Below, one piece after another: positions 1-64,000 of a DNA stretch of 64,000 bases; within the stretch, counting starts at the first letter, position 1; each line of letters starts with the position of its first letter. The notes under the pieces are model-generated. The model saw nothing but the letters and a program-made list of their open reading frames with translations, did not search any database and was not told where the DNA came from. Origin of the DNA: Chitinophaga pinensis (GTDB lineage Bacteria > Bacteroidota > Bacteroidia > 2-12-FULL-35-15); contig CAMCYR010000006.1 of the NCBI GenBank assembly GCA_945885475.1, positions 1-64,000 on the forward strand. Reading direction: 5' to 3'. The position numbers and the translations under genes were made by a program.

Positions 1-503
1 GATTGCAATAATTTTCCACTCAGATCATACATCATAATGAAGCCGCTTTGTGCATCGGTTAATGTTGCTTCGTATGTACAAGAACTGTGTGCTGGATTTG
101 GATACAACACTCCGATCTTATCTTCTACGGCTGTAGGTGTTTCATCAAAAGGGTCCATCCGATGTCCCGGTGTAGAATAATCGTTGATGTCAATACCAAG
201 CATTACACGGGCATCATAAATTGCTGTTCCGCAATTCAATGGATCTTGTATAGCAATGTTATAAAGCGTTGTGCTGTCGGCAGAACTGATGGTAAAATTA
301 CCGATACCCCAAGTGTTGAAGAAAATACCATTCACTATTTTATGATAATCATCAACGCAAGAAGTTGTTATTACACTTGCATTAAGCGCCATAGCACCCG
401 TTGTATCACCATCTGCATATTTGATCCCGACATTTACAAGTTGTCCTACGGTTGTGTTTTGCATCCTTCGTGGAATATATTCTAAGGCAAATTCTATATT
501 CAT
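1..503 (-). CDS. T9SS type A sorting domain protein, 3' end outside window (partial)
   Basis: Reverse-strand translation MNIEFALEYIPRRMQNTTVGQLVNVGIKYADGDT...VEDKIGVLYPNPAHSSCTYEATLTDAQSGFIMMYDLSGKLLQ: typical Por secretion C-terminal domain (YPNPA...YDLSGK); open at window edge. Confidence 0.75.
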   Translation of the reverse strand, partial: MNIEFALEYIPRRMQNTTVGQLVNVGIKYADGDTTGAMALNASVITTSCVDDYHKIVNGIFFNTWGIGNFTISSADSTTLYNIAIQDPLNCGTAIYDARVMLGIDINDYSTPGHRMDPFDETPTAVEDKIGVLYPNPAHSSCTYEATLTDAQSGFIMMYDLSGKLLQ

Positions 504-811
504 TATTCTGTTTCGTAAGTGATGTAAATATTAATTTGATAAGGTGTTTCGAGTTCCTTGAAAAGTTGGTCGGCATAAAACCCACTGATAATAGTATCTT
601 TTGCAGTTAGCTCAACAGGTTGATTTTCTAACCTTGTTCCGATTGTGTGAAACAAACCATTTTTGAAACCAACAGAATTAATACCGATTAATTTTTCATA
701 ATCAGGCAACACTTCTAACAGGTTTACTTCCTGAGCATGAAAAATATCTTCCTTACGATTCACTTGTAATCGCAAATCCCCCGACTTTATGGAAAAGTAT
801 TTTGATTTCAT
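503..811 (-). CDS. hypothetical protein (supplied ORF extends to 898; start MKSKYFSIKSG at 811 fits the stop of the upstream ORF at 813)
   Basis: ORF; TAATG overlap with downstream gene start at 503. Confidence 0.55.
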   Translation of the reverse strand: MKSKYFSIKSGDLRLQVNRKEDIFHAQEVNLLEVLPDYEKLIGINSVGFKNGLFHTIGTRLENQPVELTAKDTIISGFYADQLFKELETPYQINIYITYETE

Positions 812-812
812 T

Positions 813-1079
813 TTAAATAACGGTGTGTAATCCAAATAAATAATCTGTTGCTTCATCTTTTTTATCTGCTGTTGCTTTATCTGTGCTTGATATTCCATTA
901 TTTAAAGTAGAATCCGTTGCTCGTGTATCTGATGTTTTAGAAATTAAAGGGGTAACAGTAACCTGAATGCCAGTGATACGTTTTGCATTTTTAGGCAACT
1001 TAATTTGAAATAGTTTTTTTTCGCCTAATGCTTTAATTTTTAAGGTCTGTATAATGTGCTTTATTCTTACCTTAGCCAT
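813..1079 (-). CDS. hypothetical protein
   Basis: ORF 88 aa; start immediately follows stop of the 1080..1685 ORF (TAAATG). Confidence 0.55.
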   Translation of the reverse strand: MAKVRIKHIIQTLKIKALGEKKLFQIKLPKNAKRITGIQVTVTPLISKTSDTRATDSTLNNGISSTDKATADKKDEATDYLFGLHTVI

Positions 1080-1685
1080 TTAAATCTTTCCGATTTCGTT
1101 TCCAGTAGCAGCATCAATAAGTTTCAGCCCTCCTAATTGTTCAATATTTGCTGCCGTTAAGTCCGTCAAGGCAGGTATGATATAGCTTTGAATCTTCCCG
1201 TGCAACGTCTCAAAATCGGATTTCACTTCATAACCAACAAAAATATTGCGAACAGGTCTGGAATTTGGAAATTTCGATAAAATTAGCTCCTTACTTTTAG
1301 CAGGCAAACTAAATGTATACCCATCAGAATCCCTCTTTACCAATACTGAAACCAGTTCCCCTTCAACTTTTGTATAAAATAATCTAAAGCTTGGTTTTTT
1401 ATTCTGAGGATCTTGTATAATTAATGTTGTATATGGGCAATAATGAATTACAAAATTCATTTCCATATCCGTTCCTTTTTTTCTCGTCAAATTCGAATAG
1501 AATGAACTTGGGTTAAAGTAAAAGCTGTGAACTTCTCCAGTCGGCAAAATTGTCTCAACTTTAATAGCGTTAAACAAATCCATCACATCATTGCCATTAA
1601 CTAAAATTTCACGAACCACGATTTTATTATCGCTGTATTGTTTTAAGTTTAATGCTTTCTCTGAATTTATATCAAAATATTTCAT
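1080..1685 (-). CDS. hypothetical protein
   Basis: ORF 201 aa, no family recognised. Confidence 0.65.
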   Translation of the reverse strand: MKYFDINSEKALNLKQYSDNKIVVREILVNGNDVMDLFNAIKVETILPTGEVHSFYFNPSSFYSNLTRKKGTDMEMNFVIHYCPYTTLIIQDPQNKKPSFRLFYTKVEGELVSVLVKRDSDGYTFSLPAKSKELILSKFPNSRPVRNIFVGYEVKSDFETLHGKIQSYIIPALTDLTAANIEQLGGLKLIDAATGNEIGKI

Positions 1686-1734
1686 GATTCTTCACCTATT
1701 GGATTCTTTGATGGAATTGCTAACCTTTTTTTCA

Positions 1735-3321
1735 TTATTTTATAATTACAATTTTTTCGCTTTGTTGAACCGAGTCGTTTATTTTGTAGGTATAAAAATA
1801 AATTCCATTATTCAGATTTGTTTCAGAGACAGTAATTATTTTCCTTCCTGTTACCAGTTTATAGTTTGCGATCTTCCTTCCTGTGATGTCAAAAATGTCG
1901 AGTTCTCCTTTCTCTTTGTTTTTTAATTCATATTCAAATGACATTGTTCCGTTATTCGGATTTGGATATAAAGAAAATGGATAATATTTTTCGTCTTGCA
2001 CTGCCACTGACGAAGTAAAACATAATGACGAATTTATTAATCCCCCATAAGTCTCTTGTGTAGCAGTATTAATGGACATGACTGAGGTGTCAGTAAATAC
2101 GTTTGGGAATACAATGTTTACAGGTAAAATGGATGTAATGTCTTGTTGAATGAGTGTTAAGTTTGATTCATAACAACCACTATTTCCGACTGAATCTGTT
2201 TTAATCAAATATCCCTTCGGATAAGCAGAAAAACTCTGTGTAGAGCCGGCTAATATAAACCCATTATCATAGGTTTGGGCGGCACTGATGGCATCGATAT
2301 CCGTGCTTCCATATTTTTTGCACCACATGAAGTTTCCTGTTGAATCGGCAAGTATCAATAATCCATCTGTATTGGTTCCTGTAATAGCACCAAAATGTCC
2401 TGTAAAAGCTATATCCCCTTGAGTTGTCAAAGAAAGTGATGCCGAGCTTTCATCTGTTACAGTTCCATATATTTTTGCTGATTGTACACTTCCACTTTCG
2501 TCAATTCTTAAAAGCCCTATATCATATCCGCCCTGTCCAAAACTTTTTGTGCTAAAACTTATAATATATGAATTTCCTAATTTTACAATACGTGAAGAAC
2601 CTTCATCAGAAGATCCTCCATATGTTTTTGCCCAATCCAAGTTTCCTAAAGAATCAGTTTTGATAATAAAAATATCAAAATCACCGCCACTATAATTTTT
2701 TGTGCTTCCAGCCAAAAGAAAACCACCTGTAGAAGTTTGTTCTATTGCTATAACACTGCAGGTATTCGCTCCATCATAGATTCGGCTCCATTTTAAAATT
2801 CCATTTTTATCAATTTTTGTTAAATAAACATCTGTCAACCCAAATCCTATACTGTCAAGCGCTCCTAAAATAACTAAATCATCATTAGGTAGCACTGTTA
2901 TGTTTCCGGCAAGATCTATCAACGGACCGCCAACTGCTTTAGTCCAAATTGTATCACCATTAGGGTTTATCTTGACGAGATAGGCATCATAATTCCCTGA
3001 TCCGAAATTAATTGTTTGACCCATGCAAACAAAGTTGCCGTCATTTGTCTTTTTTAATGGCCCACCATAATCAAGTCCCCCGCTCCCATATGTTCTTGTC
3101 CATATAGTATCTCCGAATTTATTAAATTTATTAATTCCTAAATCATAACCCCTTGTTGCTGTAGATGTAGTCGTTGGTATATAGTAGCTGCTATCAGTAT
3201 TCATGATGGCCTCTCCAAAAGCATCATAACTTCCCCGACTATATGTTTTTTGAAACTTAGTTTGCGCATTTAAGGTAACAAACAGAAAAAAAAATATCCC
3301 TATATAAAGTGATCTCTGCAT
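1735..3321 (-). CDS. T9SS type A sorting domain-containing protein, repeated beta-propeller-like repeats
   Basis: Signal peptide MQRSLYIGIFFFLFVTLNAQ; repeats of DxxLxKxDxxGNxxWxKxYGG type; C-terminal YPNPNNGTMSFEYEL...FDITGRKI. Confidence 0.8.
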   Translation of the reverse strand: MQRSLYIGIFFFLFVTLNAQTKFQKTYSRGSYDAFGEAIMNTDSSYYIPTTTSTATRGYDLGINKFNKFGDTIWTRTYGSGGLDYGGPLKKTNDGNFVCMGQTINFGSGNYDAYLVKINPNGDTIWTKAVGGPLIDLAGNITVLPNDDLVILGALDSIGFGLTDVYLTKIDKNGILKWSRIYDGANTCSVIAIEQTSTGGFLLAGSTKNYSGGDFDIFIIKTDSLGNLDWAKTYGGSSDEGSSRIVKLGNSYIISFSTKSFGQGGYDIGLLRIDESGSVQSAKIYGTVTDESSASLSLTTQGDIAFTGHFGAITGTNTDGLLILADSTGNFMWCKKYGSTDIDAISAAQTYDNGFILAGSTQSFSAYPKGYLIKTDSVGNSGCYESNLTLIQQDITSILPVNIVFPNVFTDTSVMSINTATQETYGGLINSSLCFTSSVAVQDEKYYPFSLYPNPNNGTMSFEYELKNKEKGELDIFDITGRKIANYKLVTGRKIITVSETNLNNGIYFYTYKINDSVQQSEKIVIIK

Positions 3322-3375
3322 AAAAAAATAGCAGAAGACGGCATATTATGCCGGCTTCTGCTTGATTAGAGGTTA

Positions 3376-6300
3376 TTACTTAATGATGATTAATTTATCC
3401 GTTTTTGAGACCTTCCCATTTACAGAGTATTTGTACAGATAGGTTCCAGATTGAAGAACATTATTCTCGATTTTTACAAAAGCAATTTCTGAGTTTAGTT
3501 CGATTGAACGGATTTTTTTTCCTGCAATATCAAATATCTCCAAAAGTCCAACATCACCTTCTTCCAATGAATATGAAAAATTAATTTCACCCGAACTTGG
3601 ATTTGGATAAAGGTTTATTGCACGATCTTCTTCCTGCTCTGCTTCCACCATCTGAAACATACTGTGATAGGAAGCAGTCCAGCTGATTGGTTCAATGTAT
3701 TCATTGTATACATAATTAAAGAGAAGCTTCAAAACTGCGTTAGCGCTTGGAGATTCCTTGGAGTCTTGATATGATATCTCATCAACTTTGGTTTTGGTTG
3801 CCAAATCAGTAAGCAAAGTACCTTCCTGATTCACCGACTGCTTTAGCAACAAAGCAACATCCACCATCTTTGTAAAAGTGGTGTCCGTTCCAGCATCTTT
3901 GATTGAATCATTTAACTGAGCTGTTTTTACATAATCACCTTTTGTAAGGTAGGCAAGTATAATATCAGTTGAGTTTTGTTGAATATTATATGTTTTAAAT
4001 ACTGCTAAGATACTGTCTTGACCATTGTCAAGCAAAGTGTCATTAGCATAAGCTCTGATCAATTCATCAATATTATAAGCTCTTTGACTAGTATTGTATG
4101 CAATTTGAGATTCAAGTTTCAAACGAGCAGATACACCAGTTTGAGCATTATTGATTTGGTTGCGAATCCCGTTCGGTAAACTAATGCTATTTAGAGCATC
4201 CATCACAGGTTTGGTGACAGGAGAATTAGCAATTACAACATCTTTTAAATTCCCATTTGGCACTCCAATTTTAGAGATATAAGCGATCAAAACACGGTCA
4301 CTCAAAAGAGGCGATTTCGACATTAATAGATTTTTCAGTGTGCCAGCAGATGAAGAACCATAAATCTGCGATAATAGATAAGTTGTATTCCCGCCATCAA
4401 TTTGTGTTTCGAGAGACGCGGCTTGATTTCCATAATTAGAAATGTCTTGTTTTATAAATACAGGAGTATGAAGCCCAGTTAAACGAGAAGGGCACGATCC
4501 CCCAGTTGTAGTTAAAGAAAATGTTCCACAAGTTGCACAAACCTGAGGTAATACAGGTGGGGTTACTACTGTGTTTGGAATTCGTCCTGGATCATTATGA
4601 CTTACATAAACTATTGTTCCATCCACATCAGTAGGAAAAGGTTGACTGAAAAAATCAAAGGCTGATCCTGTATGACTGAATGTATTCCCTGCTGGAGTCA
4701 AAGTACTTGACGAAAAATCTCCTTGTAGATATGCAATATTACCAGTTGTTACAAGATTTTGGGATCGTGTTACAGAAAGATCTGAGTTATCGACATTACT
4801 GGAAAAAGTATTACATAAAAACTCAAATCCGATATAGTTTTTGCGATATATATCAGCTGGAGCGTAACAATTCGAAGTAGTAAAAGTTGGGTCAAAATCT
4901 CTTTCGCTGTTATTTCCTTGCGCTCTACCGCCAACAAGAATATTATGGAAGGTGTTGCGATAAATTTCATCATGCTGCGTGCAATTACGCTTATAATTAC
5001 TATTATTAATAATTACTCCGAAGCAATTTGCCATTGGTGTTGCAGTTCCAGCATAACTAAAATCATTCTCCTCTACCTTGAATCCTTTACAAAAATCAAG
5101 ATAAATGCCATATCCTGCATCACTTGGAGTTGGTGTTGGAGGACTCATTGGCCATTTGTAAACCTTGAATGTGTTTTTTGTAATGGTTTCAAAATCAACG
5201 CTACCAGCATAAATTCCGCGATAGTTATTTGTGAAATCATTTTCAGTGATTGTGAATGTTTTTGTGCTACCAAAGTTTGCAGCATAAACACCATAAGTGA
5301 GATCATTAAATTTCCCTCTATTAAAGGGTGGTGCAAATCTTTGTGATGAGATAAAATAACTATTGAAGGAGAAAATTCCCGAGCCTCGTTTATTTGTAAG
5401 AATGTCGTAGGCCGGATTTAAAGGATTTGCATTCTGAAATATAACTCCTCGGTAAGTAATGCCCTTTACACCAACTAGAATATGGTGAAACCAATTGGCT
5501 AAATTTAAATTTGCGTCCATATCCACAAGCGTTGTGGTAGTAGCCGTTGTTGGAGTAGTTTCAAAAACGCAGTTGTCGAAGTTACTTGCATTATTGTCGA
5601 TACTTGTTGGTAAATAATCGTAGTTTCCAAAATACACGTCAATATAATTATTTCTGAAACGACTACCAGTTGTGACCGCAACAACTCCACCGGAGTAAGC
5701 TAAATCAATTGCTGGAGTGGTAGAATATCCGGGAACTCCGTTAAAAGTATTTGTTACTCTTGCCATAACAACAGCATGGTAGGCATTTTCAACTATTGAG
5801 CTGTTTTTTACGATCAACCAAGCTTGTTTTCCCGTTGTGAAGGTTCCTTGTGAGGCCGTACTCTTTCCTTGAACCTCAATCCCTTCCCACATTCCGGTTC
5901 TGCATGAGTTAGTATGCGTGAAGATTGAGTTATCTAATGTTAGCCTAGCTCCTTTTGATGTTGAGGTGGTTAGGTTTGAACGCAATAACTGAACAGATGC
6001 ACCAGCTAATACAGGCGTAGTAGGAAACAAGGGATCATAGGTTCTTCCTGCAAATTCAAAACGCATACCTTGAATTGTAATATTAAATTCGGATGGGATA
6101 ATTAATTTATCCAAAACCACGATTGGGTTTGCAAGAGTTCCAACCGGACTTGTTATCGTTCCTCCGAATGGATTACTTGTAGGTGTCCAAATCTGAGTAG
6201 TTGAGGGAAATAAAGAGGACGTTGCGGCAGTAAATATTGTAACAATTGTCCCTGCCGCACCTCCAGTATAAATATTCCCATCTAGTTGATCAGGAAGTGT

Positions 6301-7623
6301 CTGATCAGGTAAGTTAGAGCTCGACAAGACAAGTGCCGTTGAAGTCCAATTAGTTGAAGACGGACCGGAGTTTGGGTTAGCCAAAGAAAGCAATTTATTT
6401 CCATCAGTATAGTATAACTTGCCATCATAGCCTAATTCGATAAATGAATTACCAAGTGTGTTCGCTCCCGAATAACTTGTGTTTAACATTTCGGTCGGAA
6501 CAAGCGTTGCTGGAGTTAGATTGCAAAATCCGATATGAGACGTAGTGTTTGCATATGAGTAATAAATATAGCTTCCGTTTGGAGAAAACTCCAATCCTCT
6601 AATCTGAGTTGGACCGGGGATATTAAAAGTTCGTACAGCTCCTGCCCCTGTTGATAAAAGACCATCACTTGAATTTAGTTTAACAAAAACCGGATTTCTG
6701 TCACCATATATATAGGCTAACTGATACGACCCCGTTCCTAAATCGACTATCTCCATTTCAGGGTATGCTTGATTACTTCCTCCATCATGATCACCATTTA
6801 AAATAGTATTAGTTGGGTCGATTACAACCACCCCTCCATCGCTGGCTCCATTGTCAAAGGTAATTCCTGTCGCATCGATGATGTATCTGTACAAATTTTT
6901 AGAAAAACCTCTCAAGTACATAAAGTGATTGTTTGTAAGGGATCTCAGTGGTGTAACTGCCATCCCGAAACGAAATTCTTCAAAGAATGATCCAGCAGTA
7001 TTTCCAAAAGCAAGAGCTGGGCTAATTGTTCTGAGATCAAAAACATTTGTTCCAGCTCCAAAATATTGCAGTGCTCCTTTTTTACTTGGATCCAGTGGGG
7101 TTAAATAATTTATATTTTGTAACGTAACATCAATCATAGTATAAACCGGCTCCCACAATGCCGCAGCTGAATTCATTGCTGAAGTGATAATATAATATTG
7201 TGTACAACTGCCCGGTTTAGGAACAATACTAATTTCCTGACCCATTATTGGTGAACCACTACCACCGATTGACAAAGGAGTTCCAGAAATCTTAAGTTCA
7301 TCAATGACATATCCATCCTTGTCATATACGATATTATCAACGATGTAAAAAAGTAAATTTCCGCTAGCATCATGCATGCTGTTGGAAGCGAAAGTAGCAG
7401 TCTGACCAAAATAACCACCACTAGAACTAGCGTTTAGCAGGCTCGATGTTGGTAAAGGATTAAAAGCAATTTGGTTGGGTGGCAATGTCCATAATTTCAA
7501 TTGCGGAAGTTGTGCCGAAAGATTGTTGAAGAATGAGATTACAGCAATCAATAAGAGCTTCATACTCAATTTTATTTTGTGTTCCATGTTTTTAGAATTT
7601 GAGATTAAAAATTTGTAAATCAA
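3376..7623 (-). CDS. large T9SS cargo protein with predicted parallel beta-helix (right-handed beta-helix-like) central region
   Basis: 1415 aa; C-terminal LYPNPSSGEINFSYSLEEGDVGLLEIFDIAGKKIRSI; central N-rich ladder (TENDFTNNYRGIYAGSVDFETITKNTF, KVEENDFSYAG). Confidence 0.75.
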   Translation of the reverse strand: MIYKFLISNSKNMEHKIKLSMKLLLIAVISFFNNLSAQLPQLKLWTLPPNQIAFNPLPTSSLLNASSSGGYFGQTATFASNSMHDASGNLLFYIVDNIVYDKDGYVIDELKISGTPLSIGGSGSPIMGQEISIVPKPGSCTQYYIITSAMNSAAALWEPVYTMIDVTLQNINYLTPLDPSKKGALQYFGAGTNVFDLRTISPALAFGNTAGSFFEEFRFGMAVTPLRSLTNNHFMYLRGFSKNLYRYIIDATGITFDNGASDGGVVVIDPTNTILNGDHDGGSNQAYPEMEIVDLGTGSYQLAYIYGDRNPVFVKLNSSDGLLSTGAGAVRTFNIPGPTQIRGLEFSPNGSYIYYSYANTTSHIGFCNLTPATLVPTEMLNTSYSGANTLGNSFIELGYDGKLYYTDGNKLLSLANPNSGPSSTNWTSTALVLSSSNLPDQTLPDQLDGNIYTGGAAGTIVTIFTAATSSLFPSTTQIWTPTSNPFGGTITSPVGTLANPIVVLDKLIIPSEFNITIQGMRFEFAGRTYDPLFPTTPVLAGASVQLLRSNLTTSTSKGARLTLDNSIFTHTNSCRTGMWEGIEVQGKSTASQGTFTTGKQAWLIVKNSSIVENAYHAVVMARVTNTFNGVPGYSTTPAIDLAYSGGVVAVTTGSRFRNNYIDVYFGNYDYLPTSIDNNASNFDNCVFETTPTTATTTTLVDMDANLNLANWFHHILVGVKGITYRGVIFQNANPLNPAYDILTNKRGSGIFSFNSYFISSQRFAPPFNRGKFNDLTYGVYAANFGSTKTFTITENDFTNNYRGIYAGSVDFETITKNTFKVYKWPMSPPTPTPSDAGYGIYLDFCKGFKVEENDFSYAGTATPMANCFGVIINNSNYKRNCTQHDEIYRNTFHNILVGGRAQGNNSERDFDPTFTTSNCYAPADIYRKNYIGFEFLCNTFSSNVDNSDLSVTRSQNLVTTGNIAYLQGDFSSSTLTPAGNTFSHTGSAFDFFSQPFPTDVDGTIVYVSHNDPGRIPNTVVTPPVLPQVCATCGTFSLTTTGGSCPSRLTGLHTPVFIKQDISNYGNQAASLETQIDGGNTTYLLSQIYGSSSAGTLKNLLMSKSPLLSDRVLIAYISKIGVPNGNLKDVVIANSPVTKPVMDALNSISLPNGIRNQINNAQTGVSARLKLESQIAYNTSQRAYNIDELIRAYANDTLLDNGQDSILAVFKTYNIQQNSTDIILAYLTKGDYVKTAQLNDSIKDAGTDTTFTKMVDVALLLKQSVNQEGTLLTDLATKTKVDEISYQDSKESPSANAVLKLLFNYVYNEYIEPISWTASYHSMFQMVEAEQEEDRAINLYPNPSSGEINFSYSLEEGDVGLLEIFDIAGKKIRSIELNSEIAFVKIENNVLQSGTYLYKYSVNGKVSKTDKLIIIK

Positions 7624-7700
7624 AATACGAGGGAGTAGCTCTCATTTTGCTAATATAGAAATTATTTTCACTTTTCCAAAATTCATCTTCAATATTCCCA

Positions 7701-7708
7701 CAAAAGTA
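7701..7708 (-). promoter_or_regulatory. Bacteroidota -7 box (TACTTTTG) upstream of the 3376..7623 CDS
   Basis: caaaagta on + strand = TACTTTTG on minus strand, matches TAnnTTTG. Confidence 0.4.
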
Positions 7709-8270
7709 TTATCTCCTTGATTTTTCCATTTCTTAATAATTCGTTTACTTTTCTTTTCATAGTTTTTCTTTCATCAAAATTGCTTTTCTCTGCCCTTTCG
7801 TGCTTAAATTAGCATTTCATTGCTTTTGATTGCACTTAAAGCCTAAAAGTGGAATGTGCTAAAAATCTCAGTCTCACATTTGTCGGAAAGAAATCGAAAA
7901 ATGCGGCAAAAGAATGCAAAAGTCAGCAAAAGAATTTAAGGATCCGACCACCGTATTTTTCGTTAGTCGCACCTTTGTTCCGTAAAGCAGAACTACCGAT
8001 ACTGAGCAATGCCTGCAAATGTGTTTGAATACTGTTAGTTCTCGGCACGGAGTAAAATAGAGTTAAAGAAATTTGAATTTTAAAAACATGAAATACGAAA
8101 ATCATGAAAGAAAACACAGAAGAGAAGACCGTAATGAAAAAGCAAATTTATTTACCCTTATTTTATGTTGGCAGTTTTATAATGATTCCAATACAATAAA
8201 AAAGTATATCTCAATTTCTTGAACAGGCTTATTCTGTTGTATTTTAGTGAAATCAAATCATTATACGAAA

Positions 8271-9446
8271 ATGGCAAACACTTTAAATATTATCGTTGGA
8301 GCGGGATTCTCCTATTTAGCAAAGCTTCCATTAGGAAACGACTTAAAAGCAAAATTTGATAGGGATTTAAGAGAACAATTGCTTCGGCATTCAGGCAGTG
8401 AATGGACATGGAAAGAAGGGAAAGATTCAGCAACGGTCAATAATGGAAGCATTGGAGCAGATTGGATAAGTTACTCCTATGTTTTAAACGAAGTACTGGA
8501 AGCCTACAAGTCAGATAGAGGGGCGTTTAATGATTACGAGGATTTCTATCAGTTTATTAAAGACCATTCCGGAAATGATAATTGGTACAGACCATTGTTT
8601 GATCGAGCAAAAACAAAAATGTATTCCGAACTTGCAATGCAATCACCCAATGAATTCTTCGATTCAATTTTCTCCATGCCCAATACCTTTCTCATTGAAG
8701 AGATTATCAACTATTTGATTGCTGATTTGCTTTGGACAACAAAAACGGATGCAGAGCTACTGGAAGCTTATAGGCCTTTTATTGAATATATTAAAACCTT
8801 TGACGAGGTAAATATTTTTACTTTAAATCATGATTTACTTCTGGAACGATTATTTAAAATTTCCGGATTAACATATTGTGATGGATTTTCAGCCGAAAAC
8901 TCCATTTTAAAGTATCAAGATTCACTCTTGCCAACATTCAAGTGTGCCTTTGATTCTGCTAAAATAAAAATACACAAACTACATGGTAGTATTGACACCT
9001 TCTTGTTTGCACATTGTGAAGAAAATGGCGCTGTTTTGACACGCACTGGGCAATACAGTTATTTCAAACCAATCAATTATCAGAGTAAACATTATGTTGA
9101 AAGGATTGATCCTGTAACTAATACTGTGATTCAACATTTTAGTACAGATACTATCGTTCCCCGTTTTATTACGGGTAATGGAAAAAAGAAGAAAGCTTTT
9201 ATTGAAGCTGATTATATGTATTCACAGTTATACAACAGGTTTATAGAGAAAATGAAAGAGGGTAAAAATTTATTGATCGTTGGATATTCTTTTCGGGATG
9301 AACATGTAAATGATGTTCTTAAATTATTTACAAAAACAGATGGCCCAAAGGTGATTAATCTGAATCCGAGCGATGTATTTAAGTATGATGTTCCTTGGAT
9401 CAAGGAAATAAAAGCCTTTTCCGAATTGCCATTGGAACAAAAATAA
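8271..9446 (+). CDS. SIR2-like domain protein (putative NADase-type effector)
   Basis: IIVGAGFS (nucleotide-binding GAG motif), FTLNHDLLLE, HKLHGSID (catalytic His context), LLIVGYSFRDEHVNDVL; ATG at 8271 preferred over GTG at 8247. Confidence 0.75.
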   Translation: MANTLNIIVGAGFSYLAKLPLGNDLKAKFDRDLREQLLRHSGSEWTWKEGKDSATVNNGSIGADWISYSYVLNEVLEAYKSDRGAFNDYEDFYQFIKDHSGNDNWYRPLFDRAKTKMYSELAMQSPNEFFDSIFSMPNTFLIEEIINYLIADLLWTTKTDAELLEAYRPFIEYIKTFDEVNIFTLNHDLLLERLFKISGLTYCDGFSAENSILKYQDSLLPTFKCAFDSAKIKIHKLHGSIDTFLFAHCEENGAVLTRTGQYSYFKPINYQSKHYVERIDPVTNTVIQHFSTDTIVPRFITGNGKKKKAFIEADYMYSQLYNRFIEKMKEGKNLLIVGYSFRDEHVNDVLKLFTKTDGPKVINLNPSDVFKYDVPWIKEIKAFSELPLEQK

Positions 9447-9471
9447 TTTTGAAAATACTTACATTCGTAGA

Positions 9472-10239
9472 ATGAAAAAAGATCTCAACCAAATATTTGA
9501 AGAATTACTGAACCGCTATGTAAGTAGCATGGAGCAGAACTACCAAACCAAATACAAAAGAGCAAAGGATAAGGAATTTGTGAAGGAAGAATTAAAAAGA
9601 GCGACCGATTTTATGAACGATTGGATCAGTCAAGCGAGCGGAAAAGGAGAAATGTTTGGAGTTTTCTCAAAAATGTATAAAAGAGGTGATGATATAAATG
9701 AGATTATTGCCCATTTAAGGGGGGTGTACGGTGAAGTGAACGATGAGCGGTCATTCAAGCGTATAGAAAACGGAAAGCGGATCACACTTTATATCAGCGA
9801 AGAAGAAAAAGCATTAAAAAAATTAGCTTTAGACGAACGTAAACTTTTAAAATACCTTATCAGGGCAATCGGATATGTTGAACTCCAAAAACGTTTGCCG
9901 AAAATGTTTGATGAAAAGGAAAATGTTTCTCCGGAAAAACCAAATGCTTATCCGATTATATGGTCAGGCAAAAAGGATAATAAAAACGAGTTTGTCCAAT
10001 TGATTTATGGCTTGCACAAAGCAGGCCTGATCAACGAAGGAAAAGGCGAGATCACTAAAATAATAGAAACGCTTGCTGAAAACTTAAAGGTTGATCTTGG
10101 AAAAGGCTGGCAAGCAAATCATTCATCTAGTATACACAGAGCCAAAGAAGATTATCAGCCACGCATATTTCATAAGATACAATTGGCTTACGGACAGTAC
10201 ATTACAGAGCAACTAACACTCAAGAAAAGCAAGAAGTAG
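9472..10239 (+). CDS. RteC-like domain protein
   Basis: C-terminal IIWSGKKDNKNEFVQLIYGLHKAGLINEGKGEITKIIETLAENLKVDLGKGWQ resembles RteC C-terminal domain; 25 bp after the SIR2 gene. Confidence 0.6.
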   Translation: MKKDLNQIFEELLNRYVSSMEQNYQTKYKRAKDKEFVKEELKRATDFMNDWISQASGKGEMFGVFSKMYKRGDDINEIIAHLRGVYGEVNDERSFKRIENGKRITLYISEEEKALKKLALDERKLLKYLIRAIGYVELQKRLPKMFDEKENVSPEKPNAYPIIWSGKKDNKNEFVQLIYGLHKAGLINEGKGEITKIIETLAENLKVDLGKGWQANHSSSIHRAKEDYQPRIFHKIQLAYGQYITEQLTLKKSKK

Positions 10240-10267
10240 TATTTTACATATTTTACGCATTTTACAG

Positions 10268-10294
10268 AGGGCGGGGTATTTTACCCCGCCCTCT
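10268..10294. terminator. strong perfect hairpin (GAGGGCGGGGTA/TACCCCGCCCTC)
   Basis: 12-bp perfect GC-rich stem with TTT loop, after the RteC-like gene. Confidence 0.7.
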
Positions 10295-10502
10295 TGCATT
10301 TTACATATCCCTCCACAGAATCAAGGATTTAGAAAAAATCTGCCCCAAGCCCATCTCCAAGTAGGTGTAAAAAACCAAACCATAGTGAAATCTTTGCATC
10401 GTTAAAACTTCCAATACAGGGCTTTACCTGCAAATATCTTCGGGTATATGAACAGAGAGAAAAAGAAAGAAAGAGGTTTGAAAATTATTAAACACACACT
10501 AT

Positions 10503-10943
10503 ATGAAAGGGCAAGAAACACAAAACACCGAGAAACAGAAAACGAGTAACAAAACGCTTTCAGGAACAGAAGAAAAATCTGCATGGGAGAAAGCAGTAGA
10601 AACAATCGCAGGCGATAATAAGCTCATGGGAGTAGCATTAAAAATATTGCTAAGTCCTCTGACACTGCTCATCGGTTTGGGCGCACTGGTTTATTGTTTT
10701 GTAAAAATTAAGTCACTCAATACGGAAGTTGAAAAGTTAAAGACGGAAAATAAAAAACTAACTGAGGATAAGGAAGAAATTGAAGAAGAAGTTCACAAGG
10801 TCAAAAGGAAATATAAAAAATTAAAAGAGTTATTGGGCACCGAAAATGAAAGCGAGTTATCTGGTTTAAGAGCAGTGCCGAAAAATTTAATTCCCTTACA
10901 GCCGCAAAAAAATAAAATTTATAACACAGCCTTTCTGGATTAA
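10503..10943 (+). CDS. hypothetical membrane-anchored coiled-coil protein
   Basis: Single TM (LSPLTLLIGLGALVYCFVKI) followed by long charged coiled coil. Confidence 0.55.
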   Translation: MKGQETQNTEKQKTSNKTLSGTEEKSAWEKAVETIAGDNKLMGVALKILLSPLTLLIGLGALVYCFVKIKSLNTEVEKLKTENKKLTEDKEEIEEEVHKVKRKYKKLKELLGTENESELSGLRAVPKNLIPLQPQKNKIYNTAFLD

Positions 10944-10977
10944 TGGATTTAAATCAAAAACGAAAAAACATCAAAAA

Positions 10978-11247
10978 ATGGAAAAGAACGAAATTACAAA
11001 ACGATACAAAGTCCCACAAGATGTGATAATGGATATTTTGCGAATCCTGTTTGGCAACAAAATAAAGCACAAGATAGAAGGCATTAAAGAAAAAGAGAAC
11101 ATGATTATTTTACAAGTAAATTATGCAGACAAAGCAAATAACGTAAGTGCGCAAGAAAATATTGAAGCAATCCTTATTGATTATACAGAATATATGAAGG
11201 GGCTTTTAGGTGAAAGCACATTGTTCATGGAGGAAGATGACAATTAA
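10978..11247 (+). CDS. hypothetical acidic-tailed small protein, similar in layout to 12675..12917
   Basis: ORF 89 aa; shared pattern with 80-aa ORF (Y-x-(V/I)PQ(D/E)x(I/M)M...ENIEAIL.DY). Confidence 0.5.
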   Translation: MEKNEITKRYKVPQDVIMDILRILFGNKIKHKIEGIKEKENMIILQVNYADKANNVSAQENIEAILIDYTEYMKGLLGESTLFMEEDDN

Positions 11248-11277
11248 AAATAGGTTGTACCAAAGGAGAAAAAAGAA

Positions 11278-12525
11278 ATGGAAAAAAACTGTTTATACTG
11301 TGAAACGCATTTTACGACTGCCCGAAGTAACAAAAAATACTGTTCGGACAATTGTAAGCAGATGGCTTACTTCAAACGTAATGGTTTGGTATTATCCGGT
11401 ACCGTAAAATCAGAAACGCTTTCCTATAAGGCTCCTGTTGTGCAAGAACAAATCGTAAAATACGATTTGGAAACTCCCTCCCTTAAAAATGAAACAATAG
11501 AAAATCCTACCGTAAAATGCGAAACAACTCAGCAAAAAAATGTGCTTGATATTGCTTCGGTTGAAACCTTGTTAAATCGATTAACTAAAAACTTGGAAAG
11601 AAAATTTGAGCAAACCATTGAAAATGTAAAACAGGAGTTAAGTGTAAAATACGGATTGGACATCACAAAAAAAGAAACGCCCGAATTGGTAGCTGAATCT
11701 CCAGCGGAAAATCATCAGATAAAAATCATTGACTTATACGAAGATAACGAAGAGGAAAAAGAAAATAATCTTTTTGAATTTACAAGCAATGAAGAAAGAT
11801 TGGGAAATCAAACGGAAACAGAAGAGGAAAATGAAATAGGAGTTGAAGAAATTATAAAACAACAAAAGGAAGAGATTCAAAAACTAAAAGCTGAAATCGA
11901 AGCATTGAAACGGGAAATGCTTGAAGACATAAGAGATTCAGAAGAAGAGGAAATGCATTATGAGTGGATAGAATCAAAATTCACCCAGAAAATTGAGAAG
12001 CAGATTTTGGCAGAAAGTAAAACGCATCTGTTTAATCAACGAATAAAAGGATGGAATTATCAGCACTTGGAAAGCGTGAACTGGGTTAACATCAGATTAA
12101 GATGTTTGGTAGAGAGCATGATAAAGCTGAGTAATTATGGTAACATTGATAAACATACCTTGCTATGCATGAATGATGCCTTTCACCGACTTGTAAAAAG
12201 CAATGCTTTTAGAACACTTCCGGAAAATTATCCTTACATAGAACTGATAAAGGAGCTTTTTATTAAACTCCATCAACTTCTAAAGAACAACGAGTTTTCA
12301 GAAAATTTAAAATTCAGTTTGGCAGAAAAATTAAAGACAAAACTCATCGCTATCCGATACGAGATGATGAAGTTTATTCCTGCCATGAAATTCAGCGAGA
12401 TGGATTTCATAGAAACCAGCATTCACGACCCATTAACAAAGAAAGAGTCAGAACTAAAAAGGATGCCCGACTGGTATTGGCGCTATAAGGCAATGAAAAA
12501 AGAAAAGGAGCGAATCGCTGCTTAA
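11278..12525 (+). CDS. hypothetical protein with N-terminal CxxC...CxxxC zinc-finger-like motif and central coiled coil
   Basis: CLYCETHFTTARSNKKYCSDNCKQMAYFKRNG; long E/K-rich middle; helical C-terminus. Confidence 0.65.
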   Translation: MEKNCLYCETHFTTARSNKKYCSDNCKQMAYFKRNGLVLSGTVKSETLSYKAPVVQEQIVKYDLETPSLKNETIENPTVKCETTQQKNVLDIASVETLLNRLTKNLERKFEQTIENVKQELSVKYGLDITKKETPELVAESPAENHQIKIIDLYEDNEEEKENNLFEFTSNEERLGNQTETEEENEIGVEEIIKQQKEEIQKLKAEIEALKREMLEDIRDSEEEEMHYEWIESKFTQKIEKQILAESKTHLFNQRIKGWNYQHLESVNWVNIRLRCLVESMIKLSNYGNIDKHTLLCMNDAFHRLVKSNAFRTLPENYPYIELIKELFIKLHQLLKNNEFSENLKFSLAEKLKTKLIAIRYEMMKFIPAMKFSEMDFIETSIHDPLTKKESELKRMPDWYWRYKAMKKEKERIAA

Positions 12526-12674
12526 TGTGAGAAAATCAATTTTAAAATAACCATAATTTAAAAATCATGAAAAACAGAATCAGATCGCCTTCTTCAATAG
12601 TTAGGGCATAGAAAACAATAAAATAAAAACGTAGAAAGAATTGAAAGAAAATTAATAATTGAAAAGCAAGAAAA

Positions 12675-12917
12675 ATGGGAAAGCAAAATGAGACACGGTA
12701 TATCGAACTGAACATTCCACAGGAAATGATGATCGAAACAGTAGAAATTATTGAAGAGAATGAATTGGACGCTACTATTGTCGGCAAGGCTGAAGATGAA
12801 GAAGCGATCATCCTGGGATTTGATTATTCCTCGTCTCAAAGGGAGAGCATTATGGAAATCTTAGAACGCATCGAAGATTATAATAATGCTGAAGAAACCG
12901 AAGAGGAAGAAGATTAG
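12675..12917 (+). CDS. hypothetical small acidic protein, possible paralogue of 10978..11247
   Basis: ORF 80 aa with acidic tail ETEEEED. Confidence 0.5.
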   Translation: MGKQNETRYIELNIPQEMMIETVEIIEENELDATIVGKAEDEEAIILGFDYSSSQRESIMEILERIEDYNNAEETEEEED

Positions 12918-12942
12918 AGGCATAAGATATAAGTAAACAAAA

Positions 12943-12973
12943 ACAAGATCCGGCAGGCTTTGCCTGCCGGATC
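12943..12973. terminator. perfect 14-bp hairpin AAGATCCGGCAGGC-TTT-GCCTGCCGGATCTT
   Basis: Perfect inverted repeat with 3-nt loop after 12675..12917 CDS. Confidence 0.75.
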
Positions 12974-12987
12974 TTTAAAAATCAAGA

Positions 12988-13250
12988 TTATGCGTGAAGA
13001 GAAAACAAAGACACACAGAACAACAGGAAATAATACGCCTGAAAACAATTCAGAGAAAGAAGCACAATTGAAAACAGAATTTTTACGAATGCAATTTTGC
13101 GTGGAAGTACTGTCCGATTTAATTTCATTTCAAAAGCAAAACGAGCTGGAATGGGAAAAGGTGGAAAAATTAATGAGAGATAGAAAGCGAAAAAAAAGGC
13201 GCAGTAAATGGGAGGTGATAAATGGAACAGAGCATCAAAAAAATCAATAA
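12988..13250 (+). CDS. hypothetical protein (supplied ORF start 12960 lies in the terminator stem; ATG at 12988 preferred)
   Basis: ORF MREEKTKTHRTTGNNTPENNSEK... Confidence 0.45.
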
Positions 13251-13458
13251 TTATTTTGAGCAAGAAGATAAACCGATTCTGTCAATCGAAAAAGCAAGAT
13301 CACTTTTGCTAGACAGTAAATTAAGTGATGAAGAATTACAACAAGTATTACTCAATATTCAGCAGTTTAGTGAAATGGTCTACGACCTTTATTTAATGGG
13401 CAAAGTCAAGGAAAATGGCGAAGAATCGGCAGAGGAAAACTACCTGTTAGCCGCATAA
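13222..13458 (+). CDS. hypothetical protein
   Basis: ORF 78 aa, overlaps preceding ORF by 29 nt. Confidence 0.5.
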   Translation: MEQSIKKINNYFEQEDKPILSIEKARSLLLDSKLSDEELQQVLLNIQQFSEMVYDLYLMGKVKENGEESAEENYLLAA

Positions 13459-13587
13459 ACAATGGGCATTGCGCAAGAATTTGATTATTAGCGAGTTAAA
13501 ACGGAGCAATTTTTGATTTAGTGTATTGATAATGAATATATTATGATTATATTGAAGCGTTAAACCAAAAGGGAAAGGAGAAATAAA

Positions 13588-15252
13588 ATGAATAAATTGG
13601 CGGTAGCGAAAACAACAAGCGCTAAAGATGAACTAACTGAAGTAACCATTTTTAATCAGTTCGGAAAAGGAAAAGAATTAAAAAGTAGCCGAACAAATAA
13701 CTGCGTAATCTATACAAGGGTTTCAAGCAGGGAACAGGAACTTGGATATAGTTTGGATACACAGCGAAAAGATTGCGAGGAGTTCGCCCGAAAAAACAAT
13801 TACAGTGTTTTAGGATTCTTCGGAGGAACATATGAAAGTGCAAAAACGGACGAGCGTAAAGAGTTTAACCGGATGCTTCAATTCTGTAAACGCTCAAAAG
13901 AAAAGATAACCTACATTGTTGTTCACATGGTGGATAGGTTTTCACGATCAGGAGCAAACGCTATATACATCAAGGATCAGTTAAAATCCACAGGAATTTA
14001 TATAATGTCTGTAAAACAACCTGTTGATGTAACAACTTCCAGCGGAGACTTTCAGCAAAACATTCAGATTATATTTTCTCATTATGATAATCAAGTGAGA
14101 AGAGAAAAATGTGTTGCCGGAATTTTAGAAGCATTGAATAGAGGTGAATGGTGTCATGCAGCACCAAGAGGATACGACTCGATAAAAATAAATGGCAAAA
14201 GAAAGCTGGTTGTAAATGCAGAAGGCAAACTTTTGCGAAAAGCATTTTTGTGGAAAGCGAATGAAGGCATTAGTAATGAGGAATGCATGAAGCGATTAAA
14301 CGATCTTGGTATGAAGATTATTAATCAGAGCATGTCGAACATTTTTAAAAATCCTTTTTATTGCGGATTGATGGCGCACAATTTACTCGAAGGGAAATTG
14401 GTAGATGGCAATCACGAAAAACTTATTTCAAAGGAAATATTTTTGAAAGTAAATGATTTGCAAAACAAAAATCCACATGGCTATAAAGTAGATTCCGATC
14501 AGGGCGAACTTCCATTGAAATTATTCTTCCGTTGCAAGACCTGCGGGAACGGATTAACGGGCTACATGGTAAAAAAGAAGAAGATTTGGTATTATAAATG
14601 CCGAATCAAGGGTTGTTGCAATAACAAGTCGGTAAAAGACCTGCACAATAAGTTTGATGAGATTATATCGCATTTTACGCTTCAGCCCGAATTCCTGCCT
14701 TTACTAAAGGAACAAATGCTGTTGACCATAGAAAGCCTGAATAAAGAGAATGAAGCCAACAGCAAGCGTTTAAAGGCCGATTATGAGAACTTAAACCGAA
14801 AGATTGAGAGGACGGAAGAGCGCTACATGAACGAGGAAATAGCCCAAGACCTATTCGTAAAATACGCTGAAAAATACAAACTAGAAAGGCTCGAATTACT
14901 TAGGAAAATGCAGGAATCTGAATATAGCAGTTCGAACCATCAAGATGCGGTCGATTTGGCGCTCAATTATGCCGTAAATCTCACTAAAATGTGGCATTCT
15001 GGGGATTTTATAAAGAAGCAAAGATTACAGTATTTCTTGTTTCCAGAAGGGTTGACCTATAACAAGCAAAATGACGAAGTTCGAACCACCAAGTATAATT
15101 CAGTATTTCTCTGGATTGCCTATAAACAAAAGGAACTTGAGGGCAATAAAAAAGGGATAGTCAGTCTTGGACTTGACTATCCCACTTGGGTGGTACCCAC
15201 TGGGATCGAACCAGTGACACAAGGATTTTCAGTCCTTTGCTCTACCAACTGA
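13588..15252 (+). CDS. large serine recombinase (resolvase N-terminal, recombinase, zinc beta ribbon, coiled coil); ORF end is antisense to tRNA-Phe
   Basis: NCVIYTRVSSREQELGYSLDTQRKDCEEFARKNNY, MVDRFSRSGANAIYIKDQLKS, FRCKTCGNGLTGYMVKKKKIWYYKCRIKGC. Confidence 0.9.
   Translation: MNKLAVAKTTSAKDELTEVTIFNQFGKGKELKSSRTNNCVIYTRVSSREQELGYSLDTQRKDCEEFARKNNYSVLGFFGGTYESAKTDERKEFNRMLQFCKRSKEKITYIVVHMVDRFSRSGANAIYIKDQLKSTGIYIMSVKQPVDVTTSSGDFQQNIQIIFSHYDNQVRREKCVAGILEALNRGEWCHAAPRGYDSIKINGKRKLVVNAEGKLLRKAFLWKANEGISNEECMKRLNDLGMKIINQSMSNIFKNPFYCGLMAHNLLEGKLVDGNHEKLISKEIFLKVNDLQNKNPHGYKVDSDQGELPLKLFFRCKTCGNGLTGYMVKKKKIWYYKCRIKGCCNNKSVKDLHNKFDEIISHFTLQPEFLPLLKEQMLLTIESLNKENEANSKRLKADYENLNRKIERTEERYMNEEIAQDLFVKYAEKYKLERLELLRKMQESEYSSSNHQDAVDLALNYAVNLTKMWHSGDFIKKQRLQYFLFPEGLTYNKQNDEVRTTKYNSVFLWIAYKQKELEGNKKGIVSLGLDYPTWVVPTGIEPVTQGFSVLCSTN
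15148..15183 (-). terminator. rho-independent terminator of tRNA-Phe (minus strand), inside the recombinase ORF
   Basis: On minus strand GGGATAGTCA-(10 nt)-TGACTATCCC-TTTTTT. Confidence 0.85.
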
Positions 15253-15263
15253 GCTAGGGTACC
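15191..15263 (-). tRNA. tRNA-Phe (GAA anticodon)
   Basis: Minus strand GGTACCCTAGCTCAGTTGGTAGAGCAAAGGACTGAAAATCCTTGTGTCACTGGTTCGATCCCAGTGGGTACCA; cloverleaf stems pair, anticodon loop CTGAAAA; no encoded CCA. Confidence 0.95.
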
Positions 15264-15356
15264 AGCTCCTTATAATCGGAGGGCAAATGTAAACATTATT
15301 TCTATTTCTCAAAAAAATATTTCTGTATTCCTTCGCTTTATTTGTAGTTTTGTGAT

Positions 15357-16091
15357 ATGCAATTAGTTATAGATATAGGAAACACGCGTGTGAAGGCGGC
15401 AATCTTTGAAAATAAGGTTCTCAAACATTTTTTTGTCTTCAATTCTACGGATGAGCTCCTTCTTTCCGGTATTTTTGATAATTATGATTTGAAACAGTGT
15501 ATTTTAGCTTCGGTTGTCAATGAAATGGAGTCCTTTATTGCTCTCCTGAAACAAAAAGTAAACGTATTGCTCTTTACTACAGATACACCTATACCGATTA
15601 CAAATCTATATCAAACAGCGCATTCTCTTGGCAGCGACCGTTTAGCTGGAGCAGTCGGGGGTAATTTCTTGTTTCCTGGTAAAAATGTCCTGGTGATCGA
15701 TTGCGGAACCTGCATTAAATATAATTTTGTGACCAATAATAACGAATACATAGGTGGTGCTATTTCTCCGGGGCTGCAGATGCGTTTAAAGGCGATGCAT
15801 ACTTTTACTTCCCGTTTGCCGTTGTTAGCTGTTGATCATTCGTTTGATCGGTTTATTGCTACAAATTCAAATGATAGTATCTTATCGGGTGCGCAAATGG
15901 GTGCTACTGCTGAAATAGATGGCTTTATTGAACAGTATAAAAACCTGTATCCGGATATAAATGTGGTTTTAACGGGTGGAGACGTTAATTTTTTTGAGAA
16001 ACGGTTAAAAAACAGCATCTTTGCAGACCAAAATTTAATCCTGAAAGGATTGAACGAAATTTTAGATTACAATTTAAATCGTATTAAGTGA
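15357..16091 (+). CDS. coaX: type III pantothenate kinase
   Basis: MQLVIDIGNTRVKAAIFENK...LGSDRLAGAVGG...VIDCGTCIKYNFV...YIGGAISPGLQMRLKAMHTFTSRLP. Confidence 0.93.
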   Translation: MQLVIDIGNTRVKAAIFENKVLKHFFVFNSTDELLLSGIFDNYDLKQCILASVVNEMESFIALLKQKVNVLLFTTDTPIPITNLYQTAHSLGSDRLAGAVGGNFLFPGKNVLVIDCGTCIKYNFVTNNNEYIGGAISPGLQMRLKAMHTFTSRLPLLAVDHSFDRFIATNSNDSILSGAQMGATAEIDGFIEQYKNLYPDINVVLTGGDVNFFEKRLKNSIFADQNLILKGLNEILDYNLNRIK

Positions 16092-17626
16092 TAAATATGT
16101 ACTTCAGCAAGTCGAATTTTCGTAGATCAACAGCCTTCATATTTTTATTACTTACTTCATTGTTCCTTCTGAACACATCAGCATCGGCTCAAACGACCAG
16201 CTCTCCATATTCCCGTTACGGAATTGGTGATGTGGGAGGTAAAGGTTTCGGACAAGGTTTTGCATTAGGCGGTACATACATAGCAATGCAGAACGATTCT
16301 GTTCAGATGTTTTTTATCAATAATGGAAATCCCGCTTCCTATTCAAATATGCGCCTGGTAACTGCTGAGCTGGGTGCAACCTATAACCGTGTTCAATTGG
16401 AAAGTGCAGATGCTAAAAAAACAATTAATAATGCTTCCTTAGCTTATATAGCTCTTGCTTTCCCGATCAAAAAATGGTGGGGCGCAAGTGTTGGTCTTGT
16501 TCCTTTTAGTTCTGTCGGCTATAAAGTTTCTGACGAGCAAGTTATTACCAACATCGGGACTGTGAATTATTTGTATGAAGGTACCGGTGGTATTAATCAG
16601 GTTTATTTTGGAAACGGTTTAAAGCCGCTTTATAATTTACCTCGCAAGTATCAGCAGTCTTCTAAATACGCATCATTGCGCTCGTTGAAGCGTGCCGATA
16701 ATTCCTTAAAATCCTGTCATGAATTGTTTGCCGACAGACAGGAGATGCGTAAAGCATTGAATAGAAAAAAATTCCTTCAGAGTTTATCTATGGGTGTAAA
16801 CGCTTCCTATCTTTTCGGAAACATAGAAAATACAAGACGATCTGTTTTTCCGGCAAGCATCTTCGCATTTAATACAAGAGTAGGAACCAATACGCGTGTG
16901 GATGGTTTGTACTTCGATTATGGAATGCAGATGGCTTATCTAATTGATTCGGTTTCATATAAAGATAAAGCAGACACTTGCCGTCCGGTTAAGTACCGCG
17001 ATCTGAAAGAAAATGTGAAAGTATTATTCGGACTGACTTTCTCTTCGCAAACATCAATGAATGCGAGTATAGATAGCGTTTCCTACAGTTATTTTAATAA
17101 TACGGTAGGAAATGAGATCATAAAAGATACGATAGAAAATACACAGGGAACAAAAGGAAAAATCACCTTGCCGCTTTCATTCGGTTTTGGCATCGGTTTC
17201 AAGAAAGGTGATAAATGGCTTGTTGCAGCCGATTTCGCTTTTCAGAATTGGAGTTCATACAGCTCTTTTGGCCAATCACAAGAATTAAAAAACAGTATGC
17301 GTGCTTCCTTGGGAGCGCAATTTATTCCTGATCCGCGTCCGAATGCTATTTATTTGAAACGGGTGCATTATCGTTTAGGTATGCGCTATATGCAAACCGC
17401 ACTTGAGTTGAAAAACACGCCTTTGAATGAGTATGGTTTAGTTGTCGGATTTGGTTTTCCTGTAGGAAGAAGTTTTATTTTACAAAATTTTTCTATGGTA
17501 AATATCGGAGTGGAGTTCGGTCAACGAGGAACAGTTACAAACGGACTTATCAAAGAAAATTACTTGAAAGCCTCTATCGGATTTACGATTAACGACAGGT
17601 GGTTCCAGAAGCCAAAATTTGATTAA
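16088..17626 (+). CDS. outer membrane protein / putative beta-barrel
   Basis: Signal peptide; SPYSRYGIGDVGGKGFGQGFALGGTYIAMQND typical Bacteroidota OMP. Confidence 0.65.
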   Translation: MINMYFSKSNFRRSTAFIFLLLTSLFLLNTSASAQTTSSPYSRYGIGDVGGKGFGQGFALGGTYIAMQNDSVQMFFINNGNPASYSNMRLVTAELGATYNRVQLESADAKKTINNASLAYIALAFPIKKWWGASVGLVPFSSVGYKVSDEQVITNIGTVNYLYEGTGGINQVYFGNGLKPLYNLPRKYQQSSKYASLRSLKRADNSLKSCHELFADRQEMRKALNRKKFLQSLSMGVNASYLFGNIENTRRSVFPASIFAFNTRVGTNTRVDGLYFDYGMQMAYLIDSVSYKDKADTCRPVKYRDLKENVKVLFGLTFSSQTSMNASIDSVSYSYFNNTVGNEIIKDTIENTQGTKGKITLPLSFGFGIGFKKGDKWLVAADFAFQNWSSYSSFGQSQELKNSMRASLGAQFIPDPRPNAIYLKRVHYRLGMRYMQTALELKNTPLNEYGLVVGFGFPVGRSFILQNFSMVNIGVEFGQRGTVTNGLIKENYLKASIGFTINDRWFQKPKFD

Positions 17627-17641
17627 TTTTATAATGTTTCA

Positions 17642-18274
17642 GTGACTTCTGAAAAGTATATGAATGCTATTAATCAAATGCTCAGAAATATTCTATATAC
17701 CGTTTGTGTTCTTTTTATGTTTACTGGCTTTACAGCTTGTGAAAATGATATCGATGTGGTGAATTCGATCACTTCTGCTACGGAAAAAAAACTTCCATTA
17801 ACATCCAGTAAAAATGTGGAATACCTGTACAGCGATTCAGCGGTAGTGCGGGCGAAAGTAACAGCTCCTCAGGTGGATCAATTTGGTGGAGAAAAGCCCT
17901 ACCTGGAACTTCCCAAAGGGATGAATATTATTTTTTATCAAGCAACAAAGAAGGAACAGACCACCCTTACTGCCAACTACGGAATTGGTTACGACAGCGG
18001 GAGTGGTGTGATGGAAAAAATGGAAGCCAAAGGAAATGTAATTGTGGTTAACGAAAAAGGAGAGAAATTAAATACGGAACATTTGATTTGGAATGCCGCT
18101 ACAAAAAAAATATATACCGACGATTTTGTTAAAATAACAACGAAAGATCAAGTGATCTGGGGAGATGGAATGGAAGCCGATCAGGATTTTTCAGAATACA
18201 ATATAAAAAATGTAAAAGGAGAAATAGATATTAAAGAGGCAGACCTTGCTCCTGGTAAAAACGAAAATAAATAA
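17642..18274 (+). CDS. lptC: LPS export ABC transporter periplasmic protein LptC
   Basis: Lipoprotein-like N-terminus; LYSDSAVVRAKVTAPQVDQFGGEKPYLELPKGMNIIFY; ...AKGNVIVVNEKGEKLNTEHLIWN; IYTDDFVKI. Confidence 0.8.
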   Translation: MTSEKYMNAINQMLRNILYTVCVLFMFTGFTACENDIDVVNSITSATEKKLPLTSSKNVEYLYSDSAVVRAKVTAPQVDQFGGEKPYLELPKGMNIIFYQATKKEQTTLTANYGIGYDSGSGVMEKMEAKGNVIVVNEKGEKLNTEHLIWNAATKKIYTDDFVKITTKDQVIWGDGMEADQDFSEYNIKNVKGEIDIKEADLAPGKNENK

Positions 18275-18280
18275 TAAAAA

Positions 18281-18496
18281 ATGAATAAAACTTTCCGAAT
18301 ATTAGAACTTGTTTGGCTTTTTATGGGCTGTGTAGGGGTGATCATGTGTGCATTCTCCATCATTAGTGGTGATAACAGAGGTTCCATTTATTTTCTGGTT
18401 TTTACCTTTGCTTGTGGATTGATGTATGCCGTTAGACGTAAACAAAGAATGAAGTTTGAGGCATCTCAAAAACAGAAAGAAGAACAAAAAAAATAA
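18281..18496 (+). CDS. small membrane protein
   Basis: ORF 71 aa, two predicted TM. Confidence 0.5.
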   Translation: MNKTFRILELVWLFMGCVGVIMCAFSIISGDNRGSIYFLVFTFACGLMYAVRRKQRMKFEASQKQKEEQKK

Positions 18497-18499
18497 AAA

Positions 18500-19771
18500 G
18501 TGGAAAGTACAATCATTATATTAATTGCAATGCTTGCATCCGCATTTTTTTCGGGGCTCGAAATCGCGTTCATTACTTCCAACAAATTACGGATCGAACT
18601 TGAAAACAAACAAGGAAACTTTTCCGCGAAAATATTATCACATTTTAGTAAATATCCTGCTCGTTATTTGGGAACAATGCTGCTTGGTAATAACATTGCA
18701 TTAGTAATCTTTGGTATTTATATGGATGAACGATTGGAAGGTTTTTTGGAACAATTTATTCCTCATGAATATAAAATATTGATCCTGCTTATTTCAACGT
18801 TTCTCTCTACCATGCTTATCCTTATTACTGCTGAGTTTTTGCCGAAAAATTTATTTAGGATCAATCCGAACAAAACACTTACTTTATTTTCATTTCCTCT
18901 TACAATCGTTTATGGCTTGCTGTATCCCATTGTCATGATTACGATTGGTTTTTCTGAATTTATTCTCAAAAGATTATTCCGTTTGAAAATTGAAAATGAA
19001 AATGCCGCATTTACAATGATCGATTTGGATAATTATGTAAGAGAAGGAACGTCCTCTTCGGTTGAGAAAAAAGCGGAGATGGATCATGAAATCCAGATCT
19101 TTCAGAATGCATTGGATTTTTCTAGTGTGAAAGCCCGGGAATGCATGATTCCCCGTACAGAAATTATCGCCTTGGATGTTAATGAGTCGATCAATGTTTT
19201 AAAACAAAAGTTTATTTCTTCCCGCCTCTCAAAAATATTGATCTATGCAGATAGTATCGATAACATTATTGGTTATGTGTATTCAAAAGAACTTTTTAAA
19301 AGTCCCGAAAGCATAAAGAGTATTTTACTGCCGGTGAGTATCGTTCCTGAATCGATGGCTGCAAGTGAAGTACTCACTGTTTTTATTCAACAGCATAAGA
19401 GTATTGCTGTGGTTGTTGATGAATTTGGTGGCACATCTGGCATGCTTACAATGGAAGACGTTATGGAAGAAATATTCGGAGAAATAGAGGATGAACACGA
19501 TAAAGAAGAAATGATCGAAAAGCAACTATCTGATCATGAATTTATTTTTTCTGCCCGCTTAGAAACCGATTATATCAATAAAAAATACAACCTCAATTTA
19601 CCCATCCTGGATAATGTGGAAACCTTGGGCGGATTGATCATGCATTACCACGAAAGTATCCCGCATTTTCAAGCCGAAATCAGAATCGAAAACTTTTTAT
19701 TTACCATAATTGCAGTGACCAGAACCCGAATAGATCAGGTGAATTTATCGATACAAAACTTAAATTCCTGA
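18500..19771 (+). CDS. hemolysin family protein / CNNM-CBS-CorC_HlyC transporter
   Basis: DUF21 membrane domain, CBS region with MIPRTEIIALD, VVDEFGGTSGMLTMEDVMEEIFGEIEDEHD; GTG start. Confidence 0.9.
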   Translation: MESTIIILIAMLASAFFSGLEIAFITSNKLRIELENKQGNFSAKILSHFSKYPARYLGTMLLGNNIALVIFGIYMDERLEGFLEQFIPHEYKILILLISTFLSTMLILITAEFLPKNLFRINPNKTLTLFSFPLTIVYGLLYPIVMITIGFSEFILKRLFRLKIENENAAFTMIDLDNYVREGTSSSVEKKAEMDHEIQIFQNALDFSSVKARECMIPRTEIIALDVNESINVLKQKFISSRLSKILIYADSIDNIIGYVYSKELFKSPESIKSILLPVSIVPESMAASEVLTVFIQQHKSIAVVVDEFGGTSGMLTMEDVMEEIFGEIEDEHDKEEMIEKQLSDHEFIFSARLETDYINKKYNLNLPILDNVETLGGLIMHYHESIPHFQAEIRIENFLFTIIAVTRTRIDQVNLSIQNLNS

Positions 19772-19834
19772 TAATCAGATATTTGAATTCCAAAACCTTT
19801 TGTCTAAAAACTTTTAAGATTTCACTAAGAATCT

Positions 19835-19842
19835 TATATTTG
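19835..19842 (+). promoter_or_regulatory. Bacteroidota -7 box TATATTTG upstream of ppiD-like gene
   Basis: matches TAnnTTTG, 71 nt before ATG. Confidence 0.5.
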
Positions 19843-19912
19843 CAACCCTATTAATTAATTCGGATTTGTCAATTGGTTAAGGGACAAAAAACAAAAACAA
19901 AAAAAATTATAT

Positions 19913-22111
19913 ATGAGTACTTTAGAAAGTTTGCGTAAGCGTTCAGGCCTGTTGGTTGCAATTGTAGGTTTGGCATTGTTAGCATTTGTATTAACTAGTT
20001 TATTTGAAGGCGGTAGTTCTATTTTTGGCGGTAATGATACCGCAGTAGGAGAGATCGCCGGTAACACGATCGATATAAATGTTTTTAAGAACAAAGTAGA
20101 TGCTGCTGTTGAAACTCAAAAGCGTAACGGTCAGAAAACATCGTTAACCGCTGAAGAAACAGATGGTATTGTTCAGCAGGTTTGGAACCAAATGATCAAT
20201 GAGCAGGTTATGGTGAAGGAATATGAGAAGTTGGGAATTTCTATTTCTGACGAAGAATTATATGACTTGATGGTGACTCATCCTCATTCTGCTTTGGTTA
20301 GAAATTTGAGTGATCCTCAATCTGGAAAAGTTTCTCCGATGTTCGCTGATCCTCAAACTGGTGAAGTAAGTCCGGCTAAGATCCGTGAGTTTACGCAAGC
20401 AATGACTGATGAGCAGGAAGCACAATGGATGCAATTAGAAGAATATGTTCGTCAGGTTCGTGTGATTGAAAAATACAATAACCTTATCAAAAAAGGATTG
20501 TATGTTACTTCATCTGCTGCAAAACGTGAATATTTAGCTCAAAATAACATGTCTTCGATCAGATATGTTGTTAAAAATTACAAATTATTGGCCGACAGTA
20601 CGATCAAGCCAACTGAAGAAGAATTGAATGTCTATTATTCTGCTCACCAGAATTCTTATAAGCAAGAAGCTTCTCGTATATTGGAATATATCACTTACGA
20701 TATCTTACCTTCTCAGGAAGATATCACTGAGGCGAAAGTAAGAATGCAGAAAGTAGCAGTTGATTTTAAGACTGCAAAATCGTTCACAGAAGATTCAACA
20801 TTCATTATTGCAGAATCTGAAACACGCAATTTTGACCAGTCTTTTCACGTAGCTGGTACCTTGTCTCCGTTTATTGATACTGCCATGTTTAAGGCAGAAG
20901 TTGGAACTGTAATGGGACCGAACGAAGAAAATGGTGCTTTGAAAGTTTCAAAATTATTAGCTACAAAAATGTCTGCAGATTCAGCAAAGGTTCGTCATAT
21001 CCTTGTGGGATATAAAGATTCCGGAGCTTCTCAAACAATTACACGTACAAAAGAACAAGCAAAAACGCTTTCCGACAGCTTGTTAGGTGCACTTAAAAAA
21101 GGTGGAAAATTTGTTGATTTTGTAGAAAAATTCTCTGATGATGGTGGTAAAAAAATGCCTCCCAACAAGAAAGAAGGAGAAGAATATATGGGTAAAGGCG
21201 GTGACTACGGTTGGTTAAATGCAAACAGTGGTTTTGTTGAACCTTTCAAAAATGCAGGTTTAGATGGTAAGAAAGGTGATCTTGTAGTTGTAGAATCTCA
21301 GTTCGGATACCATATTATGGAAGTATTGGATACAAAAGGATCGCAAAAGAAAGTTCAGGTTGGAACTATAGAAGCACGAATGGAAGCGAGCAGCAAAACC
21401 AAGCAAATGATCTATTCATTGGCAAGTGACTTCTCTGGAAAGAACACAAGTAACGAATTGTTCCAAAAAGCGGTTGTTGACCAAAAATTAAATAAACGTG
21501 TTACCGAAAAGTTAAAGGAAAACGATAAAACAATTGCTGGTATCGATTCTCCTAAACCATTGATCCGTTGGGCGTATGAAAAAAAATTAGGAACCGTTTC
21601 TGAGCCTCAGGAATATGGAGATAAGTACATTATTGCTGTGATTACTGATGTAAGAGAGAAAGGAATTGCTCCTTTGGAACAAGTGAAAGACCTTGTAACT
21701 GCAAAAGTGATAGAGGGAAAGAAAGCAGAGATCTTTACAAAAGAGTTCGCTGCCGCAATGGCTGGAAATGCAAACATAGATGGAATTGCTTCTGCAATGA
21801 AGTTGCCTGTTGAACAAGCTCAGAACGTTAATTTTATGACGAATCAAATACCGGGTTCTTCAAGTGAGCCATCTGTAATGGGTGTTGTTTCTGTTCAGAA
21901 AGCTAAAACATTGAGCAAGCCTATTGCAGGTAAAGAAGGAGTATTTGTTGTTTTTGTTGAATCTGTTAGCGAAGCAGCAGCTTTAAAAGAATACAGCGGT
22001 CCTCAAAAAGCACAGATGCAAAGTATTCAACCACGTGTCGATTATGAAGTATTCAATGCCTTGAAAGAAAATGCAAACATTGTTGAGCACTTGACAAAGT
22101 TTGGTTACTAA
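19913..22111 (+). CDS. SurA N-terminal/peptidylprolyl isomerase (PpiD-like)
   Basis: N-terminal TM anchor, SurA_N region, PPIC-type domain (VRHILVGYKDS...GGKFVDFVEKFSDDGGKK...GGDYGWLNANSGFVEPFKNAG). Confidence 0.88.
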   Translation: MSTLESLRKRSGLLVAIVGLALLAFVLTSLFEGGSSIFGGNDTAVGEIAGNTIDINVFKNKVDAAVETQKRNGQKTSLTAEETDGIVQQVWNQMINEQVMVKEYEKLGISISDEELYDLMVTHPHSALVRNLSDPQSGKVSPMFADPQTGEVSPAKIREFTQAMTDEQEAQWMQLEEYVRQVRVIEKYNNLIKKGLYVTSSAAKREYLAQNNMSSIRYVVKNYKLLADSTIKPTEEELNVYYSAHQNSYKQEASRILEYITYDILPSQEDITEAKVRMQKVAVDFKTAKSFTEDSTFIIAESETRNFDQSFHVAGTLSPFIDTAMFKAEVGTVMGPNEENGALKVSKLLATKMSADSAKVRHILVGYKDSGASQTITRTKEQAKTLSDSLLGALKKGGKFVDFVEKFSDDGGKKMPPNKKEGEEYMGKGGDYGWLNANSGFVEPFKNAGLDGKKGDLVVVESQFGYHIMEVLDTKGSQKKVQVGTIEARMEASSKTKQMIYSLASDFSGKNTSNELFQKAVVDQKLNKRVTEKLKENDKTIAGIDSPKPLIRWAYEKKLGTVSEPQEYGDKYIIAVITDVREKGIAPLEQVKDLVTAKVIEGKKAEIFTKEFAAAMAGNANIDGIASAMKLPVEQAQNVNFMTNQIPGSSSEPSVMGVVSVQKAKTLSKPIAGKEGVFVVFVESVSEAAALKEYSGPQKAQMQSIQPRVDYEVFNALKENANIVEHLTKFGY

Positions 22112-22130
22112 AAGTTAATTCAAAAAATAT

Positions 22131-22163
22131 AAAAAGGCTTCCCGAAACGGTAGCCTTTTTTTT
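22131..22163 (+). terminator. hairpin AAAAAGGCT...AGCCTTTTTTTT
   Basis: inverted repeat plus T-tract after ppiD-like gene. Confidence 0.7.
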
Positions 22164-22212
22164 ATGCCTTCTCTCGTCCTGAAATAAGTTGTCACACAAA
22201 ACAACTTAAATT

Positions 22213-22350
22213 ATGGAAGCACAAGAACGACAAGGAGCAAGACGTAGTCAACGAGATTATAGTTTAGCCTATAAATTACAGGTAGTATCAGAAGTAGAAA
22301 AAGTCGAATTAAGTTACATTGCGAGGAAAGAAGCAATCTTTCATTTTTAG
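22213..22350 (+). pseudogene. IS3-type transposase OrfA remnant (truncated)
   Basis: MEAQERQGARRSQRDYSLAYKLQVVSEVEKVELSYIARKEAIFHF*: OrfA N-terminus only; preceded by TGTCACACAAAACAACTTAAATT resembling an IS end. Confidence 0.65.
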
Positions 22351-22364
22351 AAGGAATAGAAAAT

Positions 22365-23639
22365 CTACCTCAGGATCTGCAATCTTTTTGAATCTAATTT
22401 TATGAAGATGAAAAGTAAAATAGTGAACGACCACAAGGATGATCCTCCATAACTAAAGAATGGCAAAGGAATGCCAATAACAGGTGCAAGTCCGATCGTC
22501 ATTCCAACATTTACTGTTAAGTGAAAGAACAATACAGAAGCCACACCATAACCATAGATTCTACTAAAAGGAGACCGTTGCCTTTCGGCCATAAAGATCA
22601 ATCGGATCATAAGAAATAGTTGAAGTATTATTACAAAAGCACTACCCACAAATCCCCATTCTTCACCTACAGTACAAAATATAAAATCAGTATCCTGTTC
22701 AGGTACAAAATCGTATTTTGTTTGTGTACCTTGTAAATATCCTTTTCCGATAAATCCACCTGAACCGATTGCAATCTTTGCTTGGTTCACATTGTATCCT
22801 TCTTTTTTCAGATCTACCGTACCTCTTCCCAACAATACATCAATACGTATTTTTTGGTGATCTTCCATGTGGTCGTAAACAAAAGTTGTTCCCCGAACCA
22901 TACTGCAGGCGGTTAATCCAATGATTCCGATGATGAATAAGTTCTTCGCGTTACGTTTAATAAATAAAAGTGCGATGGTGCAAAGTGAGCCGATAATAAT
23001 GAAGAGGTACAAGTTGTTGATCAACAATGCAAGGATAAATAATACAATCGCTAAAAAGCCGAGTAATAAATAATTTACGGATAATCCTTCACGGTATAAG
23101 GTGAATATGAAGGCTGCGAATACAATAGCTAATCCGGTTTCATCTTGCAGTTTCATGATAATGATGCAAGGAATACCAATGATCAATAGTGATATGAATG
23201 TGTTTTTATAATCTGCAATTTTTATATTCTGATTGCTCAGGAATTTTGCTAGCGCTAAGTTTGCTGCAAATTTCATGAACTCTGCGGGTTGTACTCCAAA
23301 GTCGCCAAAGCGAAACCAGGAGCGGCTTCCTTTAACTTCGCGTCCGAGAAAAGGTACCGCAATATTTGCAATTAGAATAGCGCCAAAAATAAAATAAGCG
23401 AAAGCTGTATAAAAATTCTCATCGATGATCAATATGATTAACGCGAGTAATAAAGAGGTTGCAATCCAAATTAATTGTTTGCCATATTTTTGACTCACAT
23501 CAGTAATTACGTGGTGTTCTTCGTTATATACCGCAGCGTAAATATTCAGCCATCCCATCATTATCAATAATAGATAGGTAAGGACTGTTATCCAGTCGAT
23601 GTTGTGAAAAATGCTAGTGTTGTTTTGTGATCGTTGCAT
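22365..23639 (-). CDS. rodA: rod shape-determining protein RodA
   Basis: SEDS family: GSRSWFRFGDFGVQPAEFMKFAANLALAKFL; YLQGTQTKYDFVPEQDTDFIFCTVGEEWGF; IGIPLPFFSYGGSSLW. Confidence 0.95.
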   Translation of the reverse strand: MQRSQNNTSIFHNIDWITVLTYLLLIMMGWLNIYAAVYNEEHHVITDVSQKYGKQLIWIATSLLLALIILIIDENFYTAFAYFIFGAILIANIAVPFLGREVKGSRSWFRFGDFGVQPAEFMKFAANLALAKFLSNQNIKIADYKNTFISLLIIGIPCIIIMKLQDETGLAIVFAAFIFTLYREGLSVNYLLLGFLAIVLFILALLINNLYLFIIIGSLCTIALLFIKRNAKNLFIIGIIGLTACSMVRGTTFVYDHMEDHQKIRIDVLLGRGTVDLKKEGYNVNQAKIAIGSGGFIGKGYLQGTQTKYDFVPEQDTDFIFCTVGEEWGFVGSAFVIILQLFLMIRLIFMAERQRSPFSRIYGYGVASVLFFHLTVNVGMTIGLAPVIGIPLPFFSYGGSSLWSFTILLFIFIKLDSKRLQILR

Positions 23640-25470
23640 TTTTATCTTTGTGTATCAAGTCGGCTTCTAACATTCTTTTTTCTAGGTCAGGTCTTGTGAT
23701 CTTCCCTTTTAAATACTTTTCCATCATCAGCCTAGCGATCGGTCCTGCATAGGTAGAACCGAATCCGGCATTTTCAATTAAAATACCAATTGCTATTTTA
23801 GGATTATCTTTCGGAGCAAAACAAACAAATACCGAGTGATCTTTTCCTGAATTCTGTGCTGTACCGGTTTTTGCGCAATAAGGTATACCCTCAATTTTTA
23901 ATGCTGCTGCAGTGCCACCTTCAACTGCTTTTGCCATACCAGCTATCACGACATTGTAGATGGCCGTATCTTTAATTTTGGTATAATGTTTTACTTTAAA
24001 GCGATCTAAGATGGTATCATTCGGGTTTCCATCAATTGCCTTTACAATGTGTGGTGTGTAGTACCAGCCTTTATTTGCAATGATCGCAACAAGGTTTGCA
24101 TTTTGAAGAGGAGTGACTCCTAGTTCATTTTGTCCGATTCCCAAAGAAATAACAGTACTCGCTTTCCAACTTCCTTTCCCAAAAATTTTATTATAGTAAT
24201 TGATGCTGGGTACATTCCCTCGTAATTCGTTCGCTAAATCCGAGCCGGTTTTAGTACCCAAACAAAAGCTCGTTGCTATTTCGCGCCAATTTGCATATGC
24301 TTTATAGGTGTTATGATATTTTTTATCTTCAATTACACTTTTAAATACATACGAAAAATACGAGTTGCAAGATGTACCAATTGCGCCTTCCAAATCCATC
24401 GGAGAACCGTGTGGATGGCATTTTGGTCTTCCTCCCAAAGGCGGATAACCACGGGCGCATGGATAACGTGTATCAGCTTTTAATACTCCTTCATTTAGTC
24501 CGATGAGTGCCATTACTAATTTAAATGTTGAACCCGGAGGATAAGATGCCATCGTTGAGCGGTTGAACAAAGGCATCCCGATTGAATCCTGTGACAACGC
24601 GACAAAATTTTTGTTTCGTGCTCTTCCAACAAATAAGTTTGGGTCGTATGTCGGGCTTGTTACGATTGCAAGAATTTCACCTGTTGATGGATCCAATGCC
24701 ACCACACTTCCGATCTTATTCTGCATGAGTAGCTCAGCATATTCCTGAAGATCCGCATCTAGTGTTGTTGTGAGTGGTTTCCCTGAAATGGCTGCCGTGT
24801 CGTATAATCCGTTCATGTAACTACCCATGTCGCGGTTATTTACATCCTTCATGATAATGCGAAGTCCTTTTTTTCCACGGAGTACTTTCTCGTAACTTTT
24901 TTCAATTCCACTGATTCCTAAATAATCTCCTTCTCTGTAATAGGAATCTTTTTCGGTTGTTCGTTTATCGGCCTCCCCAATGTAACCAAGCATATGAGCG
25001 GCAATTTTTCTTGGGTATTTTCGTAATGTTCGGGATTGAACGAAAAATCCGGGAAAGCGATAGAGCACTTCTTGCAGTGCTGCATAATCTTTGGGTGAAA
25101 GTTGCTTTTCAAAGATAGATTCCTTCCTAGGTGAATTAGGCGACTGAACGGCCTTTTTCATTTTTTTTAAAAACTGCTCTCTCGTAATTCCAAGTAAACT
25201 ACAAAGCTCTAACGTATCGATATTTTTTACGTTTTTTGGAAGGATCATTAGATCATAAGCGGCTTCGTTGTAAACAAGCAATTTGTTGTTCCTATCGTAA
25301 ATATACCCTCTGATGGGAAAGTCGGTTGTGTAGCGGAATGCCTGATTTCTCGCATCCAGCTTGTATGTGTCGTCTATTACCTGGATATAAAATAAGCGTG
25401 AAATATAGGCGAGCCCGACCAATATAAAGACTCCGATAATAATGTATTTTCTTTCAGATAACTGATTCAT
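23614..25470 (-). CDS. mrdA: penicillin-binding protein 2
   Basis: PBP dimerisation plus transpeptidase: YPPGSTFKL (SxxK), GTSCNSYFSYVF, CAKTGTAQ (KTGT). Confidence 0.95.
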   Translation of the reverse strand: MNQLSERKYIIIGVFILVGLAYISRLFYIQVIDDTYKLDARNQAFRYTTDFPIRGYIYDRNNKLLVYNEAAYDLMILPKNVKNIDTLELCSLLGITREQFLKKMKKAVQSPNSPRKESIFEKQLSPKDYAALQEVLYRFPGFFVQSRTLRKYPRKIAAHMLGYIGEADKRTTEKDSYYREGDYLGISGIEKSYEKVLRGKKGLRIIMKDVNNRDMGSYMNGLYDTAAISGKPLTTTLDADLQEYAELLMQNKIGSVVALDPSTGEILAIVTSPTYDPNLFVGRARNKNFVALSQDSIGMPLFNRSTMASYPPGSTFKLVMALIGLNEGVLKADTRYPCARGYPPLGGRPKCHPHGSPMDLEGAIGTSCNSYFSYVFKSVIEDKKYHNTYKAYANWREIATSFCLGTKTGSDLANELRGNVPSINYYNKIFGKGSWKASTVISLGIGQNELGVTPLQNANLVAIIANKGWYYTPHIVKAIDGNPNDTILDRFKVKHYTKIKDTAIYNVVIAGMAKAVEGGTAAALKIEGIPYCAKTGTAQNSGKDHSVFVCFAPKDNPKIAIGILIENAGFGSTYAGPIARLMMEKYLKGKITRPDLEKRMLEADLIHKDKNATITKQH

Positions 25471-25985
25471 TCTTGTTCTTTTTTGCGTTGAAACAGGTAT
25501 TGACTGAGTACAACCAAAAGTAATGTGGCTATTGAACTTACGATCACTCTGAAAAAAGTAGAAAAGAATTCGCTGAAGCGGAAGATCTCAATATAGAATA
25601 ATACCAGGTGGTGCAATACAACTAATATTCCTGCATAAGACAAGAACCAAGGTGTTCCCAAATACTGAATGGTTGGTTGGGTCCCGAATTCATAACCGTC
25701 ACGCGGAGAGAATAATTTCAATACGCCCGGACGGAAGTATGCCATTAAAACACATGCTGCAGCATGCATCCCGGCAGTATCATAAAACATGTCTATTGTA
25801 ATTCCTAAAATAAAAGAAGTTAAAATCAATAACCATTTTGGTGTTTCAAATGGTAATACAATTATAAAAAGAACGTATACAAAGGGATTAATGAATCGAC
25901 CCAGTTCGATGTTCTTAATTATAAGTACTTGCACAAAAATTAGCACAAAAAATCGGATAATATTTCGGATGATCGTATTTGTCAT
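25467..25985 (-). CDS. mreD: rod shape-determining protein MreD
   Basis: 172-aa membrane protein between mreC and mrdA, ATGA overlap. Confidence 0.85.
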   Translation of the reverse strand: MTNTIIRNIIRFFVLIFVQVLIIKNIELGRFINPFVYVLFIIVLPFETPKWLLILTSFILGITIDMFYDTAGMHAAACVLMAYFRPGVLKLFSPRDGYEFGTQPTIQYLGTPWFLSYAGILVVLHHLVLFYIEIFRFSEFFSTFFRVIVSSIATLLLVVLSQYLFQRKKEQE

Positions 25986-25987
25986 GT

Positions 25988-26827
25988 TTATTCTTTGTTC
26001 AATTCTTCTGTTTTCTTTTCCAGCTCTTCCTGCTCTTCTCTCAATTTATTGTCTACAATATAAACATGTGTTAATTTCTTGAAATCGGTAGACAATTTTA
26101 CTTTAACAGTGTAAAATGGTTTGGTCGATTCTCTGTAATAGCTGTCAACCGTTCCTACCATAATGTTCTCGGGAAACATTTTTGTGTATTGGCTGGTGAC
26201 AACGGTATCGCCTTTGATCAACCTGACGTGTGTCGGAATGTCGTTAAGTGTTGCGTATTCAAAACTTTCTCCGTCCCAGTTGAGCGGACCAAAAGAACCA
26301 TCTTTTTTCAATTTCGAATTGATAATTGTGTTGCTATGCAATAATGATTTAACGGTACAAAAATTTTCGGAAACATTTTCCACCAGTCCTACAACACCTG
26401 AGCTCGCTATTACTCCCATCTTATTTGTTATTCCTTGTTTAGAACCTTTGTCGAGTGTCAGGTAATTGTTTCTCCTGTTTGTTGAATTGTTAACGACTTT
26501 TCCGCTTGTATAAGTATATTTCTGACGGAAAACTGTATCGTTCACTGCATATTGTCCATTTACTAATATGGAGAAGGAGAGCATATCGTGCGAATGCAGT
26601 TCGGCATTTTCTTTTGCCAGTCTTTCGTTTTCGCTTTTCAGATAAAAATATTGCTGAATATTTTCTGATGTGCTTAATACAGTTGCGGAAATTTTATTGG
26701 AAGAGTTGACAAAACTTGCGCGTTGAAATTTGTTGTTTTGTACGATTAAATAAATGCAAAGTGCTTCAAGAAAGAGAAACAGAAAAAAGAAATAATGTCT
26801 CCAGATGAATATTACTAGGTTACGCAT
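25988..26827 (-). CDS. mreC: rod shape-determining protein MreC
   Basis: TM plus coiled coil, NYLTLDKGSKQGITNKMGVIASSGVVGLVENVSENFCTVKSLLH. Confidence 0.93.
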   Translation of the reverse strand: MRNLVIFIWRHYFFFLFLFLEALCIYLIVQNNKFQRASFVNSSNKISATVLSTSENIQQYFYLKSENERLAKENAELHSHDMLSFSILVNGQYAVNDTVFRQKYTYTSGKVVNNSTNRRNNYLTLDKGSKQGITNKMGVIASSGVVGLVENVSENFCTVKSLLHSNTIINSKLKKDGSFGPLNWDGESFEYATLNDIPTHVRLIKGDTVVTSQYTKMFPENIMVGTVDSYYRESTKPFYTVKVKLSTDFKKLTHVYIVDNKLREEQEELEKKTEELNKE

Positions 26828-26905
26828 TTTTTGAATTTAAATCTGAAAATCGGAACACTATGTTTTTGCAATTCAGATTTTCAGATTAAATAAATATCTA
26901 TTTTA

Positions 26906-27928
26906 TTATTTCATCAAGAAAGGGAACTTGTTTACATTTTTCAATGCAATACCTGTTCCTCGGGCAACAGCGCGAAGTGGATCTTCAGCAATGTGCACAG
27001 GTAGTTTTGTCTTTAAAGAGATTCGCTTATCTAAGCCGCGCAACATAGAACCACCACCAGCTAAATAAATTCCTGTGCGGAAAATATCGGCAGAAAGTTC
27101 CGGTGGTGTCATTTCCAATGCATTTAGGATCGCTTCTTCCACTTTTGAAATAGATTTATCTAAAGCATGTGCAATTTCCACATATGAAACGTAAATTTCT
27201 TTCGGTATTCCGGTCATTAAATCTCTTCCGTGAACGGCATAATCAGGTGGAGGATTATCAATTTCTGTCATTGCAGCACCAACTTCAATTTTAACACGTT
27301 CAGCGGAACGCTCACCAATTAAAATATTGTGTTGTCTGCGCATATACTCTTCAATATTCGAAGTGAATTCATCGCCTGCTATTCGGATTGATTTATCACA
27401 TACAATTCCACCCAAAGCAATAACGGCAATTTCACTTGTACCACCACCAATATCGATGATCATATTTCCCATCGGTTCTTCCACGTCAATACCGATTCCT
27501 ATAGCAGCAGCCATTGGTTCGTGAATTAAATAAACCTCTTTTCCGCCAGCATGTTCAGCACTATCGCGGACCGCACGTTTTTCAACCTCTGTGATCCCAG
27601 AAGGAATACAGATGACCATTTTTAAGGATGGTTGAAATAATCGTCTTCCGGGATTGATCATTTTGATCATTCCACGGATCATGTGTTCCGCGGCATGGAA
27701 ATCTGCAATCACACCATCTTTTAAAGGTCGTATCGTTTTGATATTTTCGTGCGTTTTACCATGCATTTGCATGGCTTGTTTTCCGACAGCGATTACTCTG
27801 CCCGTCATTCGGTCGACAGCTACGATAGAGGGCTCATCCACAACTACTTTATCATTATAAATGATTAGCGTATTGGCTGTTCCTAAGTCAATCGCAATTT
27901 CTTGTGTTAAAAAATTAAATAAACCCAT
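26906..27928 (-). CDS. mreB: rod shape-determining protein MreB
   Basis: MGLFNFLTQEIAIDLGTANTLIIYNDKVVVDEPSIVA...MAAAIGIGIDVEEPMGNMIIDIGGGTSEIAVI. Confidence 0.97.
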   Translation of the reverse strand: MGLFNFLTQEIAIDLGTANTLIIYNDKVVVDEPSIVAVDRMTGRVIAVGKQAMQMHGKTHENIKTIRPLKDGVIADFHAAEHMIRGMIKMINPGRRLFQPSLKMVICIPSGITEVEKRAVRDSAEHAGGKEVYLIHEPMAAAIGIGIDVEEPMGNMIIDIGGGTSEIAVIALGGIVCDKSIRIAGDEFTSNIEEYMRRQHNILIGERSAERVKIEVGAAMTEIDNPPPDYAVHGRDLMTGIPKEIYVSYVEIAHALDKSISKVEEAILNALEMTPPELSADIFRTGIYLAGGGSMLRGLDKRISLKTKLPVHIAEDPLRAVARGTGIALKNVNKFPFLMK

Positions 27929-27969
27929 AGTTTAATTAGATAATTTATCAATAGGCAATTTGCCCATTG

Positions 27970-28466
27970 CATTTATACTTCAAATTTTTTTCTTTTCCCT
28001 AACCACCAACCACCAACCACCAACCACCCAATTACCCCATCACTCCATCACCCCATCACCAATCACCAATTACCCAATCACCCCATCACCAATTACCCAT
28101 CACCCCATCACCACTCACCTCATCACCAATCACCCATCACCAATCACCAATCACCCATCACCAATCACCCATCACCAATTACCCAATCACCTCATCACTA
28201 ATCACCCATCACCAATCACCAATTACCCCATCAACAATTACCTCATCACCTAATCACCAATCACCTCATCACCCATCACCCATCACCTCATTACCCATAA
28301 CCTCATCACTAATCACCCATCACCAATTACCCCATCACCTCATCACCAATCACCTCATCACCAATCACCAATCACCTCATCACCAATCACCAATCACCAA
28401 TCACCTCATCACCAATTACCCATTACCTCATCACCAATTACCAATCACTCAATCACTTTTTCTAAT
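27970..28466. repeat. G-free (+ strand) degenerate short tandem repeat, units like ATCACC / AATCACC / AATTACCC
   Basis: Direct reading: no G on + strand over ~497 nt; unit length varies ~6-9 nt; lies between purH and mreB. Confidence 0.9.
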
Positions 28467-29988
28467 GTTTAAAATGTCTTGTGCCGGTCATTACCATCGA
28501 CAAACCATTTGCATCGCAATAAGCAATAGATTCTTTATCCTTAATCGACCCACCCGGCTGAATGACAGAGGTGATTCCTGCCTTGTTCGCAATTTCCACA
28601 CAATCAGGAAAAGGGAAGAACGCATCGGATGCCATGACAGCGCCTTTCAGATCAAAGCCAAAATGGTTGGCTTTTACAATTGCCTGTTGTAATGCATCAA
28701 CTCTTGATGTTTGTCCGACACCACTTGCAAGCAGCGCTTTGTTTTTTACAAGGACAATCGTATTTGATTTTGTATGTTTTACAATTTTATTTGCAAATTC
28801 CAGATCACTCAATTCATCAGCGCTTGGCGACAATGTCGTGATGGTTTGCATATCACTTATAGTTTCCGTTTTTAAATCCTTGTCTTGCTCTATCACGCCA
28901 TTCAACAATGTCCGGAAAGATTTAGAAGCCAGTTTCACAGGATTCTGTTTAAGGATGATCCTGTTTGGTTTTGATTTTAATAAGTCTAGTGCTTTTTCAT
29001 TGTATGCGGGAGCGATAATAACTTCGCAGAATAATTTATGTATTTCTTCCGCTGTTGCAAGATCGATTTCTTTATTGGTGATCAATACACCACCAAACGC
29101 ACTTGTTGGATCGCCCGCTAATGCTGCTCTGTATGCATCCACCAAATTTGGACGGGATGCTATACCACAGGCATTGTTGTGTTTTAATATGGAGAAAGTA
29201 GTCTCTGTAAATTCAGCGATCAAACTCACAGCTGCATCTACATCTAATAAGTTGTTATACGATAATTCTTTTCCATTTAATTTCGAAAACATTTCATCCA
29301 ACTTGCCATAGAATACACCCTTTTGGTGAGGGTTTTCGCCATAACGCAATACTTGTGCATTTTGAATACTTTGTTTGAATGCGATGGTCTCACCGCCATT
29401 GAAATAGTTGAAGATTGCTGTATCGTAATGTGAGGAAATGTTGAAAGCGCAGGCTGCAAGGTGTTTTCTATCTGCCAACGTTGATGATCCTTTCTGAGAA
29501 ACTAAAATTGTATCATGCAAATACGTGTAATCATTTTTTGAAGAAACAATCACTACATCTTTGAAATTTTTTGCTGCTGCGCGGATCAACGAAATTCCGC
29601 CAATATCAATTTTTTCAATGATGTCTTGTTCTGGCGCATCTGATTTTACAGTCTCTTCAAAAGGATAAAGGTCAACAAGCACTAAATCAATTTCTGGGAT
29701 TTCATATTCTTCCAACTGGTCGATGTCGCTCTGTAACTCTCTTCTGCTAAGGATTCCGCCAAAAACTTTAGGATGCAATGTTTTTACGCGGCCACCCAAA
29801 ATAGATGGATATGAAGTAAGTGTTTCAACCGGTGTAACAGCAAAACCGAGCTTTTCGATAAATTCCTGTGTTCCACCGGTGCTGAATATTTTTACTCCCA
29901 ATGCATTCAATTGATGTATTACAGGTTCTAAATTATCTTTGTAATACACTGAAATAAGTGCATTTTTTATCTTTTTTGTTCCGCTCAT
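28462..29988 (-). CDS. purH: bifunctional AICAR formyltransferase/IMP cyclohydrolase
   Basis: KNALISVYYKDNLEPVIHQLNALGVKIFSTGGT...GGRVKTLHPKVFGGIL...RYGENPHQKGVFY...FPFPDCVEIANKAGITSVIQPGGSIKDKE. Confidence 0.96.
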   Translation of the reverse strand: MSGTKKIKNALISVYYKDNLEPVIHQLNALGVKIFSTGGTQEFIEKLGFAVTPVETLTSYPSILGGRVKTLHPKVFGGILSRRELQSDIDQLEEYEIPEIDLVLVDLYPFEETVKSDAPEQDIIEKIDIGGISLIRAAAKNFKDVVIVSSKNDYTYLHDTILVSQKGSSTLADRKHLAACAFNISSHYDTAIFNYFNGGETIAFKQSIQNAQVLRYGENPHQKGVFYGKLDEMFSKLNGKELSYNNLLDVDAAVSLIAEFTETTFSILKHNNACGIASRPNLVDAYRAALAGDPTSAFGGVLITNKEIDLATAEEIHKLFCEVIIAPAYNEKALDLLKSKPNRIILKQNPVKLASKSFRTLLNGVIEQDKDLKTETISDMQTITTLSPSADELSDLEFANKIVKHTKSNTIVLVKNKALLASGVGQTSRVDALQQAIVKANHFGFDLKGAVMASDAFFPFPDCVEIANKAGITSVIQPGGSIKDKESIAYCDANGLSMVMTGTRHFKH

Positions 29989-30010
29989 ACCTCTTGTTAA
30001 ATTTCTCTTA

Positions 30011-30018
30011 CAAAAGTA
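30011..30018 (-). promoter_or_regulatory. -7 box TACTTTTG upstream of purH
   Basis: caaaagta on + strand, 22 nt before purH start. Confidence 0.5.
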
Positions 30019-30143
30019 TTAAATTTTATGCGTTCTAAGGACTTAAACTTACATTGTTGATAAATGTTGTTTTTGTTAATAACGCGAATTTCCACGCTTT
30101 TTTTAGCTTCAAAATTTTACTAAAATTCAGGTAAATTTTTTGG

Positions 30144-30151
30144 TACATTTG
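30144..30151 (+). promoter_or_regulatory. -7 box TACATTTG upstream of ABC permease
   Basis: matches TAnnTTTG; 23 nt before ATG at 30175. Confidence 0.5.
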
Positions 30152-30174
30152 TAGTGTTAAAATCAATTTTTCAG

Positions 30175-31419
30175 ATGATCGTTTTTGGTTTATTACGGGA
30201 GAGTATTTCATTTGCAATTAATTCACTTGTGGGAAACAAATTGCGGACATTTCTTTCGCTTTTAGGTATTACCATTGGTATTTTTGCCATCATCATTGTT
30301 TTTACCGTTGTTGATTCTTTAGAGCAAAACCTTCGAAAGAGTGTGCAAAGTCTGGGTGATGACGTAGTTTTTGTTCAGAAATGGCCCTGGACGTTCGGAC
30401 CGAATTATCCTTGGTGGAAATATATGAACCGTCCTGTTCCTGACTACCCAGAATTGAATCAGATCCTTGAAAAGTGTGATGGTGCCCAATCTGCAGCTTT
30501 TCTGGCAAGCGCCCGCATAACTGTAAAATACAAAAGTAGCAGCATCGAAAATGTTAACATTAACTGCGCTTCTCATCAGTACGATCTCGTTAAGAATTTT
30601 GAAATCGCTGACGGTCGTTATTTCACTGAAATTGAATCAGCTTCCGGCAGACCTGTTGCTGTTATTGGTGATGTACTTGCAAAAGCACTGTTCCCCAACC
30701 AGAATCCAATCGGTGAATCGGTGAAAGTAAATGGTGCAAAGGTCACCGTGATCGGTGTTTTTAAAAAAGAAGGTGAAAGCATTTTAGGTGGAAGCGTAGA
30801 TACAGAGGTGCTCGTGCCAATCAATTATGCACGAAGTCTGGTTGACATCAGGAGTGAAGACCTGGATCCTCAGATTTTGGTCCGCGCCAAGCCTGGTATC
30901 ACTAACGATGATCTGATAGATGAACTTACCGGTTTAATGCGTTCGATCCGAAAGCTACATCCTCGTTCGGATGATAATTTTGCTCTCAATCAAACCAGCT
31001 TGATCTCTACCCAATTTGACAGTTTGTTTGGCGTAGTTGGTATAGTCGGTTGGGTGATCGGCGGTTTCTCCATTTTAGTTGGTGGATTCGGTATTGCCAA
31101 CATCATGTTTGTTTCGGTGAAAGAACGGACCAACATTATCGGAATTCAGAAATCATTGGGGGCAAAAAATTATTTTATCCTTTCACAATTTTTATTTGAG
31201 GCTGTTTTTCTGTCCCTTATCGGTGGTGTCATCGGATTACTGATCGTTTTCCTGCTTACATTGGCGATTGGTGATTCTATTGGTATGGACGTTTCATTGA
31301 GTCGTTCCAACATTATTTTAGGCTTTACGATCTCGATCCTTATTGGTGTGGTTTCCGGTTTTGTACCTGCTTATGGCGCATCGCAACTGGATCCTGTGGA
31401 GGCGATCCGGAGTAATTAG
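30175..31419 (+). CDS. ABC transporter permease (MacB/FtsX-like)
   Basis: RTFLSLLGITIGIFAIIIVFTVVDSLEQNLRKSVQSLGDD; MacB-PCD region; C-terminal FtsX (RTNIIGIQKSLGAKNYFILSQFLFEA). Confidence 0.9.
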   Translation: MIVFGLLRESISFAINSLVGNKLRTFLSLLGITIGIFAIIIVFTVVDSLEQNLRKSVQSLGDDVVFVQKWPWTFGPNYPWWKYMNRPVPDYPELNQILEKCDGAQSAAFLASARITVKYKSSSIENVNINCASHQYDLVKNFEIADGRYFTEIESASGRPVAVIGDVLAKALFPNQNPIGESVKVNGAKVTVIGVFKKEGESILGGSVDTEVLVPINYARSLVDIRSEDLDPQILVRAKPGITNDDLIDELTGLMRSIRKLHPRSDDNFALNQTSLISTQFDSLFGVVGIVGWVIGGFSILVGGFGIANIMFVSVKERTNIIGIQKSLGAKNYFILSQFLFEAVFLSLIGGVIGLLIVFLLTLAIGDSIGMDVSLSRSNIILGFTISILIGVVSGFVPAYGASQLDPVEAIRSN

Positions 31420-31550
31420 CAGGGTGTGGATTTGTTTAGACCTTAATCCACGCAAGGAAAGTGATTTTTATTTAAAGAAGCAAAAACATACAAAAGATTC
31501 AGCTTGTCCCGAGGCTATTTAATACGGGCTGGCAAATACTAGTTTAAATT

Positions 31551-31892
31551 ATGCAATCAGCCTTAAAACGTCCGCGTCTTATCAGTATCATCTGTATTCT
31601 GGGCTTTATCTGGATCGTGTTTAGTTTTCCATCCGTTTTTTCACCATCTATCAAAAAGATGGGCGATTGGTATCCTGCTTTATTCGGGTTGATTGTGGCA
31701 AGCAGTTTTATTTCATACATCGGTGTATGGCATATGAAACGATGGGGCGTTCAACTCTTTATTATTACCTTTTTTATGAAGGAAACTTTATTGATTCTGT
31801 TAGAGGATCTCAGCTATGTAGGGATTGCTTTTTCATTGTTTTTTCTTATTTCTATGTTGTTTTTTTACAGGCGGATGGATCTTAATTTATAG
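31551..31892 (+). CDS. small membrane protein
   Basis: ORF 113 aa, several hydrophobic segments. Confidence 0.5.
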   Translation: MQSALKRPRLISIICILGFIWIVFSFPSVFSPSIKKMGDWYPALFGLIVASSFISYIGVWHMKRWGVQLFIITFFMKETLLILLEDLSYVGIAFSLFFLISMLFFYRRMDLNL

Positions 31893-31941
31893 CCGAATAT
31901 CGCATTCGTCGAAAAATTTAATATTTACTATTATTTTTAAT

Positions 31942-31949
31942 TAATTTTG
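31942..31949 (+). promoter_or_regulatory. -7 box TAATTTTG upstream of desaturase
   Basis: matches TAnnTTTG, 18 nt before ATG. Confidence 0.45.
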
Positions 31950-31966
31950 TAACAAATTTATAAACG

Positions 31967-33085
31967 ATGAAACAAAAGATTAAATTTATAAACAAGGATA
32001 AAACTCAATTTTATAATATCCTGAAGGCTCGAGTAGACAATTACTTTATAGAAAATAAGATCTCCCAGAATGCAAATCCAAACATGGTTTTTAAAACTAT
32101 CGTTATGCTTTCTCTTTATTTTGTTCCGTATGCGCTTATAATGACAAATACTTTCAGTACTCCTCTGCTTTGGTTGTGTTATGCAGTAATGGGTTTAGGT
32201 CTTGCTGGAATTGGAATGAGTGTGATGCACGATGCCAATCATGATGCCTATTCCTCCAATCCATTTATCAATAAATTGGTTGCTCAGTCGCTTACCATTG
32301 TTGGTGGCGACAATAGAAACTGGAGAACGCAGCACAATATTCTTCACCACACATATACCAACATTCATGAGCATGATAGAGATATCGACAATAAGGTGAT
32401 CATGCGTTTTTCTCCTGCCGGAGATTACAAAAAAGTTCAGCGTTTTCAGATCTTTTATGTGTTTGTGTTTTATTCTATCATGTCCTTGTACTGGACAACT
32501 GCAAAGGATTTTGTTCAATATGTGCAGTTCATCAAAGCAGGTCAGCACCGTGATAGCGCTACCCGCAAATTTTTGACCTTGATGGGTTTGATCATCTGGA
32601 AAGCTATTTACTTTACGTATATGTTTGTCCTGCCGATGATCTTTCTTCATTACTCATTCGGACAATTAATAATCGGATTTTTGATCATGCATACGCTTGC
32701 AGGTTTGATCTTGAGTATTGTATTTCAATTGGCACATGTGGTTGAAGACGCTAAATTCCCTATTCCAGATGAAAAAGGAAATATCGAGAGTGAATGGGCA
32801 ATTCACCAATTGGAAACCACTGCTGATTTTTCAAGAGGAAGCTGGTTGATCACGTATTTTGTTGGTGGATTGAATTATCAGACAGAGCATCATTTGTTCC
32901 CGCGTATTTGTCACGTTCACTATCCTGCTATTGCTCCAATTGTTGAAGCGACGGCAAAGGAATTTGGCGTTCCATACATCTACAATGAAACCTTTATGAA
33001 GGCGCTTAAATCGCATATGAGCATCATCTCCAAATTAGGAAAGAATGATATAACGTTCAATGCAATTGCTAATAGTATGGGATAA
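31967..33085 (+). CDS. fatty acid desaturase (acyl-CoA desaturase type)
   Basis: His boxes HDANHD, HNILHHTYTN, QTEHHLFP. Confidence 0.92.
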   Translation: MKQKIKFINKDKTQFYNILKARVDNYFIENKISQNANPNMVFKTIVMLSLYFVPYALIMTNTFSTPLLWLCYAVMGLGLAGIGMSVMHDANHDAYSSNPFINKLVAQSLTIVGGDNRNWRTQHNILHHTYTNIHEHDRDIDNKVIMRFSPAGDYKKVQRFQIFYVFVFYSIMSLYWTTAKDFVQYVQFIKAGQHRDSATRKFLTLMGLIIWKAIYFTYMFVLPMIFLHYSFGQLIIGFLIMHTLAGLILSIVFQLAHVVEDAKFPIPDEKGNIESEWAIHQLETTADFSRGSWLITYFVGGLNYQTEHHLFPRICHVHYPAIAPIVEATAKEFGVPYIYNETFMKALKSHMSIISKLGKNDITFNAIANSMG

Positions 33086-33107
33086 TCCAACTTTAAAAAG
33101 TAAAAAC

Positions 33108-33141
33108 AAAAAAGACCGGACAAGTGTTCGGTCTTTTTTTT
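33108..33141. terminator. bidirectional terminator AAAAAAGACCG...CGGTCTTTTTTT
   Basis: inverted repeat between convergent genes. Confidence 0.75.
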
Positions 33142-33153
33142 CGTCTTTTCAGA

Positions 33154-36100
33154 TTAATCTATCAGCGGTTTTAGTGTATTAATAGCATCATCAATTGATT
33201 TAATATTTTCAAAGGATAGTGTTAGTTTTCCATTTGTTTCTTTCATCTTACAGCTGCGTGCATTTTGCTGAACAAACTTTAAAACTTTAGTGAACGTCTC
33301 AGTTTGGTAATACGGTGAATTTTGATTTTGAATAAAATATCCGGTCATTCTGTTGTTCTTAAGCAATAACTTTTCAAATCCAATTTCCATCGCCAGCCAG
33401 CGCAAGCGTATGGTGTGTATCAATTCGATTGCTTGTTCGGGAACTGGGCCGAAACGATCGCGCAATTGTACTTCAAATTTTGCCAGGGCTTCTTCATTGA
33501 TCGAATCATCTAGCTCGCGGTATAAATTCAGTCGTTCTGTAATGTTATTTACATAATCATCCGGAATTAATATTTCCATGTCTGTGTCGATTACACAATC
33601 TGAAATATAAAGGCTGTGCTGTTTCTGCGTATATTTTTGAGAGCCGCCTACATCTGTGTTGCGCAATTCTTCATGTTCCATGCGCAATTCCATAATGGCT
33701 TCATCCAAAATTTTCTGATACATCTCGAATCCTATCTCATTTATGAATCCGCTTTGTTCACCTCCTAAAAGGTTTCCTGCTCCGCGAATATCCAGGTCGC
33801 GCATCGCAATATTGAAACCGCTTCCAAGATCTGAAAATTCTTCAATGGCTTTTAAGCGTTTGCGTGCTTCGGGCGTAAGTAAGGAAACAGGTGTTGTGAG
33901 CAGATAGCAAAATGCTTTTTTGTTGGAGCGGCCAACGCGGCCTCGCATCTGGTGCAGGTCGCTCAGTCCGAACATATGTGCCTGATTGATGATGATTGTA
34001 TTCGCATTGGAAATATCCAATCCGGCCTCAATAATTGTTGTAGCAACAAGCACGTCATATTCCCCATCAATAAAGTCCATCATCACCTGTTCCAATTTAT
34101 CTCCTTCCAATTGTCCGTGGCCAATTGCTACTTTCGCATCCGGGCACAATCGTTGAATCATTCCGGCTACTTCCATGATATTCTGAACACGGTTGTGAAC
34201 AAAAAATACTTGTCCGCCTCGCGAAATTTCAAATGAAACAGCATCCCTGATTATCTCTTCATTAAACGTATGTAACTCGGTTTGCACCGGATAACGATTG
34301 GGCGGTGGAGTGTTAATCACAGAAAGATCTCTTGCACCCATCATAGAAAATTGCAATGTGCGCGGAATGGGCGTAGCGGTGAGCGTTAAGGTATCAACAT
34401 TGTTCTTGATCGTTTTCAATTTATCTTTTACTGCAACACCGAATTTTTGCTCCTCATCGATAATGATCAGTCCAAGGTCTCTGAACTTTACCCCTTTCCC
34501 TACAATGCCGTGTGTGCCGATAAGAATATCAACGGTTCCTTTTGCTACTTTTTCAAGTGTTTCCTTTTGTTGTTTTGCCGATTTATATCTATTGATGTAA
34601 TCAACGTTACAAGGAAGTTCTTTCAGTCGTTCTTTAAATGTTTTATAATGTTGCAATGCAAGAATCGTTGTTGGAACGAGGATCGCAACCTGCTTGCTGT
34701 CGCAAACGGCTTTGAAAGCGGCACGAATAGCAACTTCTGTTTTCCCGAAGCCAACATCTCCGCAAACCAGCCTGTCCATAGGACATTCGCTTTCCATGTC
34801 TTTTTTTACATCAGCGGTCGATTTTATTTGGTCGGGGGTATCTTCATAAATGAAAGAAGCTTCTAGTTCATTTTGTAAATAATTATCCGGACTGAATTGA
34901 AAACCTTTCAATGCTTTTCGTTTCGCATAAAGTTGAATAAGATCAAACGCAATTTCTTTTACTTTTTTCTTCGTTTTTTGTTTTAAGGTGGCCCAGGTAT
35001 TTGTTCCGAGTTTATTGATCTTCGGCTCTGTTCCTTCTTTCCCGGAGTATTTCGCTATGCGGTGCAAGGAGTGAATGCTGATGTTTACAATATCATAATC
35101 TTTATAGACTAGACGAATGGTTTCCTGCGTCTTTCCATTTACTACAATTGTTTCCAATCCGCCATAACGCCCAACTCCATAGTCGATGTGTGTAATATAG
35201 TCTCCCGGATTCAATCCTTTTAATTCCTTTAATGTAAGTGCTTCATTCTTTTTAGAAAAACTACTTTTCAGTTTGAAGCGGTGATAACGGTCAAAGATCT
35301 GATGGTCGGTATAACAGGCTAATTTTAATTCATTATCAATAAATCCTTCATGTATGGATAAAAGAATAGGCGTGAATAAATTTGCATCTTCCGATTTTTT
35401 CGGAGCGATATCTTCAAAGATCTTATATAAGCGTTCAATTTGTTTGGCTGCATCAGCAAAAATAATATTCGACAATCCATTGCGAAGATTGCTTTTGAAA
35501 TTATCATTTAAAAAACTGAAATTTTTATTGAAGCTCGGTTGCGGAGAAAAATGATAGGTAATGATTTTTGTTGGCGACAATGAAAAGTGATTCCCGAATT
35601 CTACCAAGGGGAATCCCAGTGCTTGTTTGCTGAAAACGTCTCTATGGATGTACAATTCGTCAGGTGGCAGTTGCGCAATCACCGAATCTAGTTTATTGAA
35701 AGAGTTTTCAGCTATAGCAAATGCTTTCTCTATCCGATCCAGTGTTAATTGGAAATGCTTGAACCAGATCACAGAACTTTCAGGCAAGAATTCAAAAAGA
35801 GTTTGTCTACTTTCTTGTAAAAGTTTCGTTTGCACGTTTGGAATGATCGTACAATAAGTAAGTTTATGAATCGATAATTGAGATGTCGGATCAAAACTCC
35901 GAATAGAATCAACCTCGTTTCCTAAAAATTCTACGCGATATGGATGTTCGTTTGAAAAGGAGAAAATATCAACGATTCCACCGCGTACAGAATACTGTCC
36001 CGGTTCTACAACGTAATCAACGCGTTCGAATTCATATTCATTTAAAACTTCTGTAATAAAATCGATAGAAATCTTTTCAGCTTGTTTTAATGCTAATGTG

Positions 36101-36522
36101 TTCTTGCTAAGATGTGATTTTGTAACTACTTTTTCGGTGAGTGCTTCAGGATAAGTGACCACACAAATATGTTTTTTTCCTGTATTGATCTTGTTCAATA
36201 CTTCTGCACGCAATAAAATATTTGAGTTGTCTATTTCTTCGTGCTCGTAGGGCATACGGTAAGAAGCGGGAAAAAAAAGAACATTTTGTTCGCCTAATAA
36301 ATTTTCCAGATCATTCAGGAAATAGGCCGCCTCTTCTTTGTCGGCAAGTATAAGTAAATTTGTTTTGTGGATGTGTTGAAAAGCAGTTGCAGCGATAAAA
36401 GAAGCACCCGAACCGATTACGTTTTTGAGCTGGGTGCGCATAGCATTCCCGGCCAATTCTTGTATTAGTATAGAATTGTTACTGGATTCACCGTACTTTC
36501 TTAATATATCTTCCTTCGTCAC
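33154..36522 (-). CDS. mfd: transcription-repair coupling factor
   Basis: GDYITHIDYGVGRYGGLETI, CGDVGFGKTEVAIRAAFKAV, TLTATPIPRTLQFSMMGARDLSVI, DLDIRGAGNLLGGEQSGFI; GTG at 36522 preferred because a TACTTTTG -7 box lies at 36542-36549 inside the longer 36552 ORF. Confidence 0.93.
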   Translation of the reverse strand: MTKEDILRKYGESSNNSILIQELAGNAMRTQLKNVIGSGASFIAATAFQHIHKTNLLILADKEEAAYFLNDLENLLGEQNVLFFPASYRMPYEHEEIDNSNILLRAEVLNKINTGKKHICVVTYPEALTEKVVTKSHLSKNTLALKQAEKISIDFITEVLNEYEFERVDYVVEPGQYSVRGGIVDIFSFSNEHPYRVEFLGNEVDSIRSFDPTSQLSIHKLTYCTIIPNVQTKLLQESRQTLFEFLPESSVIWFKHFQLTLDRIEKAFAIAENSFNKLDSVIAQLPPDELYIHRDVFSKQALGFPLVEFGNHFSLSPTKIITYHFSPQPSFNKNFSFLNDNFKSNLRNGLSNIIFADAAKQIERLYKIFEDIAPKKSEDANLFTPILLSIHEGFIDNELKLACYTDHQIFDRYHRFKLKSSFSKKNEALTLKELKGLNPGDYITHIDYGVGRYGGLETIVVNGKTQETIRLVYKDYDIVNISIHSLHRIAKYSGKEGTEPKINKLGTNTWATLKQKTKKKVKEIAFDLIQLYAKRKALKGFQFSPDNYLQNELEASFIYEDTPDQIKSTADVKKDMESECPMDRLVCGDVGFGKTEVAIRAAFKAVCDSKQVAILVPTTILALQHYKTFKERLKELPCNVDYINRYKSAKQQKETLEKVAKGTVDILIGTHGIVGKGVKFRDLGLIIIDEEQKFGVAVKDKLKTIKNNVDTLTLTATPIPRTLQFSMMGARDLSVINTPPPNRYPVQTELHTFNEEIIRDAVSFEISRGGQVFFVHNRVQNIMEVAGMIQRLCPDAKVAIGHGQLEGDKLEQVMMDFIDGEYDVLVATTIIEAGLDISNANTIIINQAHMFGLSDLHQMRGRVGRSNKKAFCYLLTTPVSLLTPEARKRLKAIEEFSDLGSGFNIAMRDLDIRGAGNLLGGEQSGFINEIGFEMYQKILDEAIMELRMEHEELRNTDVGGSQKYTQKQHSLYISDCVIDTDMEILIPDDYVNNITERLNLYRELDDSINEEALAKFEVQLRDRFGPVPEQAIELIHTIRLRWLAMEIGFEKLLLKNNRMTGYFIQNQNSPYYQTETFTKVLKFVQQNARSCKMKETNGKLTLSFENIKSIDDAINTLKPLID

Positions 36523-36541
36523 AGTCTTCTGAAAATGGTTC

Positions 36542-36549
36542 CAAAAGTA
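36542..36549 (-). promoter_or_regulatory. -7 box TACTTTTG for mfd
   Basis: caaaagta on + strand just upstream of the GTG start. Confidence 0.45.
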
Positions 36550-36667
36550 CAAAAAATAAACACGTATTTTTTTAGAAAAACGAGGGTTTAAATAGTTTTA
36601 TCTGCTTGGCTCGGAATAACAATTAGTTGTCAGGTGAAAGGTGAAAATGTCGAAATTCAATAGACAA

Positions 36668-36755
36668 TGTCACTTCGAGTAATTCCGACAAAAGGAGGAA
36701 TGTATCGAGAAGCGTTCTCGATACGCTTTACTCCGTTCCGCTACTCGAACTGACA
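36668..36755. repeat. palindromic intergenic repeat, TGTCACTTCGAG...ctCGAACTGACA
   Basis: Inverted arms and central TATCGAGAAGCGTTCTCGATA; a further partial copy (gtcactgcgagcggagtcgagaac) at 36763-36787. Confidence 0.8.
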
Positions 36756-36803
36756 AATGAACGGTCACTGCGAGCGGAGTCGAGAACATCCTATTCGTAT
36801 GTA

Positions 36804-37823
36804 TTATACTTTCTCAGTTAATGAATATTTTTTCATGAAATCACCAGCCAGATCAACCATATCTGCGGATCCAAGAAAAAATGGCGTGCGTTGGTGAAGT
36901 TCTTTTATGTCAAGTTCCATAATACGCTTAAATCCATCAGTCGCTTTTCCTCCTGCTTGTTCCAGAATAAATGCCAAAGGGTTGCATTCGTATAATAAGC
37001 GAAGTTTTCCTTTCGGAGATTTTGCAGTTGTCGGGTAGATGTATACACCACCGGTAATTAAATTACGGTGAATATCAGCTACACCCGAACCGATGTATCT
37101 GGATGAATAGGGACGACCGCTTGCTTCGTCTTCTTCCTGACAATATTTTAAATATTTTTTAACTCCTTCTGGAAAATGAACATAATTTCCTTCGTTTATG
37201 GAATACGTTTTCGCTTGTTTAGGTGTTTGCATATTGGGGTGCGACAAACAAAATTCTCCGATCGATGGATCTAATGTAAATCCGTTCACTCCTTTTCCTG
37301 TTGTATAAACCATCATACAAGAAGAGCCATAGATAACATATCCTGCAGCAACTTGCTCGGTACCACGTTGCATAAAGTCTTCATATGTTCCAGGACCACT
37401 TAATGATGTTCTGCGGTAGATGGAGAAAATAGTCCCGATAGAAACATTCACATCAATATTGGAGGACCCATCTAGAGGATCCATTGCAACAACATACTTC
37501 GCGTTTTTTGATACTTCGTTATCAATTATAATGATATCTTCATTTTCCTCAGAAGCGATAGCGCAGCACTCACCACCTACACTTAGTGCAGCAATAAATT
37601 GTTCGTTCGCATATACATCAAGTTTTTTTACATTTTCTCCCTGAATATTGATTTCTCCGGCATCTCCTAAAATATCCGCCAATCCAGCTTTTGTAACTTC
37701 GCGGTTCACTATTTTAGAGGCGATGGCGATATCCCGCAACAACCGAGATAATTCACCTTTTGCATAAGGGAAATCCGCTTGTTTTTCAATAATAAATTGT
37801 CCTAACGTTTTAACTCTGCTCAT
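36804..37823 (-). CDS. fbp: class 1 fructose-1,6-bisphosphatase
   Basis: [46 protein letters not shown]. Confidence 0.96.
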
Positions 37824-37890
37824 TGTTTGTTTATTTTGAATCTGTACAAATATCGTAATATTTTTGGAGGATAAAACCCAAAGAATTAAA

Positions 37891-37898
37891 TAACTTTG
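37891..37898 (+). promoter_or_regulatory. -7 box TAACTTTG, 5 nt from GNAT start codon
   Basis: TAACTTTGCGACCATG. Confidence 0.45.
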
Positions 37899-37903
37899 CG
37901 ACC

Positions 37904-38377
37904 ATGAATATAACGATCAGAAAAGGGCTTAAATCAGACATCCCCCAAGTAGTAGAGCTGGTGAAAGAATTGGCGGCCTATGAAAAAGCTCCCGACGAAG
38001 TTGCCGTTACCATTGAAGAAATGGAATTGGATGGATTTGGGACGAACCCTATTTTCCAGTTTTTTGTGGCAGAGGTGGACGGAAAAACAGTTGGTATATC
38101 TTTGTATTATATTAAATATTCCACTTGGAAGGGGAGGTGTGTGTTTTTGGAAGATATCATCGTTACCGAGGAATATCGTAAATATGGTATCGGTAAAAAA
38201 TTATTTGATGAAGTAGTGAAAGTGGCAAAAGAAATGGGTGCGCGAAGAATGGAATGGCAGGTATTAGAATGGAATGAGCCTGCTATAAAATTTTATAAAA
38301 AAGTAAATTCACAGTTTGATAGCGAATGGGTAAATTGTAAGTTGAGTGAAGAACAAATTCAAGAGTATTTTAAGTAG
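37904..38377 (+). CDS. GNAT family N-acetyltransferase
   Basis: [82 protein letters not shown]. Confidence 0.93.
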
Positions 38378-38391
38378 ACAATTCAATGTCC

Positions 38392-38415
38392 GTCAGTTCG
38401 AGCGGAGTCGAGAAC
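38392..38415. repeat. partial copy of the TCGAG palindromic repeat
   Basis: gtcagttcgagcggagtcgagaac. Confidence 0.7.
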
Positions 38416-38488
38416 AAGGGACGAGAAGTAAAATTGCACTAGGATTTAATTGCCTACTGCCTATTGTATAATTGTATAATTTAGTTCA

Positions 38489-39778
38489 ATGAAAGTTTTC
38501 AAATTCGGTGGAGCGTCTGTTAAAGATGCAATTGCAGTAAAAAATGTTGCAGAAATAGTGAAACGTTTTCCAAAAGAAAATATTTTGGTGGTGATCTCTG
38601 CAATGGGTAAAGTAACAAATGCTTTGGAGCGTTTGACCGATGCTGTTTTTTATCCGGTGAGAAGTGCGGACGATAAAAAGACCGATGCCGCAACCATATT
38701 AGCGGAAATAAAAAAGTACCATTTCGATATTCTTTCAGAATTGTTTCCTTCAACTGATCATCCTGTTTTTATTGAAATCAATAATACGTTTGTTGAGTTG
38801 GATTGGGCAATTGAAGACGTACCCACAGAAAATTACAATTACGAATATGATAAGATCGTAAGCGTGGGTGAAGTGCTTTCAACCAAAATTGTAAATGCCT
38901 ATTTAAAAGAAGTAGGAATAAAAAGTGATTGGAAGGACGTCCGCGACTACATTCAAACGGACAATACATACCGTGAAGGGAAAGTGGATTGGGAACTCAC
39001 GCAATCATTGGTGAATACATTATTGGTACCACAATTTCAGAACGATTCGGTGATTGTTACACAAGGTTTTATTGGCGGCACCTCCGAAAATTTCACAACA
39101 ACATTGGGTCGTGAAGGTTCTGATTATACAGCTGCCATATTAGCGTTTACAACAAATGCCGAAAGTGTTACAATCTGGAAAGATGTTCCGGGAGTATTGA
39201 ATGCCGATCCGAAATGGTTTGATGAAACGAAGAAGTTAGATCAAATTTCATATCAGGATGCTATTGAGTTGGCATATTACGGAGCAACTGTTATTCATCC
39301 GAAAACGATCAAGCCGCTGCAGAATAAAAAAATTCCATTGTATGTAAAATCTTTTTTACATCCAGAGGAAAAAGGAACGGTGATCAACGAGATTGAGTCA
39401 CCATTGCCAATTCCTTGTTTTATCTTTAAAGTGAAACAAGTCTTGATCTCCATCTCTCCAAAAGATTTTTCATTCATTGCTGAAGAAAATTTCAGCGATA
39501 TCTTTAATCTTTTTTCCGAAAAACAAGTGAAGGTAAATGTGATGCAAAATTCTGCCATCAGTTTTTCGGTGAGTGTAGATGCGGATGAACGGAAACTGCC
39601 CGATTTGATCAAAACACTTCAAAAAAAATACAAAGTTCTGTACAATGATAATTTGGAATTAATTACAATCCGTTATTATGACCAAGCAACAATTGACAGA
39701 GTAACCATCGATAAAAAAATATTGTTGGAGGTGAAAAGCAGGTATACCGTTCAGTTGGTTGTGAAGCCGATGGCTTAA
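38489..39778 (+). CDS. lysC: aspartate kinase
   Basis: MKVFKFGGASVKDA; GRIGSDYTAAI-like TTLGREGSDYTAAILA; KDVPGVLNADPKW; ATVIHPKTIKPLQNKKIPLYVKSF. Confidence 0.93.
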   Translation: MKVFKFGGASVKDAIAVKNVAEIVKRFPKENILVVISAMGKVTNALERLTDAVFYPVRSADDKKTDAATILAEIKKYHFDILSELFPSTDHPVFIEINNTFVELDWAIEDVPTENYNYEYDKIVSVGEVLSTKIVNAYLKEVGIKSDWKDVRDYIQTDNTYREGKVDWELTQSLVNTLLVPQFQNDSVIVTQGFIGGTSENFTTTLGREGSDYTAAILAFTTNAESVTIWKDVPGVLNADPKWFDETKKLDQISYQDAIELAYYGATVIHPKTIKPLQNKKIPLYVKSFLHPEEKGTVINEIESPLPIPCFIFKVKQVLISISPKDFSFIAEENFSDIFNLFSEKQVKVNVMQNSAISFSVSVDADERKLPDLIKTLQKKYKVLYNDNLELITIRYYDQATIDRVTIDKKILLEVKSRYTVQLVVKPMA

Positions 39779-39789
39779 AATCATTGTTC

Positions 39790-39897
39790 TGTCAGTTCGA
39801 GTGTTCCGAAGGAATGTATCGAGAACAAAGAAAACGAATCTTGAAATACTTCTCGATACAATTCTACTCCTTTGTCGTAGAATCACTCGAAGTGACA
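39790..39897. repeat. long palindromic intergenic repeat, TGTCAGTTCGAGTG...CACTCGAAGTGACA
   Basis: Inverted outer arms and internal TGTATCGAGAA/TTCTCGATACA. Confidence 0.85.
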
Positions 39898-39911
39898 ATT
39901 GTTATGAAACT

Positions 39912-40850
39912 TTATTTGGAAATACTAAGAATCTTATCCGCCAACACCTTCGCAATTTTCTCGTTGCTCTCATGCGTCCATCCGGCAATGTGGGGAGAAA
40001 GAATAACATTGTCGCACTGAATTAAATATTGAAATGCTTCAGGAAGTTGCAGTGTATCAAGTGCTTCAAATGAAATCCTTTCATACTCTAAAACATCCAG
40101 ACAAGCACCGCTTACTTTTCCGGTTTTTAAGTTTTTAACAAGGTCAGCTGTATGCAGCGATTTGCCTCTTGCGGTATTGATGATGTAAATATTTTTAGTA
40201 AATGAATTGATAAAGGAATCATTGATCATATAGTATGTTTCCTCAGATAGTGGCGTGTGTATACTCAATACATCTGCATTTTTAAAGAGATCTTCCAAAG
40301 TAGATTCTTTAATAAATTCATTTCCGAAATTCTTTTTGTATTTATCGTAAACCAATACATTCACTCCAAATCCTTTTAACCTTTCAGCAAAAGCGGATCC
40401 CATATTTCCATACCCAATAATCCCAACCGTTTTTCCCATCAATTCCACGCCGCGATTTCCTTCACGTATCCATTTCCCTTCACGCACCTCTTTATCCGCT
40501 CTTGTCAGATTATTAAACAAAGTCAGCAACATTCCGATTGCATGCTCAGCAACGGCATCGCGATTTCCTTCAGGTGCATGCAAACATTTTATTCCTTTTT
40601 GAACGGCATACTCCACATCAATATTTTCCATGCCTGCTCCTGCACGTGCAATGAATTTAAGTTTTGTTGCTTTATCAATACTATCTTTTGTAATCTTAAT
40701 TTTACTGCGTATCACTATACCATCATACAAATGGATGTTGTTTTCAATTTCTTCTTTAGACCACTGGTAAAAAAGATCGCAAGTATGTCCTGCTTTTTCA
40801 AGCGTTTCATGCAGCAAAGGGTGATTAGAGTCGATGAAAAGGATTTTCAT
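39912..40850 (-). CDS. D-2-hydroxyacid dehydrogenase / phosphoglycerate dehydrogenase-like
   Basis: FIARAGAGMENIDVEYAVQKGIKCLHAPEGNRDAVAEHAIGMLL; VGIIGYGNMGSAFAERL; INTARGKSL; LSPHIAGWTHES. Confidence 0.9.
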   Translation of the reverse strand: MKILFIDSNHPLLHETLEKAGHTCDLFYQWSKEEIENNIHLYDGIVIRSKIKITKDSIDKATKLKFIARAGAGMENIDVEYAVQKGIKCLHAPEGNRDAVAEHAIGMLLTLFNNLTRADKEVREGKWIREGNRGVELMGKTVGIIGYGNMGSAFAERLKGFGVNVLVYDKYKKNFGNEFIKESTLEDLFKNADVLSIHTPLSEETYYMINDSFINSFTKNIYIINTARGKSLHTADLVKNLKTGKVSGACLDVLEYERISFEALDTLQLPEAFQYLIQCDNVILSPHIAGWTHESNEKIAKVLADKILSISK

Positions 40851-40863
40851 TTCGTGAATTTTT

Positions 40864-40888
40864 GTATCACAGATTTTTAACCTGTGAT
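40864..40888. repeat. REP-like hairpin (minus orientation ATCACAGGTTAAAAATCTGTGATAC)
   Basis: GTATCACAGATTTTTAACCTGTGAT; imperfect palindrome sharing GTT-A-rich loop and GATAC end with 41616-41639. Confidence 0.75.
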
Positions 40889-40970
40889 TATATTTTCAAA
40901 GGATTTCAACCTAGAGATTTTTTATATTGAACAACTCTATTATAATCCTGTGTGACAAAACTAAGTAAAT

Positions 40971-41567
40971 TTAATTTAGTAAATCTAATCTAATAAAAGT
41001 ATGAGGCCATTTTTCCCAGTGTTCTGTCAGGCCCGCTTTAACAGGATTATTAATGACGTAATTTACGACATTTCTTAATTCTTTTTCACTTCTAATGAGG
41101 TGATCATAGCTTTCTTTCATCCAAAATGCTCCTTTTTTATTGAGAATAATGTTCGACTCTTTAGCTGTATATCTTTTTATGGAATGCATTATTTGGCTTA
41201 AATCGGGTGCTTCATCAGTAAGTTTTATTACAAGATGAACATGATTTGACATGATGCAATAACAGATTAATTGATAGTATTTTAAGTCAAAATGATGTAA
41301 AGCCTTTTTATTTATTTCTGCAACCTCCGGAATTGAGAGAAAGCTTTTGTCAGTTTTATATCGATCCATATATTCATCAAATGCTACAAAATAAGAATGT
41401 TTATTTGGCTGAATTATGAGTTCTTCTTTTTTATTCATAAACTCATTGTGAAGTTTCTCTATAATTTCTTTGGGCATGGAATCAACTAATCTGTAAGTAA
41501 TAAAAAAAATTCCTTGAGATGGATGAAGATGTGGTAAGTTTCTGCGGTGAAAAACAGGGTGTTGCAT
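40971..41567 (-). CDS. Y1 (IS200-like/RAYT) transposase
   Basis: GIFFITYRLVDSMP; CYCIMSNHVHLVIKL (HUH); GAFWMKESYDHLIRSEKELRNVVNYVINNPVKAGL (Tyr). Confidence 0.92.
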   Translation of the reverse strand: MQHPVFHRRNLPHLHPSQGIFFITYRLVDSMPKEIIEKLHNEFMNKKEELIIQPNKHSYFVAFDEYMDRYKTDKSFLSIPEVAEINKKALHHFDLKYYQLICYCIMSNHVHLVIKLTDEAPDLSQIMHSIKRYTAKESNIILNKKGAFWMKESYDHLIRSEKELRNVVNYVINNPVKAGLTEHWEKWPHTFIRLDLLN

Positions 41568-41615
41568 AAAGTAAGAAGAGGTTTTTTTAATAAGAATGAT
41601 ACTCTAGATGTAATT

Positions 41616-41639
41616 ACGCAGGTTGAAAACCTGCGATAC
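41616..41639. repeat. REP-like hairpin ACGCAGGTTGAAAACCTGCGATAC
   Basis: perfect 8-bp stem CGCAGGTT/AACCTGCG; inverted relative to 40864-40888. Confidence 0.8.
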
Positions 41640-43030
41640 TAAAGTAAAACACTTCCTAATAATAATGAAGCAACCGAAAAGTAGATGATTAAACCGGTGA
41701 TATCCACAAGCGTTGCAACAAATGGAGCAGAAGATACAGCAGGATCAAATCCGAATCGTTTCAGAATCAGAGGGAAGATCGAACCAATAATATTTCCCCA
41801 TAAAACAACACCTATCAATGAGGTACCAACAGTAAGTGCAATTTCAAACCAATGCGGACCATAAATTGGAGTGAATTGCGACCATGCTGCAACTCTAATG
41901 AAACCAATGATTCCGAGAATCAGTCCTAAAATTACTCCAACTTTAATTTCTCTTTTAATGATTGTCCACCAATTACGGATAGTTATTTCACCTAAAGCCA
42001 GCGCGCGGATAACTAGGGTAGAGGCTTGAGAGCCGGTATTTCCACCGCTTGAAATAATCAATGGAACAAATAATGAAAGAATCACAACCTTTGCAATTTC
42101 ATTTTCGAAAAAACCCATTGCGGTTGCCGTTAATGTTTCACCTAAAAATAATATGACCAACCATCCTGCACGCTTCCTTAAAATTCCCCAAAGCGACATA
42201 TTCATGTATGGCTCATCCAGGGCTTCCATACCCGCCATACGTTGCAAGTCTTCCGTCTCTTCCTCTCTTCTCACATCTACAATGTCGTCAATAGTAATTC
42301 GTCCTACTAATCTGCCAAGTGCGTCCACAACAGGCAATACAACAAGGTTGTATTTGTCCATTAAGTTGGCAACCTCTTCAGCAGCTGTATTTGTTTTGAT
42401 GGAAATTACTTTCGGATCGTATATTTCTGATACTCTTGACCTCGTTGAAGAAACGATCAGCTTTTTTAAATGAAGTAAACCGACTAATTTCTCATCGTCA
42501 TCTACCACATAAATAGCATAAATATTTTCTACATTATCAGCCTGCTCACGGATTTCACGAACGCATTCTATTGCATTGCTATTCACATGTACGCGAATCA
42601 ACTCGGTCGCCATTAAACCACCGGCCGTATTTTCATCGTAGTTTAATAGTTCAACAATGTCGCTAGCTTGCTCACTGTCTTCCATCTGAGCAAGAACTTC
42701 GTCCTGCACATTGTCGGGTAATTCCGCAATTACGTCAGCTGCATCATCCGAATCCATATTGTCGATGTGTTCGGCAATTTCTTTGGAAGTAAGGGATGCT
42801 AAAAAGTCTTCACGGACATCATCATCCAATTCAACCAATACATCGGCAGCAATTTGTTCGTCTAATTGAGTGTAAACATATTTCGCTTCTTCAATTTCAA
42901 GTTCATTGAAGATTTCAGCAATATCCTGAGCATAGAGTTCTTTGAAGTGTTCAACGACAAATGCTCCGTTTCTAGCTACGATCGCTTCGCGGAGTTTAAT
43001 TAAAAAGTCGTCTGTTAGTTCAAATTGCAC
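41639..43030 (-). CDS. mgtE: magnesium transporter MgtE
   Basis: MgtE N domain, CBS pair, C-terminal TM domain (SSGGNTGSQASTLVIRALALGEI); GTG start. Confidence 0.95.
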   Translation of the reverse strand: MQFELTDDFLIKLREAIVARNGAFVVEHFKELYAQDIAEIFNELEIEEAKYVYTQLDEQIAADVLVELDDDVREDFLASLTSKEIAEHIDNMDSDDAADVIAELPDNVQDEVLAQMEDSEQASDIVELLNYDENTAGGLMATELIRVHVNSNAIECVREIREQADNVENIYAIYVVDDDEKLVGLLHLKKLIVSSTRSRVSEIYDPKVISIKTNTAAEEVANLMDKYNLVVLPVVDALGRLVGRITIDDIVDVRREEETEDLQRMAGMEALDEPYMNMSLWGILRKRAGWLVILFLGETLTATAMGFFENEIAKVVILSLFVPLIISSGGNTGSQASTLVIRALALGEITIRNWWTIIKREIKVGVILGLILGIIGFIRVAAWSQFTPIYGPHWFEIALTVGTSLIGVVLWGNIIGSIFPLILKRFGFDPAVSSAPFVATLVDITGLIIYFSVASLLLGSVLL

Positions 43031-43060
43031 CAGGTACTATGTTTATAGTTTTTACGAGCG

Positions 43061-43068
43061 CAAAGGTA
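43061..43068 (-). promoter_or_regulatory. -7 box TACCTTTG upstream of mgtE
   Basis: caaaggta on + strand. Confidence 0.45.
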
Positions 43069-43105
43069 AGATTTATACCTATTGAAGCATTCGTTTAACG
43101 TAAAT

Positions 43106-43927
43106 TTAAACTTCCACCATATTTGTCAGTGCAACAAAGTCAGCAACCGATAACTCTTCGGCGCGCTGGCTGAGGTATTTGTGATCCAGGTATTCGGGTT
43201 TAAGTTTAAACGCTTTAATAGAATTGCGGAGCGTTTTTCTGCGTTGGTTGAATCCTGCTTTTACCACTTGTTTAAATAGTTTTTCATTGCAATCCAATTG
43301 CTGAACGGCATTTCTGGTAAGACGTATCACCGCTGACTGAACACGCGGAGGGGGATTGAATACGCTTGCATCTACCGTAAATAAATATTCAATGTCGTAA
43401 AATGCCTGCAGCAACACACTTGTAATTCCATAGGTTTTATTCCTTGGTTTAGACGCAATGCGCTCCGCTACTTCTTTCTGAAACATTCCGACAACTTCGG
43501 GAACCTGATTTTTATGATCCAAGACCTTGAATAAAATTTCGGTAGAGATATTGTAGGGGAAATTTCCAATGACAGCAAACGGTTCATTGTTGAACAGATT
43601 ATCAAAATCAAGCTTTAAAAAATCGCCTTCAATAATCTTATTTTCTAATGATGGAAAATTTTGTTTCAGATAGGCAATTGATTCTCTGTCGATATCAATG
43701 ATGTGTGTTTCATAAGCGCTTTCAAGAATTAAATATTTGGTGAGGACACCCATTCCCGGACCAACTTCAATCACTTTTTTGTATTGTGAGGTATATTTTA
43801 AACTTTTTACAATGTTCAACGCGATGGTTTCATCTTTCAGAAAATGCTGGCCTAAATGTTTTTTTGCTCTAACATCTTGATTTACCCTTTCGCTCGTGTG
43901 CAGGTTCATTGGTTTTTGGTTGTGCAT
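43106..43927 (-). CDS. rsmA: 16S rRNA (adenine1518-N6/1519-N6) dimethyltransferase
   Basis: KKHLGQHFLKDETIALNIV; VIEVGPGMGVLTKYL; VIGNFPYNISTEILFK; FNQRRKTLRNSIK. Confidence 0.96.
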   Translation of the reverse strand: MHNQKPMNLHTSERVNQDVRAKKHLGQHFLKDETIALNIVKSLKYTSQYKKVIEVGPGMGVLTKYLILESAYETHIIDIDRESIAYLKQNFPSLENKIIEGDFLKLDFDNLFNNEPFAVIGNFPYNISTEILFKVLDHKNQVPEVVGMFQKEVAERIASKPRNKTYGITSVLLQAFYDIEYLFTVDASVFNPPPRVQSAVIRLTRNAVQQLDCNEKLFKQVVKAGFNQRRKTLRNSIKAFKLKPEYLDHKYLSQRAEELSVADFVALTNMVEV

Positions 43928-43938
43928 TTTTTTTAGAT

Positions 43939-44238
43939 CTAAATCACTTCCAGTAAGGTTCTGAAGGCTACAAATTTATTCGCGTATTTATCGGCCACTT
44001 CTTTTTGAAGGCGCGGTGCATGCAACTTTTGGTACTCCTGCAATTTCTCGTGGCTTTCGCAGGAATATTGAATCGAATAGGTTGTTCCTTGTTCCTCATC
44101 AACCAACACTTTACAGATTTTATGGTCGATGAAATATCCTGTAGAAATTACATCCGGAATATGTTTTGATTTCATCCAGGTCAACCATTCTTCGCGGACA
44201 TCATTTTCGATGTTAACGGTGACATTGTATATTATCAT
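43939..44238 (-). CDS. DUF4286 family protein
   Basis: MIIYNVTVNIENDVREEWLTWMKSKHIPDVISTGYF...SIQYSCESHEKLQEYQKLHAPRLQKEVADKY. Confidence 0.85.
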   Translation of the reverse strand: MIIYNVTVNIENDVREEWLTWMKSKHIPDVISTGYFIDHKICKVLVDEEQGTTYSIQYSCESHEKLQEYQKLHAPRLQKEVADKYANKFVAFRTLLEVI

Positions 44239-44326
44239 GCCTTATAAATAATTTTTATTTTTACTTCTAACTTATAGCTTCACAGAATCGTTGATGAATT
44301 TTTCTCTTCTTCCCCAATCGATCAAA

Positions 44327-46147
44327 CTAATTAATGGAATCGCCTCTCAGTCTTCTGAAGCGTTTTCTCGCCTCCACAACATATAAACTATCCGGATATT
44401 TTTCCATCAACTGTTGATATAACTCTTTTGCCTTTTCTGTATTTTTAAATTGATCTTCGTTTAATTCTGCTAATTTAAACAAGGCATCGTCTCCTAAAAT
44501 ATCTTCTCCGTAATTTTTTAATAGCTCTTCGTAGTACGCGGCTGCTTCATCATAGTGCGCATGTTTCATTGCGATTTGTGCCTTTTTATAAATAATTTCA
44601 TCCGCGAGTGCATGATTCGGAAATGTTCTGTTTAATGAATCGAGGAGTAGGATCGCTTTATCATCCATATTTCTGAAGGTATAAAGATCTGCGAGTGCGA
44701 ATAATTCTAATGGCGCTTCGTTGGTGTCAATTGCTAATGCATCACTAATCAGTAGGGATAAATTCATAGCATCGTTTGAAATCAATTTTGATGTAGCGCC
44801 TTTCAAAATATCTAATTGTGTTTGAGCCCATCCAAAATCGCCCGTATAATATGATATTTTTGCAACTCTGAACTTTGCTTCTTGTCCGATTGCATCGTAT
44901 TTAAACGCTTTTTCTACCTGTGAATAGCGTAAGGAAGCTTCCCAGATATCACCGGTCATTAATAACACGTCCGCTAATTCAAGTTTACATTCGGCTTGCG
45001 TTGCCGCTGATAGTTGGGGCATTTCAATAGCTTCTTCCAATAGCATTTTTGCGGCATCTGTTTTATTCATATAGAATGCCTGAAGATGAGCTAGATTTTT
45101 CAGAAGCATAACGGTACTTGCTGATTTTCCTAATTCGCTAATCGTAGTTGTATAATTTTTTTCTAGCTCTGTTAAGTCAGCAGAAGTATAATTTCCTTTC
45201 GTTACTACTTTCTGATAAAAAACAAGTAACAGTTCGATGCGTGCATTCGTATAATAGTATACCTCCGGACCTTTTGCTATTACATAATTATAAGCCTTGA
45301 TAGCAACATCATACGCTTCGTTCTGAGCAAAAAGTTGCGCCAGGGCCATCACACGATTACCATCCTCTTTTTTCCTTTTATCCAAAGCCTTTGATTGTAT
45401 AAATGCTCCTTCCCAGTCTTTCTGCTGAATCTGCATCCAGATCAGTAATTCCGAAAAGATCGTTTTATCCGGATTTCTAGAAATGCGTTTTAATAGTTCG
45501 GTTTTCAACAGATCGTTTTGTTTCTGTTCTGCATCATTTCCAAAACTTGTTTGTAGCGCATTCTGAACACTTTGAATATAGGAATCCTGCGTTTCAAGAA
45601 TATCTAAATATTCGTTGATCATTGCGGTCCGGTCACCCAATAGTTTGTACACTTCAGCCAATTCAAAGCTATACGGATAATTGCTCTGAGAAATTTTTCT
45701 TCCTTTCAAATAAGTTGCAATCGCAAAATTATACTGACGTATAGTTTGATACGCATTGGCAACAGCAAAAACCTGATCATCGTACTTGATAGCTTTCACT
45801 GCAGTCTCCCAGGTTGTTTTAGCTTTTTCGATATCATCTGCACGAAAATAAACGTTACCCAGATCAACAATAAAATTAACTTGCTCCGGGTTTTGTTTGA
45901 CTTGTTTTTTAGCAATTTTTTCTGCTTTCTTAAAATCTTTTGTTTCAAGCAAACAGTTTAAGTAGGGCAGATAATACGCTTCAGGTGATTTTTTGTTGTA
46001 GAGTTTTTCGTAATAGTCTAGCGCTTTATCAAATTCTTTGTTTTGATAAAATTGCAAGGCAAGTTGCTCATCCGCTGAAGGTTGGGCGATTGTGCGTAAT
46101 TGTGAAATTACAAAAAGAAAAAATAATATGTGTTTAAGGTGTTTCAA
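44327..46147 (-). CDS. tetratricopeptide repeat protein
   Basis: Signal peptide; multiple TPR-like repeats (FDKALDYYEKLYNK, HYDEAAAYYEELLKNYGEDILGDDALFKLAEL). Confidence 0.85.
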   Translation of the reverse strand: MKHLKHILFFLFVISQLRTIAQPSADEQLALQFYQNKEFDKALDYYEKLYNKKSPEAYYLPYLNCLLETKDFKKAEKIAKKQVKQNPEQVNFIVDLGNVYFRADDIEKAKTTWETAVKAIKYDDQVFAVANAYQTIRQYNFAIATYLKGRKISQSNYPYSFELAEVYKLLGDRTAMINEYLDILETQDSYIQSVQNALQTSFGNDAEQKQNDLLKTELLKRISRNPDKTIFSELLIWMQIQQKDWEGAFIQSKALDKRKKEDGNRVMALAQLFAQNEAYDVAIKAYNYVIAKGPEVYYYTNARIELLLVFYQKVVTKGNYTSADLTELEKNYTTTISELGKSASTVMLLKNLAHLQAFYMNKTDAAKMLLEEAIEMPQLSAATQAECKLELADVLLMTGDIWEASLRYSQVEKAFKYDAIGQEAKFRVAKISYYTGDFGWAQTQLDILKGATSKLISNDAMNLSLLISDALAIDTNEAPLELFALADLYTFRNMDDKAILLLDSLNRTFPNHALADEIIYKKAQIAMKHAHYDEAAAYYEELLKNYGEDILGDDALFKLAELNEDQFKNTEKAKELYQQLMEKYPDSLYVVEARKRFRRLRGDSIN

Positions 46148-46175
46148 TTTAAAATCTAACGTCTAAAATCTAATA

Positions 46176-46481
46176 TCATTGTTTATATCCAATTATTGCC
46201 AACACCACAGCTTTCGCCTCAATATCCGTTCCGTTTCGTAAAGTTACTAAACTTCCTTCTCTTAAATGCTCACCAAATCCAACGGGTGCATAAAGTACAG
46301 CATTTAAAACGGCTGTTTGGCCTTGTTCTATTGGATTTTTGTAGAGTTCAATCTGGCATTCGGTGGAGTAGCTTTTTGCTCCTTTTACATACGCTTGGGG
46401 ACGATAAATGCCCATTAACTCATATTTGCTAAGATTTTCAACCAGCAATTTTACAATGAGGTATTTTTTGTGGTAGATCAT
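46176..46481 (-). CDS. hypothetical protein
   Basis: ORF; start at 46481 preferred since the longer ORF runs toward a hairpin repeat. Confidence 0.5.
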   Translation of the reverse strand: MIYHKKYLIVKLLVENLSKYELMGIYRPQAYVKGAKSYSTECQIELYKNPIEQGQTAVLNAVLYAPVGFGEHLREGSLVTLRNGTDIEAKAVVLAIIGYKQ

Positions 46482-46493
46482 TTTTAGAAGTAT

Positions 46494-46545
46494 CAAGTAT
46501 CAGGTATCAAGACACAGGACAAAAAATCTTGATACCTAATACTTG
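46494..46545. repeat. hairpin CAAGTATCAGGTATCAAGA...TCTTGATACCTAATACTTG
   Basis: 19-nt arms, one mismatch, ends one base before the kmo stop codon. Confidence 0.8.
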
Positions 46546-47892
46546 CTACATGATACTATTTAAAATTGCATTTTCCACTTCTTCGCTGTCCCATTTTGTA
46601 TCGATGTCAGGCATTGCCATAATTTTTTGCATAATTACTTCTTGCTTTTGTCCTTCTTTTAATGCTGTGGAATATCGGATGTGCGGACTGTATGTAACCA
46701 TCGAATAAAGCGGAATCCATTTGTCGGGGTGTTTGTTACTGAAGTGCGCTTCAATTTTCTTTTGTAATAAAAATTTCGGGTCTGCCGTTTTATCTCGCAT
46801 TTCAATAAAGTTAGCAATTGCTAAATCGGCAATGGCATCTCCATCTGGTTTTCGCAATGCTTCGTATTCTGGAAAAATTTTATTCCAATCTTCATTGTGT
46901 TTTCCTATCAAATCATTTAATACTACACAATCTTCAAATCCACAATTCATGCCTTGTCCGTAGAACGGAACAATCGCATGAGCAGCATCTCCGATAAGTC
47001 CAACTTTGTTGTCAAAAGTCCAGGGGAAACATTTTACAGTCACTAAAGAAGAAACCGGATTTTTCATGTAATCGTCAACAAGTGTTGGCATCAATGGAAC
47101 TGCATTTGGAAATTCTTCTTCAAAAAATTTCTGCACTTGTTCACGTGTTTTAATTGCTGCAAATGATTTTTCGCCCTCGAAAGGAAAAAATAATGTGCAT
47201 GTGAAATTACCATCCATGTTTGGTAAAGCAATCATCATAAAACTTCCGCGTGGCCATATGTGAAGGGCATTTTTTTCTAATAAAAATTCTCCATTTGGAC
47301 CAGGAGGAATTATTAATTCTTTGTATCCAGCAGAAATATAATGTTGATTGTATTCAAAACGATCGCTAGAAAGTTGCATGTTTAGTCGTGATGCAGCAAA
47401 CGCTCCATCAGATCCAAACATTAAGTCACTCTTTGAAGATGAAGTTTTTTTTGTTTCTGAATTTTCAAAGTATGCTTCTAAATTTGCTCTGTCGATAGAA
47501 GTGCAACGTTCGTTAAAATGGATTTTTACATTTTCTTGTTGTTCTGCCAAATCCATTAAACGCATGTTTATTTCTGCACGTGAAACAGAATAAATAGCTT
47601 GATTGTCTTTCCCATAAGGTTGATGAACTGTAGTGCCATCTTTATGATGTATAGCACGAGCATACATCGGTATTGCAATTTTTTTAATTTCATCTGCAAT
47701 TCCAACTCCTTCTAATCCCTTCCAACCTCTATCACTCAAAGCAAGGTTTATGGATCTTCCTGCATAAATATTTGCAGTCCGCATATCAGGTCTACGTTCA
47801 AATAAATCAATTTTATAGCCGCGTTTTGCTAAATAGATAGATAGCAATGAACCAACTAATCCTGCTCCGATAATGTTTACACTTTTACTCAT
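46546..47892 (-). CDS. kmo: kynurenine 3-monooxygenase
   Basis: IIGAGLVGSLLSIYLAKRGYKIDLFERRPDMR; GRSINLALSDRGWKGLEGVGI; GLIGDAAHAIVPFYGQGMNCGFEDC. Confidence 0.95.
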   Translation of the reverse strand: MSKSVNIIGAGLVGSLLSIYLAKRGYKIDLFERRPDMRTANIYAGRSINLALSDRGWKGLEGVGIADEIKKIAIPMYARAIHHKDGTTVHQPYGKDNQAIYSVSRAEINMRLMDLAEQQENVKIHFNERCTSIDRANLEAYFENSETKKTSSSKSDLMFGSDGAFAASRLNMQLSSDRFEYNQHYISAGYKELIIPPGPNGEFLLEKNALHIWPRGSFMMIALPNMDGNFTCTLFFPFEGEKSFAAIKTREQVQKFFEEEFPNAVPLMPTLVDDYMKNPVSSLVTVKCFPWTFDNKVGLIGDAAHAIVPFYGQGMNCGFEDCVVLNDLIGKHNEDWNKIFPEYEALRKPDGDAIADLAIANFIEMRDKTADPKFLLQKKIEAHFSNKHPDKWIPLYSMVTYSPHIRYSTALKEGQKQEVIMQKIMAMPDIDTKWDSEEVENAILNSIM

Positions 47893-47960
47893 GTTTTTTT
47901 AATTTCAAATAAACGATTTTGGTATATATTAATAAATGGTAAAAATCAGTCTTTGTTTTT

Positions 47961-49229
47961 TTATAAAGCACCTTTTAAAATTTCTCCGAACCGGTAGACA
48001 TCTTCAAACGAATTATATAAGGGAACAGGTGCACAACGAATAACGTTTGGTTCCCGCCAATCCGAAATAATTCCCGCTTCGCTTAGTTTATTAAAAAGTT
48101 CTTTCCCTCTTCCGTGCGCAACGATCGATAGTTGACAACCTCTTTGCTTTTTATCACGTGGTGTAATAATTTCTAATTTTTTATCCAGTGCTGTATTGAT
48201 ATCGTCAACAATAAATTCCAAATATCCGGTAAGTTTTTCTGCTTTTGCAACCAATGCATCCATCCCTACCTCTTCAAAAATATCTATAGATGCTTTGTGC
48301 GCAGCCATTGATAGAACAGGTGCATTGCTCATTTGCCATGCTTCTGCTGTAGACATCGGAATAAATCCTTTTTCCATTTTAAAGCGGGAATCTTTATCAT
48401 GTCCCCACCATCCTGCAAATCGAATGATCTCCGGTTTGTTCAAATGACGTTCGTTTATAAAAACTCCGGAAACCCCACCCGGGCCCGAATTCATGTATTT
48501 GTAACTGCACCAGCAGGCGAAGTCGACATCCCAGTCATGTAGTTCAAGTTTGATGTTTCCCGCAGCATGCGCCAGGTCAAAACCAACCAATGCTCCGGCT
48601 TTATGCCCGGCTTCGGTGATTCCTTTCATATCAAACACTTGTCCGTTATAATAGTTCACGCCTCCGATCAAAATTGTTGCAATGGAATCTTTATTTTTTT
48701 CGATCGCCGCCAAAATATCTTCGTGGCGGATGCAAACTTCACCTTCTCTTGGAAAAACTTCTATAATCGCATTTTCAGGATCCAAGCCATGAAATTTTAC
48801 CTGCGACTCCAACGCATATTGGTCGGAGGGAAATGCTTTTGCTTCACATAGTATTTTATAACGTGTTTTTGTGGGACGGTAAAAGCTAACCAAAAGCAAA
48901 TGCAGATTCACCGTAAGCTGGTTCATTGCAACCACTTCTTCGGGTTTTGCGCCCACAATTTTAGAAAGTGGAATAGCGAATTGTTCGTGATAAGGCATCC
49001 AGGGATTGCGTGCATGAAAGTGTCCTTCTACACCATATACAGCCCAATCCTCTAATTCATTCAATACATAATCCTGTGTGGCTTTGGGTTGCAATCCTAG
49101 GGAATTTCCTGTAAAATAGACTGTTTCACGTCCATGCATCATGGGGAAATAAAATTTCTCGCGATAATTTTTTAAGGGATCGTTTGTATCTTGTTGTTTG
49201 GCGTATTCAATAGTGTTTTCGTATTTCAT
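47961..49229 (-). CDS. kynU: kynureninase
   Basis: [57 protein letters not shown]. Confidence 0.96.
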
Positions 49230-49775
49230 GGAGCGTTATCGGTTTTTTCTCGCAGAGACGCAGAGTTCGCTGAGCTGTCTGTTGCTTATTGGTTTTTTAC
49301 GTACTAAATGTTGTTTGTCGTATGCAATAGTGTTTTCGTATTTCATTGAGCGTTATCGGTTTTTTCTCGCAGAGACGGAGAGTTCGCTGAGCTGTGCACT
49401 GGTTATTGGTTTTTTACTTACTAAATGTTGTTTGGCGTATTCAATAGTTTTTTCGTATTTCATGGAGCGTTATCGGTTTTTTCTCGCAGAGACGGAGAGT
49501 TGTCTGTTGCTTATTGGTTTTTTACGTACTAAATGTTGTTTGTCGTATGCAATAGTGTTTTCGTATTTCATTGAGCGTTATCGGTTTTTTCTCGCAGAGA
49601 CGGAGAGTTCGCTGAGCTGTCTGTTGCTTATTGGTTTTTTACGTACTAAATGTTGTTTGTCGTTTGCAATAGTGTTTTCGTATTTCATGGAGCGTTATCG
49701 GTTTTTTCTCGCAGAGACGCAGAGTTCGCTGAGCTGTGCACTGGTTATTGGTTTTTTACGTAATAAATGTTTTTG
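49199..49775. repeat. tandem array A: 5 units of 117/117/108/117/~117 bp, each carrying a copy of the kynU start region plus TCTGCGTCTCTGCGAGAAA core
   Basis: Minus-strand ATGAAATACGAAAAcACTATT occurs with start codons at 49229 (real kynU), 49346, 49463, 49571, 49688. Confidence 0.93.
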
Positions 49776-49789
49776 GAGACGCAGTAGTT

Positions 49790-50167
49790 TTAGAAGTTGT
49801 TTACTATTCTTACTATTCCATCTTTTACTAGATTCACATTAAAGTTTACTAATAATCCTACCTTCTTGTCTGTTAATTTTAAATAAGTCAATAGTTGTTT
49901 GTGGTGAACTGGTGCTAGTGCTTCAACTGATTTTATTTCGACAATAACTTTATCTTCCACGATAATATCAGCTCTAAATCCAATATCCATTTTATTACCA
50001 TCATAAAATACTTCAATCCCTTCTTGTCTCTTAAAATTTAAGTTTCTCTTTTTTAATTCATAACAGATTACTTCTTCATAAATACTTTCCAATAATCCTG
50101 GACCAAGCCTTGAATGAATTTTTATAAATATATCAATAAGCGCTTCTGTAATATCATTTTCCTTCAT
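49790..50167 (-). CDS. GxxExxY protein (PD-(D/E)XK nuclease-like)
   Basis: GPGLLESIYEEVICYELKKRNLNFKRQ (GxxExxY) and RADIIVEDKVIVEIKSVEAL (D...ExK). Confidence 0.92.
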   Translation of the reverse strand: MKENDITEALIDIFIKIHSRLGPGLLESIYEEVICYELKKRNLNFKRQEGIEVFYDGNKMDIGFRADIIVEDKVIVEIKSVEALAPVHHKQLLTYLKLTDKKVGLLVNFNVNLVKDGIVRIVNNF

Positions 50168-50458
50168 AAATTTTTTTTAATATAGCTCAGCGAACTCAGC
50201 GAACTCAGCGCCTCTGAGAGAAATTTTTTCGCTGCATATATTGCATCCAATAACCGCTAATATAATCTCATTTCCCTTCATAAATTTTTTTTAATATAGC
50301 ACAGCGAACTCTGCGTCTCTGCGAGAAATTTTTTCGCTGCATATATTGCATCCAATAACCGCTCCTATAATCTCATTTCCCTTCATAAATTTTTTTTAAT
50401 ATAGCTCAGCGAACTCAGCGCCTCTGCGAGAAATTTTTTCACTGTGTATATTGCATCC
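50161..50458. repeat. tandem array B: ~3 units (114, 105 bp spacing) carrying a copy of the GxxExxY start region plus the same core in opposite orientation
   Basis: Minus-strand ATGAAGG(A/G)AAATGA start copies at 50167 (real), 50281, 50386; cores at 50184-50223, 50298-50328, 50403-50433. Confidence 0.92.
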
Positions 50459-50465
50459 AAAGATA

Positions 50466-50473
50466 TATATTTG
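50466..50473 (+). promoter_or_regulatory. -7 box TATATTTG upstream of hemL
   Basis: matches TAnnTTTG, 19 nt before ATG at 50493. Confidence 0.5.
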
Positions 50474-50492
50474 CACTCTAATTTATTCAATA

Positions 50493-51785
50493 ATGAAGAG
50501 AGAAAAATCAGAAGCTTTGTTCGAGAAAGCAAAAAAATATTTCCCTGGTGGTGTAAACAGCCCTGTGCGTGCATTTCGTTCCGTTGGCGGGACACCTTTA
50601 TTTATCCAAAAAGGCAAAGGTTCTCATATCTGGGATGCTGACGGAAACGAGTTCATCGATTTCTGCGGATCCTGGGGTCCTTTGATTTTAGGTCATGCAA
50701 ACGATAAGGTAGTAGATGCGATCAAAAGAACTGTGGAGAATGGAAGCTCATTTGGAGCGCCCACTGCACTGGAGAACGATTTGGCAGAATTGATCTTAAG
50801 TAATAATAAGTACATTAAGAAAATACGTTTTGTGAGTTCCGGAACGGAGGCCGTAATGAGCGCTATTCGTTTGGCTCGTGGGTTTACAAACCGTGATAAA
50901 ATTCTCAAATTTGAAGGTTGTTATCATGGACACTTGGACGCTTTATTAGTAAAAGCAGGATCAGGATTGGTTACTTTTGGAAATACATCATCAGCCGGTA
51001 TTCCAGAAAGTTTTGTGAATGAAACAATTGTTGTTTCTCTGAACAATGAAGCAGCCGTGAAACAAGCGTTTGCTGAATTTAAAGACCAGATTGCATGTGT
51101 GATCATTGAACCGATTCCGGCAAACAATGGCTTACTGTTGCAGCGGAAGGAATATTTGCAATTTCTTCGTGAGATCTGTACCGAAAATAAAACACTCCTC
51201 ATCTTTGATGAAGTAATCAATGGTTTCCGAGTAGGTTTTGATGGTGCTGCAGGATATTACGCTATCCAGCCTGATATTATCACCTATGGTAAAATTATCG
51301 GAGGTGGACTGCCTGTTGGTATGTATGGCGCTTCAGCGGATATTATGAGTCATATTTCCCCCGAAGGAAATGTATATCAGGCAGGAACATTGAGCGGAAA
51401 TCCGGTTGCGATGGCTGCCGGAATCGCACAATTGACCGAATGTTTAAAACCCGGTTTTTATGAGGAATTGGAAAGAAAGACACAGTTTTTAATTGCCGCC
51501 ATTTTTAGCAATCTAAAGTCTCAGATCACCAATCTTAAAATATTTTCTGTTGGCTCCATCTTTTGGATTGCTTTCACAGACAAGGAAGTAGTGCGCACTT
51601 CCGAAGAAATAGATGCCGATTCAATGAAACATTTCAAAATCCTTCACAAGGAATTATTGGAGCGTGGAATTTATCTCGGGCCATCGGGTTATGAAGTTGG
51701 ATTTGTATGTGAAGCACATACTGAAGAAGATCTTATAAAAACTGCGAAAGCTTTTGCTGAGGCATTGGAAATCGCAATGAAATAA
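50493..51785 (+). CDS. hemL: glutamate-1-semialdehyde 2,1-aminomutase
   Basis: FEKAKKYFPGGVNSPVRAFRSVGGTPLFIQKGKG; FVSSGTEAVMSAIRLARGFT; TYGKIIGGGLPVGMYG; start 50493 preferred over 50451, which precedes the promoter. Confidence 0.96.
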   Translation: MKREKSEALFEKAKKYFPGGVNSPVRAFRSVGGTPLFIQKGKGSHIWDADGNEFIDFCGSWGPLILGHANDKVVDAIKRTVENGSSFGAPTALENDLAELILSNNKYIKKIRFVSSGTEAVMSAIRLARGFTNRDKILKFEGCYHGHLDALLVKAGSGLVTFGNTSSAGIPESFVNETIVVSLNNEAAVKQAFAEFKDQIACVIIEPIPANNGLLLQRKEYLQFLREICTENKTLLIFDEVINGFRVGFDGAAGYYAIQPDIITYGKIIGGGLPVGMYGASADIMSHISPEGNVYQAGTLSGNPVAMAAGIAQLTECLKPGFYEELERKTQFLIAAIFSNLKSQITNLKIFSVGSIFWIAFTDKEVVRTSEEIDADSMKHFKILHKELLERGIYLGPSGYEVGFVCEAHTEEDLIKTAKAFAEALEIAMK

Positions 51786-51787
51786 TT

Positions 51788-52636
51788 TTAAAAGAATTGC
51801 GCGATCATCAATGCAATCCCCTGCAGGATCATTGTTCCGTCAATTAGCACAACATAAAAATATTCTTCCCGTTTGGAGTTGGTCATAAACACAAGTATTG
51901 CAGTGATGATTGCTGAAATCATGAATGCAATGCCTGTTTTCTCCCGGAAAATCCCACGCATACATCCCGCAACAATTAATGTGATGTAGATGAACATGCA
52001 GCCTAATGCAATCATTCGTGTGTTCTTTTCTCCGAATTTGTGGGCAAGTGTGGAAATATTCTCTGTCTGATCGATCTTCAGATCTCTTATATCAAAAGGG
52101 ATACAGATGGCAATCATAAAAATGAATCGTGAAAAAAAGTGCAGCACATCATTCGATGAAAAGTCCGCTCCCTGATGCAGTATAGTTGGAATAATTGCTG
52201 TCACAGTCGTCCAGACGAGCGCGAGTGTCAGTAATTTAAAAAAAATATTCTGCCGAAGTTTGATGGCCGGTAAAAAATAAGCGACCGATAAAACTAAAAG
52301 AGGGGAGAGGTAAAATAGTATTGTGTAATCGTTAAAAAAAAATGTTGCTACAACGCCTGCAAGTCCTGTAATGCATAACGATTTAACCCAAAATTGATTT
52401 TTAGAGATCCATTTTCTTCGTGTTGAAAGCAGGTTGTTGTCCTCCCGAACGGTGTAAAAAATACGTTGTAGATTATAGATGAAAAGTGTTGCAAAAAAAC
52501 TGAGCATCGAATACCACAGCAGATGATCTGCTGCACCCGTCTGGATTACAGAGCTTTGGATTAAGCATACAGTTCCGACAGCCACATAAATGTTGCCGAA
52601 CAAAAGGAAGTCGAAAAAACGTTTGAAGAAAATCAA
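51788..52636 (-). CDS. UbiA-family prenyltransferase-like membrane protein
   Basis: Polytopic; NLQRIFYTVRED and CIPFDIRDLKIDQ Asp motif. Confidence 0.65.
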   Translation of the reverse strand: MIFFKRFFDFLLFGNIYVAVGTVCLIQSSVIQTGAADHLLWYSMLSFFATLFIYNLQRIFYTVREDNNLLSTRRKWISKNQFWVKSLCITGLAGVVATFFFNDYTILFYLSPLLVLSVAYFLPAIKLRQNIFFKLLTLALVWTTVTAIIPTILHQGADFSSNDVLHFFSRFIFMIAICIPFDIRDLKIDQTENISTLAHKFGEKNTRMIALGCMFIYITLIVAGCMRGIFREKTGIAFMISAIITAILVFMTNSKREEYFYVVLIDGTMILQGIALMIAQFF

Positions 52637-52654
52637 TTTTAAAAGAAATCTCTT

Positions 52655-53293
52655 TTATTTAATTTCAATTTCGTTGTTGGTGCCTTGAAGGATGAAGAAT
52701 GTTCCCAAGCCAACACCAATACCAATACCGCCACCAAACAAAGAGCCAGTCTTTCTTTTTTTACGGGCAACACGTTCGTATCCCATTATGTAGGTATCGT
52801 GTGTCAGATATTCCATATTGGATACGGTTTTGTGCTTAATTTTTACTTTTGGTAAACCCGACAAGGCAGTAAACGCAAAAGGAGGAAGAGGGCATAAAAA
52901 ACTCCCGGTTACAGCACCTGCCGCACCTAAAGCCATGTTTGTCCAGAATGCCCCTCTCGCTTTGAAGCCTTTTTCGGCATCCTGCTCTCCTTTAATAAAG
53001 TAGCGCATCTCGTCAATGGTAAATTCATTTCCGATCACGGAATCGAATACATACATGACGCTTTCGCCTTGTGGATTGCTGATAGAAAAAATACGATCAT
53101 TTTCTATAATGATATTTTTCAGACTGTCTTTAGGGTTTTTCAGACTAGTAATACCGTTGGTGGTGTCTATCACTGTTCCAGTAACAACGTTTCCGTTCAA
53201 CAACAAAATTGTGTCTTTTCCATTTTGAGAAATTCCGTTTTTTGCAAGCAGCATCATTAAAATGCATCCAATAACTGAAAAGGTTTTGACCAT
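52655..53293 (-). CDS. hypothetical secreted/membrane protein
   Basis: Start MVKTFSVIGCILMMLLAKNGISQ at 53293 gives a signal peptide. Confidence 0.6.
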   Translation of the reverse strand: MVKTFSVIGCILMMLLAKNGISQNGKDTILLLNGNVVTGTVIDTTNGITSLKNPKDSLKNIIIENDRIFSISNPQGESVMYVFDSVIGNEFTIDEMRYFIKGEQDAEKGFKARGAFWTNMALGAAGAVTGSFLCPLPPFAFTALSGLPKVKIKHKTVSNMEYLTHDTYIMGYERVARKKRKTGSLFGGGIGIGVGLGTFFILQGTNNEIEIK

Positions 53294-53506
53294 GATCTGA
53301 ATTGATATATTTTGCTCAAAGATAACCATTCTGAAACATATCCGCATTTTAATTGTTATAGTTCATTGTTAGTAGAACATGATTTTATGTGTGGTATTCC
53401 CCTTAAATTCAGTCTTTTTCTATTTACTAACAATGGTTTTGGAAACTGTTCGAAATTTTTTTATTTCTTGCAGGCCGCAATCGATGATATTTTAAATTTC
53501 GTTTGG

Positions 53507-53514
53507 TATATTTG
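53507..53514 (+). promoter_or_regulatory. -7 box TATATTTG upstream of gcvP
   Basis: matches TAnnTTTG, 23 nt before ATG. Confidence 0.5.
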
Positions 53515-53537
53515 CATTCCCAAAAAAAAGTAAAAAA

Positions 53538-56411
53538 ATGATTTCAACTGATAAATTTGTTAATCGTCATAACGGACCCCGTGCGAACGATGTAAAAGTA
53601 ATGCTTTCGAAAATCGGAGCAAAGAGTATAGATGAACTGATTGATCAAACGATTCCCGCTGCCATCAGGTTGAAGGCGCCATTGAGCTTGGAAGCCGGAA
53701 TGACAGAATATAATTATCACAAGCATTTGCGTGCAATTGCTTCTAAAAATAAAGTTTTTAAAACTTATATTGGTTTAGGGTACAACAATACAATCATTCC
53801 GCCGGTAGTGCAGCGCAATGTGCTGGAAAATCCAGGTTGGTATACTGCTTATACTCCTTATCAGGCAGAAATTGCTCAGGGCCGACTAGAGGCGCTGTTG
53901 AATTTTCAGACCATGATCATGGATCTTACAGGGATGGAAATTGCTAATGCCTCTTTGCTGGATGAGTCCACTGCCGCTGCGGAAGCAATGACCATGTTGT
54001 TCAGTAGCCGAAGTAGAGAGCAAGTAAAAAATGGAGCAACTAAATTTTTTGTATCCAATGAATGTTACCCGCAAACCATCGATCTTTTAAAAACACGTTC
54101 TGCTCCTTTGGGAATTGTTTTGGAAATTGGCGATTGGAAAACGGCACAATTAGATGCGTCTGTATATGGCCTTATTCTTCAGTATCCAACTGTTGATGGA
54201 AAAGTAAATGATTATGCAACTTTTGTAAAAGATGCAAAAGCAAACGGAACAGCCATCGCTGTTGCAGCAGATATTCTGAGTTTAGTTTTGTTAACTCCTC
54301 CCGGTGAATGGGGTGCGGATGTTGTTTTTGGTAACACCCAGCGTTTCGGTGTTCCGATGGGCTATGGCGGACCGCATGCTGCATTTTTTGCTTGCCGTGA
54401 AGAATACAAACGAATCATTCCTGGTCGTATCATTGGTGTGTCGGTTGATGCACAAGGGAATCCAGCATTAAGGATGGCTTTGCAAACGCGCGAGCAACAC
54501 ATCCGCAGAGATAAAGCAACATCTAATATTTGTACTGCACAAGCCTTGTTGGCGATTATGGCGAGTATGTTCGCTGTTTATCACGGTCCGGAAGGAATCA
54601 ACGGTATTGCGCAACAGGTTCATTTGTCGGCCGTAGCGCTTGCAGCAGAATTGAAAAAGTTGGGATACACAGTAGACAACGATGCTTTTTTTGATACAAT
54701 AAAGATAAGTGGTACCGACAATGCTAAGATCAAGCAGTTGGCAGAAGCGGCAGAAATTAATTTCCGTTATGCAAACGATGGTATTGCAATTTCTTTGGAT
54801 CAGACAACGGATGCGGATGATTTAAATGCCATCATCGATATCTTCGCAAAGGCAGCAAATAAGCTAGGTTCCAAGGTTACTCAACAAATAATATTTTCTC
54901 AAAAATCATCGCTTACCTATAGAAAATCGGAGATCTTAACACATCCGATTTTTAATAGCTACCACTCCGAATCAGAAATGATGCGTTATATAAAACGCTT
55001 GGAGAATAAAGATCTTTCCTTAACGCATTCAATGATTTCATTGGGTTCCTGTACAATGAAATTGAATGCAGCATCCGAATTAATGCCGATCACCTGGCCA
55101 GAATTTGCGCACATTCATCCCTTTGTTCCTATTGAACAGGCTGCAGGATATCTTGAAATAATCAACGCATTAGACCGTTCCTTAAGCGAAATAACAGGTT
55201 TTGCTAAAATGAGCTTTCAGCCAAATAGCGGTGCTCAAGGTGAATATTCCGGATTGCTGGTGATTCAGGCGTATCATCAATCGCGCGGAGACGCACACCG
55301 AAATATTGCATTGATCCCCACATCCGCACACGGAACAAATCCTGCGAGTGCAGCCATGTGCGGAATGAAGATCGTTTTAGTAAAATGTGATGAAAAAGGA
55401 AATATTGATGTGGCTGATATACGCGAAAAAGCGACCCTGCATAAAGATAATTTATCCTGTTTAATGGTTACGTATCCAAGTACACACGGCGTTTACGAAG
55501 AAAGTATTATCGAGATCACAAATATCATTCATGAATATGGCGGACAAGTATACATGGACGGAGCGAACATGAATGCACAGGTAGGATTAACATCACCCGG
55601 AAATATTGGTGCAGATGTGTGCCACTTAAATCTACATAAAACATTCGCGATTCCTCACGGGGGTGGCGGTCCGGGTATGGGTCCAATTGGTGTCGCCAAA
55701 CAATTAGTGCCTTTCTTACCATCACACACATTGGTGAAAACAGGTGGTGAAAAAGGGATATCAGCAGTGTCAGCAGCGCCTTTCGGCAGTTCCTTGATTT
55801 TGTTGATCTCTTATGGATACATTAAAATGCTTGGAGGCGAAGGTGTAACGGATGCAACGAAGATCGCTATTCTGAATGCCAATTATATCAAAGAATCCTT
55901 AAAAGATCATTACCCAACTTTATATAGCGGAAAAAATGGCCGCTGTGCGCATGAGATGATCTTAGATTGTGCTGAATTTAAACGTCAGGCCGGAGTGGAA
56001 GTAGGGGATATTGCAAAACGTTTGATGGATTATGGTTACCATGCGCCAACAGTTTCTTTTCCTGTTCATGATACACTAATGGTAGAACCTACTGAAAGTG
56101 AATCAAAAGAAGAATTGGATCGTTTTTGTTCCGTGATGATCGCTATTAAAATGGAGATCGATGAGATCATATCCGGAAATGCAGATAAGGAAGATAACGT
56201 GATCAAGAACGCTCCTCACACAGCAAAATCAGTAATTTCAGATGATTGGAAACATTCCTATTCAAGAGAAAAAGCGGTTTACCCTTTAAAGTGGGTGAAG
56301 GATGCTAAGTTTTGGCCAAGTGTTGCAAGAGTAGACAACGCACACGGTGATAGAAACCTGATTTGCGCTTGTCCTCCGATAGAGGCCTATGCAGAACCTG
56401 AACTGGCTTAA
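53538..56411 (+). CDS. gcvP: glycine dehydrogenase (decarboxylating), fused P1/P2
   Basis: [70 protein letters not shown]. Confidence 0.97.
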
Positions 56412-56500
56412 TGCTCAAAATTCCTTTGGATTTGTTTATATGATAACAGTTTGTTAAATTTGTACTTTAATCTTAAATAGTAACCCAAAAATAAAATAAA

Positions 56501-57550
56501 ATGAAAAAAATCTACTTATTAATTGCAGCGGTGGCAGTTGTTTTTTCTGCGAATGCTCAAAACAAAATCGGAGGAATGTCAAGTTCAAACGAACGTTCTT
56601 CCTCAATCAAAGTTAAACCAATCCCTGTTAGCCGTGCTATCGGAGACACGTTAATGTGGTACCCAACACCGGGTATTTTATTAGCAAATTCTGCAGATTT
56701 GGCAGCTTTTACAGTAGTTGAAGAGGACATCGATGGATTAAATCCAAACAATGCTGGTACCGATATGGATTGGGGTGTATATTATTCTACTGATTCAAGT
56801 TTAAACAGTGTTGGTAACCCAACGTCTAACAACTGGTACCACCCTTGGGAAGTTCCTGCTCCTGCTGGAACAGATTCTTCTTTCTATTGGCATGCAACTT
56901 CTTGGTTCAGTCCATTAGGTCAAGCTGACAATTGGTTGATTATGGGACCAGTTACTTTACCTGCTGGTGCTACTTTAAAATGGACTGACAGAACTAATCC
57001 TGCTTTCAGAGATGGTTACAAGGTTTTTATCAGTACAACTGTATCTTCGCCCATGACATTCAGTGATTTCTCTGGTGCTGCGATCTACACAAAAACAGAT
57101 GCTTACCCTTCTCCAACCTACACAACTGATACAACTTGGGTTCAACGAACTGCTGCTATCCCAGCAATGTACAATGCACAAACAATTTATATCGCTTTCC
57201 AACACAATGCAAATGATATGGATGTATTGTATTTAGATGAATTTTTAGTTGTAGAAACAGCTGCTAGTGTTTCTGAATTCGTAAATGGCGCAAAATTGTT
57301 CCAAAACACTCCTAACCCTGCAAATGCTAATACTACTATTACGTATGAATTAGAAAAAAATGCAGCAGTTTCTTTCAATGTATATGATGTAACAGGTAAA
57401 ATTGTTGCTACACAAACAATCGGAGAACAAGGTTCAGGAATGCACAACATTAACTTCAACACAGAAAACCTTGCTGCAGGAATTTACCACTACTCTTTAG
57501 TAATTGATAACGTTGCAACTTCAGCAATGAAGATGGTTGTTATCAAATAA
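56501..57550 (+). CDS. T9SS type A sorting domain protein (tandem paralogue 1)
   Basis: Signal peptide; C-terminal LFQNTPNPANANTTITYELEKNAAVSFNVYDVTGKIVA...MKMVVIK. Confidence 0.85.
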   Translation: MKKIYLLIAAVAVVFSANAQNKIGGMSSSNERSSSIKVKPIPVSRAIGDTLMWYPTPGILLANSADLAAFTVVEEDIDGLNPNNAGTDMDWGVYYSTDSSLNSVGNPTSNNWYHPWEVPAPAGTDSSFYWHATSWFSPLGQADNWLIMGPVTLPAGATLKWTDRTNPAFRDGYKVFISTTVSSPMTFSDFSGAAIYTKTDAYPSPTYTTDTTWVQRTAAIPAMYNAQTIYIAFQHNANDMDVLYLDEFLVVETAASVSEFVNGAKLFQNTPNPANANTTITYELEKNAAVSFNVYDVTGKIVATQTIGEQGSGMHNINFNTENLAAGIYHYSLVIDNVATSAMKMVVIK

Positions 57551-57570
57551 TTCAATTGTATTGATTTTCA

Positions 57571-57609
57571 AAAAAGCTCTTTCTGCAATTGTAGAAAGAG
57601 CTTTTTTTT
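57571..57609 (+). terminator. hairpin AAAAAGCTCTTTCT...AGAAAGAGCTTTTTTTT
   Basis: inverted repeat with T-tract. Confidence 0.8.
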
Positions 57610-57705
57610 ATTAAAAAATTGTTATGTTTTAGGTAATAAAAAATAAATTGTTATCTTTATCTTTCAATTAAGAACCCAATAAATACTAAACTTAAAATTA
57701 AAAAA

Positions 57706-58755
57706 ATGAAAAAAATCTACACACTAATTGCAGCAGTTGCAGTTGTTGTTTCGGCAAATGCTCAAACAAGAGGCTCATCAGCTGCTTCTTCATCAGTTCA
57801 TAAATATTCTGGTTCATTACGTGAAATGACCGGTAGTTCTCGTGCTGCAGGAGATACACTAATGTACATGCAACTACCCGGATATACTATCAATTCAACG
57901 GATGCTGCAGCATTTACAATCGTAACAGAAGATAACGACATGTTGAATCCTAATAACGCTGGTTATGCAATGGATTTCGGTCTTTATTATTCTACAGATA
58001 GCTCTCTTGCAGGTGGTGTTCCAACTCAGGATAACTTTTACCATCCATGGGAAACTCCAGCTCCTGCCGGAACAGACACTACTTTCTTTTGGAGTGCAAC
58101 TTCTTGGTTTTCTCCTTTGGGAATCGCAGACAACTGGTTAGAATTCGGACCTATCACTATCCCTGCTGGTGGTGCAACATTGAAATACTATGACAGAACA
58201 AACAGATATAGAGATGGATACGAAGTATTAGTATCTAACACACCTTCTGCTCCTTTGTCTTTTGGTGATTTCGTTACTCCTGCAATCTATACAATTACTG
58301 ATGATGCTTTACCTTCTGCAACATACGCTGTTGATACAACTTGGGAATTACACACTGTTGATCTTCCTGCTATCTACAATGGTCAGGCAGTTTCAATTGC
58401 TTTCCACCACAATGCGAACGATATGGACGTATTACGTTTTGACGAAATCCTTGTTGTTGAAAAATCTTTAGGTGTTTCTGAATTTGTGAACGGTGCTAAA
58501 TTGTTCCAAAACTCTCCAAACCCTACAAGTGCTAACACTACTTTCACTTACGAATTGGAGAAAAATGCAAAGATCTCTTTCAATGTATATGATGTAACCG
58601 GTAAAGTTGTTGCTTCTCAATCAATTGGTGAGCAAACTGCTGGAATTCACAACATCGTTTTCAGTACTGAAAATCTTGCTGCTGGTATTTATCACTATTC
58701 ATTGAACGTTGATAATGCTTCAACTTCAGCAATGAAAATGGTTGTTATCAAGTAA
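57706..58755 (+). CDS. T9SS type A sorting domain protein (tandem paralogue 2)
   Basis: Near-collinear with 56501..57550 (MDFGLYYSTDSSL, FYHPWETPAPAGTDTTFFWSATSWFSPLG). Confidence 0.85.
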   Translation: MKKIYTLIAAVAVVVSANAQTRGSSAASSSVHKYSGSLREMTGSSRAAGDTLMYMQLPGYTINSTDAAAFTIVTEDNDMLNPNNAGYAMDFGLYYSTDSSLAGGVPTQDNFYHPWETPAPAGTDTTFFWSATSWFSPLGIADNWLEFGPITIPAGGATLKYYDRTNRYRDGYEVLVSNTPSAPLSFGDFVTPAIYTITDDALPSATYAVDTTWELHTVDLPAIYNGQAVSIAFHHNANDMDVLRFDEILVVEKSLGVSEFVNGAKLFQNSPNPTSANTTFTYELEKNAKISFNVYDVTGKVVASQSIGEQTAGIHNIVFSTENLAAGIYHYSLNVDNASTSAMKMVVIK

Positions 58756-58775
58756 TCAGGAATTTTATTTTCTAT

Positions 58776-58806
58776 AGAAAGCCAAGGATTTTATCCTTGG
58801 CTTTCT
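58776..58806 (+). terminator. hairpin AGAAAGCCAAGGAT-TTT-ATCCTTGGCTTTCT
   Basis: perfect 14-bp stem. Confidence 0.8.
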
Positions 58807-58897
58807 GTTTTTATTTATACATCAACTCTTGTTTTTTATAGGACAATATTATATCTTTATCGCTCAATTAGAAAAACTCACATTAAAAACCTGAAAA

Positions 58898-59986
58898 ATG
58901 AAAAAAATTTACACATTATTATCTGTTTCTGCTTTTGCATTTGCGGCAACAGCTCAAACAGCCGAAAGTCCTTCGCAGCCATTTATTGTTAAGGCTAGCC
59001 CTTATGTAAACATAGGTGGTGAGCGTATTATCGGAAATCCTGATACTACAGGAATCGTTAATTTTACTGATTTTTTGCCTGAATTTGATGGATTGAATCC
59101 TGTATTTTATTCTTACGGAACTGCTGCGTTAACTACTGGATACCTTTATGGTAACAACGGTAGTGGTAACGGTTTCAAAGAAGTTGCTCAAGGTTACCAA
59201 AACATTATCGGATCACCTGTAAAAGTGATTGGTGTATTAATGTGGTTCGGTGGAAAACAAAGCGATATGGGAAGTTCTGCAACTTCTAAAGTTGTTGTTA
59301 AATCTTATGATATGGCTGCTAACAAAGCATACAACGTTAATGCTGGTGCTTTCAACTCAACTGTTCTTAACTTCATTGGACCAAACATTGTTAGAAATTC
59401 TGCTGATATCTTATATGCTGATATCGATACAGTTGATTTTAACTATGTTTCTTTCACATCTCCTCAAACATATGTTGGTGATTTCGCAGTTTCTGTGGAT
59501 TTCTCAACACTTGCTGCTGGTGATACTGCTGGTTTAGTTTCTGATGATGTCAATTCAGCTTTGGATCAGGATTATGCTTACCACAAATCTGTAATTGGTG
59601 CAACTGTAAGATGGTTTGTTACTGACGAATTGTTCTCTGGTGCTGCTGCAACTGGTCTTTTTGATAACAGCGCAGCTATTTGGGCGGTTATCAGTGATGC
59701 AACTGGTGTTAACGAATTCTTTAACGGAATGAAATTAACAACTTACCCTAATCCTGCTGTAAACAACGTTGTTGTTGAATACACACTAGAGAAAAATGCA
59801 AACGCTGTCAGCCTTGTTATGTTTGACAAAACAGGTCGTAAGATTGTAAACAATTCTTATGGTTCTCAAAATGCAGGAACATACAAAGTGAACATCGAAA
59901 CGTCTAACCTTGCTGCTGGTACTTATTTCTACCAATTAAATGCAGGTGGACATAATTTCACAAAACAAATCGTTATTACTAAATAA
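58898..59986 (+). CDS. T9SS type A sorting domain protein
   Basis: Signal peptide MKKIYTLLSVSAFAFAATAQ; YPNPAVNNVVVEYTLEKNANAVSLVMFDKTGRKI. Confidence 0.82.
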   Translation: MKKIYTLLSVSAFAFAATAQTAESPSQPFIVKASPYVNIGGERIIGNPDTTGIVNFTDFLPEFDGLNPVFYSYGTAALTTGYLYGNNGSGNGFKEVAQGYQNIIGSPVKVIGVLMWFGGKQSDMGSSATSKVVVKSYDMAANKAYNVNAGAFNSTVLNFIGPNIVRNSADILYADIDTVDFNYVSFTSPQTYVGDFAVSVDFSTLAAGDTAGLVSDDVNSALDQDYAYHKSVIGATVRWFVTDELFSGAAATGLFDNSAAIWAVISDATGVNEFFNGMKLTTYPNPAVNNVVVEYTLEKNANAVSLVMFDKTGRKIVNNSYGSQNAGTYKVNIETSNLAAGTYFYQLNAGGHNFTKQIVITK

Positions 59987-60002
59987 TTTCGGTTTCATCC
60001 AT

Positions 60003-60041
60003 AAAAAAAATCTCAGGAGATAGTCTCCTGAGATTTTTTTT
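60003..60041. terminator. bidirectional terminator AAAAAAAATCTCAGGAGA-TAG-TCTCCTGAGATTTTTTTT
   Basis: near-perfect hairpin between convergent genes. Confidence 0.85.
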
Positions 60042-60058
60042 GTAAAAAATTTAAAAAC

Positions 60059-60811
60059 TTAAAATTTAGACTTTAAGTCTTTCATAAATTTAGTAGCATA
60101 CACAAAATCACATACTTCTTTGTTGTCGGTTTTTAATATCTCCTCCTTATTTCCTTCCCACCATTTATCACCTTTATAGATAAACATAATGTGATCTCCG
60201 ATCTCAATAACTGAATTCATATCGTGCGTGATCACAACGGTTGTAATGCCATATTCATCTGTTATTTCTTTAATTAAATTATCGATTACGATCGAGGTTT
60301 TTGGATCAAGTCCCGAATTGGGTTCATCGCAAAATAAATATTTAGGCTGCACCGCAATAGCTCTTGCAATTGCCACACGCTTTTTCATTCCGCCACTTAA
60401 TTCGGCGGGGTATAATTTATTGGCATCAGGAAGATTAACACGTTGTAAACAGAAGTTCGCGCGATCTCGTTTCTCACTTTCAGTCAGATCGGTAAACATC
60501 GATAAAGGGAAAACAACATTTTCTTCTACTGTTTTAGAATCGAATAATGCACCGCCCTGAAACAGCATTCCTATTTCCTTACGGATAGATTTTTTTCCTT
60601 TAAAATCGAGCTCATAAAAATTTCTTCCATCAAATAAAACTTCTCCAGTATCGAGCTCATTCAAACCAACCATACATTTTAACAAAGTTGTTTTGCCCGA
60701 TCCGCTTTCGCCGATAATGATATTGGTTTTACCGCTTTCAAATTTGAAAGAAATATCATTCAGTACTTTGCGCCCTGAAAAAGATTTAGATATGTTGTTT
60801 ATTTCTATCAC
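60059..60811 (-). CDS. ABC transporter ATP-binding protein (MlaF-like)
   Basis: GESGSGKTTLLKCMVGL, LSGGMKKRVAIARAI, LFCDEPNSGLDP; paired with MlaE permease. Confidence 0.93.
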   Translation of the reverse strand: MIEINNISKSFSGRKVLNDISFKFESGKTNIIIGESGSGKTTLLKCMVGLNELDTGEVLFDGRNFYELDFKGKKSIRKEIGMLFQGGALFDSKTVEENVVFPLSMFTDLTESEKRDRANFCLQRVNLPDANKLYPAELSGGMKKRVAIARAIAVQPKYLFCDEPNSGLDPKTSIVIDNLIKEITDEYGITTVVITHDMNSVIEIGDHIMFIYKGDKWWEGNKEEILKTDNKEVCDFVYATKFMKDLKSKF

Positions 60812-61548
60812 ACTAGTAAAACCTGTGTTAGTATTAAGTCGAATGCAAGAATGAGTACACTTGTATATACAACTCCTTTTGTACTTGAGCGGCCTACTTC
60901 AAGGGCGCCACCATTCGTATAATAACCGTGGTATGCAGGAACCGATGCAATCAGAAATGCAAATACTCCTGATTTTATCAAGGCGTAAATAACGTTGTAA
61001 GGTCTGAATTCATAGGTGATACCAAGAATGTACTGATAGTCGGTTACAACACCTGACATCAATCCGAAAACGTATCCTCCTAAAATCCCCAAGAACATAG
61101 AGAAAACAATAAGTACGGGATTGAAAAGGACAGATGCAACGATTTTAGGGAATATTAAATATCCGGCAGAATTGATTCCCATGATCTCCAGCGCATCAAT
61201 TTGTTCGGTAACTCTCATCGTCCCGATTTCGGAAGCGATGCTGGATCCTACTTTTCCTGCTAAGATCAAACTCACAATAGCAGGTGAAAATTCAAGAATC
61301 ATCGAATCGCGGACGGCAACACCAACAGCGTAAGCGGGTATTAAGGGGCTTTCAAAATTGAAAGCCGACTGGATCGTGATAACTGCACCCATGAATACAG
61401 AAATGATCGCAACAATACCCAAAGATCCTATTCCCAAGGAATTTATTTCTTCAAAAATACGGTCGCGGTAGATTGCACGCTTTTCGGGCTTTCCGAAAGC
61501 CCGCCTGATCAACATAAAATAACGACCGAAATGATAAAATACATTCAT
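60808..61548 (-). CDS. MlaE family ABC transporter permease
   Basis: LILAGKVGSSIASEIGTMRVTEQIDALEIMGINSAGYLIFPKIVA. Confidence 0.93.
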   Translation of the reverse strand: MNVFYHFGRYFMLIRRAFGKPEKRAIYRDRIFEEINSLGIGSLGIVAIISVFMGAVITIQSAFNFESPLIPAYAVGVAVRDSMILEFSPAIVSLILAGKVGSSIASEIGTMRVTEQIDALEIMGINSAGYLIFPKIVASVLFNPVLIVFSMFLGILGGYVFGLMSGVVTDYQYILGITYEFRPYNVIYALIKSGVFAFLIASVPAYHGYYTNGGALEVGRSSTKGVVYTSVLILAFDLILTQVLLV

Positions 61549-61642
61549 GTTTTTGAAGGAAAAGCACCGTGTTTTCAGAACACACTGAATTCAGGCATAA
61601 AAATAAGAATAATTGACCACAATTAATGTGTTTTGTTTTCTC

Positions 61643-61650
61643 TATATTTG
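61643..61650 (+). promoter_or_regulatory. -7 box TATATTTG upstream of small lipoprotein
   Basis: matches TAnnTTTG, 26 nt before ATG at 61676. Confidence 0.5.
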
Positions 61651-61675
61651 CCTACCAATCTATCGTCAACAGATT

Positions 61676-61825
61676 ATGCAAAATCTCTTTCAGAAGTCCC
61701 TAAAGTATATTGCTCTGCTTGTATTGCTTTCATTGTTTTCGGGTTGTTACGCTTTTCGTAAAAAAAACCGTTGCGGTGATTGTCCTAAATGGAAGATCGA
61801 ATTCGTTGATCTGTTGCTTCCTTAA
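61676..61825 (+). CDS. small Cys-containing lipoprotein upstream of feoAB
   Basis: MQNLFQKSLKYIALLVLLSLFSGCYAFRKKNRCGDCPKWKIEFVDLLLP: lipobox LFSGC; ATG 61676 placed after the promoter box. Confidence 0.6.
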   Translation: MQNLFQKSLKYIALLVLLSLFSGCYAFRKKNRCGDCPKWKIEFVDLLLP

Positions 61826-61916
61826 ATTATTGAGCTCCCTCTATTTCTTACCCTTTTTCCTCCGTAAATACCTTCTTTTAGGTATGGTTAAATTCTAAAA
61901 TCGCCTAAAAAAGCCG

Positions 61917-61924
61917 TACTTTTG
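61917..61924 (+). promoter_or_regulatory. -7 box TACTTTTG upstream of feoA
   Basis: matches TAnnTTTG, 9 nt before ATG. Confidence 0.45.
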
Positions 61925-61933
61925 TTGTAAATA

Positions 61934-62170
61934 ATGGCGAAAGTATTGAAGAATTTAGCGGAATTAAAAATCGGACAAAGTGCTATAATTGATTCCTTTA
62001 CGGATAAAGAAATGGCTTTGAAACTACTGGAAATGGGTTGTACACCCGGTGAAGTGGTAAAGCTCGATCGCATTGCACCTTTTGGTGATCCGATCGCTAT
62101 TTCTGTTGCCGGATATTTATTGAGTCTGCGTAAAGCAGAAGCCTCTACAGTTCTTGTTTCCCCTATATAA
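61934..62170 (+). CDS. feoA: ferrous iron transport protein A
   Basis: LKIGQSAIIDSFTDKEMALKLLEMGCTPGEVVKLDRIAPFGDPIAISVAGYLLSLRKAEA. Confidence 0.9.
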   Translation: MAKVLKNLAELKIGQSAIIDSFTDKEMALKLLEMGCTPGEVVKLDRIAPFGDPIAISVAGYLLSLRKAEASTVLVSPI

Positions 62171-62182
62171 ATAATCCCTTTT

Positions 62183-64000
62183 GTGGTGGAACCGAATCAA
62201 TCTTTTGTTAATTTTTCTGAAAGAACATCACTGAAAGTTGCCCTGGTTGGTAATCCCAATAGCGGTAAATCTACCCTTTTTAATGCCCTTACCGGCTTAA
62301 ATCAAAAAACAGGAAATTTTCCGGGTGTTACAGTAGATAAAAAATCAGGTTTCGCAAAACTGAACAATACGCTTACTGCTGAATTTCTAGATCTTCCCGG
62401 AACCTATAGTTTGTATCCTAAATCGTTGGATGAGCGTGTTGCCTTCGAAGTTTTATGCAATACGGATAATGCCGATCATCCCGATATTACCATCATTGTT
62501 GCTGATGCAAGCAATCTGAAGCGGAATTTATTTCTTGTTTCACAGATCATTGATCTGAAGATTCCGGTGATTCTTGTCTTGAATATGATGGACATGGTGG
62601 AGAAAGAAGGAGATGTGATCGATACGATTCGTCTGTCTGAAAAATTAGGTGTGAAAGTTGTCGGACTGAGTGCTAGAAATAAAGAAGGTGTTGACACCCT
62701 CAGGCAAGCCTTATTGCAGCCATTGCCTGTTCCTCAATATGATTTTATAGAGATCAAAAAAATTGCTCCCGAAGCAATTGAAAAAGTTAAGTCGGTACTA
62801 AAAGTAAAAAGTGATTTTATTGCTTTTCAGATCATCAATAATCTTTCCGATATCAGTTATCTGCATAATAAAGAAATGCAAATCAAAATTTCTGATGCAC
62901 TGAATACATTGGTCATTGATACAAATAAATTGCAATCGCTCGAAAGTGTTGAGCGCTACAAAGTGATCAATCGTATTGTTGAAGATTGCATTACGCATAA
63001 GTCGGCAATTAAAACAGAATCTTTTACTCAAAAGCTCGATAGCATTTTAACGCACAGGATCTTTGGCTATGCCATTTTTATTGTTGTACTGTTTTTTATT
63101 TTTCAAACAATCTTTTTTCTTTCGGCATTTCCAATGGATTGGATCGAACAGTTGTTTGTTTCTATTTCCGAACTTACAGCGAACATCCTTCCCAAAGGTG
63201 AGCTCAGTAATTTATTGGTGAACGGGATCATTGCTGGATTGAGCGGAGTGGTTGTTTTTGTTCCGCAAATTGTATTACTTTTTGCCTTCATTGCCATACT
63301 TGAAGATACCGGCTACATGGCGCGTGTAAGTTTTATTATGGATAAACTGATGCGAAGATTCGGATTGAACGGACGATCCGTGATTCCGCTGATCAGTGGT
63401 GTTGCATGCGCTGTTCCGGCAATTATGAGTGCACGGACGATTAGCAGCTGGAAAGAGCGCATCATTACCATTATGGTTACGCCATTAATGAGTTGCTCTG
63501 CACGTTTACCTGTTTACACCTTGATCATTTCACTTGTAGTTCCTCAAAATAAGACCCTTGGTTTTTTTAATTACCAGGGTTTGGTCCTGATGGCCTTGTA
63601 TTTAATTGGATTTGTTTCTGCTATCGGATCTGCATTGATTTTAAAATGGATTTTAAAAGCACGTGAAAAAAGTTATTTCATTATGGAATTGCCCGTTTAC
63701 CGGACACCACAGTGGCGGACTGTAGGATATACCATCTTTGATAAAGTAAAATTATTTTTGTTTGATGCCGGAAAAATCATTGTTGCTATTTCAATTATCC
63801 TTTGGTTTTTATCCGCACATGCTCCGGGAGATAAATTTGATGAAATAGAAAAAAAGTATCAAATAAGTGCCGGTGTTAATAGTGATCAGCGGCAGACAGA
63901 AGCACTCATTGCCTCTGAAAAACTGGAAGTTTCCTATGCGGGAATGCTTGGGAAATCAATAGAGCCGATGATTAAACCTCTAGGCTTCGACTGGAAGATT
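62183..64000 (+). CDS. feoB: ferrous iron transport protein B (partial, runs off window)
   Basis: GTG start; SLKVALVGNPNSGKSTLFNALTGLNQKTGNFPGVTVDKKSG; FLDLPGTYSLYPKSLDE; absent from the supplied ORF list because no stop lies in the window. Confidence 0.95.
   Translation, partial: MVEPNQSFVNFSERTSLKVALVGNPNSGKSTLFNALTGLNQKTGNFPGVTVDKKSGFAKLNNTLTAEFLDLPGTYSLYPKSLDERVAFEVLCNTDNADHPDITIIVADASNLKRNLFLVSQIIDLKIPVILVLNMMDMVEKEGDVIDTIRLSEKLGVKVVGLSARNKEGVDTLRQALLQPLPVPQYDFIEIKKIAPEAIEKVKSVLKVKSDFIAFQIINNLSDISYLHNKEMQIKISDALNTLVIDTNKLQSLESVERYKVINRIVEDCITHKSAIKTESFTQKLDSILTHRIFGYAIFIVVLFFIFQTIFFLSAFPMDWIEQLFVSISELTANILPKGELSNLLVNGIIAGLSGVVVFVPQIVLLFAFIAILEDTGYMARVSFIMDKLMRRFGLNGRSVIPLISGVACAVPAIMSARTISSWKERIITIMVTPLMSCSARLPVYTLIISLVVPQNKTLGFFNYQGLVLMALYLIGFVSAIGSALILKWILKAREKSYFIMELPVYRTPQWRTVGYTIFDKVKLFLFDAGKIIVAISIILWFLSAHAPGDKFDEIEKKYQISAGVNSDQRQTEALIASEKLEVSYAGMLGKSIEPMIKPLGFDWKI

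Follow-up and report, generated by a model that had tools for sequence, protein, structure and literature searches.

Upstream of two adjacent genes, encoding a kynureninase and a protein of the GxxExxY family, the beginnings of these very genes are repeated in tandem, together with a short sequence referred to here as the core (Table 1). This raises the question of whether the arrays, designated A and B, multiply gene starts by design, as was proposed in a sequence-only reading of the window (i.e., the whole 64-kb stretch of DNA that was analyzed), or whether the starts were copied along with something else.

Table 1. Positions of the genes, arrays, cores, start copies, and breakpoints between kynureninase and hemL in the window.
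Feature	Position	Strand	Basis
Kynureninase gene, first 12 codons repeated in array A	47961..49229	-	
Array A: five core copies, units of 117/117/108/117 bp, with kynureninase starts	49192..49775	+	
Array A, gene-side breakpoint microhomology TGTT	49192..49195	+	
Array A, element-side breakpoint microhomology TGTT	49768..49771	+	
GxxExxY gene (PF13366 / TIGR04256), predicted Cas4-like PD-(D/E)XK nuclease fold, 125 aa, intact	49790..50167	-	ORF, profile, and fold searches
True GxxExxY start (first 33 nt), which served as template for the copies	50135..50167	-	sequence comparison
GxxExxY start copy 1, 27/33 identical	50249..50281	-	sequence comparison
GxxExxY start copy 2, 28/33 identical	50354..50386	-	sequence comparison
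Array B: three core copies, units of 105 + 114 bp, between the GxxExxY start and the hemL promoter region	50168..50460	-	
Array B core (terminal inverted repeat) copy, 3 mismatches	50204..50220	-	
Array B core copy, exact	50309..50325	-	
Array B core copy, 2 mismatches, outermost, adjoins hemL	50414..50430	-	
Array B, gene-side breakpoint microhomology CAA	50134..50136	+	comparison with single-copy G003
Array B, hemL-side breakpoint microhomology CAA	50458..50460	+	comparison with single-copy G003
hemL-like glutamate-1-semialdehyde aminomutase gene, flanking the insertion site on the side opposite to kynureninase	50493..51785	+	name from sequence

Both arrays were detected by Tandem Repeats Finder, and the repeated pieces are inexact copies. 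The minus-strand copies of the GxxExxY start, which had been pointed out at positions 50281 and 50386, are real: 27 and 28 of their 33 nt agree with the beginning of the gene (true ATG at 50167, minus strand), while the best unrelated match on both strands of the 64-kb window reaches 21 of 33. The copy at 50281 indeed encodes MKGNEIILAVIGCNICSEKISLRGAEFAEFAELY*, with a TAA (50177) ending 9 nt before the true ATG, and the starts are spaced by 114 and 105 bp. Array A holds four copies of the kynureninase start (at 49346, 49463, 49571, and 49688), identical at 33–35 of 36 nt; the next best match to these 36 nt in the window is 23/36. The 9-bp difference in spacing, noticed earlier as a trait common to both arrays, is present (117/108 bp in A and 105/114 bp in B), but its cause lies in the core, one 9-bp TTCGCTGAG-type sub-repeat of which is missing (A) or extra (B). 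A complete scan of the 3.06-Mb genome revealed no further site of the window core (TTTCTCGCAGAGACGCAGAG, up to 3 mismatches), and the search for an exact gapped tandem-core pattern gave no match because the cores diverge.

For the comparison within the genus, the region served as query against 36 genomes, and orthologous sites were read in 20 stretches. In many species (G035, G009, G027, G005) kynureninase and hemL are divergent neighbors, about 60 bp or somewhat more apart, which represents the empty site. In G003 and G017, a GxxExxY gene is located between them with one core per side, the two being mutually inverted, and in G030 the GxxExxY gene at this site is decayed; none of these three carries an array. 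Both element ends are expanded into arrays in the window species and in G031, and the copy numbers differ among the window species, G031, and G003. As both arrays occur in G031, a separately assembled relative (although its contigs break inside the arrays), an assembly artefact is unlikely. The single cores of G003 and G017, the decayed gene of G030, and the two-ended arrays of the window species and G031 are most simply read as an ancestral insertion with single cores, in which the arrays would have arisen later. The filled state is scattered on the kynureninase and hemL tree, which points to repeated gain or loss. On both flanks the element adjoins T-runs, where no clear target-site duplication is readable. 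The GxxExxY gene of G012 was ruled out as a case of the shared insertion, since it sits at the opposite end of kynureninase. Moreover, sites without GxxExxY in L074 (G013), L073 (G004), L076 (G014), and L078 (G007) contain short elements with inverted repeats whose cores belong to other types (CACTAAGG, CACGGAGG), so the site either is a repeated target or retains remnants.

The breakpoints were located by comparison with G003. The unit of array B is bounded by two CAA trinucleotides, one in codons 11–12 of GxxExxY and the other in the hemL flank, and comprises between them the start codon, the 5' region, and the core; at its junction the gene sequence TCAATAAG and the flank TCCAAAG are joined into TCCAATAAG. 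In array A, the unit is bounded by two TGTT tetranucleotides, one within kynureninase and one within the element. Both arrays are tandem duplications of the terminal inverted repeat (TIR) of the GxxExxY element, i.e., of the core, with 3–4 nt shared at the ends. Taken alone, such microhomology is weak evidence. Minisatellites have head-to-tail units of about 10–100 bp or more in variable copy number, and the arrays conform to this.

The whole is probably explained by tandem duplications, similar to those of minisatellites, that affected both ends of a single GxxExxY element, a reading in which we infer both the physical cause and the near neutrality. The element, a Cas4-like nuclease gene between TIRs, lies between kynureninase and hemL, and a segment of about 105–117 bp around each TIR was probably duplicated between microhomologies of 3–4 nt in the common ancestor of the window species and G031; because each TIR is located 18–19 bp from a start codon, this segment would have swept in the ribosome-binding region and the first codons. 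Further copies could have come from slippage or unequal exchange, with 9-bp steps supplied by the TIR sub-repeats, and the gene-proximal copy would leave the gene intact, so that the change may be tolerated and close to neutral. As the physical cause we favor instability of the TIR, with duplication by slippage or via microhomology. It should be stressed that three observations speak against slippage: both element ends are arrayed in one lineage and none in G003, G017, or G030, a higher degree of coordination than expected from rare, independent slippage events; in comparison with G003, the right TIR became left-like in the window species and G031; and about 20 nt in the junction of a second locus (L091) match neither flank, unlike in simple slippage.

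Profile searches assigned the GxxExxY protein to TIGR04256 (144.9 bits vs. a cut-off of 35) and PF13366 (141.6 vs. 22). Residues D67, E77, K79, Q91, and Y95, invariant in 19 sequences, correspond to the conserved D...ExK and QxxxY of PD-(D/E)XK proteins of the Cas4/RecB type. The structure model (pLDDT 95) gave as best PDB fold matches SSO0001 (4ic1, E 1e-4), a Cas4 protein, and lambda-type exonucleases, with TM-scores of about 0.5; a profile search of PDB sequences found no match, and weak Cas4/CRISPR-associated matches were obtained in PADLOC and PHROGs. Based on fold and conserved residues, GxxExxY is predicted to be a Cas4/RecB-like PD-(D/E)XK nuclease.

Within the genus, almost all GxxExxY genes read are flanked by inverted, internally periodic repeats, as are most of those in the wider phylum; their type varies from locus to locus, and the two sides of one locus match. 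For 124 loci, the mean inverted score was 38.5, compared with 19.8 (sd 0.49) for permuted partners, i.e., 38 sd above the permuted pairing, and 103 of these loci exceeded the 95% level of control ORFs (the median in direct orientation was 19). Two properties of mobile elements are present: matching inverted repeats at both ends, and a kynureninase-hemL site which is empty, filled, or decayed among species. The family was found in 101 of the 197 Bacteroidota genomes sampled and in 36/36 of the genus, often in several copies. The literature searched (most subscription journals lay outside the search) names GxxExxY only in passing, and no description of it as flanked by paired inverted repeats was found there.

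The closest known systems are REPtrons and TIRtrons, in which RAYT or TIRYT tyrosine transposase genes are flanked by REPs or TIRs (PMC3733652). As in those systems, a single small gene for a DNA-acting protein is placed between inverted repeats whose family varies by locus, solo palindromes of the same repeats occur elsewhere in the genomes, and there are repeat arrays. The enzymes differ (a Cas4-like PD-(D/E)XK nuclease of PF13366 here, HUH/tyrosine transposases there), and so do the repeats, since those of GxxExxY are periodic CGCAGAG/CACAGATT-type strings, while GTAG-tagged palindromes are a REPtron trait; no GTAG tag was seen by eye in the GxxExxY-flanking repeats of the genus. BrickBuilt of Porphyromonas gingivalis, a MITE with an internal minisatellite (PMC4596501), is likewise an intergenic sequence of Bacteroidota with inverted-repeat ends and tandem units of variable copy number, but these units are 23 nt long and internal, and it has no gene, nuclease, or gene starts or ends within the units. 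With Cas4, lambda exonuclease, and RecB-type nucleases GxxExxY shares the predicted fold, the invariant catalytic motif, and the weak Cas4 profile matches; unlike Cas4, it is a lone gene between inverted repeats and has 125 aa, compared with about 200 aa of the Cas4 match. No CRISPR genes were seen beside it.

That a shared generating process lies behind the two arrays, as had been argued from their resemblance, agrees with the other loci: arrays of the same kind are present at further GxxExxY element ends, including L091 of the same genome and the orthologous element of G015, and repeated starts also occur at L091 and in G015, G014, G210, and G034. In G015, the start copy is located at the same element end (alignment score 50 vs. 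a maximum of 35 in 2000 shuffles) and is apparently an independent event, because it extends deeper into the gene, to about codon 22. L091 (G000, contig C13), the second GxxExxY locus, has another core type (CACAGATTACGCAGATT) and contains six units of about 145 bp, in which the GxxExxY end and the beginning of the lipoprotein gene that follows are repeated; the orthologue of this locus in G027 has a single unit. The units of L091 (L091:1845-2695, i.e., G000:C13 27599-28449) alternate between two types, and an inverted core forms part of the predicted lipoprotein N-terminus (MKKPFYIDITKNNLCKSVQSVVKITLLIAASCFYYAC...). In L147 (G014), the units of an 84-bp array include an ATG with some five codons that, by eye, look like the start of the next gene, and GxxExxY starts are repeated at 265 bp in L165 (G210) and at 105/210 bp in L189 (G034). 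Repeated gene ends were observed in L090/L091, L200, and L204. In an automatic scan covering 664 genes, four start cases and four end cases emerged, of which one start case (L086) was spurious and was dropped, the match being located at the 3' end of a gene. The largest array seen was that of L161 (G198), with a 47-bp TIR unit in 16.7 and 4.1 copies on the two sides of the GxxExxY gene.

Within 250 bp of 127 GxxExxY genes there were 16 tandem arrays of period at least 40, vs. one elsewhere in the same loci. Given 26.6 kb of non-coding DNA near GxxExxY and 35.6 kb elsewhere in the loci, the excess is about twenty-fold by count, and about nine-fold against a 456-kb sample of the own genome (where some 60 kb of non-coding DNA holds four arrays not near GxxExxY); these ratios are approximate, as the 250-bp cut-off was chosen post hoc and the loci are the best-scoring, hence non-random, family members. 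The own-genome survey comprised this sample and complete scans for the window core and the GxxExxY family. The TIR motif is located within nearly all array units, and GxxExxY element ends appear to be hotspots of tandem arrays.

The exchange of sequence between arrays and genes may also run backwards. Codon 8 of kynureninase is GCA in G031, as in the array copies of both species, and GAA in the window species and G003, which is consistent with an exchange from an array copy into the true start of G031, although some other species have no E at codon 8 either. A wider, tentative possibility is that GxxExxY genes are central to an undescribed but widespread class of mobile or self-maintaining elements that rely on a nuclease, each with its own co-varying pair of inverted repeats, and that the nuclease acts on these ends, giving rise to arrays and solo palindromes that shuffle starts and ends of neighboring genes, with exchange back into the true gene as at codon 8. 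Locus-specific, co-varying inverted repeats around a Cas4-like nuclease provide a testable handle on the role of the family; the element ends repeatedly make extra start regions upstream of host genes, and the arrays may feed changes back into these genes.

It is rather unlikely, in our opinion, that the GxxExxY nuclease itself causes the duplications, by nicking or cutting the TIRs, so that fill-in and joining of the offset breaks duplicate what lies between and the arrays mark element activity. Its Cas4/lambda-exonuclease-like fold with the five invariant residues, the strong concentration of arrays at the TIRs of the gene, the expansion of both ends in one lineage, and the filler-like DNA in the L091 junction would all fit. 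However, Cas4/RecB-like proteins are mostly exonucleases, about 90% of GxxExxY loci are without an array, and the internal periodicity of the TIRs alone would promote slippage. In L122 and L137, moreover, the stretches read contain cores with arrays but no GxxExxY gene, which argues that the gene is not required in cis. Small tandem duplications arising from breaks with overhangs are known in mammalian cells, where Pol alpha-primase/CST is involved (PMC8355091); the outcome, a short direct tandem duplication, is alike, but the case described here is bacterial.

Much less probable, and already disfavored, are ordinary random intergenic duplications unrelated to the element, with the two adjacent cases as a coincidence: the own-genome sample does contain some further non-coding arrays, including two (L241, L253) associated with another palindromic repeat, but the 16:1 distribution, the TIR motif in nearly all units, and the recurrence in G015 and at the second locus of the same genome stand against this.

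Coming back to duplication at the element ends as the preferred explanation, the proposal of one design (core, ribosome-binding region, start codon, and about 11 codons) did not survive. In the automatic scan, gene ends were copied as often as starts; the gene portion is not fixed but covers about 5, 11, 12, 22 or more codons; and unit length, supposed to be always 3n, is so in only 5 of 18 other arrays. Geometry alone would favor the inclusion of starts, since at the given core-to-ATG distance a core-containing unit of about 110 bp would take in the ATG with a probability of 0.73–0.76 (uniform placement), i.e., about three times in four. The copies in the window differ from the true starts by 18 codon changes, 18 nonsynonymous and 0 synonymous, which are not independent events, as changes are shared between copies. 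Because gene ends are copied too, 3n units are in the minority, the 9-bp steps stem from a core sub-repeat, and all changes are nonsynonymous, there is no start design, and no function of the start copies is supported. Least credible of all is selection for the repeated starts, with upstream RBS-ATG mini-ORFs that would encode leader peptides for kynureninase and GxxExxY or regulate their translation: every copy retains its ATG, followed by an in-frame stop just ahead of the next one, and the window units are 3n, but the nonsynonymous changes and the fact that 3n is not general led us to reject a leader-peptide function, gene ends are duplicated as well, and relatives have the same genes without the copies. 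The arrays explain the spurious repeated mini-ORFs that annotation pipelines may call.

Repeats of other kinds were also observed. The arrays at L241:15141-15402 and L253:1873-2077 of the own genome consist of a different palindromic repeat (AATCCCCCTTA...AAGGGGGAAT), which suggests that other palindromic elements here also expand. In the window itself, positions 28004-28456, between purH-like and mreB-like genes, contain about 60 copies of a degenerate heptamer, CACCAAT/CACCCAT.
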